DNA of 64,000 nt from contig NZ_BAKN01000003.1 of assembly GCF_000614205.1 (NCBI RefSeq), forward strand, positions 62,001 to 126,000, written 5' to 3'. Positions within the stretch are counted from its first letter, which is position 1; each line of letters starts with the position of its first letter. The stretch is from Hoylesella saccharolytica JCM 17484. Lineage in GTDB: Bacteria; Bacteroidota; Bacteroidia; Bacteroidales; Bacteroidaceae. The notes beneath the pieces are model-generated. The model was not told the DNA's origin. It did not search any database and saw only the letters and a program-made list of their open reading frames with translations. The translations under genes and the position numbers were made by a program. Below, one piece after another: positions 1-64,000 of the stretch.

Positions 1-1047
1 GCAGCCGGACTGTTGCGTTTCAGCATCAACTCAAATCCCGCCGAGTTGTTCCCTGACGGACATCCTGCGAAGGAGTCCGCACAAATCATCAATAAGGAAC
101 TGGGGGGCTTCTTTCCGCTCTGTGTCGTGTTCGAAGGCGACATCAAAGACCCTGCCTTGTTGAAGAAAATTGATGATTTGGAGAAAAAGGTGCGAGAAAT
201 CCCCGAAGTGGGAACAACGCAGTCTATCGCGAAAGTTACACGTCAGATCAGCCGTGCTCTCTATAACAAAGGCGAAGAAGGTTATGATAAAATCCCCGAC
301 ACCTACGATGCCGTATCACAATACTTCGAGTTGTATCTGATGAGCGGCAGTCAGAGGGATTTGGAAAAGATGGTGGATTTCAATTTTGAGAAAGCTCTCT
401 TGATGATTCGTTTCAAGGAATTGAACACACCGGTATTGCGACAATGTGTTGCTCAAATCAAGGAAATGGTAAAAGATGACCCCAATGTGAAACTTGTTGG
501 TGGCAATGCCGATGTATTCACGGATATGGACAAGCATGTCGTAAGCGGGCAGTTCCTTTCTTTGTTGATTTCCCTCGTTGTTGTATTTATCATTATATCC
601 CTCGGTTTCAAATCGTTTAAGGCAGGATTACTGCAAATCGTTCCACTCATGTTTGCCATGTTGATGCTTTTCGGACTGATGGGATATTTTGGTATCGACC
701 TGAACTTTATGACCGCCTTCCAAGCCTCTATCCTTATTGGAGTCGGCGTGGACTATACGATTCATGTTGTCTGGCGGTATCGGGAGGAACGACGTGCGGA
801 TTACGACGATAAGGAGGCTGTACATCGCTTGTTCAAGGCAACGGGACGCGGTATCGTATTCAATGCCATTGCCGTTATTATCGGATTTGTAGTTCTGCTC
901 TTTTCAGGCTTCCTGCCCGTCCGCTTTTTCGGAATGATGATGGTAACAATCATTTTCGTATGCCTCATTGCCGCAGTGCTGCTCGTACCTGCGCTATGTA
1001 TGGTGTTGAAACCGAAATTCTTGAGACAGAAAATCCATTGCAAATAA
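1..1047 (+). CDS. MMPL/RND-superfamily exporter, C-terminal part (5' end outside window)
   Basis: The reading frame is open from base 1, so the gene begins upstream and only about the last 348 residues are here. The visible part has a periplasmic-type soluble region (about residues 1-175), then a cluster of hydrophobic helices with the RND motif GVGVDYTIHVVWRY followed by a basic cytoplasmic loop and two more helices. This matches the second half of the two-fold MMPL/HAE3-type exporters of the inner membrane, which use the proton gradient to move lipids or hydrophobic compounds. The next gene encodes a LolA-like periplasmic protein, a common partner of such exporters, so a lipid or lipoprotein export role is inferred. 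The substrate cannot be read from the sequence. Its place next to rteC suggests it is cargo of the ICE. Confidence 0.8.
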   Translation, partial: AAGLLRFSINSNPAELFPDGHPAKESAQIINKELGGFFPLCVVFEGDIKDPALLKKIDDLEKKVREIPEVGTTQSIAKVTRQISRALYNKGEEGYDKIPDTYDAVSQYFELYLMSGSQRDLEKMVDFNFEKALLMIRFKELNTPVLRQCVAQIKEMVKDDPNVKLVGGNADVFTDMDKHVVSGQFLSLLISLVVVFIIISLGFKSFKAGLLQIVPLMFAMLMLFGLMGYFGIDLNFMTAFQASILIGVGVDYTIHVVWRYREERRADYDDKEAVHRLFKATGRGIVFNAIAVIIGFVVLLFSGFLPVRFFGMMMVTIIFVCLIAAVLLVPALCMVLKPKFLRQKIHCK

Positions 1048-1150
1048 CTTAAAAGGACTGAAAGGATAAAAGCAATAAAAGAAACAGTCAAAAGCTTATG
1101 AGCTTTTCAAAGAAGATTGATACATGAATATTCATCAAACAATAAATACA

Positions 1151-1953
1151 ATGAAAAAAGTTTTTTATCGGCGGTTATAACAATCGCAACCATGTGGGCA
1201 AATGTTGCTCATGCACAAGGAGGACTATCTCCGCAACAAGTACAACAAAAAGCCATTGAAGCCACTCGTATTGCCGGAATGGAAACAGAATCATCAATGA
1301 CGATTTACAGTCCGTCCGGAGACAAACGAGTTCGCAAGATGACTATTGTCAGTAAACTCTACGAGAATGGTAGTTTGGAAAAGAAACTCATTCGGTTTAC
1401 CGAGCCTGCTGATGTGAAAGGCACCGGGTTTCTATCGTTCGATTATTTGAAGAAGAACGATGACAAGTGGATTTATATGCCGGCTCTTCGTAAAACCCGA
1501 CGTATTGTAAGTTCAGAGAATGCCAAAAGTTTCATGGGGTCTGAGTTTTCTTACGCCGATATGTCCACACCAGCTGTCGAAGATTTCAACTATAAATTCT
1601 TGAAAGACCAAAATGTAGGTAATCATGTCTGCTATGTCTTAGAAATTACGCCAAAGAACAAAACCATTGCCAATGAAAACGGCTTCTCTAAGAAAATAGC
1701 CTATATCGACAAGCACATTTTTATTATCCGTAAGGCTATATACTACAATCTTGCCGGAGAGAAAGAAAAGGAGATGACCGTCTCTGCAATCACGGAAGTG
1801 GATACAAAGTACCATAAGTATCGCTTTAAGGAGATGACAATGATTAATCTGAAAAATAAAAGAAAGTCGGTATTGAATAACAACGTTATTAAGTTCACCC
1901 CTTCAATTTCGGACAGTTATTTCACCACTCGCACACTGGAACAAGGCAAGTAA
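1151..1953 (+). CDS. LolA-like outer-membrane lipoprotein-sorting protein, frameshifted in the signal peptide
   Basis: The body of the protein (about 245 residues) matches the LolA-like family of periplasmic lipid-binding proteins often annotated as outer membrane lipoprotein-sorting protein. Visible features are the conserved region around FTEPADVKGTGFLSF, the MPALRKTRRI segment and the FMGSEFSYADM segment. The natural start is the ATG at 1151, but that frame stops after nine codons. Adding one T to the T6 run at 1161-1166 gives MKKVFLSAVITIATMWANVA, a complete signal peptide ending in AHAQ, joined in frame to the body (267 aa). The gene follows the MMPL exporter by about 100 bp and probably works with it in moving lipids across the periplasm. 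The break may be a sequencing error or slippage at the T tract. Confidence 0.75.
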
Positions 1954-1972
1954 AACTTCTCTTTTCCATTCT

Positions 1973-2013
1973 ACCTCCATTTGTTGCAATCAGAAGTTGT
2001 AACAGGTGGAGGT
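1973..2013 (+). terminator. Rho-independent terminator after the LolA-like gene
   Basis: An imperfect hairpin pairs ACCTCCA (1973-1979) with TGGAGGT (2007-2013), with further inner pairing of GTT.CAA with TTG.AAC, and is followed directly by TTTTG. It lies 20 bp after the stop codon of the LolA-like gene and separates it from the RteC-like gene. Confidence 0.65.
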
Positions 2014-2063
2014 TTTGTCATTTACCATAAGCACAAACAATTTAGCAATATAAAAATCATAAT

Positions 2064-2646
2064 ATGAAACAACTGATTGAAACAGAAACCTTTGAGTTGC
2101 TGCTATCAGACAATAGCAAAACTGCAACAGACAATCTTATCAAGGAAATTATAAGGTTGGGGGAAACCGAAGCAAACCTTGCTTCATTGTATCGTACTCT
2201 CCATTACACTCGATTCCATTTAGAAAGTATGACTGAAACATCAGGCATACCAACTGAAATGGGAAAAAAATGTATCGGAGCTGCTCTTTGTCATTGACAC
2301 GGAGCTGGAATTAGTGAAAATGCGAATGCAGGGACTTCTTCCTGCTTTGCCCGTCAAACCCGCCAAGAAACTCTGTTGGACAGGCAAGGCAACAGATTTA
2401 GTTGAACTCCTTTATGCTCTCGACACCTGCGACTGTATCAATGATGGAGAAATAGGTGTGGAGGAATTAGCTGATGTTCTTTCTGAAATCTTTGGAGTGG
2501 AGATAAAGAACTGCTACAACGTCTATATGAACATGAAACGCCGCAAGGATGACAGCCGTACCTACTTTCTTGATGAACTCCGTGAGAAGCTGAACAAGCG
2601 TATGGTGGAGAGTGACCTGAAAGGTGGCAAGTTCAAGAAACGGTAA
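2064..2646 (+). CDS. RteC-domain regulator of ICE excision, frameshifted
   Basis: The C-terminal part (from 2314) is a recognizable RteC domain, with CWTGKATDLVELLYALDTC, an NDGEIGVEELADVLSEIFGV stretch and RRKDDSRTYFLDELREKLNK. RteC-type proteins are DNA-binding activators of excision genes in tetracycline-inducible Bacteroides conjugative transposons. The N-terminal 75 residues are in another frame. Deleting one A from the A7 run at 2264-2270 joins them as MGKNVSELLFVIDTELELVK and gives 193 aa. This is shorter than classical RteC (about 215-290 aa). The break is either a true inactivation, which would affect control of excision, or a homopolymer read error. No rteA/rteB or tetQ is in the window. 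Confidence 0.65.
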
Positions 2647-2690
2647 ATCAAAAGGGAGATATTCCGGTATTTCGGAGTACCTCCCTTCAT

Positions 2691-2876
2691 TCATTCTTTG
2701 ATAAGCACTTCCAACTTCTTGGCTATGTCCTCAGATGTTGGAAGCAGTTCCTTGTATGCCTCCGGCAATTCGGGTGAGAGGCTGTATGTTGCCACCCCGA
2801 TAGGCATTACAGAAGTTTTGAGGGCATACTCCACAATCGTCCTGCTTTTGGATTTGCAAATGATGATGCCGAGGTG
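2691..2876 (-). pseudogene. C-terminal remnant of a DUF1016 (YhcG-type) PD-(D/E)XK nuclease
   Basis: On the minus strand, about 61 codons ending at the TGA at 2691-2693 read HLGIIICKSKSRTIVEYALK, then a segment with MPIGVATYSLSPELPEAYKE and an end DIAKKLEVLIKE. This resembles the extreme C-terminus of DUF1016/YhcG nucleases, where the pattern GxIxCKSKxxxxVEYAL contains the nuclease lysine and is followed by PIGVA. No start codon or upstream domain remains; the frame dissolves near 2880, next to the neighbouring gene. It is a decayed fragment left by recombination in the ICE cargo region. Confidence 0.6.
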
Positions 2877-2936
2877 AGTGGTATATTGTGCGTACTCATA
2901 TTCTTTCTTCTTTATAGATGTTATTCTTGCCGCCTC

Positions 2937-3380
2937 TTACCGAAAAGCCTTTATTACCCTGAACACTGCCCACAAGCAGGTGAAAGGTGCGGTGAAGACT
3001 CCTATGACGACAAAGAGGAGCAGTTTGACAATATAGTAAACAATCCACTGCCCATTTGTCCCAGCCATCATCTTATAAGGAATGTTCTTTTCCACAAAGA
3101 GATAGCCTGACCATATCGCCATCAGCACATATCCGGACATCCATCGCATATCCTCAACGCCTTTGGTCGCCAAGAAATTCCATCTGAAACCTATGACAAA
3201 CAAGGCGATGAGAAACAACAGACTGAAGATGCTTCGCCAAATCTCACTACGTTTTCTTTTCTGAAAACAAGGTGTACAGAGTATCGGCTGATACCTTTCC
3301 GCACATTCGGGACACAGCCCTTTTCCGCAATCGGAGCATTGGGCTACCGCCGGTTCTTGGGTATGATTAAAACAATTCAT
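2937..3380 (-). CDS. Small membrane protein with N-terminal B-box-like zinc finger
   Basis: The 147-aa protein starts with a Cys/His-rich zinc-binding head (residues 1-40: CFNHTQEPAVAQCSDCGKGL, then CPEC and CTPC pairs). A basic KRKRSE stretch follows, then three or four hydrophobic helices. This B-box zinc finger plus membrane layout is seen in small Bacteroidota proteins of unknown role. The ATG at 3380 is preferred over an upstream TTG because it places the finger at the very N-terminus. It lies on the minus strand between the DUF1016 remnant and mobC, as ICE cargo. No function can be assigned. Confidence 0.6.
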   Translation of the reverse strand: MNCFNHTQEPAVAQCSDCGKGLCPECAERYQPILCTPCFQKRKRSEIWRSIFSLLFLIALFVIGFRWNFLATKGVEDMRWMSGYVLMAIWSGYLFVEKNIPYKMMAGTNGQWIVYYIVKLLLFVVIGVFTAPFTCLWAVFRVIKAFR

Positions 3381-3444
3381 AGTGTCATCAATTAGCGTGT
3401 TCAAAAATACAAAAATTCTGCCTTAGAGCCAAGAAAAACAACCG

Positions 3445-5455
3445 TTATTTCTTGGTATTGAGTAGTTTGGAAAGTTCCGGATCATCGGCAATCCGCTGCA
3501 ACTCCCGTTCCACGATTTCCCGCACCTCCGTCTTGACACGGTCATAGTTCGCCTTGATTTCCTGCTCCATCATATCCTCTCCGTTTTCATTCGTGAAGTC
3601 TGTCAGAATGGGTATCGGGCGGTAAGCAGCCGTTTCCTTTGCAACTTTCGCATTGTCCACTACAATCTCACAGTGGAATATCTTCTGCTCGATACGTTCG
3701 GAGAAGTTGTCGGCAACCGCTCCCACGAACATTCCCTGTGTGAGCGTGGAAATCTTGCTCTGCGGAATCAGGCTGTCCATCTGTGTGGAGATGGAAGTGG
3801 TCTTATCGCTACGGGTGATGCTCATGCTCTGCCGTTTCTGAAGCACCTTGCCAAACCTCTCCGAGAGCGTCTTTGCCGTTTCGCCGACCACCTGACCGGA
3901 GAGAATGTTTCCGACAGTATTCATCACTACAGCAGCTTCCTTGTCTCCATAATCGCGCTTCAGTTGCGAAAAGTCCTGAAAGCCCAAGCATACCGCCACC
4001 TTGTTGCTTCGTGCGGTGGCAATCAAGTTGTCCAACCCCTTGAAATAGATGGTGGGCAGCTCGTCGATGAGCACGGAACTTTTCAGCATCCCTTTCTTAT
4101 TGATGAGCTTGACGATACGCGAATTATACAATCCCAATGCCGCTCCGTAGATATTCTGTCTGTCAGGATTGTTTCCTACGCATAGGATTTTAGGCTCCTT
4201 GGGATTATTGATGTCGAGTGTGAAATCATCTCCTGTCATAATCCAATAGAGCTGCGGACTTATCATCCTTGACAAGGGTATCTTGGCGGAGGCTATCTGC
4301 TTGCAACTGGTCAGCCGCCCCTCCGAGCCAAGCGTCCATAAAAGGAGAAAGGTAATTCTCCAATTCGGGATAAGAAGTCAGTATTGGGAAAATGTCTTCA
4401 TACTTACGGCAGAGAAACTCAATAGCGTGCGGAAAGGTACAGTATTTTCCTCCCTCGAAAATGCGGAGATACCAAATGATAGCGGCAAAGAGTACGATTG
4501 GCGACTCCACGAAGAAATCTCCCTGCTTCTGCACCCACGTCTTGTTCAGGTTGAGCATAATCGTATAAGCCGATTCGTAGGCATCCGATATGTCGCTCAT
4601 GAAATCGGGGTGTATCGGATTGCAACGATGCGACCGCCGAGGGTCGTCGAAGTTGATCACGTAAAACTTCGGCTTGACTTTATATCCTTCCGAGTGATGC
4701 AGCAAATGATTGTACACAATCGTGGAGAGGTCGGGATATTTGAAGTCGTAGCAGTAGATGGCAAAACCTTTTTCGATTTGCTGCTTGATGAAATTATTGA
4801 TGATGGCATAGGACTTACCGCTGCCCGGCGTTCCCAAGACGGAGACAGCTCGGAAAGGATTGACCACGTTTATCCAGCCCCTGTTCCATTTCTTGCGATA
4901 ATAGAACCGGGTCGGTAGATTGACCGAGTACTCGTTTTCCAAAAGTCTTGTCTCCTGCATAAAGGATTCGTTCTCCTGATTGAAGACATCCTCCATCAGA
5001 TTGTTTTTCAACAGACGGCTCATGTAGAGTCCCGCCATCAGCAGACAAACATAGCCTACGGTTATCGTAAAAGTATAGAGAGCCGCGTTCGCCTCTATGG
5101 GCAGCGGCAAGGCGAGTATCCACCAATTGAGGAAGAAAAAGACAAAGCCGGCGCCCATGAATGCCCATATCTTCGACCAAGTGATATGCTCCTCTTTCAC
5201 ACCTTTCGTACCCAGACATGAAAGTCCCATCAGTACCAGCGCAAAAAGCTTGGTATAAAGCATATTCCCGAACAGTCCCGCCGTGCGGTGGAAGTTCATC
5301 AGTATCCTGTCCACCACACCGATGTTCAGCCCCCATAGTTTGATGGCTTCATAGCAATACCAATAGAGATGGGCAACCACCAGTATGATACTTACGGCAC
5401 GCAGAAAATCCATGATTTTCGCCAGTGCTCTCAAATCGTCTTCTTGTTGTGACAT
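3445..5455 (-). CDS. mobC: MobC/TraG-type (VirD4-like) type IV coupling protein, frameshifted
   Basis: This is the coupling ATPase that brings the relaxase-DNA complex to the conjugation channel. The N-terminal part (start ATG at 5455) has four hydrophobic helices within the first 150 residues. A Walker A motif, LGTPGSGKSYA, follows at about residue 210, and the C-terminal half carries the Walker B SSVLIDELPT. The reading frame breaks at about 4300-4304: the upstream frame ends ...GGAADQLQ and the downstream frame resumes IASAKIPLSRM. Restoring two bases gives about 670 aa, the usual length in CTnDOT-type elements. The gene is 13 bp downstream of mobB and clearly part of a mobA-mobB-mobC operon. 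If the break is real, transfer would be abolished. Confidence 0.85.
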
Positions 5456-5468
5456 AATCTTTCTGTTT

Positions 5469-6698
5469 TTAGAGTTTACGTTGTTTTCTTTTCTTGCGCT
5501 GCATCCGTCTGCGGAACTGTTCTTCCTCCCAATCCGTTCCGTGTGTCTCCAAGGGCAGGTCAAGTAAACCGCCCAAGACGGAATCTCCGTCCGAAGTCTG
5601 AGTTTGGGGAATACTGCCTTTCTCACTCTGCTGTATAGGAGCAGACAGTTCGGGATGCGGGCGGTCGAACCACTCGGCAACGGCGTTTGCCGAAAGTTCC
5701 TTGCCCAATCGTGAGCCATTGACCACACAGCCGTTGTTCTGGTCTATGAAGGTGATGCCATAGAGCCGTCCCTGTTCGTTCTCACGGAAGAGTACATCAA
5801 TACCCTTGTGATGGAGATTCGTTCGAAAATCCTCTTTGGTAGCAGAACGTCTCAATGCTCCGGCTACGACCTCTTTGGTCTTGGGGGCAAGATGCTTTTC
5901 TTTCAGTTTCTCCTTTGAAGCCTTGAAGCTTTTTTGCAAGGCTTCATATCCGACAGCCTTCCCGAAAAGGGAAGCCTTGAAAGGATTACCCACCTTCTTA
6001 CCTTTATCATCGGTAGCAAAATAGACCAATCCGTTATAGGGCTTTCCATACATTTCCCCCTTGACCTCTTCCACACATATATTATAGGTGGAAAGCAAGG
6101 CGCGGTATTCCTTAAAGCTCGGACAGTGATAAAATTTGACCGCCGGTTTGATGACTGAAGCCAGTTGCTTTTTAAGGTTTCCTTCTTCGAGACAGACTTT
6201 CTGCAAGCGAAACGCTTCCTTGAATTGCTTCTTGTCGGCAGGATGCAATCCATACCTTTGCTCCATCTCCCGTGTGATATGCTTACTCTTGTAGAAGTTG
6301 TTGCCATCGTTAATCTTCCGTCCCGTCTCATCCACTGCCAAGGTCACAATGTGCAGGTGATGCCGGTCTATATCCTCATGCTTATAGACCACGAAAGGCT
6401 GATTACCATAGCCCATCCTCTCGATATACTCCAATGCAATGGCGGAGAACTGTTCATCGGAGAGTCTGTCATCGGGATGCGGGTTCAAGGAGATATGAAT
6501 AACGGGCTTTTTCGTATGAACTTGGCTTGGCATATATGCCAGAAAGTCCTGCATACAATCGGTAATATCGTGCCCACCATCGGCAGGACAGAACACCTTA
6601 TTTGTTTCCAATATCCTTGCGACGCCTTCGTTTACCTTCTCTCCGTTGTATGCCAACGCCCCATACAAGGAACTTCCATAGCTTATTTTTGCGACCAT
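5469..6698 (-). CDS. mobB: MobB relaxase (relaxase/mobilization nuclease)
   Basis: This 409-aa protein is the DNA-nicking relaxase of the ICE. The N-terminal domain shows motif I, with Tyr7 in KISYGSSLYGALAYN as the likely nucleophile, and the metal-binding histidine motif HEDIDRHHLHIVT at residues 107-119. The C-terminal region is basic and ends in RRRMQRKKRKQRKL. It would cut one strand at oriT, stay bound to the 5' end and be carried to the recipient through the coupling protein encoded just downstream. It overlaps mobA by 16 bp. The frame is intact over the full expected length. Confidence 0.92.
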   Translation of the reverse strand: MVAKISYGSSLYGALAYNGEKVNEGVARILETNKVFCPADGGHDITDCMQDFLAYMPSQVHTKKPVIHISLNPHPDDRLSDEQFSAIALEYIERMGYGNQPFVVYKHEDIDRHHLHIVTLAVDETGRKINDGNNFYKSKHITREMEQRYGLHPADKKQFKEAFRLQKVCLEEGNLKKQLASVIKPAVKFYHCPSFKEYRALLSTYNICVEEVKGEMYGKPYNGLVYFATDDKGKKVGNPFKASLFGKAVGYEALQKSFKASKEKLKEKHLAPKTKEVVAGALRRSATKEDFRTNLHHKGIDVLFRENEQGRLYGITFIDQNNGCVVNGSRLGKELSANAVAEWFDRPHPELSAPIQQSEKGSIPQTQTSDGDSVLGGLLDLPLETHGTDWEEEQFRRRMQRKKRKQRKL

Positions 6699-7096
6699 TT
6701 CTCCTGAAATTCACGGGTGAGTTGTACGATTTCGCCTCCGATAGCCGCCAATTCGAGTGTCAGTTTCTCCAGTTGGGCAAGCATAGCGTAGGCTTTTTTC
6801 TCGGTGAAATTGCTTTTTAAGGCAACCACGACTTGGTTGTAATTGCCCCCTACGCTGCGAAACTGTCCGTACAAAGTCGTCAGTTTTTGATAGTAATCAA
6901 GCAACGAACGATCGACTTTTATCACTCGGAATGTCTCATTAAAGATTCTTGCTTTGATGAAAGCCGACTGACTTTGTACACCAGCCGTTTCTTTCATGGA
7001 GAGAAATTCGGCAAATTCCATCGCCGTAAAATTGACTGAAACCCGTTTTTCGGTCTTCACTTTGGAGCTTATGCTCCGCATCTTCTTCATTTTCAT
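6683..7096 (-). CDS. mobA: MobA relaxosome accessory protein
   Basis: This 137-aa basic protein begins with a ribbon-helix-helix-like segment (KRVSVNFTAMEFAEFLSMKE). It continues with the helical region of MobC/MobA-type mobilization proteins, including YGQFRSVGGNYNQVVVALK. Such proteins bind oriT and help the relaxase open the DNA. It is the first gene of the minus-strand mob operon, with its start facing the roughly 800-bp non-coding region, as expected if that region holds oriT. Two ATG codons (7096, 7090) are possible starts; the first is listed. Confidence 0.85.
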   Translation of the reverse strand: MKMKKMRSISSKVKTEKRVSVNFTAMEFAEFLSMKETAGVQSQSAFIKARIFNETFRVIKVDRSLLDYYQKLTTLYGQFRSVGGNYNQVVVALKSNFTEKKAYAMLAQLEKLTLELAAIGGEIVQLTREFQEKWSQK

Positions 7097-7402
7097 TTCT
7101 TACTTTGGATTTTAGTGTTTCACGACATCACCGGCATTTGAGGCATCGCATTCTCTCTTCCAAGAAAAAACGACTTCGGAGTTTTTTCAGCCCTCTGCAA
7201 GAGCAAGGGTTTTATGCTGCAAAAACGGAGTCGTGCTGCATAAAACATACCTTGCTATTTGCTCCGGCGCAAATAAATCCGTCCGCGAAGGACGGAAGTC
7301 GAGTCTCTCAAAAAAGAACGCTTCATACCTCGAAAACTTCGGCTTACCGCTTGGGTGCAAAGTTACTAAGCGTTGTGCCTAAGTCACTTACCTCTCACGA
7401 AG

Positions 7403-7439
7403 CCACAAATACGCAAATCGACGCCACAAGTACGCAGTT
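7403..7439 (+). repeat. Pair of 16-bp direct repeats spaced 21 bp apart in the oriT candidate
   Basis: CCACAAATACGCAAAT (7403-7418) and CCACAAGTACGCAGTT (7424-7439) match at 13 of 16 positions. Start-to-start spacing is 21 bp, two helical turns, which would put both copies on the same face of the DNA. This is typical of protein-binding sites such as relaxosome accessory sites. The second copy recurs inside a 23-bp exact match at 10975-10997. Confidence 0.55.
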
Positions 7440-7619
7440 AGCAAAAAGGGCAGAAACAAGGAGGTAAAGGCTTCTATATTTGCCCCGTCGAACAGGTGTT
7501 TGCAGGTCGGTGGACATACCTGCCTGCCCAAGTCTGAAAACCTGTCCGCAGCCATTTGAACAGACAATTACGGAAATGGAAATAGGAATGAGAATGTGTA
7601 CAAGTTATTGCACCCGTCG

Positions 7620-7669
7620 CCCCCCATACCCTTGCGCAAGGGTACAAGTGTGGACGTGTGGATGGGGGG
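7620..7669. repeat. Nested palindrome in the oriT candidate region
   Basis: TACCCTTGCGCAAGGGTA at 7627-7644 is an 18-bp perfect palindrome. It is enclosed by an outer inverted repeat of CCCCCCAT (7620-7627) and ATGGGGGG (7662-7669). Such nested symmetry fits a relaxosome or repressor binding site, or a cruciform or hairpin formed when the transferred strand is single-stranded. Confidence 0.6.
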
Positions 7670-7894
7670 ACGTGTGCAGGTATGAATCCCATCATATAGC
7701 CCCACCCTTATGCAGGGAGGGACATATCCCGAAATGCGGGTCTATGTTCCCTTATCGGAATACCTTATCGTATGTCTGTCCGGAGATTTATTCCCTCACG
7801 GACTCATTTCCATATCCGTCTTTTCAAGGAAACAAGCCAAGGCGTGCATGTGCCTTTCCTCACATATATGTAGAACCATTAAACAGAAAATGAA

Positions 7895-8677
7895 ATGAAA
7901 AAGAAACCAGTTTTCATTGCCTTCTCCACCCAAAAGGGCGGTGTCGGCAAAACGACCTTTACGGTCTTGACGGCAAGTTACCTGCACTATGCCTGCGGGT
8001 ATAACCTTATTGTGGTGGATTGCGACTATCCGCAATTCAGCATCAATGCCATGCGTCAGCGTGACGCACAGGGTGTGGATCGCAACCCCGCGCTGCAAGA
8101 ATTGGCAGCCACCCAATTCTCCGAGTTGCAAAAGCCCACGTACACCATCCTTTGTGCCACGGCAGAGGCAGCCGTGGATACGGCCAGGGAATATCTGGAA
8201 ACGCATGAGCCGGATACGGATTTCGTCTTTTTTGACTTGCCCGGAACCATCAACAATGATGGGGTGCTGACCACCCTCTCCGGTATTGATTACATTTTCA
8301 CCCCCATCTCCGCCGACCGTATATCCTTGGAAAGCACGCTGAGCTTTTCAGCCATCATCAAGGAGGCGATAACCGACAATACAGACACTGCCAACAAAGG
8401 GATCTACCTCTTTTGGAACATGGTGGACGGCAGAGAGAAAACACCCCTCTATGCGATGTATGAAAAGATCATTGACGAGTTGGGACTTCCTGTCTTGAAG
8501 ACGGCAGTCCCCAATACGACCCGCTACAAAAAGGAAGTGATGGATGAGGGTACGACCCTCTTCCGTTCGACCATCTTTCCCGCCTCCCGAACGTTGCTCA
8601 GAGGCAGTCGTCTGAAAGAGCTTGTGGAGGAAATCTTGTCCATCGTAAAACCTGAAGCATATGGCAGGAAAGAATAA
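7895..8677 (+). CDS. traA: ParA-family ATPase, conjugal transfer protein TraA
   Basis: This 260-aa MinD/ParA-type ATPase has the deviant Walker A motif QKGGVGKTTF at residues 13-22, switch I near VVDCDYPQ and Walker B FVFFDLPGTIN. It matches the first gene of CTnDOT-type tra operons. No ParB-like partner or centromere is seen; these proteins are thought to act in transfer or in positioning the element rather than in classical partition. It overlaps the next gene by 17 bp and opens the plus-strand transfer operon after the oriT candidate region. A paralogue lies at 10082-10822. Confidence 0.85.
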   Translation: MKKKPVFIAFSTQKGGVGKTTFTVLTASYLHYACGYNLIVVDCDYPQFSINAMRQRDAQGVDRNPALQELAATQFSELQKPTYTILCATAEAAVDTAREYLETHEPDTDFVFFDLPGTINNDGVLTTLSGIDYIFTPISADRISLESTLSFSAIIKEAITDNTDTANKGIYLFWNMVDGREKTPLYAMYEKIIDELGLPVLKTAVPNTTRYKKEVMDEGTTLFRSTIFPASRTLLRGSRLKELVEEILSIVKPEAYGRKE

Positions 8678-9089
8678 AGGGGCGATAGATCCCGTCGCTA
8701 TCCGGGAACTGATTTCACAGGGTATCCCGATGAAAAAGAAAGAGAGCGAGATGATACCCCCTCCCACAGTCGAAGAGGAGGATGCGTCTGTTTCGGAAAC
8801 ACAGAAAGAGGCTTTGGAAGAACCACAACTACCCATCCGAACACGTCGCAAGAATCCCGCCAAAGGAGATTACATCTCACTCTTCATGCACCGCAATGAC
8901 CTGTATGACCGCAAGGCAATCTACATCTCCAAAGAGTTGCAGGACAAACTGTCGGAAATCGTCCTCTTCATCCGAAAGAGAGAGATGACATTGGGTATGT
9001 ACGTGGAAAACATCCTTCTCAAACATTTGGAGGACTACAAGGAAGAAATCAACCGATTAAGTGAAAAGAACTTCAAGAAATTATTGTGA
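8661..9089 (+). CDS. DUF3408 conjugal transfer protein (first copy)
   Basis: This is a 142-aa protein with a disordered, charged N-terminus. Its conserved C-terminal DUF3408 domain starts near DRKAIYISKELQDKLSEIV and ends in VENILLKHLEDYKEEINRL. The domain has a ribbon-helix-helix-like pattern and is found almost only in Bacteroidota conjugative elements next to a ParA gene. It overlaps traA by 17 bp, so the two are translationally coupled and probably work together, perhaps as the DNA-binding partner of the ATPase. That partnership is inferred. Confidence 0.75.
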   Translation: MAGKNKGAIDPVAIRELISQGIPMKKKESEMIPPPTVEEEDASVSETQKEALEEPQLPIRTRRKNPAKGDYISLFMHRNDLYDRKAIYISKELQDKLSEIVLFIRKREMTLGMYVENILLKHLEDYKEEINRLSEKNFKKLL

Positions 9090-9090
9090 T

Positions 9091-9468
9091 ATGAAACAGA
9101 AAAAAGATCGACCAATGGCAGGTCATAAGTCCTGCAGAGAACGAAAAAGCGTCTCTTCAAAAGTAACCATCCGTAACTCCACCACGCTCATCGAGCATTC
9201 CGAGGGACACACTACAGGTCTCCTTCAGGAAGAGAAGAGCGATTACGAAACCACCTTTCTGCAACCCCTGAACATCGGAGACAGAAAGGGCGTGTTCATT
9301 TCCAAAAAGACACAGGAAGAGATTTCCGAAATCGTCTATGTGGCAGCCGCAGGCAAACTGACGATTGGGGCATTCGTAGAACATATTCTCCGGCATCACT
9401 TAGAGAGTCACCGTGATGAGATAGACGCCTTGTTTGAGCAACAGTTCCGTAAACGTTTCGAGCGATGA
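9091..9468 (+). CDS. DUF3408 conjugal transfer protein (second copy)
   Basis: This is a 125-aa paralogue of the preceding gene with the same C-terminal pattern (DRKGVFISKKTQEEISEIVY ... FVEHILRHHLESHRDEIDAL). The start ATG at 9091 follows the previous stop by one base. It overlaps the next gene by 4 bp (ATGA). Two tandem DUF3408 genes are common in this ICE family; they may form a heterodimer, but this is not shown by the sequence. Confidence 0.75.
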   Translation: MKQKKDRPMAGHKSCRERKSVSSKVTIRNSTTLIEHSEGHTTGLLQEEKSDYETTFLQPLNIGDRKGVFISKKTQEEISEIVYVAAAGKLTIGAFVEHILRHHLESHRDEIDALFEQQFRKRFER

Positions 9469-10052
9469 AGCAGGTGATTGTCATTCTGCTGTCGGTCGGC
9501 TTAGCCTATCTCGGCAGCGTGCAGGTCACCCGCTTCCTGTACGGACGCTATCGGAGTGCCGTGAGACTCTATCGTGACTTGCGGCTCTTTTTCCGGGAAC
9601 GGGGCAAGGGGAAATTCGTCGTTACCATCCGCATCCCCAAAAAGGGATCCTCCCAAGAGGAGAATATCCTTTTAGCCGAGTTGCCCATCGAAGAAGAGCA
9701 ACAGGAACAGACGCCTGAAACGGGAATGTCGGAAGAAACCTCTCCTTTCATCCCCGAAGAAGAGGATTATGTATTGGTGGAAGTCCAAGGTGAAAGCCAC
9801 TCCCTTTCGGAAAGTATCACCGTGGAAGAACTACAACAAATGGGCAATGTCCTCTCCTGCAAGAATGCTCCGATAGAAGAAGCTGCAAAAGCTGCCGAAA
9901 CCATCTATAAGATACACGACTCCCCGATGTTCCAAGCGATTAAGAAAGCGGCCGGGGAACATGTCCGCGAGCTGCTGGAGCGCGTTGCCGAAGAAGCTCC
10001 GAAAGAGATTCAGTCAGGCAACTTCGATTACAAACGATTTATCAAGACATAG
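9465..10052 (+). CDS. TraD-like conjugal transfer protein (first copy)
   Basis: This 195-aa protein has one N-terminal membrane helix (residues 3-25), a basic juxtamembrane segment, a long acidic and probably disordered middle, and a helical C-terminal domain (ITVEELQQMGNVLSCKNAPI to the end). The layout matches proteins called TraD in CTnDOT-type operons and the gene sits in that position. Its role is unknown. A second protein of the same layout is encoded at 10810-11412. Confidence 0.5.
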   Translation: MKQVIVILLSVGLAYLGSVQVTRFLYGRYRSAVRLYRDLRLFFRERGKGKFVVTIRIPKKGSSQEENILLAELPIEEEQQEQTPETGMSEETSPFIPEEEDYVLVEVQGESHSLSESITVEELQQMGNVLSCKNAPIEEAAKAAETIYKIHDSPMFQAIKKAAGEHVRELLERVAEEAPKEIQSGNFDYKRFIKT

Positions 10053-10081
10053 TATTCACCCACTCAAAGAAAAGAGAAAAT

Positions 10082-10822
10082 ATGAGTAAACCCATTTATC
10101 TTGCCATCGCTTCCCCCAAGGGAGGTGTCGGCAAAACCTCGCTTACGGTACTTTCCGCAAGCATTCTGCATTACCACAGAGGATGCAATGTCGCTGTCGT
10201 GGATTGCAACCATCCCGTCTATACCATCGCCCGTCTGCGACAGCAAGAGTCGGAAGACCTGAATCATCAAAGGCTGATGCGCCTGAAACATCGGACAGCC
10301 TATGCCCCTTATCCGATTATCTGCACTCCGGTGCGGGAAGCCCTGAGGCGAGTGGAGCAACACTGTGTGGACAGCCATCCTCGATGCATTCTTTTCGACC
10401 TTCCCCCATTGATGCGTACCGAAGGGACGGTGGAGTTGCTTTCAGCAATGGATGCCGCCGTCTTTCCCGTTACGGGCAGTCCGATGGATATGGAAGCCGT
10501 CCGCCATTTCATAGACATCTTGGGAGAGCAGATACTTACGATGGGTAAGGGCAATATCAGGGAGGTTTACCTGCTTCGCAATATGATAGAGGCTTGGGAA
10601 TGTGAGGATGCCGACGAACGCTGTCGCACCCTTTCCGATGAAACGGGAGTCCTCTTGATGCAGACCTCATTGAGCCACTCCCGTTTGTATCGTCCGCTGC
10701 TTTCCGAACGCAGAAGAGGGGTATGCACCCTCCTCCCACCCCACGGAGGAAAGTTGAGTCAGCTATGCGACGGATTAGGCGATGAACTTCACGAAATCCT
10801 GCAACGCCTATGTATCGAATAG
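10082..10822 (+). CDS. Second ParA-family ATPase of the transfer operon
   Basis: This is a 246-aa ParA/MinD-type ATPase with Walker A PKGGVGKTSL (residues 13-22), VVDCNHPVYT at switch I and ILFDLPPLMR as Walker B. It is a diverged paralogue of the ATPase at 7895-8677; the N-terminal 50 residues align closely (same TVLTAS/TVLSAS and VVDC blocks). It overlaps the following TraD-like gene by 13 bp. The repeat of the ATPase plus TraD-like pair suggests an ancient tandem duplication of the module. Confidence 0.8.
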   Translation: MSKPIYLAIASPKGGVGKTSLTVLSASILHYHRGCNVAVVDCNHPVYTIARLRQQESEDLNHQRLMRLKHRTAYAPYPIICTPVREALRRVEQHCVDSHPRCILFDLPPLMRTEGTVELLSAMDAAVFPVTGSPMDMEAVRHFIDILGEQILTMGKGNIREVYLLRNMIEAWECEDADERCRTLSDETGVLLMQTSLSHSRLYRPLLSERRRGVCTLLPPHGGKLSQLCDGLGDELHEILQRLCIE

Positions 10823-11412
10823 TCCTTGTTCTTCTCTTGCTCTACTTTTTGTGGCTACTGCTTTTTCTCTCGTATGAACGGAGAAAAAGAAAGAATAGGG
10901 CAATTGAGAAAAAGCCTTGTCAAACGGTCAGTGAAGTGGAAATCATCGGTAAAAGTCACTTCAAACTCAGCCACTCGACGCCACAAGTACGCAGTTATCC
11001 AAAAGACGAGGCGGAAGCAAAAAAGGCATCTACATTTGCTCCCGAAAACGGACAAGAGCCATCGGAAGAGCCGGATAATCTGCCCGACATAGATGAGATC
11101 CCTTTAACGTATGAATCCTCTGATTCTTCATTGTTTGAAGAGGAGGAAGATGAAGAACTTCCCGTATCGGGAAAAAGCGAATATGCCACGGGAATTGATT
11201 TCGAACGGGTGCTGGAAGCCTTGTCGGTCATACACCGAAATGCCTCTTCCATAGCGGAGCGACAAAGATCCGGTGAGACATTGACCGAATTGGAAGGCAC
11301 TCGTCTGATGGAAACACTCCGAAGTGACAAAGTTCGTTCTTCCACGATAGACGATATTGTCCGCAACCGTTTTGAAGAGCTTTATGTTCCTTCTGACGGC
11401 AGGGACAAATAG
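10810..11412 (+). CDS. TraD-like conjugal transfer protein (second copy)
   Basis: This 200-aa protein has an N-terminal helix (MYRIVLVLLLLYFLWLLLFL), an acidic disordered middle and a helical C-terminal domain (YATGIDFERVLEALSVIHRN to the end). It has the same architecture as the protein at 9465-10052. Bases 10946-11045 inside this gene share a block, including a 23-bp exact match, with the oriT candidate region at 7380-7490. Start and end are well defined: it overlaps parA by 13 bp and is followed by 147 bp before traE. Confidence 0.5.
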   Translation: MYRIVLVLLLLYFLWLLLFLSYERRKRKNRAIEKKPCQTVSEVEIIGKSHFKLSHSTPQVRSYPKDEAEAKKASTFAPENGQEPSEEPDNLPDIDEIPLTYESSDSSLFEEEEDEELPVSGKSEYATGIDFERVLEALSVIHRNASSIAERQRSGETLTELEGTRLMETLRSDKVRSSTIDDIVRNRFEELYVPSDGRDK

Positions 11413-11559
11413 TAACAAACCCATTAAACAGTCAAAGACGATGAAAGAAAAAGAGTACGGCTGACATACGAGAGAAGCCACCACTGAAATCCGAAAGTAA
11501 CAACAGTATTCACCCGTCGGGAGGATATATCCAATCCTCTCGGCACAAAACAAAGATTT

Positions 11560-11859
11560 ATGACCAAAAGACATTTTCTTATCGCAGCCGTTCTGCTGCT
11601 TTCCGCCTATTCAGCCTTTGCCCAAGGCAACGGTTTGTCGGGCATCAACCAAGCCACCAATATGGTAACGTCTTATTTCGACCCAGCCACGAAACTCATC
11701 TACGCCATCGGCGCGGTCGTGGGACTCATCGGAGGGGTAAAGGTGTACTCAAAATTTTCGTCAGGCGACCCGGATACCTCGAAGACCGCCGCGAGCTGGT
11801 TCGGAGCCTGTATTTTCCTCATTGTCGCAGCCACCATTCTGAGAAGTTTCTTCCTCTAA
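11560..11859 (+). CDS. traE: TraE (DUF4134), VirB2-like pilin subunit
   Basis: This 99-aa protein has a cleavable signal peptide (MTKRHFLIAAVLLLSAYSAF, cut after AFA) and two hydrophobic helices separated by a short polar loop (KVYSKFSSGDPDTSKT). This is the pattern of VirB2-type pilins and of DUF4134. It is expected to be the main subunit of the mating pilus or channel. It starts the T4SS block traE-traF-traG; traF begins 4 bp after its stop. Confidence 0.85.
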   Translation: MTKRHFLIAAVLLLSAYSAFAQGNGLSGINQATNMVTSYFDPATKLIYAIGAVVGLIGGVKVYSKFSSGDPDTSKTAASWFGACIFLIVAATILRSFFL

Positions 11860-11863
11860 GCCT

Positions 11864-12241
11864 ATGGAGACCTATCCCATCAACAAGGGAATCGGTCGCT
11901 CGGTGGAGTTTCAGGGACTCAAAAGCCAGTATCTGTTCATTTTCGCCGGAGGGTTGCTTGCCCTTTTCGTGCTGTTTGTCATCCTCTATATGGCGGGTGT
12001 CAATCAATGGATCTGTATCGGCTTCGGAGGGACTTCCGCATCCATTCTGGTGTGGCAGACTTTCTCCCTGAACAAGAAGTATGGGGAACACGGGCTGATG
12101 AAGCGTTCCGCTTTGCACAGCCACCCCCGCTACCTCATCAACCGACGACGCATTCCCTATCTGTTGCGGCACAAGGAGCTGCCAAGACGAAAGAGAAGAG
12201 AGAATAAAAGAATGGACGAAGGAAAGGAGGACAAAGAATGA
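11864..12241 (+). CDS. traF: TraF (DUF4133), VirB3-like membrane protein
   Basis: This 125-aa protein has two adjacent transmembrane helices (about residues 26-70) and a very basic C-terminal tail (RKRRENKRMDEGKEDK), as in DUF4133/VirB3-like proteins, which associate with the VirB4 ATPase at the inner membrane. Its stop overlaps the traG start (ATGA at 12238-12241), which supports coupled expression with that ATPase. Confidence 0.82.
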   Translation: METYPINKGIGRSVEFQGLKSQYLFIFAGGLLALFVLFVILYMAGVNQWICIGFGGTSASILVWQTFSLNKKYGEHGLMKRSALHSHPRYLINRRRIPYLLRHKELPRRKRRENKRMDEGKEDKE

Positions 12242-14724
12242 GAAACCTATTGAAAGCCACCACACTGGAGAACCGCTTTCCGCTGCTTGCCGTCGAAGAG
12301 GGCTGTATCCTCTCGAAAGACGCCGACATCACGGTCGCCTTTCGGGTCGAGCTTCCCGAACTTTATACGGTGACGAGTGCGGAGTATGCCTCTATCCATT
12401 CCTCTTGGGTAAAGGCAATCAAGGTGTTGCCGACCTACAGCGTCGTACACAAGCAGGATTGGTTTGTCAAGGAGGGCTACCGTCCGGACTTGCAAAAGGA
12501 GGAGATGAGTTTCCTCTCCCGCAGTTTCGAACGACACTTCAATGAGCGACCGTTCTTGAATCACGCCTGCTACCTGTTCCTGACCAAGACGACCAAGAAC
12601 CGCAACCGGCAGCAAAGCAACTTCTCCACCCTCTGCCGGGGACATATCATCCCCAAGGAGGTACGGGACAGGGATACTGCCCACAAGTTCCTCGAAGCGA
12701 CCGAGCAATTCGAGCGGATTATGAACGAAAGCGGTTTTATTCGCCTTGCTCGCCTGACAGACGAGGAGATTATCGGAACGGCGGAGACACCGGGACTGAT
12801 TGAGAAGTATTTCTCGCTGTCCCTCTCCGATACGACGGTTTTGGAGGACATCGACCTCAAAGCCGACCAAATGCGTATCGGTGATAAGCGACTCTGCCTG
12901 CATACCCTTTCCGATACGGAAGACCTGCCCGGGCTGGTAGGCACGGATATGCGCTATGAGCGTTTATCCACTGACCGCAGCGACTGCCGCCTTTCCTTTG
13001 CCGCTCCCATAGGGCTGTTGCTCTCGTGCAACCACATTTACAACCAGTATGTCTTGATTGATGATAGTGCCGAGAACCTGCAACGCTTCGAGAAGAGCGC
13101 ACGGAATATGCACTCGCTCTCCCGTTACAGCCGGAGCAACCAAATCAACAAACAGTGGATTGACGAGTATCTGAACGAGGCGCACAGCTTCGGGCTTACC
13201 TCCGTCCGCTGTCATTGCAACGTCTTGGCGTGGAGCGAGGATGAGGAGGAACTCCGCCGTATCCGTAACGACGTGGGCAGCCAACTCGCACTGATGGAGT
13301 GCAAGCCACGACACAACACGGTGGATGTGCCGACGCTGTTCTGGGCAGGCATTCCCGGCAATGAAGCCGATTTTCCCGCAGAAGAGAGTTTTTACACGTT
13401 CATCGAACAGGCGGTCTGCTTCTTCAATGAGGAGACCAACTACCGTGATTCGCTATCTCCGTTCGGCATCAAGATGGCAGACCGCAGTGGCAAGCCCATT
13501 CATCTCGATATCTCCGACCTGCCGATGAAGAAAGGCATCACCACGAACCGAAACAAATTCATCTTGGGTCCTTCGGGCAGTGGCAAGTCGTTTTTCACCA
13601 ACCACCTCTTGAGGCAGTATTGGGAGCAGAACACCCATATCGTCTTGGTGGACACGGGAAACAGTTATCAGGGCTTGTGCGAGATGATACGCCACAAGAC
13701 GCAGGGCGAGGATGGGGTGTACTTCACCTACTCGGATGAGAGCCCCATCAGCTTCAATCCCTTCTATACCACCGATAAGGTGTATGATGTAGAGAAAAGG
13801 GAGAGCATCAAGACACTGCTGCTGACCCTTTGGAAGAAGGATAACGAGCCAGCCACCCGTTCGGAGGAGGTCGCCCTTTCCAATGCCGTATCACTCTTTA
13901 TCGAGCGTATCAAGACGGACGACGGTCTCGTTCCTTCGTTCAACAGCTTTTACGAGTATCTCACCACCGACTACTCGGCATTGCTCCGTGAGAAAAAGGT
14001 CAGGGAAAAGGATTTTGACTTGGCCAATTTTCTCAACGTGCTGGAGCCGTACTACAAAGGTGGCGAATACGACTACCTGCTGAACTCGGACAAGCAGCTC
14101 GACCTGTTGAACGCCCGCTTTATCGTCTTCGAAATCGATTCCATAAAGGATCATCCCATCCTTTTCCCCATTACCACCATCATCATTATGGAACTCTTCA
14201 TCAACAAGATGCGACGTCTGAAGGGAATACGGAAAGTCATCCTTATTGAGGAGGCTTGGAAAGCGATTGCGTCCGCGAATATGGCGGGATATATCAAGTA
14301 TCTCTACAAGACGGTAAGAAAATTCTTCGGTGAGGCGGTCGTGGTGACGCAGGAGGTGGATGACATCATCTCCTCAGACATTGTCAAGGAGTCCATCATC
14401 AACAACTCCGACTGCAAGATACTGCTTGACCAGCGCAAGTACATGAACAAGTTCGACCAGATTCAGGCACTCTTGGGACTGACGGACAAGGAGCGGGGGC
14501 AGATACTCTCCATCAACCAGAGCAACGATGCCACACGGTCGTACAAGGAGGTGTGGATCGGACTGGGAGGTGTGCAGTCTGCTGTCTATGCCACCGAAGT
14601 GTCGAAAGCCGAATACCTCACCTACACGACGGAGGAGACCGAGAAGATGCGCGTACTTGCCCGTGCCGAGCAACTCGGCGGGAATATGGAGCTCGCCGTC
14701 AGGCAGCTCGCCGAAGAAGAGTAA
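12238..14724 (+). CDS. traG: TraG, VirB4-like conjugation ATPase
   Basis: This 828-aa ATPase powers assembly of the type IV secretion channel. An N-terminal domain of about 430 residues is followed by Walker A LGPSGSGKSFF at about residue 442 and Walker B KVILIEEAWKAI at about 665. A conserved VTQEVDDI segment follows. Length and motif spacing match TraG of CTnDOT-type elements. The frame is unbroken. It follows traF with a 4-bp overlap. The next gene is traI, 148 bp away; no traH-like gene is found between them. Confidence 0.92.
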   Translation: MRNLLKATTLENRFPLLAVEEGCILSKDADITVAFRVELPELYTVTSAEYASIHSSWVKAIKVLPTYSVVHKQDWFVKEGYRPDLQKEEMSFLSRSFERHFNERPFLNHACYLFLTKTTKNRNRQQSNFSTLCRGHIIPKEVRDRDTAHKFLEATEQFERIMNESGFIRLARLTDEEIIGTAETPGLIEKYFSLSLSDTTVLEDIDLKADQMRIGDKRLCLHTLSDTEDLPGLVGTDMRYERLSTDRSDCRLSFAAPIGLLLSCNHIYNQYVLIDDSAENLQRFEKSARNMHSLSRYSRSNQINKQWIDEYLNEAHSFGLTSVRCHCNVLAWSEDEEELRRIRNDVGSQLALMECKPRHNTVDVPTLFWAGIPGNEADFPAEESFYTFIEQAVCFFNEETNYRDSLSPFGIKMADRSGKPIHLDISDLPMKKGITTNRNKFILGPSGSGKSFFTNHLLRQYWEQNTHIVLVDTGNSYQGLCEMIRHKTQGEDGVYFTYSDESPISFNPFYTTDKVYDVEKRESIKTLLLTLWKKDNEPATRSEEVALSNAVSLFIERIKTDDGLVPSFNSFYEYLTTDYSALLREKKVREKDFDLANFLNVLEPYYKGGEYDYLLNSDKQLDLLNARFIVFEIDSIKDHPILFPITTIIIMELFINKMRRLKGIRKVILIEEAWKAIASANMAGYIKYLYKTVRKFFGEAVVVTQEVDDIISSDIVKESIINNSDCKILLDQRKYMNKFDQIQALLGLTDKERGQILSINQSNDATRSYKEVWIGLGGVQSAVYATEVSKAEYLTYTTEETEKMRVLARAEQLGGNMELAVRQLAEEE

Positions 14725-14761
14725 TCAATGAATGTTTAACCGCGTAATACAACAAGTCCGA

Positions 14762-14824
14762 AAATATGACGTCATATTTCAAGAAAACAGTCGACTGATT
14801 TTCAGATTTACTCGACTGATTTTT
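14762..14824. promoter_or_regulatory. Palindrome and paired direct repeats between traG and traI
   Basis: AAATATGACGTCATATTT (14762-14779) is a perfect 18-bp palindrome. It is followed by TCGACTGATTTTC at 14791 and a near copy, TCGACTGATTTTT, at 14812, again 21 bp apart. The cluster lies in the 148-bp gap between traG and traI and looks like a regulator binding region for the distal tra genes. The protein that binds it is unknown. Confidence 0.5.
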
Positions 14825-14872
14825 CCGAGTGGCTCGAACGACATTGTATCTACGCTAAAATCAATTTGAAAA

Positions 14873-15502
14873 ATGAGAAAGAAAATTTTAATGCTTATGG
14901 CGTGCGGTTGCCTCTTGGCAGGCAGCGCACACGCCCAGTGGGTGGTCACAGACCCCACCAATCTTGCACAGAGTATCATCAACACGACCAAGGAAATCGT
15001 GCAGACCTCCAAGACGGTCAAGAACACGCTTGACAACTTCAAGGAGGTCGAGAAGCTCTACAATGAGAGCAAGAAATACTACGATGCCCTGAAAAAGGTG
15101 AACAACCTCGTGCGGGACGCCCAACGGGTAAAGGAGACGATTTTGATGGTCGGAGAAATCTCCGATATCTATGTGAAGAACTACAAGAAGATGCTCTCTG
15201 ACTCGAACTTCCGTCCGGAAGAGCTGGTCGCCATTGCCAACGGCTACACCAAACTGCTCGGAGAGAGCAACAACCTGCTCAAGGAACTCAAGCAGGTGGT
15301 GAACATCACCACGCTGAAGATGACCGACAAGGAGCGTATGGACGTGGTGGATCGCTGCTACAAGGAAATCAGGGATTACCGCAACCTTGTGCGTTACTAC
15401 ACGAACAAGAACATCTCCGTGAGCTATCTCAGAGCCAAGAAGCAGCAGGACACCGACCGGGTGCTTTCGCTCTATGGAACGGACAACGAAAGGTATTGGT
15501 AA
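14873..15502 (+). CDS. traI: TraI (DUF4141), periplasmic T4SS protein
   Basis: This 209-aa protein has a signal peptide (MRKKILMLMACGCLLAGSAH, cut after AHA) and then long amphipathic helices rich in Lys, Asn and Val (TSKTVKNTLDNFKEVEKLYN). This matches DUF4141/TraI, usually seen as the VirB5-like component of this T4SS. It ends in RYW two bases before the traJ start. Despite the shared name it is not a relaxase like the F-plasmid TraI. Confidence 0.85.
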   Translation: MRKKILMLMACGCLLAGSAHAQWVVTDPTNLAQSIINTTKEIVQTSKTVKNTLDNFKEVEKLYNESKKYYDALKKVNNLVRDAQRVKETILMVGEISDIYVKNYKKMLSDSNFRPEELVAIANGYTKLLGESNNLLKELKQVVNITTLKMTDKERMDVVDRCYKEIRDYRNLVRYYTNKNISVSYLRAKKQQDTDRVLSLYGTDNERYW

Positions 15503-15504
15503 TC

Positions 15505-16581
15505 ATGGGAGCGGAATTTGACAACCTGCACCAAGTCCTCCGTTCGCTTTACACGGAGATGATGCCTATGTGTGGTGACATGATAGGTGTCGCCAAAGGC
15601 ATTGCGGGCTTGGGCGCGCTCTTTTATGTGGCACTTCGGGTGTGGCAGACCTTGGCTCGTGCCGAACCCATCGACGTGTATCCGCTGCTCCGTCCCTTTG
15701 CGCTCGGTCTCTGTATCCTCTTCTTTCCGATGGTCTTGGACACCATCAACGGCGTGCTCAGTCCCGTTGTGCAGGGGACGCACAAGATGCTCGAAAAGCA
15801 GACTTTCAGCATGGACGAATACCGCAAGTTGCGGGACAAGCTGGAATACGAGGCGATGGTGAGGAATCCCGAAACAGCCTATCTGGTGAGTAACGAAGAG
15901 TTCGACAAGAAACTGGATGAACTCGGTATCTCTCCCTCGGATATGGCGACGATGGCGGGTATGTATGTGGAACGCAGTATGTACAATTTCAAGAAATGGT
16001 TTCGCAATATGGTACGGGAGTTCTTGGAACTTCTTTTCGCCGCTGCCGCCCTGCTCATCGACACGCTTCGGACATTCTTCCTGATTGTCCTCTCCATTTT
16101 GGGACCGATAGCCTTTGCCATCTCCGTGTGGGACGGTTTCCAAAGCACCCTCACGCAATGGTTCACGAGGTATATCTCCATCTATCTGTGGTTGCCTGTG
16201 GCGGACTTGTTCAGTTCGATGCTGGCAAAGATTCAGGAACTGATGCTCAAACACGACATCACGCAGTTGCAGAATGATCCCACCTATACGATAGATGCTT
16301 CGAACGGGGTGTACCTCGTTTTCATGATTATCGGCATTATCGGCTACTTCACCATTCCAACGGTTGCGGGCTGGGTAATACAAGCCGGAGGAGCGGGTAA
16401 CTACGGTAAAAACGTGAACTATGCGGCAGGAAAGGGTGCCGGTATCGCAGGTGCTGCGGGCGGAGCCGTTGGTGGATTTGCCGGAGGACACGGAAAACAG
16501 GTCTTGCATAGTGCGGGACATAAAGCCAAGGAGGTGGCAGGGCAGCTTTTCCGCAGGAGAAGCGGAAATGCTCCCGAATAA
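15505..16581 (+). CDS. traJ: TraJ, VirB6-like polytopic membrane protein
   Basis: This 358-aa protein has about six transmembrane helices in three groups: an N-terminal group at residues 20-80, a central group near 170-220 with AALLIDTLRTFFLIVLSILG, and a last helix near 275 (LVFMIIGIIGYFTIPTVAGW). The C-terminus is Gly/Ala-rich and then basic. This is the VirB6/TraJ pattern of channel proteins of the inner membrane. The ATG at 15505 is chosen over an upstream TTG because it directly follows the traI stop. Confidence 0.85.
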   Translation: MGAEFDNLHQVLRSLYTEMMPMCGDMIGVAKGIAGLGALFYVALRVWQTLARAEPIDVYPLLRPFALGLCILFFPMVLDTINGVLSPVVQGTHKMLEKQTFSMDEYRKLRDKLEYEAMVRNPETAYLVSNEEFDKKLDELGISPSDMATMAGMYVERSMYNFKKWFRNMVREFLELLFAAAALLIDTLRTFFLIVLSILGPIAFAISVWDGFQSTLTQWFTRYISIYLWLPVADLFSSMLAKIQELMLKHDITQLQNDPTYTIDASNGVYLVFMIIGIIGYFTIPTVAGWVIQAGGAGNYGKNVNYAAGKGAGIAGAAGGAVGGFAGGHGKQVLHSAGHKAKEVAGQLFRRRSGNAPE

Positions 16582-16600
16582 TAAACAAAAATGAAATGCT

Positions 16601-17224
16601 ATGGAATTTAAGTCATTAAAGAATATCGAAACAAGTTTCAGGCAGATACGCCTCTTTACCTTGGTCGTCGTCTGCCTGTGTGCTCTCCTTGCGGGGTATT
16701 CGGTATGGAGTGCCTACTCCTTTGCCGAAGCCCAGAGGCAGAAAATCTATGTGTTGGATGGCGGTAAGTCGCTGATGCTCGCCTTGTCGCAGGATCTGTC
16801 GCAGAACAGACCCGCCGAGGCAAAGGAGCATGTGCGCCGCTTCCACGAGTTGTTCTTCACCCTTTCGCCCGACAAGAGTGCCATCGAAGGGAATATCTCC
16901 CGTGCACTACTCTTGGCGGACAAGAGTGCCTACAATTACTATCGGGATTTCTCTGAGAAAGGGTACTACAACCGTATCGTGGCGGGAAATATCAATCAGG
17001 TCGTGCAGGTGGACAGCGTACTCTGCGACTTCGACCGCTATCCCTATGCGGTACGGACGTATGCCCGACAGATGATTATCCGTGCCACCAACGTGACCGA
17101 GCGCAGCCTCGTGACCGTATGCCGTCTGCTCAATACGAGCCGCAGCGATGACAATCCAAACGGGTTCAATATCGAGGGATTCGAGATTGTGGAGAACAAG
17201 GACATCAGTACCCGTAAGCGATGA
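16601..17224 (+). CDS. traK: TraK, VirB8-like T4SS protein
   Basis: This 207-aa protein has a single N-terminal transmembrane helix (RLFTLVVVCLCALLAGYSVW) followed by a periplasmic domain with the conserved region RFHELFFTLSPDKSAIEGN and a C-terminal NPNGFNIEGFEIVENKDI. This is the layout of TraK of CTnDOT-type elements, considered VirB8-like. It overlaps traL by 4 bp (ATGA). Confidence 0.88.
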   Translation: MEFKSLKNIETSFRQIRLFTLVVVCLCALLAGYSVWSAYSFAEAQRQKIYVLDGGKSLMLALSQDLSQNRPAEAKEHVRRFHELFFTLSPDKSAIEGNISRALLLADKSAYNYYRDFSEKGYYNRIVAGNINQVVQVDSVLCDFDRYPYAVRTYARQMIIRATNVTERSLVTVCRLLNTSRSDDNPNGFNIEGFEIVENKDISTRKR

Positions 17225-17553
17225 AAAAGAAAAGTCTGTTCCGAATGATGCAGGAGGGAGCGGAGGCAAGACTCCGCCGCCTGTGCGGACGCATCCCCGC
17301 TCATCTGAGGCTGTATGTCGTCCTGACGATGCTTCTTTTCTTCGCTTTCCTTGCCAATTATGTTTTCTTCAGCGGTTTGTTCCGCCTCTTCTCCGACGGA
17401 GACTCCGAAGAGGAAACGTTACCGGCAATCGAGCATATAGAAGCTCCTGATGTAAGGCGGCTCTATCCCAAAGACAGTATCAACCTATTAAAGTATTACG
17501 ATTATGTTCCCATTCAAAAGAAAGACAGCCTCCGATACGAGCACCTCGCCTGA
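17221..17553 (+). CDS. traL: TraL (DUF3989)
   Basis: This 110-aa protein has a basic N-terminus, one membrane helix (residues 33-56) and a short acidic C-terminal domain. It corresponds to the TraL/DUF3989 family found between traK and traM in Bacteroidota conjugative elements. Its molecular role is not known. Its 3' end overlaps the start of traM by 50 bp in another frame, an unusually long but typical overlap for this pair. Confidence 0.8.
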   Translation: MKKKSLFRMMQEGAEARLRRLCGRIPAHLRLYVVLTMLLFFAFLANYVFFSGLFRLFSDGDSEEETLPAIEHIEAPDVRRLYPKDSINLLKYYDYVPIQKKDSLRYEHLA

Positions 17554-18871
17554 GCTGACGGAGGAAGAGAGACAAAGGCGAAAGAAGTTTATCATTTACC
17601 CCCTGATGTTCCTGCTTTTTGCAGGCTCCATGTGGCTCATCTTCGCTCCATCGGAGAAAGAAGGGGAGAAACAGGCGAAGGGGTTCAACACGGAAGTACC
17701 GGATCCGCAAGCCTCGGAACTCATCGGCGACAAGAAGAAAGCCTATGAAAAGGAGATGATGGAACAGAAGGAGCAGGAACGAAGTCGTGCCATGCAAAGC
17801 CTCAGTTCCATGTTCGGGGAGATGACAGGAGGGCAACCAGTGCAGAGTTCCGAAGAGTTGGCCTTGAAGACGGATTTGTCGGAAAGAGACAACGGCTTCG
17901 GCTCTCGCACCGCTGCTCCGCAAGAGGGATTCCACGCCTCTGCATCAGCCTATCAGGACATCAACCGCACGCTCGGCAGTTTCTATGAGATGCCGAGAGA
18001 AGATCCGGAAAAGGAGGAAATGCGTACCCGTTTGAAGGAGTTGGAAAGTCGTATGAGTAATGAACAACAGTCGCCCGCTATAACCGTGAACGACCAGATG
18101 GCTCTGCTTGAAAAATCCTATCAGCTGGCAGCCAAGTATATGCCCGCAGGAGGCAAGGGGCAGTCCGTTCCCGCTGCTCTTCCTTCGACTTCGGGGAGTG
18201 AGACGGCTTCCGAAAGGAAAGTGGTCTCTTCCGGTCGCAATGGAAAGGCGATAGCGTTTCCTGTCAGGCAGGTGAGCGGTCAAGTGGTGTCGGCTCTGGC
18301 ACAGCCGATGAGCGACTCGACTTTCCGCTCCGAATATGTCAAGGAGAGGAACTATCTATTCCAAACCGCTATCGGGACTGTCTCGCAGACGGATAGAAAC
18401 ACCATATCAGCCTGTGTGCATAACAATCAGACGGTCATGGACGGGCAGACAGTACGTTTCCGTCTCTTGGAGCCGATGTCGGTATCGGGCAGGGAGATTC
18501 CACGAAATGCCCTTGTCGTGGGAACGGCAAAGTTGCAGGGCGAACGACTCTCCATTATCATTTCCTCTTTGGGGTATCGGGGAAGCATCATTCCCGTGGA
18601 GCTGTCGGTCTATGATACGGACGGACAGGCGGGGATATTCATTCCCGGATCGATGGAGCGTAATGCCGCCAAGGAGATTGCCGCTAACATGGGGACATCC
18701 GTGGGCAGCAGCGTGAACATCTCCACCGATGCGGGGGCACAGCTTGCCGCCGACCTCGGCAAGGGACTGATACAGGGAACGAGCCAATACTTTGCCAAGA
18801 AAATGCGCACCGTCAAGGTGCATCTGAAGGCAGGTTACAAGGTTCTGCTCTATCAACCCGAAAACAAGTAA
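17504..18871 (+). CDS. traM: TraM, VirB10-like T4SS scaffold protein
   Basis: This 455-aa protein has a short cytoplasmic N-terminus, a membrane helix at about residues 28-47, a long Glu/Lys/Gln-rich and Ser-rich periplasmic stretch, and a C-terminal beta-rich domain (from about residue 270). That domain includes VRFRLLEPMSVSGREIPRNA and the end HLKAGYKVLLYQPENK, as in VirB10/TraM proteins that link inner and outer membranes. It precedes traN by 38 bp. Confidence 0.88.
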   Translation: MFPFKRKTASDTSTSPELTEEERQRRKKFIIYPLMFLLFAGSMWLIFAPSEKEGEKQAKGFNTEVPDPQASELIGDKKKAYEKEMMEQKEQERSRAMQSLSSMFGEMTGGQPVQSSEELALKTDLSERDNGFGSRTAAPQEGFHASASAYQDINRTLGSFYEMPREDPEKEEMRTRLKELESRMSNEQQSPAITVNDQMALLEKSYQLAAKYMPAGGKGQSVPAALPSTSGSETASERKVVSSGRNGKAIAFPVRQVSGQVVSALAQPMSDSTFRSEYVKERNYLFQTAIGTVSQTDRNTISACVHNNQTVMDGQTVRFRLLEPMSVSGREIPRNALVVGTAKLQGERLSIIISSLGYRGSIIPVELSVYDTDGQAGIFIPGSMERNAAKEIAANMGTSVGSSVNISTDAGAQLAADLGKGLIQGTSQYFAKKMRTVKVHLKAGYKVLLYQPENK

Positions 18872-18909
18872 TTCACAGTTATTATTCACCACTTTAATCC
18901 AAAGTAAAA

Positions 18910-19829
18910 ATGAAAAGAACAGTTTTAGCCATCGCCCTGATGCTGGGCGCAGTCTGTGCCAACGCACAGGAAACGACTTCAAGCGGAGACCTCTATCAGG
19001 GGCTGACCCGCAAAATCACCTTTGAGCGGATGATACCGCCTCACGGCTTGGAAATCACCTACGACAAGACAGTACATATCATCTTCCCCTCTGCCGTGCG
19101 CTATGTCGATTTGGGTTCGCCCAACCTCATTGCGGGGAAGGCGGACGGGGCGGAAAACGTCATCCGTGTGAAGGCGACGGTCAAGGACTTCCACGAAGAG
19201 ACGAACATGAGCGTCATCACCGAAGACGGTGCATTTTACACCTTCAATGTCAAGTATGCCAACGAACCGCTGTTACTCAATGTGGAAATGGCGGACTTCA
19301 TCCACGATGGGGAGAGCGTAAACCGTCCGAACAATGCGATGGAGGTCTATCTCAAGGAACTCGGAAGCGAAAGCCCGATGCTGGTAAAGCTCATCATGAA
19401 ATCCATTCACAAGGAGGACAGGCGGACGGTGAAGCACATCGGCAGCAAGTCCTTCGGTATTCAGTACCTGCTCAAAGGGTTATACTCGCACAACGGACTG
19501 CTGTACTTCCACACCGAGCTGCGCAACAAGTCCAACGTGCCGTTCGACATCGACTTCATCACGTTCAAGATCGTGGACAAGAAGGTTGCCAAGCAGACCG
19601 CCATGCAGGAGCAGGTGCTGCTTCCGCTGCGTGCCTACAACTACACCACCTGCGTGGCGGGGCAGAAGAGCGAACGCACGGTATTCACCCTGCAAAAGTT
19701 CACCATCCCGATGACAAGCAGCTCATTGTGGAGATGCACGAGAAGAACGGCGGAAGACACCAATCCTTTGTCGTGGAGAACGAAGACCTTGTGCGTGCGA
19801 GGGAAATCAACGAACTCAAAGTGAAGTAG
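18910..19829 (+). CDS. traN: TraN (DUF4138), VirB9-like protein, frameshifted near the end
   Basis: A signal peptide (MKRTVLAIALMLGAVCANAQ) leads into a beta-rich domain with FERMIPPHGLEITYDKTVHI, as in DUF4138/TraN, the VirB9-like outer-membrane complex component. The frame shifts after position 19710. Adding one G there gives the usual C-terminus (IPDDKQLIVEMHEKNGGRH and on to INELKVK) and a stop at 19827-19829, 306 aa in all. In the sequence as given the protein ends in an unrelated tail at 19824. TraO starts one base after the restored stop, which supports the corrected reading. Confidence 0.85.
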
Positions 19830-19830
19830 T

Positions 19831-20413
19831 ATGAGAAAGTCTTTGTTTTTCCTGTTTGTCGTGTCGCTTGCCCTCTTTGCAGGGCAGGCGCACGCCCAGC
19901 GTTGTCTGCCCAAGATGAAAGGTATACGCCTGACCGCAGGCATGGCGGACGGTTTTTATTCTCCCTCTTCCAAGAATGAAACGGGCTATTCGTTCGGGGC
20001 TTCGCTTGCCACCTACACCAAAGGCGGGCATCAAGGGGTGCTTGGGGCGGAGTATCTCCGCAGATACCACTTATCGGGAGAGCCGTATTCCTGTGGAGCA
20101 GTTCACGGGCGAGGGAGGTTTCTTCTCTGGCGTGCTTTCAGACGGAAGTAAAACCTTTTTCCTATCAGCAGGTATTTCCGCCTTGGCGGGCTATGAGACG
20201 GTCAATGGTGGAAAGAAACTGCTCTTTGATGGCTCCACAGTACGTAATAAAGACGGTTTTATTTACGGTGGGGCAATCACCCTACAGGCGGAGACCTATC
20301 TGACGGATAGATTGGTGTTGCAGCTCTACGGCAGGGAACGTTGTCTGTGGGGAGGCTCTATGGGGCGTTTTCATACACAATACGGTGTCGGACTGAAAAT
20401 AATGCTGGACTGA
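19831..20413 (+). CDS. traO: TraO conjugal transfer protein, frameshifted
   Basis: A signal peptide (MRKSLFFLFVVSLALFAGQA, cut after AHA) is followed by a small beta-barrel-like domain. The N-terminal part (MKGIRLTAGMADGFY, LGAEYLR) and the C-terminal part (DTTYRESRIPVEQFTGEGGF to the end HTQYGVGLKIMLD) are in different frames. The switch is at about 20056-20066, and removing one base gives about 193 aa. The order traN-traO-traP and the repeated YGGxxxLQAETYLTDRLVL-type strands fit TraO, an outer-membrane-associated protein of unknown function. It shares TGATG with the traP start. Confidence 0.8.
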
Positions 20414-21267
20414 TGGATGCACGACAGATGAGAGAGATTCCCATTGCGGACTTCCTCAGCACAATGGGAATTCAGCCGACCAGACAGAAAGGAAATGCCT
20501 TGTGGTATTCCGCTCCGTACCGCATGGAGCGGAGACCCTCCTTCAAGGTTGATATAAATAGAAACGTATGGTTCGACTTTGGGACAGGAAAAGGCGGAGA
20601 CATCTTCGACTTGGCAGGAGCATTCATCGGGAGCGAGGATTTCCTTTTAAGGGCGGCTTTTATCGCAAAGAGCGGTGCGTGTCCGCTTCCCGTTATGGAG
20701 CATTTGCCAAGGGAAAAAGAAAGAGAACCCTCCTTTGAGGATATTTGGACATGTCCCTTATTGAATGGCAGACTGCTCGGCTATTTGGTAGAACGAGGAA
20801 TCAATGCCCACGTTGCCAACCCCAACTGCGAGGAGGTGAGGTATCGTGTACGGGGCAAGCGGTACTATGCCATCGGCTTCCGTAACGAAGCAGGAGGATT
20901 GGAACTGCGTAATCGCTTCTTCAAGGGCTGCATACCGCCCAAAGACATTTCACTGAAGCGCAACGGCTCGGACGTCTGTTCCGTCTTTGAGGGCTTTATG
21001 GATTATCTCTCTGCTATGCAAATGGGCATCATTGCTTCGGACTGGCTTGTTCTTAATTCCGTTTCCAACGTGGAGAAAGCACTGAAAGTGCTGGGCGTTT
21101 ATCGCAGGATAGAATGCTATCTCGATAATGATGATGCGGGGCGAAGAACATTGGAAAAGCTGAGGGCTAATTTCGGGGAAAAGGTCATTGACCGCAGCTC
21201 TCTGTATGCCGACCATAAGGATTTGAATGAGTTCCTGCTTTCCAAGAATGCAGGGAACAATGTATAA
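20413..21267 (+). CDS. traP: TraP, toprim-domain DNA primase
   Basis: This 284-aa primase-like protein has an N-terminal DnaG zinc-domain-like region (WYSAPYRMERRPSFKVDINR, then WFDFGTGKGGDIFDLA) and a C-terminal toprim domain with the acidic residues VFEGFMD and LDNDDAGRR. The cysteines of a classical CHC2 zinc finger are missing here, as in other ICE-encoded TraP. It is expected to prime complementary-strand synthesis of the transferred strand in the recipient. It starts within the TGATG overlap with traO. Confidence 0.85.
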   Translation: MDARQMREIPIADFLSTMGIQPTRQKGNALWYSAPYRMERRPSFKVDINRNVWFDFGTGKGGDIFDLAGAFIGSEDFLLRAAFIAKSGACPLPVMEHLPREKEREPSFEDIWTCPLLNGRLLGYLVERGINAHVANPNCEEVRYRVRGKRYYAIGFRNEAGGLELRNRFFKGCIPPKDISLKRNGSDVCSVFEGFMDYLSAMQMGIIASDWLVLNSVSNVEKALKVLGVYRRIECYLDNDDAGRRTLEKLRANFGEKVIDRSSLYADHKDLNEFLLSKNAGNNV

Positions 21268-21287
21268 CAACAAAACGATAACAAACA

Positions 21288-21749
21288 ATGAAAAAGAAAA
21301 TTATAAACACAATATGGGTAATGGGAGTACTTGCCCTCGCCGGGTTTTGCCTATCTGCTTGTAATCACGAGTTGGATATTCAGCAGGCGTACCCCTTCAC
21401 GGTAGAGACGATGCCGGTGCAGAAGCACATCGTCAAGGGACAGACGGCGGAGATACGCTGTACATTGAAAAGGGAGGGCAACTTTGCCGACACCCGCTAC
21501 ACCATAAGGTACTTTCAGACCGATGGAAAGGGACGGCTGAAGATGGACGACGGCACGGTGTTCAAGCCCAATGATCGCTATACGCTAACGAAAGAAGAGT
21601 TCAGGCTTTACTACACCTCTGCTTCCTCCGACCAGCAGACGATAGACGTGTATGTGGAGGACAATTTCGGACAGACGGAAAAACTTTCGTTTGAGTTCAA
21701 CAGTCAAAGGGACGAGGAAAAGGAGAAACCGAATGAGGACAAGAAGTAA
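21288..21749 (+). CDS. traQ: TraQ (DUF3872) lipoprotein
   Basis: This 153-aa protein has a lipoprotein signal peptide: a hydrophobic stretch ending in the lipobox LSAC with Cys at residue 29. It is followed by a beta-sandwich-like domain with the conserved YTIRYFQTDGKGRLKMDDGT and a very acidic and basic tail. This matches DUF3872/TraQ, the last conserved gene of CTnDOT-type tra operons. Its 3' end overlaps the lysozyme start by 17 bp. Confidence 0.85.
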   Translation: MKKKIINTIWVMGVLALAGFCLSACNHELDIQQAYPFTVETMPVQKHIVKGQTAEIRCTLKREGNFADTRYTIRYFQTDGKGRLKMDDGTVFKPNDRYTLTKEEFRLYYTSASSDQQTIDVYVEDNFGQTEKLSFEFNSQRDEEKEKPNEDKK

Positions 21750-22248
21750 ACTTGTCGTCTTATCGCTCTGCCTTGTTTACTTGTCCTGCTTCCACCTTTC
21801 TGCTCAGGAGATCGGAAAGACACTCTTCTCACTACCGCCGTTCGAGCGTGCCGTGGTCTGCATTAAGCACTTCGAGGGCTTACATTCTTGGAAGGATTAT
21901 CCCTATGTAGGTTACGGACATCGGCTTCTGCCCGGAGAGCGGTTCACGGCAGCGATGACGGAACGGCGGGCGGATTCCCTGCTTCGAGCAGACCTGATGA
22001 AGCGTTTTGCTTCGTTCCAAAGGTTTGGTAAAGATGCGCTCCTGCTCACCGTTCTATCCTACAATGTAGGCGAGTATCGCCTCTTGGGAAATGGCAAGCG
22101 ACCGAAGAGTATCCTTGTCCGAAAATTGGAGTTGGGAGATAGGGATATTTACCGTGAATATGTCTCGTTCTGCCGATACAAGGGTAAAGTCCTCAGAGGT
22201 CTTATCAAACGGCGAAAGGTGGAATTTACCCTGTTTTATGTACCCTGA
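21733..22248 (+). CDS. GH24-like lysozyme of the transfer operon
   Basis: This 171-aa protein has a signal peptide (VVLSLCLVYLSCFHLSAQ) and a lysozyme-like fold region. The segment IKHFEGLHSWKDYPYVGYGH carries the catalytic Glu of the phage T4-type family (FEG...GYGH), and VLSYNVGEYRLLGNGKRPKS the later conserved block. T4SS operons commonly carry such a muramidase to open the peptidoglycan for the channel. It is the last gene of the plus-strand operon; a strong terminator follows 14 bp after the stop. Confidence 0.82.
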   Translation: MRTRSKLVVLSLCLVYLSCFHLSAQEIGKTLFSLPPFERAVVCIKHFEGLHSWKDYPYVGYGHRLLPGERFTAAMTERRADSLLRADLMKRFASFQRFGKDALLLTVLSYNVGEYRLLGNGKRPKSILVRKLELGDRDIYREYVSFCRYKGKVLRGLIKRRKVEFTLFYVP

Positions 22249-22261
22249 TTTCACAAAGTAT

Positions 22262-22295
22262 GCCCCTTGCAAGTTTTATCGGCTTGCAAGGGGGC
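22262..22295 (+). terminator. Rho-independent terminator of the tra operon
   Basis: GCCCCTTGCAAG (22262-22273) pairs with CTTGCAAGGGGGC (22283-22295) with one bulged G; a GTTTTC tract follows. It lies 14 bp after the lysozyme stop and ends the transfer operon, so the next gene must use its own promoter. Confidence 0.85.
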
Positions 22296-22336
22296 GTTTT
22301 CTGTCTGTTTTATTCATCTTTCTCGCTATGAATGAG

Positions 22337-22344
22337 TAACTTTG
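22337..22344 (+). promoter_or_regulatory. Bacteroidota -7 promoter element for the PHP-ATPase gene
   Basis: TAACTTTG fits the Bacteroidota -7 consensus TAnnTTTG and lies 25 bp upstream of the ATG at 22369, just after the tra terminator. This indicates that the PHP-ATPase is transcribed on its own. Confidence 0.6.
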
Positions 22345-22368
22345 CAAGAAATTAAATGTAAGTAAAAA

Positions 22369-25115
22369 ATGAACAGAGGATCGGAATGGCGTATTTGGGA
22401 CTTGCATGTCCATACTCCCTTTTCTTTAGAGCATAATTATAAGTGTTCTCCTGATAAAGATATCTGGGAGAAGTATATAGATGCTTTAGAGCATCTTCCA
22501 GATGATATAAAAGTTCTTGGCATCAATGACTATCTTTTTATTGATGGTTATCGTAAAATTCTCGATTATAAAGAACAAGGTAGACTTCAAAATATAGATT
22601 TGATCCTACCAGTTGTCGAGTTTAGATTATCCAAGTTCTGTGGGAATGAGAAGTTTAAAAGAATAAACTACCATATCATCTTTTCTAACGAACTAACTCC
22701 TGAACAAATTCAGCAACAATTTCTAAATGCTCTTACAGCACATTATACGTTAAGTCCTGACTGTACTCAACAGTGGGGAGGAGTTATTTCAATGGATAGT
22801 ATAAAAGATTTAGGAGAACGGATTATTAATTCTGTACCAGAAGATAAACGCAAACACTATGGAAATCCATTAAGAGAAGGATTCAATAATCTCAATCTTG
22901 AGACTTCTGTCATCAAAAATGCTTTATCAAATGCCAATCCGATATTTGATGGCAAATTCATTACGGCTATTGGCAAAACAGAATGGGAAGATTTCAAATG
23001 GAACGATAATTCTATAGCAGAAAAAAGAGCATCATTAATGATGTTGATATAGTTTTTACCGCAGCCGAGAATATTGACGCATACAATAAGTCAAAAGAAA
23101 AACTACATGAACAAGGTGTAAATGATTTGCTGTTAGATTGTAGTGATGCGCATTCTTTTGCAGACCAGATTGAGCTAAAAGATAGATTGGGAAATTGTAA
23201 AACTTGGATTAAAGCTGATACAACATTTGAAGGGCTAAAACAAATTCTATTTGAACCTGAAGATAGGGTGAAAATTCAAACAACAAAGCCTGACGAGAAA
23301 AATATTTACCAAGTAATCGATAGTATAGCATTAGATGAAGATGATTTTTGGCATGGAAAAATCTTTCTTAATCCGAATTTAAATACTATTGTCGGAGGAC
23401 GTTCGACAGGTAAGTCTTCCTTGCTTAAAGCAATTGCTGCTAAGCATGGAAATAAAGAAGTTGAAGAAGATGATTTTATTAGGCAGCATCTTGATGGAGT
23501 ATCTATTCGATGGCAGGATGGAAATGATCAACTTGGTCGTGAAATAGAATATTTTCGACAAAGTTATATGCATGATATTGCTTTTGATTCAGAAAAGACA
23601 AATAGGATAGTTGATAGCATTATAAAAGACAAAGATGAGGCGGGGTTATTGAAAGCTTACAATGAGCAACTTACTGAAATTTCAAAAGAAATATCAGAGG
23701 GTGTTTTTTCTATCTTCCAAATGCAAAAAGATATAGTTTCTATTGCAAAGTCTTTGTCTGAAAAAGGGAATAAAGACGGAGTAACTCAACAGTTAAATTT
23801 GCTAAAATCGAAAGCCGCTGAGTTGCAAAAGGGAAGTGAATTAACGCAAGAAGAAAGAATGTCCTTTGATGCATACTTACGTCAAATTCAGGAAAAGAAA
23901 AAACAAATAGCAGAAATAGACAATGATTTAGGATTACTGGATAAAATGAAGAATGTCACTCCTTTTGATCCTACCTTCAAGGACAAGTGGCAATTTAATC
24001 AATTATCATTTCCTTTGAATCAGTATGATATTGACCGACTGTACAATGATTTGAAGGTAAAGACTGAAATTGAATGGGGTAACATTGTTCAACATTTCAT
24101 AGAAAAGACCTCAAAAGTAAAAGAGCAAATAAGCACAGATATTCAAACTATAATCGCTTATGATGTCTATAAGAAAGGAATACATGCTTTTGAAGGCAAT
24201 AAGGAATTGAAGGATATTAATAGTAAAATACAAGAAGAAGAGAAAACCCTTGAAACTATTATTGGGTTGCAGAGTAGGCTTGAACATATAAGAAAGCTGC
24301 GTAATTCTCTTATTCAGAAAATTATTGATGCTCACTGTTCTTATAAAATTATGGCAAGAGAAATATGTAATACATTAGAAATCACATATGATGGACTTGA
24401 TATTTGCGTGGGTCTTACATTTCACAAGAAAGAGTTACAGGAATTCTTGGAAAGTAGGCTTAACCAACGTGGGACTGAACGTCAAGAATACTTGAAAATG
24501 TTACTAAACAGATATGATGACGATAACAAATCTTACAGCTTGGACTTTCTCAAAAATCTTCTTTCAGAGAATATCTTACTAAAGAACGGATACGAGGCTT
24601 TAAATGTTGCGATTGAATTTCTTACTCGTAATTGGTATAGTCTTGATTATAGTTTAACCTATCAGGGAGATGCATTTGTAAACATGTCGGAAGGAAAACA
24701 GGCTTTTGTTATTCTAAAATTACTCTTAGATTTTAGTGATAAGAAATGTCCAATACTCATTGACCAACCAGAAGATAGTCTCGACAACCGTGCAATTTAT
24801 CATGAGTTGGTTGCATACATCAAACGAAAAAAGAAAGAACGACAGATAATATTGGTAACGCACAATTCCAATGTTGTGGTAAGTGCAGACGCAGAAAATG
24901 TAATTGTAGCCAATCAAGAAGGTGCAGATACGCCAAACTTAGGAGGCATGAAATTTCAATATATTAACGGGGCTTTGGAAGATACCAAACAAAGAGACGA
25001 AAACTCTGAGTATATCTTATCCTCACAAGGTATCCGTGAACATATATGTGATATTTTGGAAGGAGGACGTATTGCTTTTGAAAAGCGTGAACAGAAATAC
25101 GGTTTTAGAAGATAG
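22369..25115 (+). CDS. TrlF-like PHP-domain and SMC/ABC-type ATPase, putative defence protein, frameshifted
   Basis: The protein starts with a PHP metal-hydrolase motif (WDLHVHTPFS, residues 9-18). A later conserved block, LLLDCSDAHSF, is the second PHP metal-binding segment. An ABC/SMC-type ATPase follows: Walker A VGGRSTGKSSLL, a long coiled coil, a signature-like MSEGKQAFVILKLLL, Walker B CPILIDQPEDSLDN and a switch His in ILVTHNSNVV. This order matches TrlF-family PHP-ATPases. The frame breaks at the A6 run 23021-23026; adding one A restores AEKKSIINDVDIVFTAAENI and gives 915 aa. The gene is much more AT-rich than the tra genes around it and has its own promoter, so it is a transferred cargo gene. 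A nuclease-type defence role is inferred from architecture and context only. Confidence 0.75.
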
Positions 25116-25138
25116 AACCATATTTGGTTGGGCTTTTT

Positions 25139-25266
25139 GTTACTTTTGAGCCGTCTCAACTCACTGTCAAAAGTAACGAGGTGCTTTTCATCGGGTTTCT
25201 TTGCTACTTTCTTTGTCCGCTCGAAGCTCACGAAAGAAAGTAGCGGTCGGCAAATCTGCCGACCGC
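25139..25266. terminator. Three consecutive inverted repeats after the PHP-ATPase gene
   Basis: Three perfect inverted repeats follow each other. GTTACTTTTGA pairs with TCAAAAGTAAC (25139-25177), GCTACTTTCTTT with AAAGAAAGTAGC (25203-25244), and GCGGTCGGCA with TGCCGACCGC (25243-25266). They sit between the converging PHP-ATPase gene (plus) and the pcfJ-side operon (minus, first stop at 25268). The last one likely serves as a bidirectional terminator; the first two are unusual and have long loops. Confidence 0.6.
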
Positions 25267-25267
25267 T

Positions 25268-25498
25268 TTACTTTGTTTGTTCTTCTTGAACGGTTATCCG
25301 TCCCGTCCTTACTTCGGGGTGCGTAGAGAAAGCCCAATTGATTTCTTCATCGGGAAGAGTGCTGTGAACGTTTCTACCCATCACCATTCCACAATCCTGA
25401 ATGACCTTTTGTCGTGCTTCTTCTCTGCTCTCGGCAACCACCTCAAAAACTCCCTCGAAGATGTATTGTGTCCGTACTCTGTAAACTCTCTTTTTCAT
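25268..25498 (-). CDS. Small conserved ICE protein of unknown function
   Basis: This 76-aa protein starts at the ATG at 25498 (MKKRVYRVRTQYIFEGVFEV), four bases after the stop of the upstream gene. It shows a short alpha/beta pattern (VAESREEARQKVIQDCGMVM) like small DpnD/PcfM-type accessory proteins, but no catalytic motif. It is the last gene of the minus-strand accessory operon. Function unknown. Confidence 0.55.
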   Translation of the reverse strand: MKKRVYRVRTQYIFEGVFEVVAESREEARQKVIQDCGMVMGRNVHSTLPDEEINWAFSTHPEVRTGRITVQEEQTK

Positions 25499-25502
25499 AT
25501 TC

Positions 25503-25757
25503 TCAAAATTCAACCTTTAATAATCTGTGTTCCATTGGTTCTCCATTGGATAACCTGCGGTGGGTAAGCCAAAAATGATGTGTGCCGTAACCATAGGCAA
25601 AGAACTTGTCGAGTTCCGTTTCTTCGACTATACTCTTGACGGCTGCCCTCAGTTCCTCCTCATTGGCGGATAAGGTAATGGCATTGATTACCCTTACAAG
25701 GATATGGGGTATCTCGTCCGCCCAGTTGCATACGATGCTTTCTATTTCTGCTTTCAT
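25503..25757 (-). CDS. Small conserved ICE protein of unknown function
   Basis: This 84-aa protein (MKAEIESIVCNWADEIPHIL) has a helical N-terminal half and a C-terminal GYGTHHFWLTHRRLSNGEPM segment. It lies between pcfJ (33 bp upstream) and the next small gene (4 bp downstream), so it is co-transcribed with them. No known domain is recognized. Confidence 0.55.
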   Translation of the reverse strand: MKAEIESIVCNWADEIPHILVRVINAITLSANEEELRAAVKSIVEETELDKFFAYGYGTHHFWLTHRRLSNGEPMEHRLLKVEF

Positions 25758-25790
25758 ATCTGTGATGTTTTGGTGATTGGTGATTGTTGC

Positions 25791-27064
25791 TTATGCTGTC
25801 GCTCTCATTCTCTGCCTAATCAATTTGCGATTGGCATTGACAAGGCTCACTATTTGGTCGTGATATTCCGTATTCTTGTTGCACACGCCACGACTTTGCA
25901 CCACTTTGAGCGTGTCCAAATTAACCTCAATCGTTTCTATCCGTCTACCCTCAATGGTCGCCGAAAGGATAAGCGAGTTCTCTTTGAGATAGTAGGTATT
26001 GTCGAATACGCAATGGTGCATTGCCACACCCTCATCCAAATGTTCCTGCACGCTCTCCAAAACGTGGACTTGGATTGTGCCATCCGTGAATGAGATACCG
26101 AAGAACTTTGATTTGAGTTCGTGGAAACGCTTTTCATCCTCCATTGCCTTTTTGCGTTTCTTCTCCTTTTCTTCCTTTTCCCTTTGTCTGCGGAGTTCGT
26201 TTTGTCTTAGGTCGTGTTCCGTATGCAGGTCGGTGGGGCAAACATACTTGGGGCTGTGTATGTCCTTGCCCAATCTGCGGAGCATATCCACATAGTCGCA
26301 CCATATCGAAATGTCCTCTATGTCGTAGCCGTTGCGAGTGGCAACCTTATAGGACTGCCAACAAACGTCAAATGTCCGTGAATTATCAAGAAAGTATTTC
26401 AAATGTTCGGTTCTACCTGCTTTCAGCAAGGTTTCCGCTCGACTGTCGGACAATAGGTAGGTATGAGAACGGTTGGTGCGATGTCGTGAAAATCGTCCCT
26501 AAAACCATTTCTACGAAGTGTCTCTGCAACCTTGAACTTGGGATATATCAGTGAATACGATATATGGCGGTAGGCTTCGTTATCGTTTCTCACTGCCATA
26601 GGCGAGCAATAGGAAAAGGTGTCGATGTATCTACCTAGTACTCTTTGAACGGCAACAATCGTCTTTCGTCCTTGTGCGTTCCACCAATACTGACCGATTT
26701 CAATAGTGTATGATGATGCCTTGCAACCTTTCTCCATTTCCACAGAAAGAAGAAACATTCTTAATACTTGGTACTCTTTACAAGTGGTAAGTATCGTAAA
26801 GTATTGCTTCTGTCTTATCTTACGTTCAAAAGTCGTTCGGACTTGCAACTTTGCCCTACAATGAGGGCAAGTGCATGTATATGCCGGCTTTTCCATTGTC
26901 CAACTATGTCCACAATCCATACAAGTGGTACGACCTTTGGGTAATCGATAGGCGAAATGGTCTATACACTCACGGAATGCCCATTTACTCTGTGTCTTGG
27001 TTATCGGTCGTAAGTTCTTGCTCTCTGCAAGTACTGCTTTCTCAAACTTGTTTCTCGGTTTCAT
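25791..27064 (-). CDS. PcfJ-like protein, frameshifted
   Basis: The N-terminal part (from 27064) has a zinc-ribbon-like pattern CMDCGHSW ... CTCPHCRAKL. The C-terminal part has the PcfJ-type conserved block GVAMHHCVFDNTYYLKENSL with a nearby SRGVCNKNTEY. The two parts are in different frames: the first ends DIAPTVLIP, and adding one base near 26459-26462 gives DIAPTVLIPYLLSDSRAE and 424 aa. PcfJ proteins occur in conjugative plasmids and ICEs; their role is poorly known. It is in an operon with pcfK and ardA. Confidence 0.75.
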
Positions 27065-27080
27065 AATCTTTCCTCCTCAA

Positions 27081-27611
27081 TTAGTTGTTCCGAAATACAT
27101 AGCCATCCTTATACCAAAAGTCCGTACAAAAAAGGTCATCGGCATATTTGGAGAAGTCAAAATATATCAGCGCAAAATCGGGTAAGTCGTTTTCCATTTT
27201 CGCAAGCTCCTCCGCAAAATCTTCCCTGCTTGCATAACTGCCTATGTAGGCGGATTGGAAAGCCTTTACAAGGCTGTATGCGTCTTGGGTGAATTGGGCG
27301 TTGTTACCGTCCGCCCATACCCAAAAGGCTTCTTGCTCCTTGTCGCTCAGTCTGTCCAACTCGTCCCGAAGTTCAAAGAAGTTTTCCTCCAAATGCCCTT
27401 CATCTATCAGACCATCGGGGATTTCCTCCCACGCTTGGAACATCAATTCGGGTTCTTCCTCGTCCTCGTGTATCTCGGCACAATGTTCGATAAAGTCGTC
27501 CAAATCGTAGAAGTCCGAAAGTTCCACCCACTCGCCCTGCAATGAGCCGTTGTTGTACTTAGCATAAGTGCCTACATAGATGCGTGCTTCGTTCAATTCC
27601 TTTGTTTCCAT
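27081..27611 (-). CDS. ardA: ArdA antirestriction protein
   Basis: This 176-aa, very acidic protein starts with the ArdA signature EARIYVGTYAKYNNGSLQGE, then WVELSDFYDLDDFIEHC, and later has DRLSDKEQEAFWVWADG. ArdA proteins mimic B-form DNA and block type I restriction-modification enzymes, protecting the element on entry into a new host. It lies between pcfJ and pcfK in the minus-strand accessory operon, where it would be expressed together with transfer functions. The frame is complete. Confidence 0.88.
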   Translation of the reverse strand: METKELNEARIYVGTYAKYNNGSLQGEWVELSDFYDLDDFIEHCAEIHEDEEEPELMFQAWEEIPDGLIDEGHLEENFFELRDELDRLSDKEQEAFWVWADGNNAQFTQDAYSLVKAFQSAYIGSYASREDFAEELAKMENDLPDFALIYFDFSKYADDLFCTDFWYKDGYVFRNN

Positions 27612-27632
27612 TTCCTTTTGTTGTTTAGAGGG

Positions 27633-28049
27633 TTAAAACTCGAATAGTGAGGGTTGTGCTATCTGCTGTTCCACTTGTTTCTCCGCTTTTGGTTTCTTGG
27701 CGGTCAGTTTGCGGTATTCCTCCGCTTGGTATCGCTCGATAGCCTTTTTCCGTGCTTCTGCTTTTTCCTCCTCCGTAAGTTCGATAGTATGGTTTACCAC
27801 GACTTGGCAGTTGATGGACTTGCCCACCTCGATGTTATCCTCATCGTAATAGTGAACGGCAAGGGAATATACCTCTTCATCAGACAGACCTGCACAACCC
27901 ATTCTTTGGACTTCCGTCAAGATGTAGGTAATGCACTCGTCTATGTTCTTGTTCTCTTTGCGGAAATTCTCCGCAAAGAGTTCATCGTATGATGCTCTCG
28001 TTTCCAAATAGTTTTGGATAACGTCCTTGAAATGTTCTGTTCCTTTCAT
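27633..28049 (-). CDS. PcfK-like protein
   Basis: This 138-aa protein (MKGTEHFKDVIQNYLETRAS) shows the PcfK family pattern, including CITYILTEVQRMGCAGLSDE, EVYSLAVHYYDEDNIEVGK and a Lys/Glu-rich C-terminal stretch ending in AQPSLFEF. PcfK and PcfJ occur together in conjugative elements of Gram-positive bacteria and Bacteroidota; the exact role is not known. It is 21 bp upstream of ardA. Confidence 0.8.
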   Translation of the reverse strand: MKGTEHFKDVIQNYLETRASYDELFAENFRKENKNIDECITYILTEVQRMGCAGLSDEEVYSLAVHYYDEDNIEVGKSINCQVVVNHTIELTEEEKAEARKKAIERYQAEEYRKLTAKKPKAEKQVEQQIAQPSLFEF

Positions 28050-28061
28050 TGTCTTATATAG

Positions 28062-28280
28062 TTAGATGGTTTCTAAAATGATTTCTTGGATATGAATAGG
28101 TTCAACTTCTGAAAAGAGATAGAGTATAAATTCCTTTCTGTCCTTCCGATAGAGTTCCTTGTATAGTTCCCCAAAGGTGGATATGTTTCCGTTGAGGTAA
28201 ACCGATACCATATACTCGAAGATGTTGTCCACTTCGTAGTATCTGCATTGCTGTGCGATTGTCTTGCTTCTTCTTTTCAT
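28062..28280 (-). CDS. Small conserved ICE protein of unknown function
   Basis: This 72-aa protein has a basic start (MKRRSKTIAQQCRYYEVDNI) and a mainly helical body (FEYMVSVYLNGNISTFGELY). Its start codon overlaps the stop of the upstream membrane protein by 4 bp and it is 12 bp from pcfK, so it belongs to the same operon. No domain recognized. Confidence 0.5.
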   Translation of the reverse strand: MKRRSKTIAQQCRYYEVDNIFEYMVSVYLNGNISTFGELYKELYRKDRKEFILYLFSEVEPIHIQEIILETI

Positions 28281-28501
28281 ATATCTGTCTGTTTAAGAAA
28301 TGAGTATCCAAAGTATTGTCCCGATGATGAGGCATAAGCCAAAATGTATGCGGCGATTGCCAAAGCAATGGTAAGGAGTAGCCGAATGAGGAGTTTTCCC
28401 ACACATATCCATGCCAGCCAAAGCCAGACGCTTCCGCCACAAAGGAGAGAGCCTGCGAGTGCAAGTACCACCCAAATTGATATTTTGTATCTCAGTTTCA
28501 T
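28277..28501 (-). CDS. Small membrane protein, first gene of the accessory operon
   Basis: This 74-aa protein has two hydrophobic segments (residues 8-38 and 38-57; LLIRLLLTIALAIAAYILAY). Its stop overlaps the next start (ATGA at 28277-28280), which supports real translation. It is the first gene of the minus-strand pcfK-ardA-pcfJ operon. Function unknown. Confidence 0.5.
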   Translation of the reverse strand: MKLRYKISIWVVLALAGSLLCGGSVWLWLAWICVGKLLIRLLLTIALAIAAYILAYASSSGQYFGYSFLKQTDI

Positions 28502-28864
28502 CTTGTCTGATTTTTTTGATTTTATGCGGATTTTAGAGGTGAGGGAGTTGAGTTTCCATTTTCTTTTTCCCTGCTTCTCGCATATCCGACATTTTTTTTA
28601 TGCGTCTTTCCGTCGGGTCGGTCGTTTTCGTTTCAGTGGCGTAAAAAGGTAGGGCTTAGGACAAACAAGGTTTTATGGCGAGAATACTACCTGCAATGAA
28701 ATGGAAGTGTGGAGATTGTCGTCTAAACGGCTTGCCGCCCCGACCTTTTTTGTCCGTGGAAGCCCGGAACTACCTTTGCCGCTGACAACGAACAACCGAT
28801 CCCGACATAATACACGGGCATAAGTGGAGGATGTGCAGACGGAGAAGCGGGGCGAAAACAAAAA

Positions 28865-28939
28865 ACGCAGTTTTCGAGACTGCATCTTATCATAAAAACG
28901 GAATACACGGAAAACAAAAAGCCGCCCCAACGGACGGCT
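28865..28939 (-). terminator. Two tandem intrinsic terminators on the minus strand (attenuator-like leader)
   Basis: Read on the minus strand, AGCCGTCC pairs with GGGCGGCT (28920-28939, one mismatch, GTTG loop) and is followed by TTTTTGTTTT. Next, ATGCAG pairs with CTGCGT (28865-28885) and is followed by TTTTTTGTTTT. Both point toward the accessory operon that begins at 28501, and no minus-strand gene lies upstream. They therefore look like leader attenuators, or like insulation against read-through from the chromosome. Confidence 0.6.
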
Positions 28940-28986
28940 CTATGAAAATAATTTGGAGAAAATTCTTTTTTCTCACGATATACCTT

Positions 28987-29151
28987 TATCTTTGCAATAG
29001 GTTATTCGAGTTATGCAAAGCGTTGTATATCACTGTTGAAGATAGGTCGCTAAATCATTACCTACTGCATTTCATAACTCATAAGGCTGTTCATAGCCAA
29101 TTACTTAGACCTAAATGATAGATTTTCAGCAAAAAACACTATCTTTGCAAT
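28987..29151. other. Candidate ICE attachment region (two copies of a CTnDOT-like core)
   Basis: TATCTTTGCAAT occurs at 28987-28998 and again at 29140-29151. CTnDOT-type elements integrate at cores of the form GTANNTTTGC, and both copies match nine of these ten bases (TTATCTTTGC and CTATCTTTGC). The position, between the last ICE operon and the first chromosomal gene, fits a right end. The second copy also fits the promoter -7 box TATCTTTG of the glycogen synthase gene. Which copy, if either, is attR cannot be decided without the left end. Confidence 0.4.
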
Positions 29152-29167
29152 CATTATATTGTATTAG

Positions 29168-30847
29168 ATGGATAAAGAAATACTATTTCCCGACTATATA
29201 TTTGAATCAAGTTGGGAAGTATGCAATAAGGTAGGTGGAATTTATACAGTTCTCTCAACGAGGGCATTGACATTACAAACGATAATGCCCGATAGAATTA
29301 TATTTATCGGTCCTGATTTAAAAGAAAACAATTCGGATTTTTCAGAGGATATAAACCTTTATGTCGGCTGGCAGAAACAAGCTCAGAAAGAGGGTTTGAA
29401 TGTGCGGATAGGACGATGGAATGTGCCCGGAAATCCTTTGGCTATATTGGTAGATTTTCAGCCGTTTTTTAGCCGTAAAAACGAAATCTACACAGAATTT
29501 TGGGAAACTTCGCAGGTTGACAGTTTGCATGCTTACGGTGATTATGATGAAGCCTCAATGTTCTCTTATGCTGCAGCAAAGACTGTAGAGAGCTTTTACA
29601 GATATGGCCTTACAGCTTTTTCTAAAATAATTTATCATGGCAACGAATGGATGACAGGTCTAGGGTTGCTTTATATTCGATATTATTTGCCGCAAATAGC
29701 TACCATCTTTACAACCCATGCCACAAGTATCGGTCGTAGCATAGCAGGCAACAACAAACCATTGTATCAATATTTGTTTGCCTATAATGGCGACCAGATG
29801 GCTAGCGAGTTAAATATCCAGAGCAAACATTCTATCGAAAAGCAAACAGCTCTATATGTTGACTGTTTTACAACAGTAAGCGATATTACGGCGCATGAGT
29901 GTAAAGAACTTTTGGATAAACCTGTAGACGTTGTACTACCCAATGGATTCGAAGATGATTTTGTGCCTAAAGGTGCTACGCTTACGATAAAAAGAAATCA
30001 TGCCCGACAGCAAATGCTTAGAGTAGCCAACTGCTTACTGGGTCGTCAGTTTGACAACGACACACTTATTATTTCAACAAGCGGAAGATATGAATTTAGG
30101 AACAAGGGAATAGATGTGTTTATTGAGGCTATAGGTCGACTGCGCAGCGAGATTGAATTAAATAAATCCATATTGGCATTTATAGATGTTCCTGCTTGGG
30201 TGGGAACACCCAGAGAGGATCTTATTATGCGCCTTTCTGATCAAAATACTGTATATGATACGCCTCTCGACAAACCTTTTATAACGCATTGGTTGCATAA
30301 TATGGACCAAGATAATGTGTTGTCGATGCTTCAAACTTTACAATTTACCAATCATTCAAATGGTAAGGTACATATCATTTTTGTGCCTTGTTATCTCAAT
30401 GGTAATGACGGAATTTTTAATATGCCTTATTATGATATTATTCCCGGTAACAATTTGTGTATCTATCCTTCTTATTATGAACCATGGGGATATACACCTC
30501 TAGAGGCCGTTGCTTTTGGCGTACCCTGCATAACCACCGATTTGGCCGGTTTCGGATTGTGGGCTGAAGCTCAAGCTATCCATAAACAGGATGTAAATCA
30601 TATTTTAAACGGATATAAAGTGGTGCACCGCACTGATTATAATTATCATGAGGTGGCTGGTGAAATTAAGAACACAATTGTCGAATATGCTCGTTTTTCT
30701 ATTAAGAAAACGACTGTTGCCTGTCGAAATGCCCGCGAACTTTCAAAGAAAGCATTGTGGAGTCAATTTATTACCTATTATTATAGGGCTTATAATTTTG
30801 CATTGAGAAAGGCAGAAGAACGAATGAATAAATTAGATAATAAATAA
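29168..30847 (+). CDS. Glycogen synthase, GT3-like
   Basis: This 559-aa glycosyltransferase resembles the eukaryote-type GT3 glycogen synthases that Bacteroidota use. The N-terminal segment is FESSWEVCNKVGGIYTVLST, with the KVGGIYTV acceptor-side motif. HGNEWMTGLGLLY and TTHATSIGRSIAG follow, and the C-terminal donor-binding region is YPSYYEPWGYTPLEAVAFGV. It transfers glucose to growing alpha-1,4-glucan. It is 17 bp upstream of a glycogen phosphorylase gene, so synthesis and breakdown enzymes share a transcript. The promoter TATCTTTG lies about 20 bp upstream of the ATG. Confidence 0.88.
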   Translation: MDKEILFPDYIFESSWEVCNKVGGIYTVLSTRALTLQTIMPDRIIFIGPDLKENNSDFSEDINLYVGWQKQAQKEGLNVRIGRWNVPGNPLAILVDFQPFFSRKNEIYTEFWETSQVDSLHAYGDYDEASMFSYAAAKTVESFYRYGLTAFSKIIYHGNEWMTGLGLLYIRYYLPQIATIFTTHATSIGRSIAGNNKPLYQYLFAYNGDQMASELNIQSKHSIEKQTALYVDCFTTVSDITAHECKELLDKPVDVVLPNGFEDDFVPKGATLTIKRNHARQQMLRVANCLLGRQFDNDTLIISTSGRYEFRNKGIDVFIEAIGRLRSEIELNKSILAFIDVPAWVGTPREDLIMRLSDQNTVYDTPLDKPFITHWLHNMDQDNVLSMLQTLQFTNHSNGKVHIIFVPCYLNGNDGIFNMPYYDIIPGNNLCIYPSYYEPWGYTPLEAVAFGVPCITTDLAGFGLWAEAQAIHKQDVNHILNGYKVVHRTDYNYHEVAGEIKNTIVEYARFSIKKTTVACRNARELSKKALWSQFITYYYRAYNFALRKAEERMNKLDNK

Positions 30848-30864
30848 ATTAGATTCAGAGATTT

Positions 30865-33425
30865 ATGAAGATTAAAGCTGATTACTCTAATGCTCCGGTA
30901 TGGAAGGAGCTGTCAATTAAATCAAGACTTCCCGAACAGTTGAAGTGTTTGGATGAGTTGGCTCACAATATGTGGTGGGCCTGGAACTATGAAGCACGTG
31001 AGATGTGGAAAAGTTAGATGAGAAACTTTACGAAGAAGTAGGACATAATCCGGTATTACTGCTTGAACGACTAAGTTATGACCGTAAAGAAGCTATTGTA
31101 AAGGATAAGGCGTTGATGAAGAAAGTGAAAGACGTTTTTACCGATTTTCGTCAATATATGGATGTTAAACCCGATAATAAACGTCCGTCCGTAGCTTATT
31201 TCAGTATGGAATACGGTATTAATCAAGTTGTAAAAATATATTCGGGTGGTCTGGGTATGCTCGCTGGCGATTACTTAAAGGAGGCATCAGACAGCAATGT
31301 TGATATGTGTGCTATCGGTTTCTTGTATAGATACGGATATTTTAAGCAGTCGCTAAGTATGGATGGACAACAGATTGCCAATTATGATGCACAAAACTTT
31401 AACTCGTTGCCATTAGTACGACAGCTTGACGAACAGGGAAATCCTATTGTGGTAGATGTTCCTTATATGAATTATCAAGTGCATGCATATGTTTGGCGCA
31501 TGAACGTGGGACGCATCAGTCTTTATCTTCTCGACACGGATAACGAGCTGAACTCGGAATACGATCGTCCAATCACGCATGCATTATATGGTGGCGATAA
31601 TGAAAATCGATTGAAACAGGAGATACTTCTCGGTATGGGCGGTATTCTAACACTGAAAAAATTGGGTATCAAGAAACAGATTTATCACTGTAACGAGGGA
31701 CATGCAGCACTTTGTAATCTGCAACGTCTATGCGACTTTGTTGATGGCGGAATGTCTTTTAATGAAGCAATGGAGCTGGTTCGAGCCTCTTCACTTTACA
31801 CTGTTCATACGCCTGTGCCTGCCGGACACGATTATTTTGACGAGACATTATTTGGCAAATATATGGGTGGTTATCCACAACGTTTAGGTATTTCGTGGGA
31901 TGAGTTTATCGGAATGGGTCGCGAAAATCCCGAAAATCATACTGAGCGTTTCTGTATGTCGGTATTTGCCTGCAATACTTGCCAGGAAGTTAACGGTGTA
32001 AGTAAACTACATGGATGGGTAAGCCAAAAAATGTTTGCACCCATTTGGAACGGTTATTATCCCGAAGAGAATCACGTAGGCTACGTTACCAACGGTGTTC
32101 ATTTACCCACTTGGACAGCTACCGAGTGGCGTAAAGTATATGATAAGTATTTCGACTCGTCATTTATGTCCGATCAAAGCAATGAAAGTATTTGGCATGC
32201 TATATACAATGTACCCGATGATGAGATTTGGGATACGCGTATGGTGCTAAAAAACAAGCTTGTAACATTTATTCGCGAGAAATTCACTGAAACGTGGTTA
32301 AAGAATCAGGGAGACCCCTCACGTGTGGTATCGCTCCTTGAACGCATCAATCCCAATGCACTGATGATCGGTTTCTGCCGTCGCTTTGCCACCTATAAAC
32401 GTGCACATCTGCTGTTTACTGACCTTGATCGGCTCTCTAAAATCGTTAACGATCCTCAACATCCCGTGCTCTTTTTCTTCTCAGGAAAAGCACATCCGGC
32501 CGACGGCGCTGGTCAAGGACTGATCAAAAAAATATTTGAAATTAGTCAGCAACCTGAATTTCTTGGTAAGATTATCTTCCTTGAAGACTATGATATGGAG
32601 TTGGCCCGTCGCCTTGTTTCGGGTGTAGACATTTGGATGAATACGCCGACACGTCCACTTGAAGCCTCTGGAACATCTGGTGAAAAGGCTGAACTCAATG
32701 GCGTTGTCAACCTGTCGGTTCTTGACGGATGGTGGGTAGAAGGCTATCGTAAAGGTGCCGGATGGGCATTGGACGAGAAACGTACTTACCAAAATCAAGA
32801 GTATCAGGATAAACTTGATGCCGCCACCATTTACGGACTGCTCGAAAATGAAATTATTCCCTTGTATTACAAAAAAGGAAAGAAAGGATTTAGTGAAAAC
32901 TGGATTAAGGTTATCAAAAACTCGATAGCCACCATTGCTCCGCATTATACAATGAAGCGTCAGCTCGATGATTATTTCGACAAATTCTATAATCGTCAGG
33001 CTAAACGTGCTGCACGATTAGAGGCCGATCATAATGCGCTAGCCAAAAGCATTGCCTTGTGGAAAGAAACTGTTGCCGAACGTTGGGATGGTATTCATGT
33101 AGTATCCAAAGACACCTCGTTCCTCGAAAATGGCGGCGAGACCGGTATGAAATACAAAATCCGCTACGTTATTGATGAGCAAGGGCTTGATGATGCCGTA
33201 GGATTGGAACTCGTTTCTTTGAAAAACGATAAGTCGACCGATGAAAGGCAGGTTTACAGCATTCATCCCTTTGAGGTGGTGAGTCGCGAAGGTAACTTGT
33301 TTACCTTTGAAGCTACCATAGAGCCCTCTAATGCAGGTTCGTTCAGAAGCTGTGTCAGAATGTACCCTAAGCATAAGGAACTGCCACACCGCCAAGACTT
33401 CGCATATGTGAAGTGGCTAGATTAA
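30865..33425 (+). CDS. glgP: Alpha-glucan (glycogen) phosphorylase, frameshifted near the start
   Basis: This enzyme releases glucose-1-phosphate from glycogen using phosphate and a pyridoxal-phosphate cofactor. Visible blocks are [20 protein letters not shown] and [14 protein letters not shown], the active-site HCNEGHAAL and the region [20 protein letters not shown], whose lysine is the expected PLP-binding position. The N-terminal 50 residues (ATG at 30865, [17 protein letters not shown]) end at a TAG at 31013-31015. Adding one A to the A4 run at 31009-31012 restores [20 protein letters not shown] and a protein of 853 aa, the normal length of this short bacterial/archaeal-type phosphorylase. 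It follows the glycogen synthase gene by 17 bp. Confidence 0.9.
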
Positions 33426-33448
33426 CTCAAGCAGACTTTATAGTAGGT

Positions 33449-33477
33449 GGGACACCCTGTTTTTACAGCGGTGCCCC
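33449..33477 (+). terminator. Rho-independent terminator of the glycogen operon
   Basis: GGGACACCCTGT (33449-33460) pairs with ACAGCGGTGCCCC (to 33477) around a TTTT loop, with one mismatch and one bulge; ATTTTTA follows. It lies 24 bp after the glgP stop. Confidence 0.8.
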
Positions 33478-33613
33478 ATTTTTATGGCTTGACAGAAAAT
33501 GTCTTTGGAGTTACCGAAAGTCCATACAAATAAAAATATAGATTCACAATAAGTCTGTTCTCTCCTATTCACCGAGCCCACCTCATAAATTTGGATAATC
33601 CGACGAAAACCAT

Positions 33614-33621
33614 TAATTTTG
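33614..33621 (+). promoter_or_regulatory. -7 promoter element of the ABC-F gene
   Basis: TAATTTTG fits TAnnTTTG and lies 38 bp upstream of the ATG at 33659, after the glgP terminator. Confidence 0.55.
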
Positions 33622-33652
33622 CAGCTATTATTAATGCAACAAATCAAGGTAA

Positions 33653-35275
<1,623 letters not shown>

Positions 35276-35336
35276 ATTTCTTGGCAAGAAGTTTGCTTAT
35301 CATTATAGAAAGTAGTCATTAAAACAAAAATGAATT

Positions 35337-35912
35337 ATGAGTAAGAAAAAAGAAGAACAGCATATAGAAAACGAAGGTGTAGAAATGAATAACACCTCGC
35401 CTGATACGGAGAATAACCCCCTGGATGAGTGTGTAGAACAAAACAGCACACAAGAAGAGGGAACAGAAACTCAGAGCACAGAGGAAGAGCTAAACGACTT
35501 GAAAGATAAGTATCTTCGCACTGTTGCAGAATTTGAGAATTTTAAAAAACGAACATTAAAAGAAAAAACAGAACTCATTCTTAATGGTGGCGAAAAAGTT
35601 ATTACCACGCTTTTACCTGTTCTTGATGATATGGAAAGAGCTATCGCAAATGCTGATAAGCTTGAAAATAAGGATGCGGTAGAAGAAGGTTGGGAACTAA
35701 TTTATAAAAAGCTTGTTAGTACGCTTGAAACACTTGGCGTAAAAAAGATGGAGGTAAACAACCAAGACTTTAATGTAGATTATCATGAAGCGATTGCAAT
35801 GGTAGCCGGAGCAGATGATGATAAGAAAGGAAAGGTTATAGACTGTGTGCAAACAGGATATATTTTGAATGATAAAGTAATTAGGCATGCAAAGGTTGCT
35901 GTTGGTCAATAG
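35337..35912 (+). CDS. grpE: GrpE nucleotide exchange factor
   Basis: This 191-aa protein has an acidic, disordered N-terminus (residues 1-50). The GrpE coiled coil follows ([20 protein letters not shown], then [11 protein letters not shown]), then the four-helix bundle with [14 protein letters not shown] and the C-terminal beta domain with [20 protein letters not shown]. It releases ADP from DnaK during protein folding. It is 23 bp upstream of dnaJ, the usual heat-shock pair; dnaK itself is not in the window. Confidence 0.95.
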
Positions 35913-35935
35913 TTTTATTTGAACGAGGAAAAAAT

Positions 35936-37105
35936 ATGGCAAAGAGGGATTATTATGAAGTGTTAGGATTGGATAAGAATGCTTCGGAAGAAGATATCAA
36001 AAAAGCTTATCGAAAACTTGCCATTAAATACCATCCGGATAAAAATCCGGGAAATAAGGAAGCAGAAGAGAAATTTAAAGAGGCTGCCGAGGCATACGAT
36101 GTCTTGCACGACCCCAATAAGCGTCAGCAATACGATCAGTTTGGCTTTAACGGACCCACCGGGGCCAATGGTTTTGGCGGTTTTAGCAGTGGGAGAATGG
36201 ACATGGACGATATCTTCTCTATGTTTGGAGATATTTTCGGTGGTCACAGCGGCTTTTCGGGGTTCTCTGGCTTTGGAGGCTCTGGGCGACAAAGAAGACA
36301 AGCACAATATAGAGGAACCGATCTTAAGCTTAAAGTGCGCTTAACACTTCAGGAAATAGCAAATGGAGCAACAAAGAAGTTTAAAGTAAAAAAAGATGTA
36401 GCTTGCGCACATTGTCACGGTAGTGGTGCAGAAGCCGGAAGTGGTTCTGAAACCTGTCCAACTTGTCATGGACAAGGATTTGTAACCAAAACCGTGCGAA
36501 CCATGCTCGGAATGATGCAGACACAGACTGAATGTCCTACTTGTAATGGAGAAGGAACGGTTATAAAAAATAAATGCAAAGAGTGTCATGGAGCCGGAGT
36601 TGTGAAAGGTGAAGAAGTTATAGAGGTAAAAATTCCTGCCGGAGTTGCTGAAGGAATGATTGTCAATGTACCAGGAAAGGGAAATGCAGGCAAGCACAAG
36701 GGTGTTTCGGGAGATATTCAGGTTTACATCGAGGAAGAAGAAAATGATACTTTTATAAGAGATGGGCACGACCTTATATATAATTTATTGTTAGATTTTC
36801 CTACCGCAGCTTTGGGCGGCAATGCTGAAATACCCACAATAGACGGTGGAAAGGTAAGAATAAAGATAGAGGCAGGAACACAGCCGGGAAAAACCTTACG
36901 ATTGCGCGGGAAAGGCCTTCCAGCAGTTCAAGGCTACGGCAATGGTATTGGCGATTTGGTCGTAAACATAAGTGTCTATGTACCCAAGACATTAACAAAA
37001 GAAGAAAAAGATATGTTGGAAACCCTGCGCAACAGCAGCAATTTTAAGGGCGACACAGCTACCAAGAATACAATCTTTCAGAGATTCAAGAATTACTTTA
37101 ATTAA
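35936..37105 (+). CDS. dnaJ: DnaJ co-chaperone
   Basis: This 389-aa type I Hsp40 has a J domain with the HPD motif ([10 protein letters not shown], residue about 33). A Gly/Phe-rich linker follows, with repeated [10 protein letters not shown]. Four CxxCxGxG zinc repeats ([32 protein letters not shown]) and the C-terminal substrate-binding domains complete it. It stimulates DnaK ATPase and presents unfolded proteins. Its stop overlaps the folC start by one base (TAATG). Confidence 0.96.
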
Positions 37106-38394
37106 TGAACTATAAAGAAACCATTAATTATTTATTTAACAGCACCCCGGTTTTCGAACACGTGGGTGCTTCTGCTTATAAGGAGAATCTGTTTAACACA
37201 ATTACCCTGGACAAACATTTTCACCATCCTCATCGTTTGTTTAAATCTATTCATATCGCCGGAACCAACGGAAAAGGCTCTTGTGCCCACACCCTTGCTT
37301 CCATTCTTCAGGAAGACGGCTACAAGGTGGGGCTGTATACATCTCCACATTTAATAGATTTCAAAGAACGAATTCGTGTCAACGGAGCGCCCATTGACGA
37401 GCGCTACGTAATCGACTTTGTAGAAAACGAGCGAAGTTTTTTTGAACCTTTACATCCCTCGTTTTTTGAACTCACAACAGCCTTGGCGTTTAAATACTTT
37501 GCTCATCAGCAGGTAGATATTGCCGTTATTGAGGTAGGATTGGGCGGACGGTTAGATTGCACCAACATTATATCTCCCCTTCTTTCGGTTATAGCCAATA
37601 TCAGTTTTGACCATACGGCATTATTGGGCAACTCGTTAGCAGCGATCGCCACCGAAAAGGCCGGAATTATCAAACCGCATACCCCCGTAATAATAGGCGA
37701 AACCTGCCCCGAAACAAAACCCGTATTTATCAATGTTGCGAACCAAAAGCAGGCACCGATAACGTTTGCAGAAGATATTTCAGAAGTTATTTGTGCAGAA
37801 AGTGCTCAAGAAGGCGGATTGCTCTTGCAGACAAAAACATACAACGGCATCAGTTACCAGCTCGGAGGCCTTTATCAAAAACAAAATGCAAACACCATTC
37901 TTGCCGCAGCCGACCTTCTTCTGTCGATGAACATCATTCATACACCTCAATCGATAAAACGCGGAATGGAGAAGGTGTGCCAAAATACCGGATTAAAAGG
38001 CAGATGGCAGTATCTTCATCATCAACCAAACATTGTTTGCGACACTGGGCACAATTATGCCGGCTGGCAGTACATCAACCAACAATTACAGGCGCAAACT
38101 TACAAAACGCTGCGCATTGTTTTCGGAATGGTAAACGATAAAGACATCAAATCTGTGTTGAAGTTATTGCCCCAAACGGCGAAATATTATTTTACGAACG
38201 CTTCAACCCAGCGTTCCATTCCCGCAAAAGATATTCAGCTGTTGGCTGCCAAGGAGGGTTTAAACGGGCAAGTCTTTGCGGACGTAAAAAGTGCTTACGA
38301 CACAGCCTTAGCCGAAGCGGATAAAGAGGATTTTGTCTTTATCGGTGGCAGCAGCTATGTTGTTGCCGATTTGTTGAGCGCATTAGCACACTAA
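37105..38394 (+). CDS. folC: Bifunctional folylpolyglutamate/dihydrofolate synthase
   Basis: This 429-aa Mur-ligase-family enzyme has the FolC P-loop AGTNGKGSCAHTLASIL at about residue 53, the GLYTSPHLIDFKERIRVNG block, the VGLGGRLDCTN motif and ISFDHTALLG. It adds glutamate to folates and can form dihydrofolate from dihydropteroate. It is translationally coupled to dnaJ by a one-base overlap, so it is probably co-transcribed with grpE-dnaJ. Confidence 0.93.
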   Translation: MNYKETINYLFNSTPVFEHVGASAYKENLFNTITLDKHFHHPHRLFKSIHIAGTNGKGSCAHTLASILQEDGYKVGLYTSPHLIDFKERIRVNGAPIDERYVIDFVENERSFFEPLHPSFFELTTALAFKYFAHQQVDIAVIEVGLGGRLDCTNIISPLLSVIANISFDHTALLGNSLAAIATEKAGIIKPHTPVIIGETCPETKPVFINVANQKQAPITFAEDISEVICAESAQEGGLLLQTKTYNGISYQLGGLYQKQNANTILAAADLLLSMNIIHTPQSIKRGMEKVCQNTGLKGRWQYLHHQPNIVCDTGHNYAGWQYINQQLQAQTYKTLRIVFGMVNDKDIKSVLKLLPQTAKYYFTNASTQRSIPAKDIQLLAAKEGLNGQVFADVKSAYDTALAEADKEDFVFIGGSSYVVADLLSALAH

Positions 38395-38694
38395 ATAATG
38401 GTCAGCTTGGTTGCCCCACCCTATGAGTTGTTTTTCAGAAATCTTCAAAAGTGACCCTCACTTTTGTGGTAAACATCTCAAAACTCCAAAAGTCTGCTTT
38501 TCCGATTTCTTTTTATGCAGTATCGTTGCTCGGTGTTAAAGAGCCCAATTCTTATCCCCAACCAAGAGGATAAAGCATATCTATACTATTAGTTGTTTTT
38601 AACAAAATACGCCCGGCTTTTCCTATCCTTATATTTGTATCATTCGTTTTTTTTAGGTTACTTTGCAATATACAATAACTAAAAACTTACTTTT
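38395..38694. other. Intergenic region between folC and galM, with an inverted repeat
   Basis: There is no gene in these 300 bp. CAAAAGTGA and TCACTTTTG form a 9-bp perfect inverted repeat with a CCC spacer at 38446-38466. It has no T tract, so it is either a weak folC terminator or an operator. A weak promoter-like GTTACTTTGC lies at about 38657-38666, 30 bp upstream of galM. Confidence 0.5.
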
Positions 38695-39783
38695 ATGACG
38701 AACACAAATGAGGGACAAAATCTATGTGGTCTGAAAAGAAAAGATTTTCAAACCAACATAAACGGTAAAGAAACAGATTTATATATTCTTCGTAATAAAC
38801 AAAGAAACGAGGTAGCTATCACCAATTATGGCGGCGCTTTGGTGGCCATTATGGTTCCCGATAAAAACGGCAATTTAGCCAACATCATTCAGGGACACGA
38901 TAATATCCAAGATGTAATCAATTCGCCGGAACCCTATCTGTCTACCTTAATTGGCAGATACGGAAACCGAATTTGCAAAGGAACATTTCAACTTCATGGA
39001 AAAGAATACAAACTTCCTATCAATAACGGTCCCAATTCGCTTCACGGAGGCAAAAACGGCTTTAATGCCAAGGTTTGGGATGCCCTGCAAATGAATGAAA
39101 ATACACTTGTATTAAACTATATAAGTGCTTATGGCGAAGAAGGATTTTCAGGCGAAGTGAAGGTTACGGTGATATATACATTTACAGATAATAACGAACT
39201 GGTTATCGACTATATGGCTACAACCAATAAAAAAACCATCATCAACCTTACTAGTCATGGATTCTTCTCTCTATCGGGTATAGCCAATCCCACACCGACA
39301 ATCCACAATCTTATCTGCGAAATAAATGCCGATTTTTATCTGCCTATCGACGAAACAAGTATTCCGACAGGCGAAATCCGATTTGTCAAAGATACACCTT
39401 TCGATTTCAGAACCCCCAAAAGTGTTGGGCAGGATATTGACGCAGACAACGAACAAATTAAAAATGGCGCCGGATATGATCACTGCTATGTTCTCAATAA
39501 AAAGGAAGTGGGCGAGTTAAGTTTTGCAGCAAAAATTACAGAACCCGTATCAGGCAGAACAATGGAAGTATACACCACCGAACCCGGAGTACAATTATAT
39601 ACTGACAACTGGGCCGACGGATACAAAGGACAAAATGGAGCAACTTTCCCAAGAAGAAGCGGTATATGCTTTGAAGCTCAACATTTTCCAGATTCGCCCA
39701 ACCGCCCCTATTTCCCTTCGGTAGTATTAAATCCGAACGAGCAATATAAACAAAAAACAATTTATAAATTTGGTATTCAATAA
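38695..39783 (+). CDS. galM: Aldose 1-epimerase (galactose mutarotase)
   Basis: This 362-aa protein belongs to the GalM family. It has IGRYGNRICKGTF and the catalytic-His blocks NNGPNSLHGGKNGFNAKVWD and NLTSHGFFSL, plus the C-terminal CFEAQHFPDSPNRPYFPS with the catalytic Glu. It interconverts alpha- and beta-galactose so that galactokinase can use the sugar. It is the first gene of a galactose operon followed by a sugar transporter and galK. Confidence 0.93.
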   Translation: MTNTNEGQNLCGLKRKDFQTNINGKETDLYILRNKQRNEVAITNYGGALVAIMVPDKNGNLANIIQGHDNIQDVINSPEPYLSTLIGRYGNRICKGTFQLHGKEYKLPINNGPNSLHGGKNGFNAKVWDALQMNENTLVLNYISAYGEEGFSGEVKVTVIYTFTDNNELVIDYMATTNKKTIINLTSHGFFSLSGIANPTPTIHNLICEINADFYLPIDETSIPTGEIRFVKDTPFDFRTPKSVGQDIDADNEQIKNGAGYDHCYVLNKKEVGELSFAAKITEPVSGRTMEVYTTEPGVQLYTDNWADGYKGQNGATFPRRSGICFEAQHFPDSPNRPYFPSVVLNPNEQYKQKTIYKFGIQ

Positions 39784-39808
39784 AAATAATCTTTGTAGAC
39801 TTAAAAAA

Positions 39809-41128
39809 ATGGAACAATCAAGAAGAAACAATGGGAGTATTATAGCAATCATCACAATGATGTTTATCTATGCAATGATTTCGTTTGTAACAAATCTTGC
39901 TGCTCCTATTGGAGTTATATGGAAAAATACATTCCAAGGCGATAGTGCCAATACTGTAGGTATGCTTGGCAATGCGATGAATTTTCTTGCATACCTGTTT
40001 ATGGGAATACCCGCAGGCAAACTTTTAACCAAAATAGGATATAAGAAAACTGCACTTGTTGGTATTGCCGTAGGATTTATTGGCGTATTTATACAATTTG
40101 TATCCGGTTTCTTTGGAGTTGAAGAAAAAGTAACCGGATTTGTTGTGTATTTATTCGGTGCTTTTATCTCAGGTTTCTCCGTATGTACATTGAATACGGT
40201 GGTTAACCCCATGTTAAATCTGCTTGGAGGCGGGGGCAACAGAGGTAATCAGCTCAATTTAATTGGTGGAACGCTGAATTCTCTTTCCGGAACATTGACA
40301 CCAATGCTTGTGGGCTCACTAATTGGTACAGTTACAGCCGCTACGGCAATGGTTGATATCAATATGGTTCTTTACATAGCAATGGGCGTTTTTGCAACAG
40401 CATTTATAATTTTGATTTTTATACCTATTGCCGACCCGGAAATGGGAAAAACCACAACCGAAACAATATACGAAAGATCTCCGTGGGCTTTTCGGCACTT
40501 TGTTTTAGGCACAATCGCCATCTTTGTGTATGTAGGTGTGGAAGTTGGTATTCCGGGAACTTTGAATTTTTATTTATCAGATACAACCAATAACGGAGGA
40601 GGATTAAACCCGAAAGCAGCAGCGGCGATTGCCGGTTTTGTTGCCGGAACCTATTGGTTGTTAATGCTTGTTGGTCGTTTCACTGCAGGCTTTATTGCAG
40701 ATAGGATATCGAGCAAAACCATGATGATAGCAACATCTACTTTTGGTATGCTTCTTATTCTGGCTGCGATGCTTCTAGGTAAGTCTGTAGCAGTAGACAT
40801 ACCTGTATTTACAGGCTCAACTTTCCAGATGGTTACAGTTCCTGTTGCTGCAGCCTTATTGGTACTATGCGGTTTATGTACATCTGTCATGTGGTCTAGC
40901 ATTTTTAACCTGGCAACTGAAGGACTTGGAAAATATTCTGCTGCAGCCTCAGGTATTTTTATGATGATGGTTGTTGGCGGCGGAGTACTTCCTTTGTTGC
41001 AAAACTTCATTGCAGATAACATTGGTTATATGTTATCCTACATCATTCCGTTCATAGGAATAGCCTACCTTTGTTTCTATGCGGTTATCGGAAGTAAGAA
41101 TGTTAACACCGATATTTCTGTACAATAA
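39809..41128 (+). CDS. MFS sugar transporter of the galactose operon
   Basis: This 439-aa protein has about twelve hydrophobic helices in two halves. The MFS loop motif GKLLTKIGYKKTALVG lies between helices 2 and 3, and GRFTAGFIADRISSKT is the matching loop of the second half. The ATG at 39809 is preferred to an upstream frame extension because it sits 25 bp after galM with a membrane-protein-like start (MEQSRRNNGSIIAIITMMFI). Its place between galM and galK makes galactose or a related hexose the likely substrate. Confidence 0.82.
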   Translation: MEQSRRNNGSIIAIITMMFIYAMISFVTNLAAPIGVIWKNTFQGDSANTVGMLGNAMNFLAYLFMGIPAGKLLTKIGYKKTALVGIAVGFIGVFIQFVSGFFGVEEKVTGFVVYLFGAFISGFSVCTLNTVVNPMLNLLGGGGNRGNQLNLIGGTLNSLSGTLTPMLVGSLIGTVTAATAMVDINMVLYIAMGVFATAFIILIFIPIADPEMGKTTTETIYERSPWAFRHFVLGTIAIFVYVGVEVGIPGTLNFYLSDTTNNGGGLNPKAAAAIAGFVAGTYWLLMLVGRFTAGFIADRISSKTMMIATSTFGMLLILAAMLLGKSVAVDIPVFTGSTFQMVTVPVAAALLVLCGLCTSVMWSSIFNLATEGLGKYSAAASGIFMMMVVGGGVLPLLQNFIADNIGYMLSYIIPFIGIAYLCFYAVIGSKNVNTDISVQ

Positions 41129-41183
41129 ATCAAGGCATAGTGAAATAGTTATAATATAAATATTAACCTAAAACATTAAAATT

Positions 41184-42343
41184 ATGGACATTGAATATGT
41201 AAGAAGCCGTTTTATCAAACACTTTGATGGAAAAACCGGAAACATTTATGCGTCTCCCGGTCGCATTAATCTTATTGGTGAACACACCGATTATAACGGT
41301 GGATTTGTTTTTCCTGGGGCTGTAGATAAAGGCATTATGGCAGAAGTTCGCCCCAATGGAACAGACACGATTATGTGCTATTCGATTGATCTCAAAGACC
41401 GCGTCGAGTTTAAAGTAAACGATCCACAAGGACCGCGAGCCAGTTGGGCACGTTATATCTACGGAATTGTTCAGGAAATGAAGAAATTAGGTGTAGAGGT
41501 GAAAGGCTTTAATACAGCTTTTGCAGGAGATGTGCCCTCGGGGCTGGAATGTCTTCGTCGGCAGCTCTTGAAAGTTGTTTTGCATTTGCATTAAACGATT
41601 TGTTCGGGGAAAACAAGGTATCCAAATGGGATATGGCATTAGCTGGTCAGGCCACAGAACACAATTATTGCGGTGTAAACTGTGGTATCATGGATCAGTT
41701 TGCCAGTGTATTTGGGCAAGAAGGAAAACTGATGCGCCTTGATTGTCGTTCTCGCGAGTTTGAATATTTCCCTTTCCATCCTAAGGGATACAAGTTGGTT
41801 CTTTTAGACTCAAAAGTGAAACACGAACTCGCATCATCAGCCTATAATGAACGCAGAAAGAGTTGTGAGAATGTAGTGGAAGCCTTGCAGAAGAAGTTTC
41901 CCGAAAAGAAGTTTGGAACATTAAGAGATGCTGATTGGGCAGAACTCGATGCTGTTAAAGCTGATGTATCTGCAGAAGATTACAAAAGAGCTCATTATGT
42001 TTTAGGCGAAAAAGACAGAGTGCTAGCTGTTTGCAATGCTTTAACCAAAGACGATTATGAAACAGTTGGCCAAAAAATGTATGAAACCCATGAGGGATTG
42101 AGCAAGGAATACGAAGTATCGTGTGAAGAGCTAGATTATCTCAACGAGCTGGCTAAGGCTAACGGAGTTACCGGAAGTAGGATTATGGGCGGCGGATTTG
42201 GAGGCTGTACCATTAATCTTGTTAAAGACGAGCTGTACGAGCAGTTTATTGCCGACGCAAAAGTAAAATATGCTGCAAAATATAATCGTGAACCGGCTGT
42301 TTACAACGTTGTTATTAGTGACGGTTCACGCAAAATCTGCTAA
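41184..42343 (+). CDS. galK: Galactokinase, frameshifted
   Basis: This GHMP kinase phosphorylates galactose at C1. The signature SPGRINLIGEHTDYNGGF is at residues 24-41 and the C-terminal SRIMGGGFGGCTINLV is intact. The frame breaks in the ATP-binding loop at the G4 run 41540-41543; adding one G restores DVPSGAGMSSSAALE and a protein of 386 aa, the usual length. Losing this loop would kill the enzyme, and the operon is otherwise complete, so a read error is more likely than a real mutation. It is the third gene of the galM-transporter-galK operon. Confidence 0.9.
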
Positions 42344-42442
42344 GAAATTATTTGTCTATCTTTAATTTTCATTGATATGTTTTTATAGGGAGGTTGTTTA
42401 CAGTCTCCCTATAATCTTTGATAATCAGCCAGTTTCATTTTA

Positions 42443-43469
42443 GGCGTAATGGACATTTGGTAGGCTGAAACCTCTTGAATGTCCTTTATTTATTACCTTT
42501 GTAGCATTTGAAAGCTTATGAATAAAAACTGTATATTCTGTAACAGTTCAAATGTTAAAAAGAATGGGCATCGACGTAGCATCCAAATGTACTTTTGCAG
42601 AGATTGCGGCAGCCAATTTCAAAGTGGCCAGCGTATAGACAATACGCTGTTTATGGAATGACTATCTGACCGAGAAACGAACCATTTCTAAGCTTTCCAT
42701 TCTTCACAAATGTTCAGAAAGAACCATACGTCGTAGGTTAAGTTCAGTGGCAGAAAGCTTTACTCCCTTCTATCCTGAATCTGCAACAATAATACTGGAC
42801 ACTACCTACTTTTCCAAGACCTTTGGTGTGATGCTCTTTCAAGATGCTGTATCAGGCAGAATACTTCATCGCAGGTTTGTCAGGAACGAGACCAACAAGG
42901 AATACCTTGAGGGACTCAGATGCATTGAGGAGGGTGGAACTCGGATAAAGGCAGTGGTGTGTGATGGACATGTCGGGCTTTTACAAGCTATAACATCCAG
43001 CCCGGTACAGATGTGTCAATTCCACCAGTTGCAGATAGTCAGAAGGCTTCTTACCAACAATCCGTATTTGCCCGCAGGCATCGAGCTGCTGGCATTAATG
43101 AGAAGCATATTCTCTATCGGGAAAGAAGAATTCACATCAGGCTTTGATAAATGGTGTGATCAATGGAAAGAGTTCCTCGATGAGCGAACTCTACTAATCT
43201 CAGGCAAGACAACCTATACACATAGAAGGCTGAGAAGTGCAAGGCGTTCGGTAAAGACACACCTTAAATGGCTCTATACATATGAAGAATGTCCGGAATT
43301 AGAGATACCCAATACAACAAATCTATTGGAAGGATTCAACTCCCAACTTAAAAGGGCACTGCGTAATCATAATGGAATGAAGGAGGTTAATAAAAAGAAG
43401 TTCATAGATGGATTCCTGAATATAAAAAAGTAGGCTGAAATTACCAGCCTACCAAATGTCCATTACGCC
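42443..43469 (+). mobile_element. IS256-family insertion sequence, Zn-binding variant, 1,027 bp
   Basis: The element is bounded by 25-bp perfect terminal inverted repeats that start GGCGTAATGGACATTTGGTA (42443-42467 and 43445-43469 in inverse orientation). It is flanked by an 8-bp target duplication TCATTTTA (42435-42442 and 43470-43477). It holds one transposase gene. The insertion is 100 bp after galK in an intergenic region and disrupts no gene. Perfect ends and target duplication point to a recent insertion. Confidence 0.92.
42518..43433 (+). CDS. IS256-family transposase with N-terminal zinc ribbon, frameshifted
   Basis: The N-terminus (ATG at 42518) is a zinc ribbon, CIFCNSSN ... CRDCGSQF. 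The catalytic part is mutator/IS256-type, with first Asp in IILDTTYFSK, second in VVCDGHVGLLQA, CQFHQLQIVRRLL, and the final Glu in NTTNLLEGFNSQLKRALRN. The frame changes near 42650-42652: removing one T from TTT gives NTLLWNDYLTEKRTISKL and a protein of 304 aa. It may be a read error, a mutation or a recoding site. Together with the perfect inverted repeats it defines the IS. Confidence 0.82.
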
Positions 43470-43520
43470 TCATTTTATTAGAATTAAAAGCAAACAAAAT
43501 TTATCTTGTTTCTATACTCT

Positions 43521-43579
43521 AAAAGCATAGGTTTTGAGAGGTAAAAGCTATGCTTTGGACACTCAGAACCTATGCTTTT
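43521..43579. repeat. 18-bp inverted repeat upstream of the RecJ-RecQ gene
   Basis: AAAAGCATAGGTTTTGAG (43521-43538) pairs with CTCAGAACCTATGCTTTT (43562-43579), one G-T wobble. Between them lies a related AAAAGCTATGCTTT. No T tract follows, so it is not a plain terminator. The hairpin resembles dispersed intergenic repeat families and may be one in this genome. It lies in the 260-bp gap between the IS and the recJ start. Confidence 0.6.
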
Positions 43580-43730
43580 GCAACCTAAAAGTTGTGTCTT
43601 TCAAATTGTTTGCTATCTAACTCAACTGCAACAATATGATTTTTTCAATATTATTTCGTAACTTTACACACCAAAGCAATATATCTTTACACGATATCCT
43701 TTCTATTAAAGAATATTAAAGACAATATAA

Positions 43731-46700
43731 ATGTACTTTAAATGGAAATACGATCCGCCTACAACAAACGAGCAACAAGCAGCTAAAGAGTTGGGCGAAA
43801 AGCTCAATATGAGTTCTGTCTTAGCACAATTGCTTATTCAACGAGGCATCACAACGGAAAGTGCAGCCAAGCGTTTTTTTCGTCCGCAACTCAATGATAT
43901 ACTTAATCCGTTTCTGATGAAAGATATGGATGTGGCTGTAGACAGATTGAACGATGCGATGGGACGTAAAGAACGTATTATGGTTTATGGCGATTATGAT
44001 GTTGACGGATGCACAGCTGTGGCATTGGTCTATAAATTCTTGCAGCAGTTTTACTCAAATATCGAGTATTATATACCTGATCGCTATGAAGAAGGATATG
44101 GAGTAAGCAAGAAAGGAATAGATTATGCGAACAGCGTAGGCGTAAAGCTGATTATCATTCTTGATTGCGGTATCAAGGCTATCAATGAGATTACCTATGC
44201 CAAGACACTTGGTATAGATTTTATTATTTGCGATCATCATGTTCCGGATGACGAGATGCCGCCTGCTGTTGCCATTCTTAACCCCAAACGACCTGATGAC
44301 AGCTACCCTTTCAAACACTTGTGTGGGTGTGGCGTAGGATTTAAGTTTATGCAGGCTTTTGCTAAAAACAACGGTATACCTTTTTCGAGGTTAATTCCCC
44401 TACTCGACTTTTGTGCAGTGAGTATTGCTGCAGATATTGTCCCGGTGGAAGACGAGAACCGCATCTTAGCCTATCACGGGCTGAAACAACTCAATCAAAA
44501 TCCAAGCATTGGACTGAAAGCTATTATTGATATTTGCGGAATTTCAGGGCGTGAACTATCCATGAGTGATATTATGTTTAAAATTGGTCCACGCATTAAT
44601 GCATCTGGACGGATAGAGAATGGAAAAGAAAGCGTAGATCTATTGGTAGAGAAAGACTATAACATTGCGCTAAAAAATGCACGCCATATTGATGAATACA
44701 ACGAGCAGCGCAAAGATATAGACAAACAGATGACGGAAGAAGCGAACCAAATTGTTGCGAGATTAGAGAGCCAGAAACATCATTCAGGTATTGTTTTGTA
44801 CGATGAAAATTGGAAGAAAGGCGTTATTGGAATTGTTGCCTCACGACTTACTGAAATCTATTTTCGACCTACAGTGGTGCTGACAAGAGATGGAGAATTT
44901 GCCACCGGTTCAGCACGTAGTATCATGGGCTTTGATATTTATGCAGCTATTAAAAGTTGTCGCGATCTGCTCATAAACTTTGGTGGTCACACGTATGCCG
45001 CAGGACTGACGATGAAATGGACTGATATTCCAGTGTTTTTAAAGCGTTTTCATAATTATGTAGAGAGCCATATCATGCCCGAACAAACTGAAGCTATACT
45101 ACATATTGATGCAATGCTCGACTTTAAGGACATTACAAAAAAGTTATACAACGACTTAAAAAGGTTTTCGCCCTTCGGTCCCGGTAATCAGAAGCCTCAT
45201 TTTTGTACAGCAAATGTATACGATTATGGAACGAGCAAGGTTGTGGGACGGGAACAAGAACATATCAAACTTGAACTGATTGACTCTAAATCAAGTAATG
45301 TGGTCAATGGTATTGCATTCGGACAAAGTGGTGCAGCACGGTATATCAAGTCAAAACGTAGTTTTGACATAGCCTATACCATTGAGGGAAATGTTTTTAA
45401 ACACAACGCCATTCAATTACAGATTGAAGATATTCGACTAACTGAGACAGAGCTTCGGAAACAGAATAACACATCATATACGACATGTATGGCTATCGAT
45501 AAATATCAAGACCTGCTGCATACCTATTGGGGTTATTCCGATTTTCGGGGTATTCAGCGTGACATTATCGAGAGTATAACAGAAGGAAAAGATACTTTAG
45601 GGTTAATGCCAACTGGTGGGGGAAAATCCATTACATTTCAAATACCCGCTCTGTTGTTGGATGGAGTTTGTATTGTGATAACTCCACTTATAGCATTGAT
45701 GAAAGATCAGGTAGACCATCTCAAACAAAAGGGTATTCTTTCTGCAGCCATTTATTCGGGAATGACTCGAAGAGAAATAGTGTCAACACTCGAAAACTGT
45801 ATCTTTGGCGGTGTGAAAATACTCTATGTATCTCCCGAACGACTATCCTCTGATATTTTTCGTACCAAACTCAGACACATGAGGGTGAGCTTCATTACAG
45901 TAGACGAGGCGCATTGTATCAGTCAGTGGGGATACGATTTTCGGCCTTCTTATCTTACCATTGCCGAGATACGCAAGCTAAAACCCGATTCTGCTGTTCT
46001 TGCGCTTACTGCTACTGCCACCTCAAAGGTTGTCGACGATATTCAACAACGTCTGCTCTTCAAAGAGGAGAATGTATTTAGGATGAGTTTTGAACGTAAA
46101 AATCTGGCTTATATTGTAAGGGAAGCCACCGACAAACGTGAACAACTCAAACATATTTTGCGCTCGGTCAGTGGAACGGCGATTGTTTATGTGCGTAGTC
46201 ACAAACACGCCAAAGAGATTTCCGAATTACTGACCGAGGCCGATATAACATCCACCTTTTATCACGCAGCACTCGAGCCGGCTGTCAAAAGTCAGCGACA
46301 AACCGACTGGCAACAAAATCGGGTACGTGTTATTGTTGCAACCAATGCTTTCGGGATGGGTATTGACAAGCCTGATGTTAGGTTGGTGATTCATTTTGAC
46401 TGTCCTGATTCTATCGAAGCCTACTTTCAAGAAGCAGGTAGAGCTGGGCGTGACGGAAAGAAGGCTTATGCTGTCCTGCTATGGAATGATAGCGACAGGC
46501 GCAAACTTAGCAGGCGGATTGTCGATAATTTTCCTGAAAAAGAATATATCAAAACGGTTTACGAACATTTGGCTTACTATTATCAGATAGGCATAGCGAG
46601 TGGAGCCGGACATTCTTTCTTGTTTGAACGGGATAAATTTTGCAAGATCTTTAAACACTTTCCTACCCAAACCGATTCGGCCTTGCGTATTCTTGAGCGT

Positions 46701-47399
46701 TCGGGTTATCTGCATTACGAAGTTAACCCGGATACAAAGGCCAGACTCATGTTCAACCTTGGACGAAATGATCTCTATCGATTGGAGGAAAGTACGCCAC
46801 AGGAAGAGGCTGTTATCACCGAATTGTTAAGAAACTATGGAGGGCTTTTTACCGATTATATGTATATCGAAGAGGCCATGATTGCACATCAAACAGGACT
46901 TACCACCCATCAAGTGTACGTTATTCTCAAAAATTTAAGTCGACGCAATATCATCAGTTTTATTCCACAACGCAAAACGCCTATCATCACTTACCTACGT
47001 GATCGGGTAGACGCTGAACGCATCATCATCCCTCGTGACGTGTACGAGGTGCGAAAAGAACAATATATCGACAGAATAAAAGCGATGCAGCAATATGCGC
47101 AAAGCACGGAAGTTTGCCGGAGCCGACTCTTGTTAGACTACTTTGGAGAAGAGCGAAACAACGATTGCAAGCAATGTGATGTCTGCCTTTCACATAATTC
47201 TTCCACCCCCACTCTATCAACGTTGCAACACGCTCGTAGCGCCATCCTCCAATTGCTTGCCGACAACAAGCCCCACTCCATTACCGATCTACACATCCTT
47301 CAATTACAAAAAGACAGCCTTGATACTGCCTTGGAAGCTTTGCTTTCCGAAGAAGAAATCTTTATCAATGGTAGCGAAATTGGAAGAAGTGGACATTGA
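43731..47399 (+). CDS. RecJ-RecQ: single-strand exonuclease and helicase in one reading frame
   Basis: This open frame of 1,222 codons holds two enzymes. Residues 1 to about 575 are RecJ: DHH motifs GDYDVDGCTA, ILDCGIKAINE and ICDHHVPD, the DHHA1 segment with GFDIYAAIKSCRDLLINFGG, and the RecJ OB fold. Residues about 587-1222 are RecQ: Walker A MPTGGGKSITF, DEAH box VDEAHCISQWGYDFRPSY, ALTATAT, the QEAGRAGRDG motif, zinc-binding Cys (CKQCDVC) and a C-terminal winged helix. An in-frame ATG at 45489 (MAIDKYQDLLHTYWGY) is where RecQ normally starts. In many Bacteroidota recJ and recQ are separate neighbours, so this is either a natural fusion or the result of an indel that removed the recJ stop. 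Both act in resection and repair. Confidence 0.85.
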   Translation: MYFKWKYDPPTTNEQQAAKELGEKLNMSSVLAQLLIQRGITTESAAKRFFRPQLNDILNPFLMKDMDVAVDRLNDAMGRKERIMVYGDYDVDGCTAVALVYKFLQQFYSNIEYYIPDRYEEGYGVSKKGIDYANSVGVKLIIILDCGIKAINEITYAKTLGIDFIICDHHVPDDEMPPAVAILNPKRPDDSYPFKHLCGCGVGFKFMQAFAKNNGIPFSRLIPLLDFCAVSIAADIVPVEDENRILAYHGLKQLNQNPSIGLKAIIDICGISGRELSMSDIMFKIGPRINASGRIENGKESVDLLVEKDYNIALKNARHIDEYNEQRKDIDKQMTEEANQIVARLESQKHHSGIVLYDENWKKGVIGIVASRLTEIYFRPTVVLTRDGEFATGSARSIMGFDIYAAIKSCRDLLINFGGHTYAAGLTMKWTDIPVFLKRFHNYVESHIMPEQTEAILHIDAMLDFKDITKKLYNDLKRFSPFGPGNQKPHFCTANVYDYGTSKVVGREQEHIKLELIDSKSSNVVNGIAFGQSGAARYIKSKRSFDIAYTIEGNVFKHNAIQLQIEDIRLTETELRKQNNTSYTTCMAIDKYQDLLHTYWGYSDFRGIQRDIIESITEGKDTLGLMPTGGGKSITFQIPALLLDGVCIVITPLIALMKDQVDHLKQKGILSAAIYSGMTRREIVSTLENCIFGGVKILYVSPERLSSDIFRTKLRHMRVSFITVDEAHCISQWGYDFRPSYLTIAEIRKLKPDSAVLALTATATSKVVDDIQQRLLFKEENVFRMSFERKNLAYIVREATDKREQLKHILRSVSGTAIVYVRSHKHAKEISELLTEADITSTFYHAALEPAVKSQRQTDWQQNRVRVIVATNAFGMGIDKPDVRLVIHFDCPDSIEAYFQEAGRAGRDGKKAYAVLLWNDSDRRKLSRRIVDNFPEKEYIKTVYEHLAYYYQIGIASGAGHSFLFERDKFCKIFKHFPTQTDSALRILERSGYLHYEVNPDTKARLMFNLGRNDLYRLEESTPQEEAVITELLRNYGGLFTDYMYIEEAMIAHQTGLTTHQVYVILKNLSRRNIISFIPQRKTPIITYLRDRVDAERIIIPRDVYEVRKEQYIDRIKAMQQYAQSTEVCRSRLLLDYFGEERNNDCKQCDVCLSHNSSTPTLSTLQHARSAILQLLADNKPHSITDLHILQLQKDSLDTALEALLSEEEIFINGSEIGRSGH

Positions 47400-47457
47400 T
47401 ATTTTTTTCTTGTCTGCCAATTTCTCTATACCCTAAATCCTTCCTATTCAAACGAAA

Positions 47458-47498
47458 GAGAATTGATAACTCACCGCTTCGGTTTGTTATCAATTCTC
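47458..47498. terminator. Bidirectional terminator between RecJ-RecQ and the M13 peptidase
   Basis: GAGAATTGATAAC (47458-47470) and GTTATCAATTCTC (47486-47498) form a 13-bp perfect inverted repeat with a 15-base loop. It lies between two converging genes and can serve both strands, although the T tracts are short. Confidence 0.7.
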
Positions 47499-47535
47499 TT
47501 CAAAACTATCGATTTTCAAATCTTAATTAACCTAC

Positions 47536-49561
47536 TTACCATAACGACAACCGTTGGTTTTTAGGAATAAAGAGTTTATCGCCCTCTTTCACGCCAAATG
47601 CATCATACCAAGCATCAATATGCGGCAACGCACCATTTACGCGCCATTCGCCCAATGCATGTGGGTCGCGTTTTGTACGGTTACGAATTTCCAGTTCGGT
47701 AATATTCTGTCCCCAAACACCCGCATATGCAAGAAAGAAACGCTGATCGGGTGTAAAACCGTCGATTGTTTTGAGATGCTTCTTTGCTGTAGCATTTTTA
47801 AAAGCCTGATAACTTACCTGCAAACCACCATGGTCAGCAAGGTTTTCGCCCAGTGTAAAGCGACCATTCGCATTGAGGTCAGGTAACACTTTAATGTTCG
47901 AGAAGAAGTCGGCATACATATCGGCACGCTCTTCAAACCCTTTTGCATCAGTGGCTGTCCACCAATCTTTCATATTTCCGCTGTCATCATACTGTCGACC
48001 TTGATCGTCAAACCCGTGCGTCATTTCATGACCGATAACCACACCGATAGCACCATAATTAAATGCCTCGTCGGCCTTCGGATCGAAGAACGGACGCTGA
48101 AGAATACCAGCGGGGAAACAAATTTCGTTGGTTGTTGGATTGTAATAAGCGTTTACCGTCTGCGGAGTCATATACCATTCATCGCGGTCAACCGGTTTTC
48201 CTGCTTTTTCCTCGATATGCCGATTATGCGAGAAATTGCGACACGCCATTACGTTTTCATAATACGATTTCTGCGGGTCAATAACCAGCTTCCCATAATC
48301 AATCCATTTGTTGGGATACCCAATCTTCACATAAAACTTGTCCAACTTTTTGTGTGCGGCAGCCTTTGTCGTGTCGCTCATCCACGTTTGTGCATCGATG
48401 CGTTGCCCCAACGAAATTTGCAGATTGCGTACCAATTGTTCCATCATCTTCTTAGACGACTCGGGGAAATATCTTGCCACATAAATCTTGCCCAGCGCCT
48501 CTCCCATCTGTGCTTCCACTTGATTGGTAGCGCGTTTCCACAGCGGATAATCCTCTTTTCTGCCGCTCATTGTTTTGCCGAAGAAGTCGAAGTTGGCTTC
48601 GCGAATTTCATCGCTTAGGTACGAGGCTGAATTCTGGATAACATCCCATTCCATCAGTGCGCGCAAGTCGTCGGCCGTAGCTGCGGCATAAATTTTATCA
48701 TATCCCGCCATAAACGCAGGCTGTCCCACTACTATTTCCTGAATATAAGCCGACTTTACACCTTCGGCATTAGCCATTTTCTCGAGTGGAATATTGGGGT
48801 ATAGCTCCTGAAATTCTTTCAGCGTCATCTTATTGTAATTGGCTTGCGGGTCGCGCAATTCGGTAACACTCTTCGATACCAATGCCAACGCTGTTTCTGC
48901 ACGAAATACGGCATTAGCCTTTCCGTAGCCTGCGCTTCAGAGAAACCATAGAGGCAAAACATCCGTACAAGATGTTGCTTATAAGCCTCGCGAATAGTAA
49001 CCGTAGCAGCATCGTTATTGAGATAATAATCTTTCTGACCTAATGTCAAACCGCTCTGACCAAGACTTAAAATATTTGTCGTAACATTCTTTTCATCGGC
49101 TGCGAAATACGAAGCAAATCCTACCCCATAACCCTCGACAGCATATTTCAATTGCAACTGTTGCAGGTCGGCTTTGGTTTTAGCAGCTCCATTTCATTAA
49201 GCAGAGGTTTAACAGGAGTCAAGCCCTCGCGATTGCGTCGTTCCGAGTCCATCGCTAGCTTGTAAAAGTCGGATAACTTTTGCTCCATCGACCCGTGCTT
49301 ATAGTTCTTCTTCAGTAAATCGCTCAAAATCGAGTTGATGCGCTTGTTATTGTCTTCCTGCAACTGGTCAAAGCTGCCAAAGCGCGAGTAAGCTGCCGGC
49401 AACGGATTTCTTTTTTGCCATCCGCCCGTTGCGAACTGATAAAAATCATCGGCGGCACGTACCGACTTGTCGAGATTTGCCGGGTCGATACCCGATTTGC
49501 CTTGTGCCATCCCCACCACCGGGGCGGCCATCATCATCATCGTCATCATCAAATGTTTCAT
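47536..49561 (-). CDS. M13-family zinc metallopeptidase (PepO/neprilysin-like), two frameshifts
   Basis: A signal peptide (MKHLMMTMMMMAAPVVGMAQ) is followed by the large helical domain of M13 peptidases. The C-terminal catalytic domain has VIGHEMTHGFDDQGRQYD (HExxH zinc site), the third-ligand motif GENLADHGG, and the substrate-binding VNAYYNPTTNEICFPAG. The frame is broken near 49188-49190 (restored: NEMEAAKTKADLQQLQLKYA) and at the T3 run 48920-48922 (restored: ATEKANAVFRAETALALVS). With both single bases added the protein has 675 aa, normal for the family. It should act in the periplasm or at the surface on peptides. Monocistronic, with its own terminator. Confidence 0.9.
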
Positions 49562-49833
49562 ATTCTTTTTTATTATAAAATAGTGTCTTGCTATGCTTGG
49601 TTACCTCCAAAAACTTCTTTCAAGAGTAAATGAAAGGTATTACCAGTATAAGATAAATAGCATTTCATTGGCGACAAATATACAAATATTTTTCCACACC
49701 GTTATATGCGCTGCTACATTAATCTCACCAATAAAAACGGTTGTCAGCATCGGCAAACATATAAACTTTACATCCCATACACTTTGTGTTGTGCATGGTA
49801 TCACCAATATTTAATTACTTTCGTTCTTTTTCT

Positions 49834-50739
49834 TTATTGAGAAGAGGTGTCGGTAAAATCATCGGATATATCAGAAACAGAATCAGAAAGAATGGAATTA
49901 GCTTTCGTGTCTTTTGACTGAAAGTCTTCATTCTCATCATCTTCCATAAAGATTTCATCTGTCTCAGGTTCTAAATCTTCAACCTTTGCATGTGCTTTTT
50001 TCTGTGCTATACTTGCCTTGTGTGATGTTCGTAAATCAGCCGAAACTTGGTTCATCTCATTTACAAGCTTCAACACCAAAGCTTTGTCGTCTTTCTTTGT
50101 TGCTAAAAGATATGCCGCCTGAACATATTGGCATATAACTTCGAAGTATTCATCTGTTTCGCGACGCACGCTACGCGAATTAGGCAGTTTTGTTTCCACC
50201 GCATCTTTTCTTCGTTGTGATTCAAGCTTCTCATATTCCTCATTTAGCTTTTTTAGTTGTGTTAAAACCGGTTCCAATCCCAACGCTGTAACTTCTGCCG
50301 TAAGTTTATCCGTATCTTTAAGAAGGCTCAAAATATGTATGCTTTCTATCGACTTAATTCCGCGCTGAATACCAAAATAAGGTTTTAAGGCAATATATAG
50401 TTTTTCAGCCGCCATCTTTTCTGCTTCCAGAAATGAAATTCGATAAGCTCTAACCAACGAAAAAAGTTGTGTAAGTACATTATCTCGCTCATGGTCTTTT
50501 AAATCTAATTCTTTAGTTATCACTGATGCAGCCGACTCTTTAACAATATCAATCTCCAGGTCAATACTAGCTTTCCACGAAGCCAATAAGTCGGCGGCGA
50601 TATTAAGTTTGCTCGATTCTACTTTTGAAACCAAATCGTATTGTACACGATGAAACTCTGTGTGCAACGCATTGTTGAAACTGTAGAGATACGTTTTTCT
50701 AAAGCGTACCATCTTTGGTAAAAGATTGTCTGTTTTCAT
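49834..50739 (-). CDS. DUF6261 family protein
   Basis: This 301-aa protein is mostly helical, from MVRFRKTYLYSFNNALHTEF to QRRKDAVETKLPNSRSVRRE, with a highly acidic C-terminal tail (EPETDEIFMEDDENEDFQSK). This matches DUF6261, a family seen in Bacteroidota and often found beside repeats. No signal peptide, membrane helix or catalytic motif is seen; function unknown. Its start faces the 42-bp tandem repeat array. Confidence 0.65.
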   Translation of the reverse strand: MKTDNLLPKMVRFRKTYLYSFNNALHTEFHRVQYDLVSKVESSKLNIAADLLASWKASIDLEIDIVKESAASVITKELDLKDHERDNVLTQLFSLVRAYRISFLEAEKMAAEKLYIALKPYFGIQRGIKSIESIHILSLLKDTDKLTAEVTALGLEPVLTQLKKLNEEYEKLESQRRKDAVETKLPNSRSVRRETDEYFEVICQYVQAAYLLATKKDDKALVLKLVNEMNQVSADLRTSHKASIAQKKAHAKVEDLEPETDEIFMEDDENEDFQSKDTKANSILSDSVSDISDDFTDTSSQ

Positions 50740-50982
50740 AAGTTATAAAATTTAAAATATAATAATTAAGTTTTCATCATTAACAACCTTCTCACATTTT
50801 CAGATAGATTATTACCATGATATAAAGTAGATTAAAATTATTTTTCTGCTTAATATAAAAAGATTATCTATTGCATCAAAAAAACTTTTATTCAAGGTTA
50901 TATATCTGCAAATATAGCTCAAAAAAAATATTATGCATCAAATAACTGTAATATTTATAAAAAAAACTTTTTATTCATTAGT

Positions 50983-51233
50983 GCAGCAGTATAAAACAGG
51001 TTCAAAAAATTTTTATTGCTCTGTACAGTAGTGAAAATAGGGTTCAAAAAAATTTTATTGCTTTTTGCAGTAGTGAAAGTAGGGTTCAAAAAAATTTTAT
51101 TGCTATGTGCAGTAGTGAAAATAGGGTTCAAAAAAAATTATTGCTCTGTATAGTAGTGAAAGTAGAGTTCAAAAAATTTTTATTGCTATGTGCAGTAGTG
51201 AAAGGAGGCTTCAAAAAAATTTTATAGATATAC
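50983..51233. repeat. Six-copy 42-bp tandem repeat
   Basis: The unit begins GCAGTAGTGAAAGTAGGGTT, continues with CAAAAAAATTTTATTGCT and ends with a variable five-base stretch. Copies start at 50983, 51025, 51067, 51109, 51150 and 51192; one unit is 41 bp. The whole unit is conserved, including the parts that would be spacers, so this is not a CRISPR array. The period of 42 bp equals four helical turns. The outer copies are more diverged than the inner ones. Confidence 0.9.
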
Positions 51234-51310
51234 TTATATCTTTATCTCACAAAAATAAAGTTTATAGAGCTGTGTTATAGTTGTAATAAGGCTTTTTCAC
51301 CTATATTTAT

Positions 51311-51318
51311 TACCTTTG
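51311..51318 (+). promoter_or_regulatory. -7 promoter element of the second ABC-F gene
   Basis: TACCTTTG matches TAnnTTTG and lies 24 bp upstream of the ATG at 51342, downstream of the tandem repeat array. Confidence 0.65.
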
Positions 51319-51341
51319 CGCCTGCAAAAAATAACGAATAA

Positions 51342-53288
51342 ATGATTTCTGTAGAAGGACTGAAAGTGGAGTTTGGCGTAAAACCACTTTTTCAAGATGT
51401 AAGTTTTGTTGTAAACGACCGCGACAGAATTGCTCTCGTGGGTAAAAATGGTGCGGGTAAGTCTACCATGCTTAAAATTCTATGTGGTATGCAGAAGCCT
51501 ACGGCGGGAAATATTGCCGTTCCTGCTGACACTACGTTGGGTTATCTGCCACAAGTTATGGTGCTACAAGATGATACCACGGTAAAGGAAGAAGCGCGTA
51601 AAGCGTTTGCCGACAATATGCGCCTAAAGGAAAAGGTAGAACGGATGAATCGTGAACTGACTGAACGTACCGACTACGAAAGTGAGGAGTATATGTTACT
51701 GGTTGAACGCTTTACACAGGCACATGAGCGGTGGTTGATGATTGGTGGCGAAAATTATGAGGCAGAAATTGAACGCACATTGACAGGCTTGGGCTTTAGT
51801 CGCGAGGATTTCGACCGCCCTACAAGCGAGTTTAGCGGAGGTTGGCGCATGCGTATCGAACTGGCAAAGATTCTGTTGCGTAAGCCCGACGTATTGTTGC
51901 TCGATGAACCAACTAATCACCTTGACATCGACAGTATTCAGTGGCTTGAACAGTTTCTTGCACAGAGTTCGGGCGCAGTTGTGTTGGTTAGTCACGACCG
52001 TGCCTTTATCAACAACGTAACCAATCGCACACTGGAAATATCTTGCGGTCGGGCCATCGACTATCGCGTAAAGTATGACGAATATGTTACGCTGCGCGCC
52101 GAACGACGCGAACAGCAGTTGCGCGCCTATGAAAATCAGCAAAAAGAAATTGCCGACATAAAAGACTTTATTGAGCGGTTTCGCTACAAACCTACCAAGG
52201 CGGTACAGGTGCAGAGCCGTATCAAACAGTTGGAGAAAATTGTACCTATCGAGATAGACGAGGTCGATACCTCTGCTTTACGGCTGAAGTTTCCACCTTG
52301 TCTGCGCAGCGGCGATTATCCCATTATCTGTGACGAGGTGCGCAAGGCTTACGGCAATCATACGGTCTTTGCTGATGTTACGTTGACTATTAAGCGTGGC
52401 GAAAAGGTGGCGTTTGTAGGGCGTAACGGCGAGGGAAAATCTACGCTGGTGAAGTGTATCATGGGCGAGACTCCTTTTGAAGGTAGTCTGAAAGTGGGTC
52501 ATAACGTGCAGATAGGTTATTTTGCACAAAATCAGGCTCAGCTGCTCGACGAGCAACTCACTATCTTCGATACTATCGACAATGTGGCAAAGGGCGACAT
52601 TCGTCTGCGTATCCGTGATATTCTCGGTGCATTTATGTTTGGCGGCGAGGCGTCAGACAAGCGGGTAAAGGTACTTAGCGGCGGCGAACGCAGCAGGTTG
52701 GCAATGATTAGATTGCTGCTCGAACCTGTTAATCTGCTTATTCTTGACGAACCTACCAATCATCTCGATATGCAGTCGAAAGATGTGCTGAAAGAGGCGA
52801 TTAAGGCATTCGATGGAACTGCTATCATCGTGTCGCACGACCGTGAGTTTCTTGACGGACTTGTAACCAAAGTTTATGAGTTTGGTGGCGGAAAGGTGCG
52901 CGAACATCTCGGCGGTATCTATGACTTTATTCGCAACGCTTCGGGAAATGAAGCGTCAACAATTGAAGAGGTGGTAAGAAGTAAAGTAGAAGTTGCGAAG
53001 AGTAAGGAGGCGGATGGACTAAAGGAAGACATAAACGAAACTTATGCCGAACGGAAAGAGCGAATGAAAAAAATAACGAAGGCTGAAAAGGCGGTGAAGG
53101 AATGCGAAAGCAAAATTGCGGCGATGGAAAAGCGCATTGCTGAACTAAACGACTTGTTGATGAATCCTGCCAATGCTTCGGATATGACTCTCGTTTCAGA
53201 ATATACATCTACACAACGCGCATTGGATGCCGAAAACGAACGGTGGATGGAGCGCAGTGAGGAGCTGGAGAAACTTGCACACGAATAG
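51342..53288 (+). CDS. ABC-F ATPase (Uup/YdiF-like) with C-terminal coiled coil
   Basis: This 648-aa protein has two ABC domains. Domain 1 has GKNGAGKSTML, signature EFSGGWRMRIELAK, Walker [15 protein letters not shown] and SHDRAF. Domain 2 has GRNGEGKSTLV, VLSGGERSRL, LILDEPTNHLDMQS and SHDREF. Both Walker A sites are intact, unlike in the other ABC-F of this window. The C-terminal 110 residues form a charged coiled coil (YAERKERMKKITKAEKAVKE). No membrane segment is present, so it is a translation-type ABC-F factor, not a transporter. It is followed by tex 64 bp later. Confidence 0.9.
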   Translation: MISVEGLKVEFGVKPLFQDVSFVVNDRDRIALVGKNGAGKSTMLKILCGMQKPTAGNIAVPADTTLGYLPQVMVLQDDTTVKEEARKAFADNMRLKEKVERMNRELTERTDYESEEYMLLVERFTQAHERWLMIGGENYEAEIERTLTGLGFSREDFDRPTSEFSGGWRMRIELAKILLRKPDVLLLDEPTNHLDIDSIQWLEQFLAQSSGAVVLVSHDRAFINNVTNRTLEISCGRAIDYRVKYDEYVTLRAERREQQLRAYENQQKEIADIKDFIERFRYKPTKAVQVQSRIKQLEKIVPIEIDEVDTSALRLKFPPCLRSGDYPIICDEVRKAYGNHTVFADVTLTIKRGEKVAFVGRNGEGKSTLVKCIMGETPFEGSLKVGHNVQIGYFAQNQAQLLDEQLTIFDTIDNVAKGDIRLRIRDILGAFMFGGEASDKRVKVLSGGERSRLAMIRLLLEPVNLLILDEPTNHLDMQSKDVLKEAIKAFDGTAIIVSHDREFLDGLVTKVYEFGGGKVREHLGGIYDFIRNASGNEASTIEEVVRSKVEVAKSKEADGLKEDINETYAERKERMKKITKAEKAVKECESKIAAMEKRIAELNDLLMNPANASDMTLVSEYTSTQRALDAENERWMERSEELEKLAHE

Positions 53289-53352
53289 TTACTCGGCCAT
53301 TTTTTACTCTTTCATTTCTTAGACCTTTCATCTTTTAATTACTTTTGCAGGT

Positions 53353-55498
53353 ATGAATACATTCACATCAATTATCGCTGACCGGCTGGGGCTGGAGGCC
53401 AAGAAGGTAGAAAACACACTGACTCTGCTTGAAGAGGGTTGCACTATTCCGTTTATTAGTCGGTATCGAAAGGAAAAAACGGGCGGACTGGATGAGGTTA
53501 TGATTGGTGAAATCAGCGAGTGGCGCGATCGTCTGACCGAACTGACCAAGCGTAAGGAGACTGTTTGTAAAACCATTGACGAACAGGGGAAAATGACCGA
53601 AGAGTTAAAACGCCGCATTGACGAAACGTGGGATGCCGCTACGCTTGAAGATATCTATCTGCCGTACAAACCCAAGCGGCGCACACGAGCTCAGATTGCT
53701 CGCGAGCAAGGCCTTGAGCCACTTTCTCAACTGGTTATGCTTCAGCGCGAACAAGATATAGAAGGGGTTGCTCGTCGGTTTGTGAGGGGTGATGTGAAAG
53801 ATGTTACTGCTGCACTGAAAGGGGCGCAAGATATTATCGCCGAAACAGTGAGCGAAAATGAACAGAGCAGACGTCTGGTTCGTGGAGTATTTAGTAGAGA
53901 GGCTGTGATTACCTCAAAAGTAGTTCCGTCAAAGAAAGAAGAAGATGGTGCGGCAAAATATGCTGATTATTTCGACCTTTCAGAACCTCTGCGCCGGTGC
54001 CCAGGTAATCGTTTACTGGCTATGCGTCGTGGTGAAAACGAGGGATTTCTGCGAGTGAGCATTTCTATCGATAGTGAGGAAGTGATAGAACGGTTGCAGC
54101 GTCATTATGTAAAAGGAAGTGGAAAATGTGCCCAACTTGTGAGCGAAGCTGTGGAAGATGCATACAAGCGGCTAATAGAGCCGTCGGTAGAGAATGAGTT
54201 TGCAGCCTTAAGTAAAGAAAAAGCCGACGAAGAAGCCATCGGTGTGTTTGCCGAAAACCTACGCCAGTTATTGTTGGCGGCTCCTCTGGGTCGACAGCGT
54301 GTAATGGGTGTAGACCCCGGTATTCGCACCGGCTGTAAGGTAGTATGTCTAGATGAACAAGGCAACCTTTTGTTTCATGATGTGGCATATCCTTTTCCAC
54401 CTCCTGGAAACCGATTGGCGGCGCAAGAAAAGTTCGGCACAATCGCTCTACGTTATGATGTTCAAGCTATTGCCGTTGGTAATGGAACGGCAAGCAGAGA
54501 AACGGCAGATATTTTGCGTAGCTTGTCGCAGGGCGGAGCCAAACTTCCGGTTTACGTAGTGAGTGAAGACGGTGCATCAGTTTATTCGGCATCGAAAACA
54601 GCTCGCGAAGAGTTTCCTAATGAAGATGTAACCGTTCGTGGAGCTGTATCAATTGGTCGGCGGCTGATGGATCCACTGGCCGAGTTGGTAAAGATTGACC
54701 CAAAAAGCATCGGTGTGGGGCAATATCAACACGACGTAGACCAAACCAAATTGAGAAAAAGTCTTGACACAACGGTAGAGAGTTGTGTTAATTTGGTAGG
54801 GGTGAATGTTAATACGGCGAGTGTGCATCTGCTGACATATATCAGCGGATTGGGAGCAACACTGGCGAAGAATATTGTAGAGTACCGGCGCGAAAATGGA
54901 GCATTCGCTTCACGAGCACAACTAAAAAAAAGTTCCGCGATTGGGACCTTCTGCATTTGAACAGTGTGCCGGTTTTATGCGTATTCCCGACGCCCGAAAT
55001 CCACTTGACAACAGCGCGGTTCACCCCGAGCGATATGCGCTGGTGGAACAAATGGCTAAAGATTGCGGATGTGCCGTAGTTGATCTTATCGGTAAGTCTG
55101 AACGTCTTAAACAGATAGATTTGAAACGATATGTGTCGGGTGAAGTGGGCCTCCCTACCCTAACCGATATTATCCATGAGTTGGAAAAACCGGGACGCGA
55201 TCCCCGAGAAGAACTTGAAGAATTCAACTTTGATGAGCGTGTACATGAAGTGTCTGACCTTATTCCCGGTATGATTTTACCGGGTATTGTCACCAATATC
55301 ACTAAGTTTGGTGCGTTTGTAGACATCGGCGTGCATCAGGACGGACTAGTTCATATTTCGCAACTGGCCAATCGTTTTGTGTCAGATCCTACTGAAGTAG
55401 TCAAACTGCATCAACACGTTCAGGTTAGAGTTCTGGAGATAGATATACGTCGAAATCGAATATCGCTGTCGATGAGAGATTTAAAAAGGGGAGTATAG
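53353..55498 (+). CDS. tex: Tex family S1 RNA-binding protein, frameshifted
   Basis: The protein has the Tex N-terminal helical domain (PFISRYRKEKTGGLDEVMIG), the YqgF/RNase H-like domain (RVMGVDPGIRTGCKVV), helix-hairpin-helix repeats (YISGLGATLAKNIVEYRREN) and a C-terminal S1 domain (GIVTNITKFGAFVDIGVHQD). It is a conserved nucleic-acid-binding factor linked to transcription. The frame breaks in the A8 run at 54924-54931. Removing one A gives QLKKVPRLGPSAFEQCAGF and 714 aa, normal for Tex. As all domains are otherwise intact, the break is probably a read error. Confidence 0.93.
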
Positions 55499-55559
55499 AT
55501 CGTAAAGGGAAAGTAGGAAGAGAGAAGTCGAAAACTAATAAGGGAAAGATAAATAAAAA

Positions 55560-55590
55560 GAGTTGCACCTTTATAATAGAAGTGCAACTC
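55560..55590. terminator. Bidirectional terminator between tex and rplT
   Basis: GAGTTGCAC (55560-55568) and GTGCAACTC (55582-55590) form a perfect stem flanked by A-rich sequence on the left and TTTTTT on the right. It serves both the tex transcript (plus) and the infC-rpmI-rplT operon (minus). Confidence 0.92.
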
Positions 55591-55614
55591 TTTTTTATGA
55601 AAGTATGATCTTAG

Positions 55615-55959
55615 TTATTTTACTTTATCAACAATTGCTTTAAAAGCTTGTGGATTGTTTACAGCGAGATCGGCAAGAACCTTTCGGTTAATCTCAATTC
55701 CTGCTTTGTGCAGGGCGCCCATTAATGTAGAATAGGTCATATTCTCTAACCGAGCAGCAGCATTGATACGCTGAATCCATAACGCACGGAAAGTACGTTT
55801 CTTATTGCGACGATCACGATAGGCATAGGTTAAACCTTTTTCCCACGTGTTCTTTGCTACTGTCCAAACATTCTTTCTTGCTCCGTAGTAACCTCTTGTG
55901 AGCTTTAATATTCTCTTTCTCTTTGCTTTTGAAGCAACATGATTTACTGATCTTGGCAT
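55615..55959 (-). CDS. rplT: 50S ribosomal protein L20
   Basis: This is a 114-aa, very basic protein with the L20 pattern [55 protein letters not shown] and a helical C-terminus. It binds 23S rRNA early in assembly of the large subunit. It is the last gene of infC-rpmI-rplT, 30 bp after rpmI. In other bacteria L20 represses this operon; no clear leader structure was identified here. Confidence 0.97.
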
Positions 55960-55989
55960 AGTTTTCTTAATTAAATGTTTGACTAATGA

Positions 55990-56187
55990 TTAACGTAAGC
56001 AAAGTAAATCGCGTACTTGCTTCATGTTTGAACGATCAACGAGTGCCGTGTGCACCAGATTTCTCTTCTGTTTCTTTGTTTTCTTAGTCAAAATATGACT
56101 GTGGTAAGCATGATTTCTTTTAATCTTACCGGTACCGGTGAAACGAAATCTCTTCTTTGCACCGGAATTTGTCTTTACTTTAGGCAT
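55990..56187 (-). CDS. rpmI: 50S ribosomal protein L35
   Basis: This 65-aa basic protein ([20 protein letters not shown], then [20 protein letters not shown]) has the typical L35 length. The ATG at 56187 is chosen because it gives the conserved MPK start; a longer frame upstream has no family support. It lies between infC and rplT. Confidence 0.96.
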
Positions 56188-56251
56188 TTTTTTACTATTT
56201 AATTTATTATTATAACAGTGGTAACGCATATACCCGGCGTTACGCACATTT

Positions 56252-56935
56252 TTATTCGCTTTGCAGCTTTTTTAGAATATCTTCACCGTTCTTTGCATTG
56301 GCAAAAAGTCCGTTACTTGATGTTTCTGTTGCTTGTCCTTTCTCGTTAGACACATTTAGAGTTTCAGCTTCGCGCCTTTCGCGATCCATCTTTTGCTGAC
56401 TTTTCTTAACAGCTCCGGCTTTCTTCGGGGCCAAATAAAGAAACATCTTTTTTCCTTCAAGTGCAGGCATCTGCTCTACTTTTCCATACTCTTCCAAGTC
56501 ATTAGCAAATCGTAATAGCAAGACTTCACCTTGTTCTTTAAAAAGAATTGAACGCCCACGGAAGAAAACGTATGCACGCACCTTATTACCATTATCTAAA
56601 AACTCTTTGGCATGCTTGAGCTTAAATTGGTAATCGTGTTCGTCGGTTTGAGGGCCGAAACGAATTTCTTTTACTTCAACCTTCACCTGCTTTGCTTTCA
56701 TTTCCTTTGCATGTTTCTTTTGTTGATAAAGAAATTTGGAATAGTCGATAAGACGACAAACAGGGGGCTCGGCATTAGGAGAAATTTCCACAAGGTCTAC
56801 ACCCTGACTACGAGCCATATCTAAAGCTTGGCGGGTAGAAACAACAGTAGATCCGCCATCATTAACAACACGGACTTCTTTTGCGCGAATTTGTTCGTTC
56901 ACGCGATACTGATTCTTTATTTTGTCATTCTTCAT
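56252..56935 (-). CDS. infC: Translation initiation factor IF-3
   Basis: This 227-aa protein has the IF-3 N-terminal domain ([20 protein letters not shown], then [20 protein letters not shown] with [15 protein letters not shown]) and the C-terminal domain ([34 protein letters not shown]). A C-terminal extension of about 45 residues past the core is rich in Lys, Glu and Asn, as in other Bacteroidota. The start is ATG, not the rare AUU used in E. coli. It is first in the infC-rpmI-rplT operon, and thrS is not next to it in this window. Confidence 0.96.
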
Positions 56936-56960
56936 TCAACAATAATATGATAAGCGGTTG

Positions 56961-56968
56961 CAAAATTA
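56961..56968 (-). promoter_or_regulatory. -7 promoter element of the infC operon
   Basis: On the minus strand TAATTTTG fits TAnnTTTG and lies 25 bp upstream of the infC ATG at 56935, after the porin gene. Confidence 0.6.
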
Positions 56969-57123
56969 CTATTTTTCAGACAACGTACAAAACTATTTAG
57001 TGATTATTTCACACTGTAAAGATCGCTTCAATAAAAATTATAAGGTGAAGGATTACTCAAAAAAGAAAACGCGGTTGCAAAGATACAATCGCGTCTTGCT
57101 AACTAGTATTAACTATTTATATA

Positions 57124-58749
57124 TTAGAATCTATAACCTACAGTGAATAATAACTGGCTTCTTTTATTACTGACATTCACGGGATTTTCGATATTATCAT
57201 CAGCTGTAGCTGTATCTCCAGCTTTGCCAAATCTCCCATTGTTAAAGTGTTAAACGGGTGAAACTCGCCTTTTTTCATTGCATACTGATAAGCCAAATCT
57301 AAGTTAACCTTACCCAGTTTAAAACCTACTCCGCACGTATAGCGATTGGTAGCTTGCCAGTTAACATAATCAGTTGAAGTGGTGAGCACATGACCAGGAG
57401 AAGCTATATATCGATAGTCTACCATATTTTTTATTCCATTCTTGTTGTACATAGGTGAAAGGTAATTATAGCCTAAACGCAGCGCTAACTGGGGTATAAC
57501 TCGAAATTCCATACCGAGCTTAAAGGTCGAAACACCACGTAAAACGCTTTCAATATTACGCTTCATTTGAACATCTCTGCTACTTAATTCATAAGTACCC
57601 CATGCTGAAGCCTCGTATCCATCAGTAGTTCTTATATCGCTGGCACCATAATCAGCATACTCGTAAGAAGCCCCGAGTGCCAAGTAATTACCGATAGTAT
57701 GACCTACACTGAGTCCGAACCTCCAAGGTGTAAAGAATTTAAAATCGTAAGAATCTACAAGTACTTTTTTATATCCGCTATTATAAGCCGAAGAAGGGTC
57801 CATATCATAATTCATTTGTACATACCCCCTGGTTGTCAGACTATAAAATGTCGGGGTAGCAATGGAAAAGCCCAAACGTAATGGAGAGCCACCAATAGGA
57901 CGAAAAATAATTCCTGCTTGGATATCATATCCTGATCCAGTAATTTCCCTATCGTTGATTAGTCCTAAACTGTTTAACTTCTCCTTATTTGCATCCATTT
58001 GTTCTTGATACTCGCTATAACTTCTATAATGAATATCCTTAATACCAAGCGTAAGCCCCAAATACACTCTATCGTTTAAATTACCACTTATATTGAAATC
58101 ATAATTTCCTATATATCCTGATGTATTCCGATTAAAAATATAATCTGTGGCAGGGTAATTCACATATACATCCTTGCCATGTTCATCTTTCATAGTAATA
58201 ACTTTCGTCATATACAAGTCATCAAGATAGCTGTAGGTTTGGTCCTTACTACTGCTAAATACCCCATTTTTAACCTTTTGATAAACCGATTTGTTTTGTG
58301 ATGAAACATAGGTAGGCTTACCATCGACGATATATTGTTGAAATCGATCTGCTGCATTTAAAATCTGGTTGAAGTTCTTTCCTTTATGATAATTAAAAGA
58401 AAAAGTTCAAAAACGAATTATCTTCATCTCGCATAGTATAGACAAAACCTATCTGATCAAAGCTCATGTTTGTTTTATTACCTTTTCCAAATGTCTTAGC
58501 ATCTCTTTGGGTAACAATTCCTAATGAAGTACTGATCATTGATTTTCTGAACAAACCAATACCTGCTGGATTACTTCCTATGGTTGAAATTTCGGCTCCT
58601 AATGCATCCATAGCACCTCCCATGCCCACATAGCGGGCTGTTCCATTAAGGTCATGATTTGCAAAAGATGCATTCTCATAGGTTTCTTGTGCACACACAA
58701 AACCTGAGACCAAAGCAAAAGCAATGGTATATAAATATTTATATTTCAT
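57124..58749 (-). CDS. FadL/OmpP1-like outer-membrane beta-barrel protein, two frameshifts
   Basis: The signal peptide (MKYKYLYTIAFALVSGFVCA) is followed by the FadL/OmpP1-type N-terminus (ARYVGMGGAMDALGAEISTI then GSNPAGIGLFRKS), the region expected to form the hatch. Many beta strands follow, such as LRLGFSIATPTFYSL and LALRLGYNYLSPMY. The frame breaks at the A5 run 58400-58404 (one extra base; restored FLNFSFNYHKGKNF) and at the T3 run 57223-57225 (one missing base; restored LAKAGDTATADDNIENP). The correct end is the stop at 57124-57126 after a C-terminal LLFTVGYRF with terminal Phe, as barrels need. The corrected length is 541 aa. It probably takes up hydrophobic molecules. It is 23 bp after the Tyr/Gly-rich gene. 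Confidence 0.85.
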
Positions 58750-58772
58750 AATTTTCGTTGTTTAAAAATAGA

Positions 58773-59767
58773 TTATCTTCGACCTCCAAATTGACCACTG
58801 CCTCCACTGGAATGCGAACCACCAGAGAAACCACCGCCTCCACTGCTACCACTGACAGAACGTGAACCGCCAAAACTTCCTCCGAAGCTGCCACTTCCAA
58901 AACTACTTTCTCTGTCATAGCTACGTGTTGGTGTAGACGTTTCTAAGCGTCGACCACCAAAACGACCATCATCAGAAGTGGAATATGAACGTTGGTGTGA
59001 ACGAGTTGCCCTTGAATTTTGTTCTGACCTTGAGCCACCAAACACTCCATCAAATCTACGTTCAATACCGGTACGTGAGGCAACACTTATTGGACGATTG
59101 TGATAAGTTACCACGGGGGCACTCCATCCATACCCATAATAGCCGTCGTAATAGGGACTATAGCCATAATAATAGGATCCATATCCATAATAATAGGATC
59201 CATATCCATAATAATAAGGTCTACCCCAACCATATCCGTAATAGGGATAATACCAATAATCATACCATGCGAATAGTAGCCACGCCAATAGCCTGCATAA
59301 CCACCATACCAAGGGTCGTATAAATCCCACCCCCAACGTGAGTAAGGATAGTATCCATAGTATCCAAAGAACCAAGGATCATAAAATCTGCTTACTCGGC
59401 GACTGTATATATAGTCGTCTTCATCATAATAATCTCTGTTTCTACGAGTTTTACTATACTTTTTTCTTGTTTTTCCTATATAAGAAGAATCTGGATATAC
59501 TCCTTTTTCTCTATCAAAGTCGATAATATCATTACCTATTGAATCGCTTCCTACATTCTGAGTCGCTTTATGATAAACGCCTCTACGATTATATTCATCT
59601 ATATTTCGGTTAGAACCGGCATAATAAGAATTTATCTCCCCAAAACTACTGCTAGTTATCTGATGTCTAACCGCTTTCTTAGGGATAAAATACAAATCAT
59701 CGTCCTGAGCCATTACGGTAAATGGTATGAGGGCTATCAGAACGGAAAAAATATTGATCTTTTTCAT
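58773..59767 (-). CDS. Exported Tyr/Gly/Ser/Arg-rich low-complexity protein, frameshifted
   Basis: It starts with a signal peptide (MKKINIFSVLIALIPFTVMA). A polar domain with KTRKKYSKTRRNRDYYDEDD follows, then a Tyr/Gly/Trp-rich segment (YYGYGWGRPYYYGYGSYYYG) with three copies of a seven-residue YYYGYGS unit. The C-terminus is Gly/Ser/Arg-rich and ends in SSGGSGQFGGRR. The frame changes near 59267; adding one base gives YYSHWYDYWYYPYYGYGW and 331 aa. Such proteins are seen in Bacteroidota as surface or periplasmic proteins of unknown role. It precedes the porin gene by 23 bp, so they are likely co-transcribed. Confidence 0.7.
59164..59218. repeat. 21-bp tandem repeat coding for YYYGYGS units
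   Basis: CCATAATAATAGGATCCATA plus one base (21 bp) repeats at 59164, 59185 and, in part, 59206. Being a multiple of three, it changes the number of YYYGYGS units in the exported protein without breaking the frame. Confidence 0.85.
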
Positions 59768-59808
59768 ATTAATAACTCCTTTCTTTCTAATTTTATTTTA
59801 CTTTACTG

Positions 59809-59816
59809 CAAAAATA
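59809..59816 (-). promoter_or_regulatory. -7 promoter element for the Tyr/Gly-rich gene and porin operon
   Basis: Minus-strand TATTTTTG lies 41 bp upstream of the ATG at 59767; a second match, TACTTTTG, is at 59833-59840. Either could be the start point of the two-gene transcript. Confidence 0.5.
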
Positions 59817-59913
59817 CCATACGAATACTATGCAAAAGTACGGATTTTCCCTAAAGAGATGTAGGCTTTTCCCTATTTTTTATAAATTTGTCTTCGAATT
59901 TAACTTAATCTAT

Positions 59914-60789
59914 ATGAAATATCAAAAAGCCGAATTTATGATTAATTGTAAAAATGAGGATAAACCTATCGTTATCGATTTGGTGATCAGTATTGCAGGA
60001 GAAGCGGGGTTTGAATCATTCGAAGATCATCTGGATAAGGTTGTTGGATATGTGCAACCCCATCTTTTAAATAGAGAGATATTAACTTTAGAACTTCAAA
60101 ACTTTCCTGTCAGTGATGTGGAAATAAGTTATGAGCTGCAATCTGTTGCTGATATTAACTGGAATTTGGCATGGGAAGAAAGTGGTTTTGAACCTGTTTA
60201 TATAAATAAGCAATGTGTTGTCTATGACGCAAAACATACAAGTCAAAGTCAGTTAATCGAAGATATTCCTATCAAAATTGGAATAGAAACTCAGCAGGCT
60301 TTTGGTACAGGAACCCACCCTACGACTCAAATGATGCTCAAACAAATTTTACAACTTGATCTTAATGGAACTAATGTGCTCGATTGTGGTTGTGGAACGG
60401 GTGTGTTAGGTATTGCTGCAGCTAAAAAACAAGCACAAAAAATTATTGCATATGATATTGACGAATGGAGTGTTAACAACACGCAGCATAATGCTTACAT
60501 CAATAACGTTTCCAATATTGAGACTTTTAAAGCAGATAGCGCTATTTTAAGTCGCATAAAAATTCGATTTGATTTGGTGTTGGCAAATATCAATCGCAAT
60601 ATACTCTTAGCGGATATGCCAACTTTCTCCAGTGTAATGAAATCAGGTGGAACACTTGTTTTAAGCGGGTTTTATAAAGAAGATTGTGCATTATTATTAG
60701 CAAAAGCTGAAAGTTTAGCCTTGAAAGCAACTGACTACAAGTATCAAGATCAATGGGCTTGCTTTGTTTTCAAAAAGGAAAAGAATTAA
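59914..60789 (+). CDS. prmA: Ribosomal protein L11 methyltransferase
   Basis: This 291-aa protein has an N-terminal substrate-recognition domain (MKYQKAEFMINCKNEDKPIV) and a C-terminal SAM-dependent methyltransferase domain with motif I VLDCGCGTGVLGIAAAK, IIAYDIDEWSV as the acidic SAM-binding strand, and DLVLANINRNILL as the NxN/NPPY-like motif typical of PrmA. It methylates ribosomal protein L11. The ATG at 59914 is preferred to upstream ones because it gives the normal family length. It is divergent from the Tyr/Gly-rich gene. Confidence 0.92.
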   Translation: MKYQKAEFMINCKNEDKPIVIDLVISIAGEAGFESFEDHLDKVVGYVQPHLLNREILTLELQNFPVSDVEISYELQSVADINWNLAWEESGFEPVYINKQCVVYDAKHTSQSQLIEDIPIKIGIETQQAFGTGTHPTTQMMLKQILQLDLNGTNVLDCGCGTGVLGIAAAKKQAQKIIAYDIDEWSVNNTQHNAYINNVSNIETFKADSAILSRIKIRFDLVLANINRNILLADMPTFSSVMKSGGTLVLSGFYKEDCALLLAKAESLALKATDYKYQDQWACFVFKKEKN

Positions 60790-60885
60790 AAAGAAACAGC
60801 AGAAAAACTTTTGGCAAATACAAAAGTTAGATTTTGACAGTGTTCCAAAACTCTATCTGCCTTCCCAAAAATGTAAAATCCAATT

Positions 60886-61353
60886 TTATTTACCTACCTT
60901 ACTATCTGGATAGAATGATTCCCATGTCTGGTCATCATAAAATATTCGGATTTCAGTTACCCGTTTCTGTGGTTTCTCTATAATTTTTACAGCAGGCTGT
61001 TCTGGTACCTGGCGGGCATATGAGTTAGATTTCTCGTTCGAGGGTGAAAATAGAGAAGGAGTTGAATGCTCATTGGAGAAATGAAGAAGCGATGTTTCAG
61101 AAGCCTTATTATTCGAAACTTGATTAGGCATTTTATCCTCACCTTCGACATACATATCTCCAACACCAAACATTAACCAATCGGTAGATATTCTCGGAAT
61201 TTTATTCTTTATGGCTTCAACAATATTAATTGTAGGTTTAGTTCGTTCATTAAAGATACTACTAAGCAATGCCGGTGACATGCCAATAAATTGTGCAAAG
61301 GTTTGTTGAGTCATATGCTGGCTCTCCATAATTTTTCTTATACGATCTTTCAT
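60886..61353 (-). CDS. XRE-family helix-turn-helix regulator
   Basis: This 155-aa protein has an N-terminal HTH domain (residues 1-65: MKDRIRKIMESQHMTQQTFA, then QFIGMSPALLSSIFNERTKP, with recognition helix near ALLSSIFN). The Ser/Asn-rich linker and short C-terminal beta segment are EIRIFYDDQTWESFYPDSK. Such proteins are common DNA-binding regulators in Bacteroidota, without an enzymatic domain. It is upstream-bordered by a 970-bp AT-rich gap with a palindrome over its promoter, so autoregulation is likely. Confidence 0.8.
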   Translation of the reverse strand: MKDRIRKIMESQHMTQQTFAQFIGMSPALLSSIFNERTKPTINIVEAIKNKIPRISTDWLMFGVGDMYVEGEDKMPNQVSNNKASETSLLHFSNEHSTPSLFSPSNEKSNSYARQVPEQPAVKIIEKPQKRVTEIRIFYDDQTWESFYPDSKVGK

Positions 61354-62326
61354 TATTTATAATAGTAATGAGATGTGAGAGAATAAAACATTGAACCTAT
61401 AAATTTGATTTTACAAAGGTAAAACATTTATTTGAATATTGCAAATTTTAAAGTAAAAGATCGTAAATATGTATGGGTTTCAATATTTAAATTGTAAAGA
61501 ATTTAAAATTTAAATACTTTAATACGGATTTAAGCATCAATAAAGTCCCATATAATTTTATATATAACCTTTCATTGAAACAACTATAATATAATTTTAC
61601 AAAGATCTGATTATATGAAACTTATATATTCTATAAATAATAAAGATAATAATAAAAAGACAACAATTTCGAGTAGAAATCGAGAGACTTCTAATATTTT
61701 ATTGAATGTAATATTATAATATGCTGGAAAACAAGAATATATACATAGGAATACGTACGTTATTTATATGTATTTACAAAGATAAATAGAAAGATTTACT
61801 ATGAAATATTACTTTAAAGGGTGAAATTTAATTTTCGATACAAGTATAATCCCGCATTACAATTTTATATTTTGATTTCGCGTGATATAGATATTTACAG
61901 GGTTTACATTTATGTATTTAAAAATATAAAGTAGAATATTGTAAATATAATTGTTTAAGTGGCGTATGATTCTAAGTATAGAAAGATCATCTTATTAGGT
62001 AAAAATAGATAGTACTATTGAAAGAATAAGATCACAAATCATCATATAGAATGTGCTATAATTCAAAATTTAATTCTATAAATGATGTAAGAAAAAATAC
62101 CATTTAAATTTCTACTCTCTCTAAATATACAATACTAAAATAAAAACATGAATAAAAAATAAGATCTAGAAATTTATAGATGAAAATACATTTGTATATT
62201 TACCCCCCCCCTTAAAAATCAAATATTTTCAAATAATTTTTCTGCATCTATTTACGACTTTGATGTAGAATGGGAGAAATAAACTTTTTTTAGCGGATCG
62301 CTTTTTACTTTTTATTAAGCCTGACC
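61354..62326. other. Long AT-rich non-coding gap
   Basis: These 973 bp of very AT-rich DNA contain no open reading frame of credible length, tRNA or IS remnant. Seen inside are three copies of TTTACAAAG (61410, 61596, 61773), several inverted AT-rich stretches and a run of nine C at 62203-62211 that stands out from the background. The left end is the regulatory region of the XRE gene; the right end lies just downstream of holA. Confidence 0.7.
61409..61424 (-). promoter_or_regulatory. Promoter and palindromic operator candidate of the XRE regulator
   Basis: TTTTAC-AAAG-GTAAAA is a palindrome at 61409-61424 that covers the minus-strand -7 element TACCTTTG (61414-61421), 61 bp upstream of the XRE start. 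Binding here would block the gene, as in autorepression. Confidence 0.5.
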
Positions 62327-63355
62327 TTAATGCAGAATAAAGAAAATAAGTTCTTTCATTAGATCCCCTACTGGAGTATTAGGATTATCAAGACCTTTGC
62401 TTTTAGCGTCAATCTCTCTTATTTTATTAATAATGTGCATTGTTTTAACACCCGAAAAGTTTCTCATTCCAATGATATAATCTTTTACTCCCCAAACCGA
62501 TTTTAAATCAAGAAACTTTGCAATTTCTCCCTCATTTGTTTTATTAGGTGCATAATAAGCCACCATGAGATTTTGAAAATACATAAAAAGTAAAGGTAGA
62601 AAAGCAAAGATAGAGCCGGCTTTAGGATTCTTATCAAAGTATTGAATAATCTGATTAACCTTATAAATATCCTTATTTATGACTGCATTACGCAATTCAA
62701 ATCCGTTAAAATCTTTACTAACTCCTATTTGGCATTCCACGATTTCGGGGGTGATACGTCTGTCTTTATCAGACAAGGAAAGAAGAACTTTGTCAAGTTC
62801 AGACGTTAAACGATTTAAGTCAGAGCCTATATGCTCAGCAATCATGTTGGCCGATTTATCATCAATTGTGGTACTTTGCAATTGCAAATATCCTTTGATA
62901 AAAATAGGTAATTCATAATCACGTTTTTTCTTACTCTCAAACACCACACCAACAGCTTCCGCTTTTGCAATAATTTTTTTTCGTTTATCTATCGTTCCAT
63001 TTTTGTAACACAATACAAGAATAGTTGAAGATACAGGTTTTTCGAGATACTTTTCAATCGGCTCAAATGAACGTATTGTCTGTGCTTCCTTTATAATTAC
63101 CAGCCGATGTTCAGCCATCATGGGATATGCCTTGCAAAGATCAGCAATTTGAACAGCTGTAGTATCTGCACCAAATAAAATGGTTTGGTTAAAATCCCGC
63201 TCTTCGGGTTGTAACACTGTATCAGAAAGTACATCGGAAATCTTATCTATATAATAAGATTCATCACCCATTAATATATAAATAGGTGAAAATCTACGTT
63301 CTTTTATGTCACGTATAATGCTATCAGCCCCTTGTACCGGTCTTTTTTCAGCCAT
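62327..63355 (-). CDS. holA: DNA polymerase III subunit delta
   Basis: This 342-aa protein has the HolA start (FSPIYILMGDESYYIDKISD), a degenerate AAA+ fold with LVIIKEAQTIRSFEPIEKYL and LVLCYKNGTIDKRKKIIAKA, and the C-terminal collar helices (AGSIFAFLPLLFMYFQNLMV). It is the clamp-loader subunit that opens the sliding clamp on DNA. Monocistronic here and divergent from the HsdR-N-like gene, an arrangement I recall from other Bacteroidales. Confidence 0.9.
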   Translation of the reverse strand: MAEKRPVQGADSIIRDIKERRFSPIYILMGDESYYIDKISDVLSDTVLQPEERDFNQTILFGADTTAVQIADLCKAYPMMAEHRLVIIKEAQTIRSFEPIEKYLEKPVSSTILVLCYKNGTIDKRKKIIAKAEAVGVVFESKKKRDYELPIFIKGYLQLQSTTIDDKSANMIAEHIGSDLNRLTSELDKVLLSLSDKDRRITPEIVECQIGVSKDFNGFELRNAVINKDIYKVNQIIQYFDKNPKAGSIFAFLPLLFMYFQNLMVAYYAPNKTNEGEIAKFLDLKSVWGVKDYIIGMRNFSGVKTMHIINKIREIDAKSKGLDNPNTPVGDLMKELIFFILH

Positions 63356-63415
63356 AAATTATTTACAATTGGTCAAGTAGTTGCTAAAACACAATTTATG
63401 ACCGACTATTTTTCG

Positions 63416-63423
63416 TAACTTTG
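63416..63423 (+). promoter_or_regulatory. -7 promoter element of the HsdR-N-like gene
   Basis: TAACTTTG fits TAnnTTTG. It lies 92 bp upstream of the ATG at 63515 on the plus strand, in the divergent region with holA. Confidence 0.5.
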
Positions 63424-63514
63424 TAGAATCAAGTTAGATAAGATTACATTAGAAAAATATCCTTTTTCTGTTGCATCTTTCAGCTCGCATACTTTACATT
63501 GCAAAGTTAACAAA

Positions 63515-64000
63515 ATGTATCAATTAAACCTACCGTCTTATCAAATAAAAATATCGGGAACCCAAACACACCCGACTATCTTTGATATTCTTCGTGGCAA
63601 GTATGTTTCATTAACCCCTGAAGAATGGGTAAGGCAACATTTTATACATTTTCTTATTAACCAAAAAGACTATCCTAAAATGCTATTGGCCAATGAAGTT
63701 TCTTTAAGTATAGGCAATAAAAACTTACGTGCCGACAGCGTTTTGTATGATAATGAACTACGCCCACGCATGATCATAGAGTATAAAGCTCCCACAATTC
63801 CCCTCTCTCAAAAAGTATTCGACCAAATCACAGTCTATAATATGCTTTTACATGTTGACTACCTCATCGTAAGCAACGGACTACAACATGTTTGTTGTAA
63901 GATGGATTATCCCAATAATAGCTATAGTTTTTTAGAAGAAATACCAAATTATACAGTTATTAAAGCTTCTTTCGCCTCATCCTTTTCTCAAGGAGATCAA
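63515..64000 (+). CDS. HsdR-N-like PD-(D/E)XK protein (3' end outside window)
   Basis: The 162 residues visible run from MYQLNLPSYQIKISGTQTHP to the window end with no stop. They match the type I restriction enzyme R-subunit N-terminal domain family (HSDR_N_2), with EEWVRQHFIHFLI, the Asp in LRADSVLYDNEL and the nuclease-type IIEYKAP. In Bacteroidales a free-standing protein of about this size is usually found divergent from holA. It is not part of a recognizable restriction-modification operon here, so a role in restriction is not supported. A housekeeping nuclease-like role is possible; function unknown. Confidence 0.8.
   Translation, partial: MYQLNLPSYQIKISGTQTHPTIFDILRGKYVSLTPEEWVRQHFIHFLINQKDYPKMLLANEVSLSIGNKNLRADSVLYDNELRPRMIIEYKAPTIPLSQKVFDQITVYNMLLHVDYLIVSNGLQHVCCKMDYPNNSYSFLEEIPNYTVIKASFASSFSQGDQ

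Follow-up and report, generated by a model that had tools for sequence, protein, structure and literature searches.

The window, i.e., the 64,000-nucleotide stretch of Hoylesella saccharolytica JCM 17484 analyzed here, carries a 42-bp tandem array between a gene of the DUF6261 family and a gene for an ABC-F type ATPase (Table 1). Both genes had been named correctly in an earlier sequence-only reading, as gene calls and Pfam confirm. That reading had also described six 42-bp copies spaced at 42, 42, 42, 41, and 42 bp. TRF and the repeat register bear out six copies, to which a partial one (51210–51226) is added. In register, the copies start at 50959, 51001, 51043, 51085, 51127, and 51168; the spacing is exact for the starts from 51001 to 51210, the copy at 51127 being 41 bp long. 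TRF calls a 42-bp array at 50999–51225 (5.4 copies, 86% matches, score 342) and, on the other strand, lets it reach ~50961 (6.3 copies). The best TRF score for the array region at any period of at least 15 was 377, whereas none of 500 dinucleotide shuffles exceeded 66, and the array is thus confirmed as real. The copy at 50959 has diverged (57–69% likeness to the other copies), and the five good copies are 79–93% alike over the whole unit with no variable spacers, in agreement with the earlier statement that this is not a CRISPR. The unit contains one A-tract per 42 bp and no significant dyad: 0.93 of 30 shuffles were as good, as were 0.20 of 2000 in a second test.

Table 1. Genes, candidate promoters, and tandem array at the locus (positions in the window).
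Feature	Position	Strand	Remarks
DUF6261 (PF19775) protein, 301 aa	49834..50739	-	Pfam E 2.1e-36
-7 box TATATTTG, putative DUF6261 promoter	50909..50916	-	Bacteroidota-type consensus match only; between array and gene
42-bp tandem array	50959..51226	.	One diverged, five good, and one partial copy
-7 box TACCTTTG, putative ABC-F promoter	51311..51318	+	Consensus match only; outside array
ABC-F type ATPase gene	51342..53288	+	Two ABC_tran stretches and an ABC_tran_Xtn domain; divergent neighbour

Promoters of Bacteroidota follow the consensus TTTG, 19–21, TAnnTTTG. The two putative promoters in Table 1 flank the array, an arrangement that would suit an operator array of variable copy number by which both divergent genes, DUF6261 and ABC-F, are tuned, much as the sequence-only reading had considered; a third -7 box match lies on the minus strand at 51257, on the array's far side. 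By Pfam, the neighbours of the DUF6261 gene are an M13 peptidase and the ABC-F protein. The peptidase gene (47536–49561, minus strand) is apparently split across frames, with its N-terminal part at 49148–49561 and its C-terminal part at 47536–48888. Beyond the ABC-F gene, a Tex-like gene (53353–55498) stops at 535 aa; a 185-aa frame follows and overlaps it, which may reflect a frameshift or a misassembly. A separate 21-bp tandem array (59149–59216; 3.2 copies, consensus with GGATCC) has a period half of 42; arrays of 21–22 bp recur in the control stretches too.

The genome of this strain, a 2.98-Mb draft in 82 contigs, holds 10 DUF6261 genes, and a 41–42-bp array lies upstream of the gene at seven of the 10 loci, each different in sequence. 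The remaining three genes lie close to contig ends, with 48, 177, and 156 bp of upstream sequence. Short repeats of 7–8 bp (AAGGATG, AAAAGGTG, and TTTCACTT) are also found close to the DUF6261 genes of five own-genome loci (L029, L030, L031, L034, and L036). Among 60 related and 299 same-genus genomes, own genome included, the sequence of the window array occurs in the own genome only, at two sites. The second site (C78:36054–36284, 82% identity) is a gap between convergent genes; in the same gap, a different 42–43-bp array (L003:1173–1444) adjoins this sister of the window array. Outside the own genome, both searches gave matches of 24–32 bp only, which eight of the 298 other same-genus genomes have, and no array is present at the short match in genome G044. 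Absence from all relatives, which the sequence-only reading had taken to count against a role of the array, is therefore true of the array's sequence and untrue of the arrangement. It is a misleading test, because in relatives the corresponding place holds arrays of another sequence.

We surveyed DUF6261 genes across Bacteroidota. The family is patchy and often multi-copy: genomes with at least one member number 9 of 40 in the genus, 21 of 198 in the order, and 12 of 392 in the phylum (own genome included each time; in the phylum sample, 11 of the 12 lie over the family cut-off), and one genome has 18 or more paralogues. In rich genomes, the family search scores part of the candidates, so that DUF6261 counts there are lower bounds. 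Examined were 115 loci: 10 in the own genome, 17 from the 19 places in the genus, and 88 from the 123 other places in the order; the 35 order-level places left out were mostly weaker hits. Second fragments of other loci (L051 of L044 and L056 of L055) and duplicates (L080 of L065 and L117 of L116) were left out as well. Dropping the two duplicates gives 113 loci, 103 with 600 bp of upstream sequence and 10 with less. A profile search found one further DUF6261 gene, absent from the family-search results, in the control stretches of genome G472 (L152:7521–8318), with no called array upstream.

In the 600-bp upstream regions, an array of 40–44 bp is present at 68 of 103 DUF6261 loci and an array of any period at 70. 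The smallest period per region in these 70 is 41 bp in 32, 42 bp in 30, 43 bp in four, 40 bp in one, 30 bp in one, and 83–84 bp in two. The location is one-sided: with 500-bp flanks, 40–44-bp arrays lie upstream at 69 of 104 loci and downstream at two of 108 (L118 and L139), the count of 0/81 downstream at 600 bp being an effect of demanding 600 bp. In 600-bp windows, control genes of DUF6261-positive genomes carry such arrays in 17 of 693 cases, or 20 of 786 after removing overlapping frames and adding stretches; among control genes whose free upstream space is 450 bp or more, the count is 8 of 109 (Fisher p 2e-20 vs. 68/103). The 35 loci with no called array retain the same period, with 42 and 41 as the top lags of mean autocorrelation (z 5.5 and 4.5); out of 26 lags tried, 41 or 42 gave the strongest local self-match at 20 of the 35.

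The pattern recurs in new data from outside Bacteroidales, where, after leaving out L295 (below the cut-off) and L301 (the same gene as L106), a 41–42-bp array was found upstream of 9 of 16 DUF6261 loci, seven within 500 bp and two reaching 600–648 bp; here too, lags 42 and 41 lead (z 5.2 and 4.5). In a search with the window protein, the named records found were Prevotella and one Bacteroidaceae bacterium. For instance, Prevotella oulorum has arrays of 42 bp × 8.1 (L230) and 43 bp × 2.5 (L231, at the contig start), no array was found for Prevotella sp. HJM029 (L229), and there is none in the 228 bp upstream of the match in the Bacteroidaceae MAG (L228). In Parabacteroides distasonis, L232 has a 42-bp × 4 array, and none was found at L233. 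Plasmid records yielded two DUF6261 genes, both in P. distasonis records labelled plasmids; one of these records has der and era beside the gene and is probably chromosome. Viral contigs yielded no DUF6261 relatives. The sequence-only reading had proposed looking for arrays near other DUF6261 genes, and they are there, at seven of ten own-genome loci and at 69 of 104 in the Bacteroidota samples; the spacing of four helical turns that it saw in one array is common to the family, with smallest periods of mostly 41 or 42. In short, the association of DUF6261 with the arrays is firm: the genes usually have an upstream array whose sequence is different almost everywhere and whose period is nearly always 41–43.

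The rest of the neighbourhood is not shared. Within flanks of up to ~1.5 kb at the 113 loci, no neighbour gene family exceeds two members (BLASTP, E 1e-6), and the array is therefore the only constant companion found for DUF6261. Likewise, the gene beyond the array (the far-side gene) is tandem at 36 loci, divergent at 22, and outside the fetched flank at 10 of the 68. The constant partner of the arrays is DUF6261 rather than the ABC-F gene, because the orientation of the far-side gene varies, and the "divergent promoter region" in which the array was first placed is incidental. Both counts weigh on the variable-number operator introduced above, as does the consideration that a single general regulator would hardly read many mostly unrelated sequences; in spite of the flanking promoters in the window, we regard that explanation as very improbable.

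Although the sequences differ, the units share a symmetry. Over the 68 arrays, the mean exact palindrome arm is 5.9, as compared to 3.5 in shuffled units, and arms of at least 6 occur in 54% of the units vs. 9% when shuffled; in the 37 arrays with such arms, the palindromes measure 13–26 bp. A second dyad centre follows at a distance of 20.5–21 bp (z 6.8 and 7.0 for 53 units; 6.8 and 6.6 for all 68), and the remaining offsets between 5 and 21.5 bp give z ~2 or less. Since periodicity plus one dyad forces a second dyad half a period away, the result is best worded as follows: the two strands of an array tend to have much the same sequence, and centres of symmetry recur at intervals of two helical turns. 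The same dyad spacing is seen in arrays away from DUF6261 (34 units; z 3.9 and 3.7), which are therefore the same kind of element. With four-turn spacing throughout the family and dyad centres every two turns, the proposal of a multi-site array or structural DNA element in the sequence-only reading is upheld in kind.

The DUF6261 proteins have a median length of about 250 aa (n = 99), and those outside the own genome are only 14–26% identical to the window protein (sample of 36). Pfam matches the window protein to DUF6261 only, with no toxin, ParB, or transposase family; six DUF6261 proteins gave no informative NCBIfam match and none in PADLOC. Modelled with AF2 from five sequences, the window protein is all-helical (pLDDT 73.8, pTM 0.49), and its acidic tail is disordered in the model. 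The core is approximately neutral, with a mean net charge of -1.3 over 99 proteins, and 0 for the window core as opposed to -11 for its tail. Foldseek returned no match at E <= 0.001 for this model of modest confidence, VIA gave a best Z of 10.3 to common helical bundles, which is uninformative, and sequence comparison with solved structures gave weak helical matches only. Thus, the helical model and near-neutral core would neither support nor exclude DNA binding.

The units turn over faster than the proteins beside them. L101 and L105 proteins are 90% identical, and their units have a similarity of 9, whereas the 99th percentile for unrelated pairs is 12. Among protein pairs at least 50% identical, units exceed that percentile in 4 of 17; in L039/L047 and L050/L055, the unit is partly kept and the palindrome changed. 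Co-variation of protein and unit is accordingly weak, and hypervariable protein patches, from an analysis of 10 pairs, are suggestive only. Turnover of this kind would be in keeping with arrays read by shape, where hairpins or cruciforms extruded by palindromic units, or the curvature of phased A-tracts, are recognized by a general architectural protein, with expression of DUF6261 as the main target. Dyads and helical spacing kept while the sequence is free, different units next to the near-identical L101 and L105 proteins, and the A-tract once per 42 bp in the window all agree with this explanation. However, sister arrays share their sequence within a genome, which shape would not demand and copying would explain, and we consider recognition by shape alone unlikely.

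A further alternative places the function in RNA. In type III toxin–antitoxin systems (ToxIN, CptIN, TenpIN), repeat RNA binds the protein encoded downstream, and the layout is similar, with an array directly upstream of a single protein gene, as at 69 of 104 DUF6261 loci. In the portion of PMC5086642 used here, type III antitoxins are described as constrained in unit length and variable in sequence, which the near-constant length and diverging sequence of the DUF6261-linked repeats resemble. Eight promoter matches upstream of arrays also mean that some arrays may be transcribed. These matches (at least 9 of 10 consensus positions) are denser after the array: on the gene strand, 13 lie between array and gene (10.3 kb), one within the array (14.6 kb), and eight upstream (15.8 kb), vs. 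5, 5, and 6 in the same zones on the reverse strand. The counts are small and do no more than lean towards a DNA element; when the -7 box is taken by itself (TAnnTTTG), the outer zones show no such contrast, with 8 matches between array and gene and 14 upstream.

Other evidence also speaks against RNA. Mismatches among the 1559 palindrome pairs of 37 arrays comprise 60 G:T, 51 A:C, and 96 others, so that there is no wobble bias towards the gene-sense strand, an indirect sign against a repeat transcript. Palindrome loops are 0, 1, or 2 nt in 20 of the 37, i.e., shorter than 3 nt. A terminator-like hairpin, the Rho-independent feature of type III systems, stands between array and gene at only 2 of 68 loci, as compared to one on the antisense strand and none after shuffling, and none was found between the window array and its DUF6261 gene. 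Rfam gave no match at E up to 1 over window positions 49000–52500 and none over the arrays of 15 other DUF6261 loci (one tRNA was seen elsewhere in a locus). No ToxN, CptN, or TenpN family was matched, by the window protein in Pfam or by the six proteins in NCBIfam and PADLOC, and repeats are not conserved between the close L101 and L105 proteins. Type III toxin–antitoxin systems share the layout and fail three tested features; we would give an RNA-level system very little credence, and the array likely acts as double-stranded DNA.

Arrays of the same kind are also found away from DUF6261. In a local BLAST comparison of 74 DUF6261-linked and 44 other arrays, same-sequence partners were found mainly within one genome: linked–other pairs reach 70 bits in 4 of 338 same-genome comparisons vs. 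1 of 2655 between genomes, or, without the truncated locus L172, 3 of 331 vs. 1 of 2589 (Fisher p 0.005). The pair L034–L172 was rejected as an orphan sister array, L172 being a truncated DUF6261 locus with its own array. Its first 400 positions (L172:1–400) hold a DUF6261 gene of ~50 aa that ends in a stop followed by short repeats and matches L034 at 98% identity over 49 aa. In the single-contig genome G472, the L100 array occurs at four sites and the L126 array at three, own site included. Of seven sister-array contexts, four are between convergent genes and three between tandem genes; sister arrays often between convergent genes do not make a plain promoter regulon. Genome G472 has 16 such arrays away from DUF6261 in 400 kb. 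Within the genus, 730 kb of DUF6261-negative genomes contain eight arrays at four spots and 805 kb of positive genomes 10 arrays at 10 spots, and a link between DUF6261 presence and array density is not convincing. Genome G016, with no detectable DUF6261, has two clusters of three 41-bp arrays (L188:2765–3433 and L189:17–615), one array of which resembles the DUF6261-linked array L036 of the window's genome.

Such dispersal raises the question of whether the arrays are a minisatellite or MITE-like repeat, shaped by slippage and recombination, for which the DUF6261 upstream regions are a tolerant or ancestral home. Arrays beside housekeeping-like genes (recognized by eye from the first residues), between convergent genes, and in genomes that lack DUF6261 are in keeping with this idea, as are units that change faster than proteins. 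There is also a precedent in the phylum. As described in the part of PMC4596501 drawn on here, Porphyromonas gingivalis, a member of Bacteroidales, has tandem repeats of 41 nt (PgRS/MITE464) and 23 nt (BrickBuilt), in roughly 10–20 copies per genome, bounded by IS5-like terminal inverted repeats; the PgRS MITEs thus hold 41-nt tandem repeats, and 41-nt arrays as such were already known in Bacteroidota. A link to DUF6261 is not mentioned in that part of PMC4596501. Unlike PgRS and BrickBuilt, the DUF6261-linked arrays have an IS5-like motif at their ends in 5 of 68 cases, vs. 6 in shuffles. Exact flank inverted repeats of at least 9 occur at 8 of 68 loci vs. 2.4% of mismatched-locus controls (mean 6.6 vs. 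6.2), a slight excess in a few loci and not a general feature. A mere dispersed repeat is also hard to reconcile with the one-sided location, with a rate far above that of genes with long free upstream space (8 of 109), and with a period and dyad spacing that are locked while the sequence is free. We hold this origin to be a serious but rather doubtful alternative.

The reading we favour, tentatively and at somewhat less than an even chance, is that the array and the DUF6261 gene form a two-part unit in which the array is the cis half, a binding array probably for the DUF6261 product. In general terms, it can be rationalized as follows. (i) The array would work as double-stranded DNA, offering a row of sites that face one side of the helix at intervals of ~two turns; it would be two to ten units long, close to the promoter of the gene and probably outside the transcript. 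(ii) An oligomeric protein would assemble cooperatively on it, the likeliest candidate being the DUF6261 product, for autoregulation, nucleation of a complex, or both. (iii) Sister arrays of the same sequence would be further places visited by that product. The array, its association with DUF6261, the locked period, the dyad centres of the family, the sister arrays, and the lack of a recurrent neighbour gene in the fetched flanks are observations, and from there we infer that a protein binds, that DUF6261 is the binder, and what the binding does; direct binding by DUF6261 is the economical choice, and its chances seem to us about evenly balanced. Against a binding array stand the occurrence of such arrays without DUF6261 and the near-identical L101 and L105 proteins with unrelated units, which are awkward for sequence-specific recognition; fold searches with the DUF6261 model, itself of modest confidence, named no DNA-binding relative. 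The lack of a significant dyad in the window unit, a protein that is not basic, sister arrays between convergent genes, and the promoter matches upstream of arrays count against it as well.

Among known architectures, the F plasmid centromere comes closest, and the array may work like such a site. In the portion of PMC6238139 used here, parS/sopC consists of twelve 43-bp tandem repeats with ten 16-bp inverted repeats bound by ParB. Similarly, DUF6261-linked repeats are 40–43 bp long with palindromes throughout the family, although the window unit itself has no significant dyad. Unlike parS/sopC, the flanks of the 113 loci contain no recurrent ParA-type gene, the window protein matches no ParB family in Pfam, and the arrays stand upstream of the gene, with many different ones per chromosome. 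REP sequences with RAYT (tyrosine transposases), in the part of PMC3733652 consulted, are palindromic extragenic repeats between tandem and convergent genes that flank a dedicated gene. The DUF6261 arrays are likewise palindromic, dispersed between tandem and convergent genes, and found beside a dedicated gene, but DUF6261 has no transposase family match (Pfam) and the tandem period is fixed.

An extension of the two-part unit, which we judge improbable although worth stating, is a set of mutually orthogonal protein–array pairs, in which each DUF6261 paralogue would recognize and gather its own dyad array and its sisters at distant sites, as in a centromere-like addressing that dispenses with ParA. 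If true, such pairs would help to shape the chromosome, and their palindromes and protein surfaces would diverge so as to prevent cross-talk. Keeping period and symmetry across a phylum while replacing the sequence at nearly every locus is a rare pattern, and taken together the data point, within Bacteroidota, to a protein and a DNA element whose partnership had gone unrecognised. No function has been described for DUF6261, and the array gives a first handle on its role. In open-licence full texts, the DUF6261–array link did not appear in search listings, and the word DUF6261 occurs in one paper alone, whose title is on an unrelated subject. Direct and cheap tests are feasible in a culturable gut species. 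Within the own genome, five of the paralogues (L029, L030, L031, L034, and L035) have a near-identical C-terminal tail, made of a Gly/Lys-rich linker and a small domain, behind N-terminal domains that differ; the shared tail looks as it might after gene conversion.
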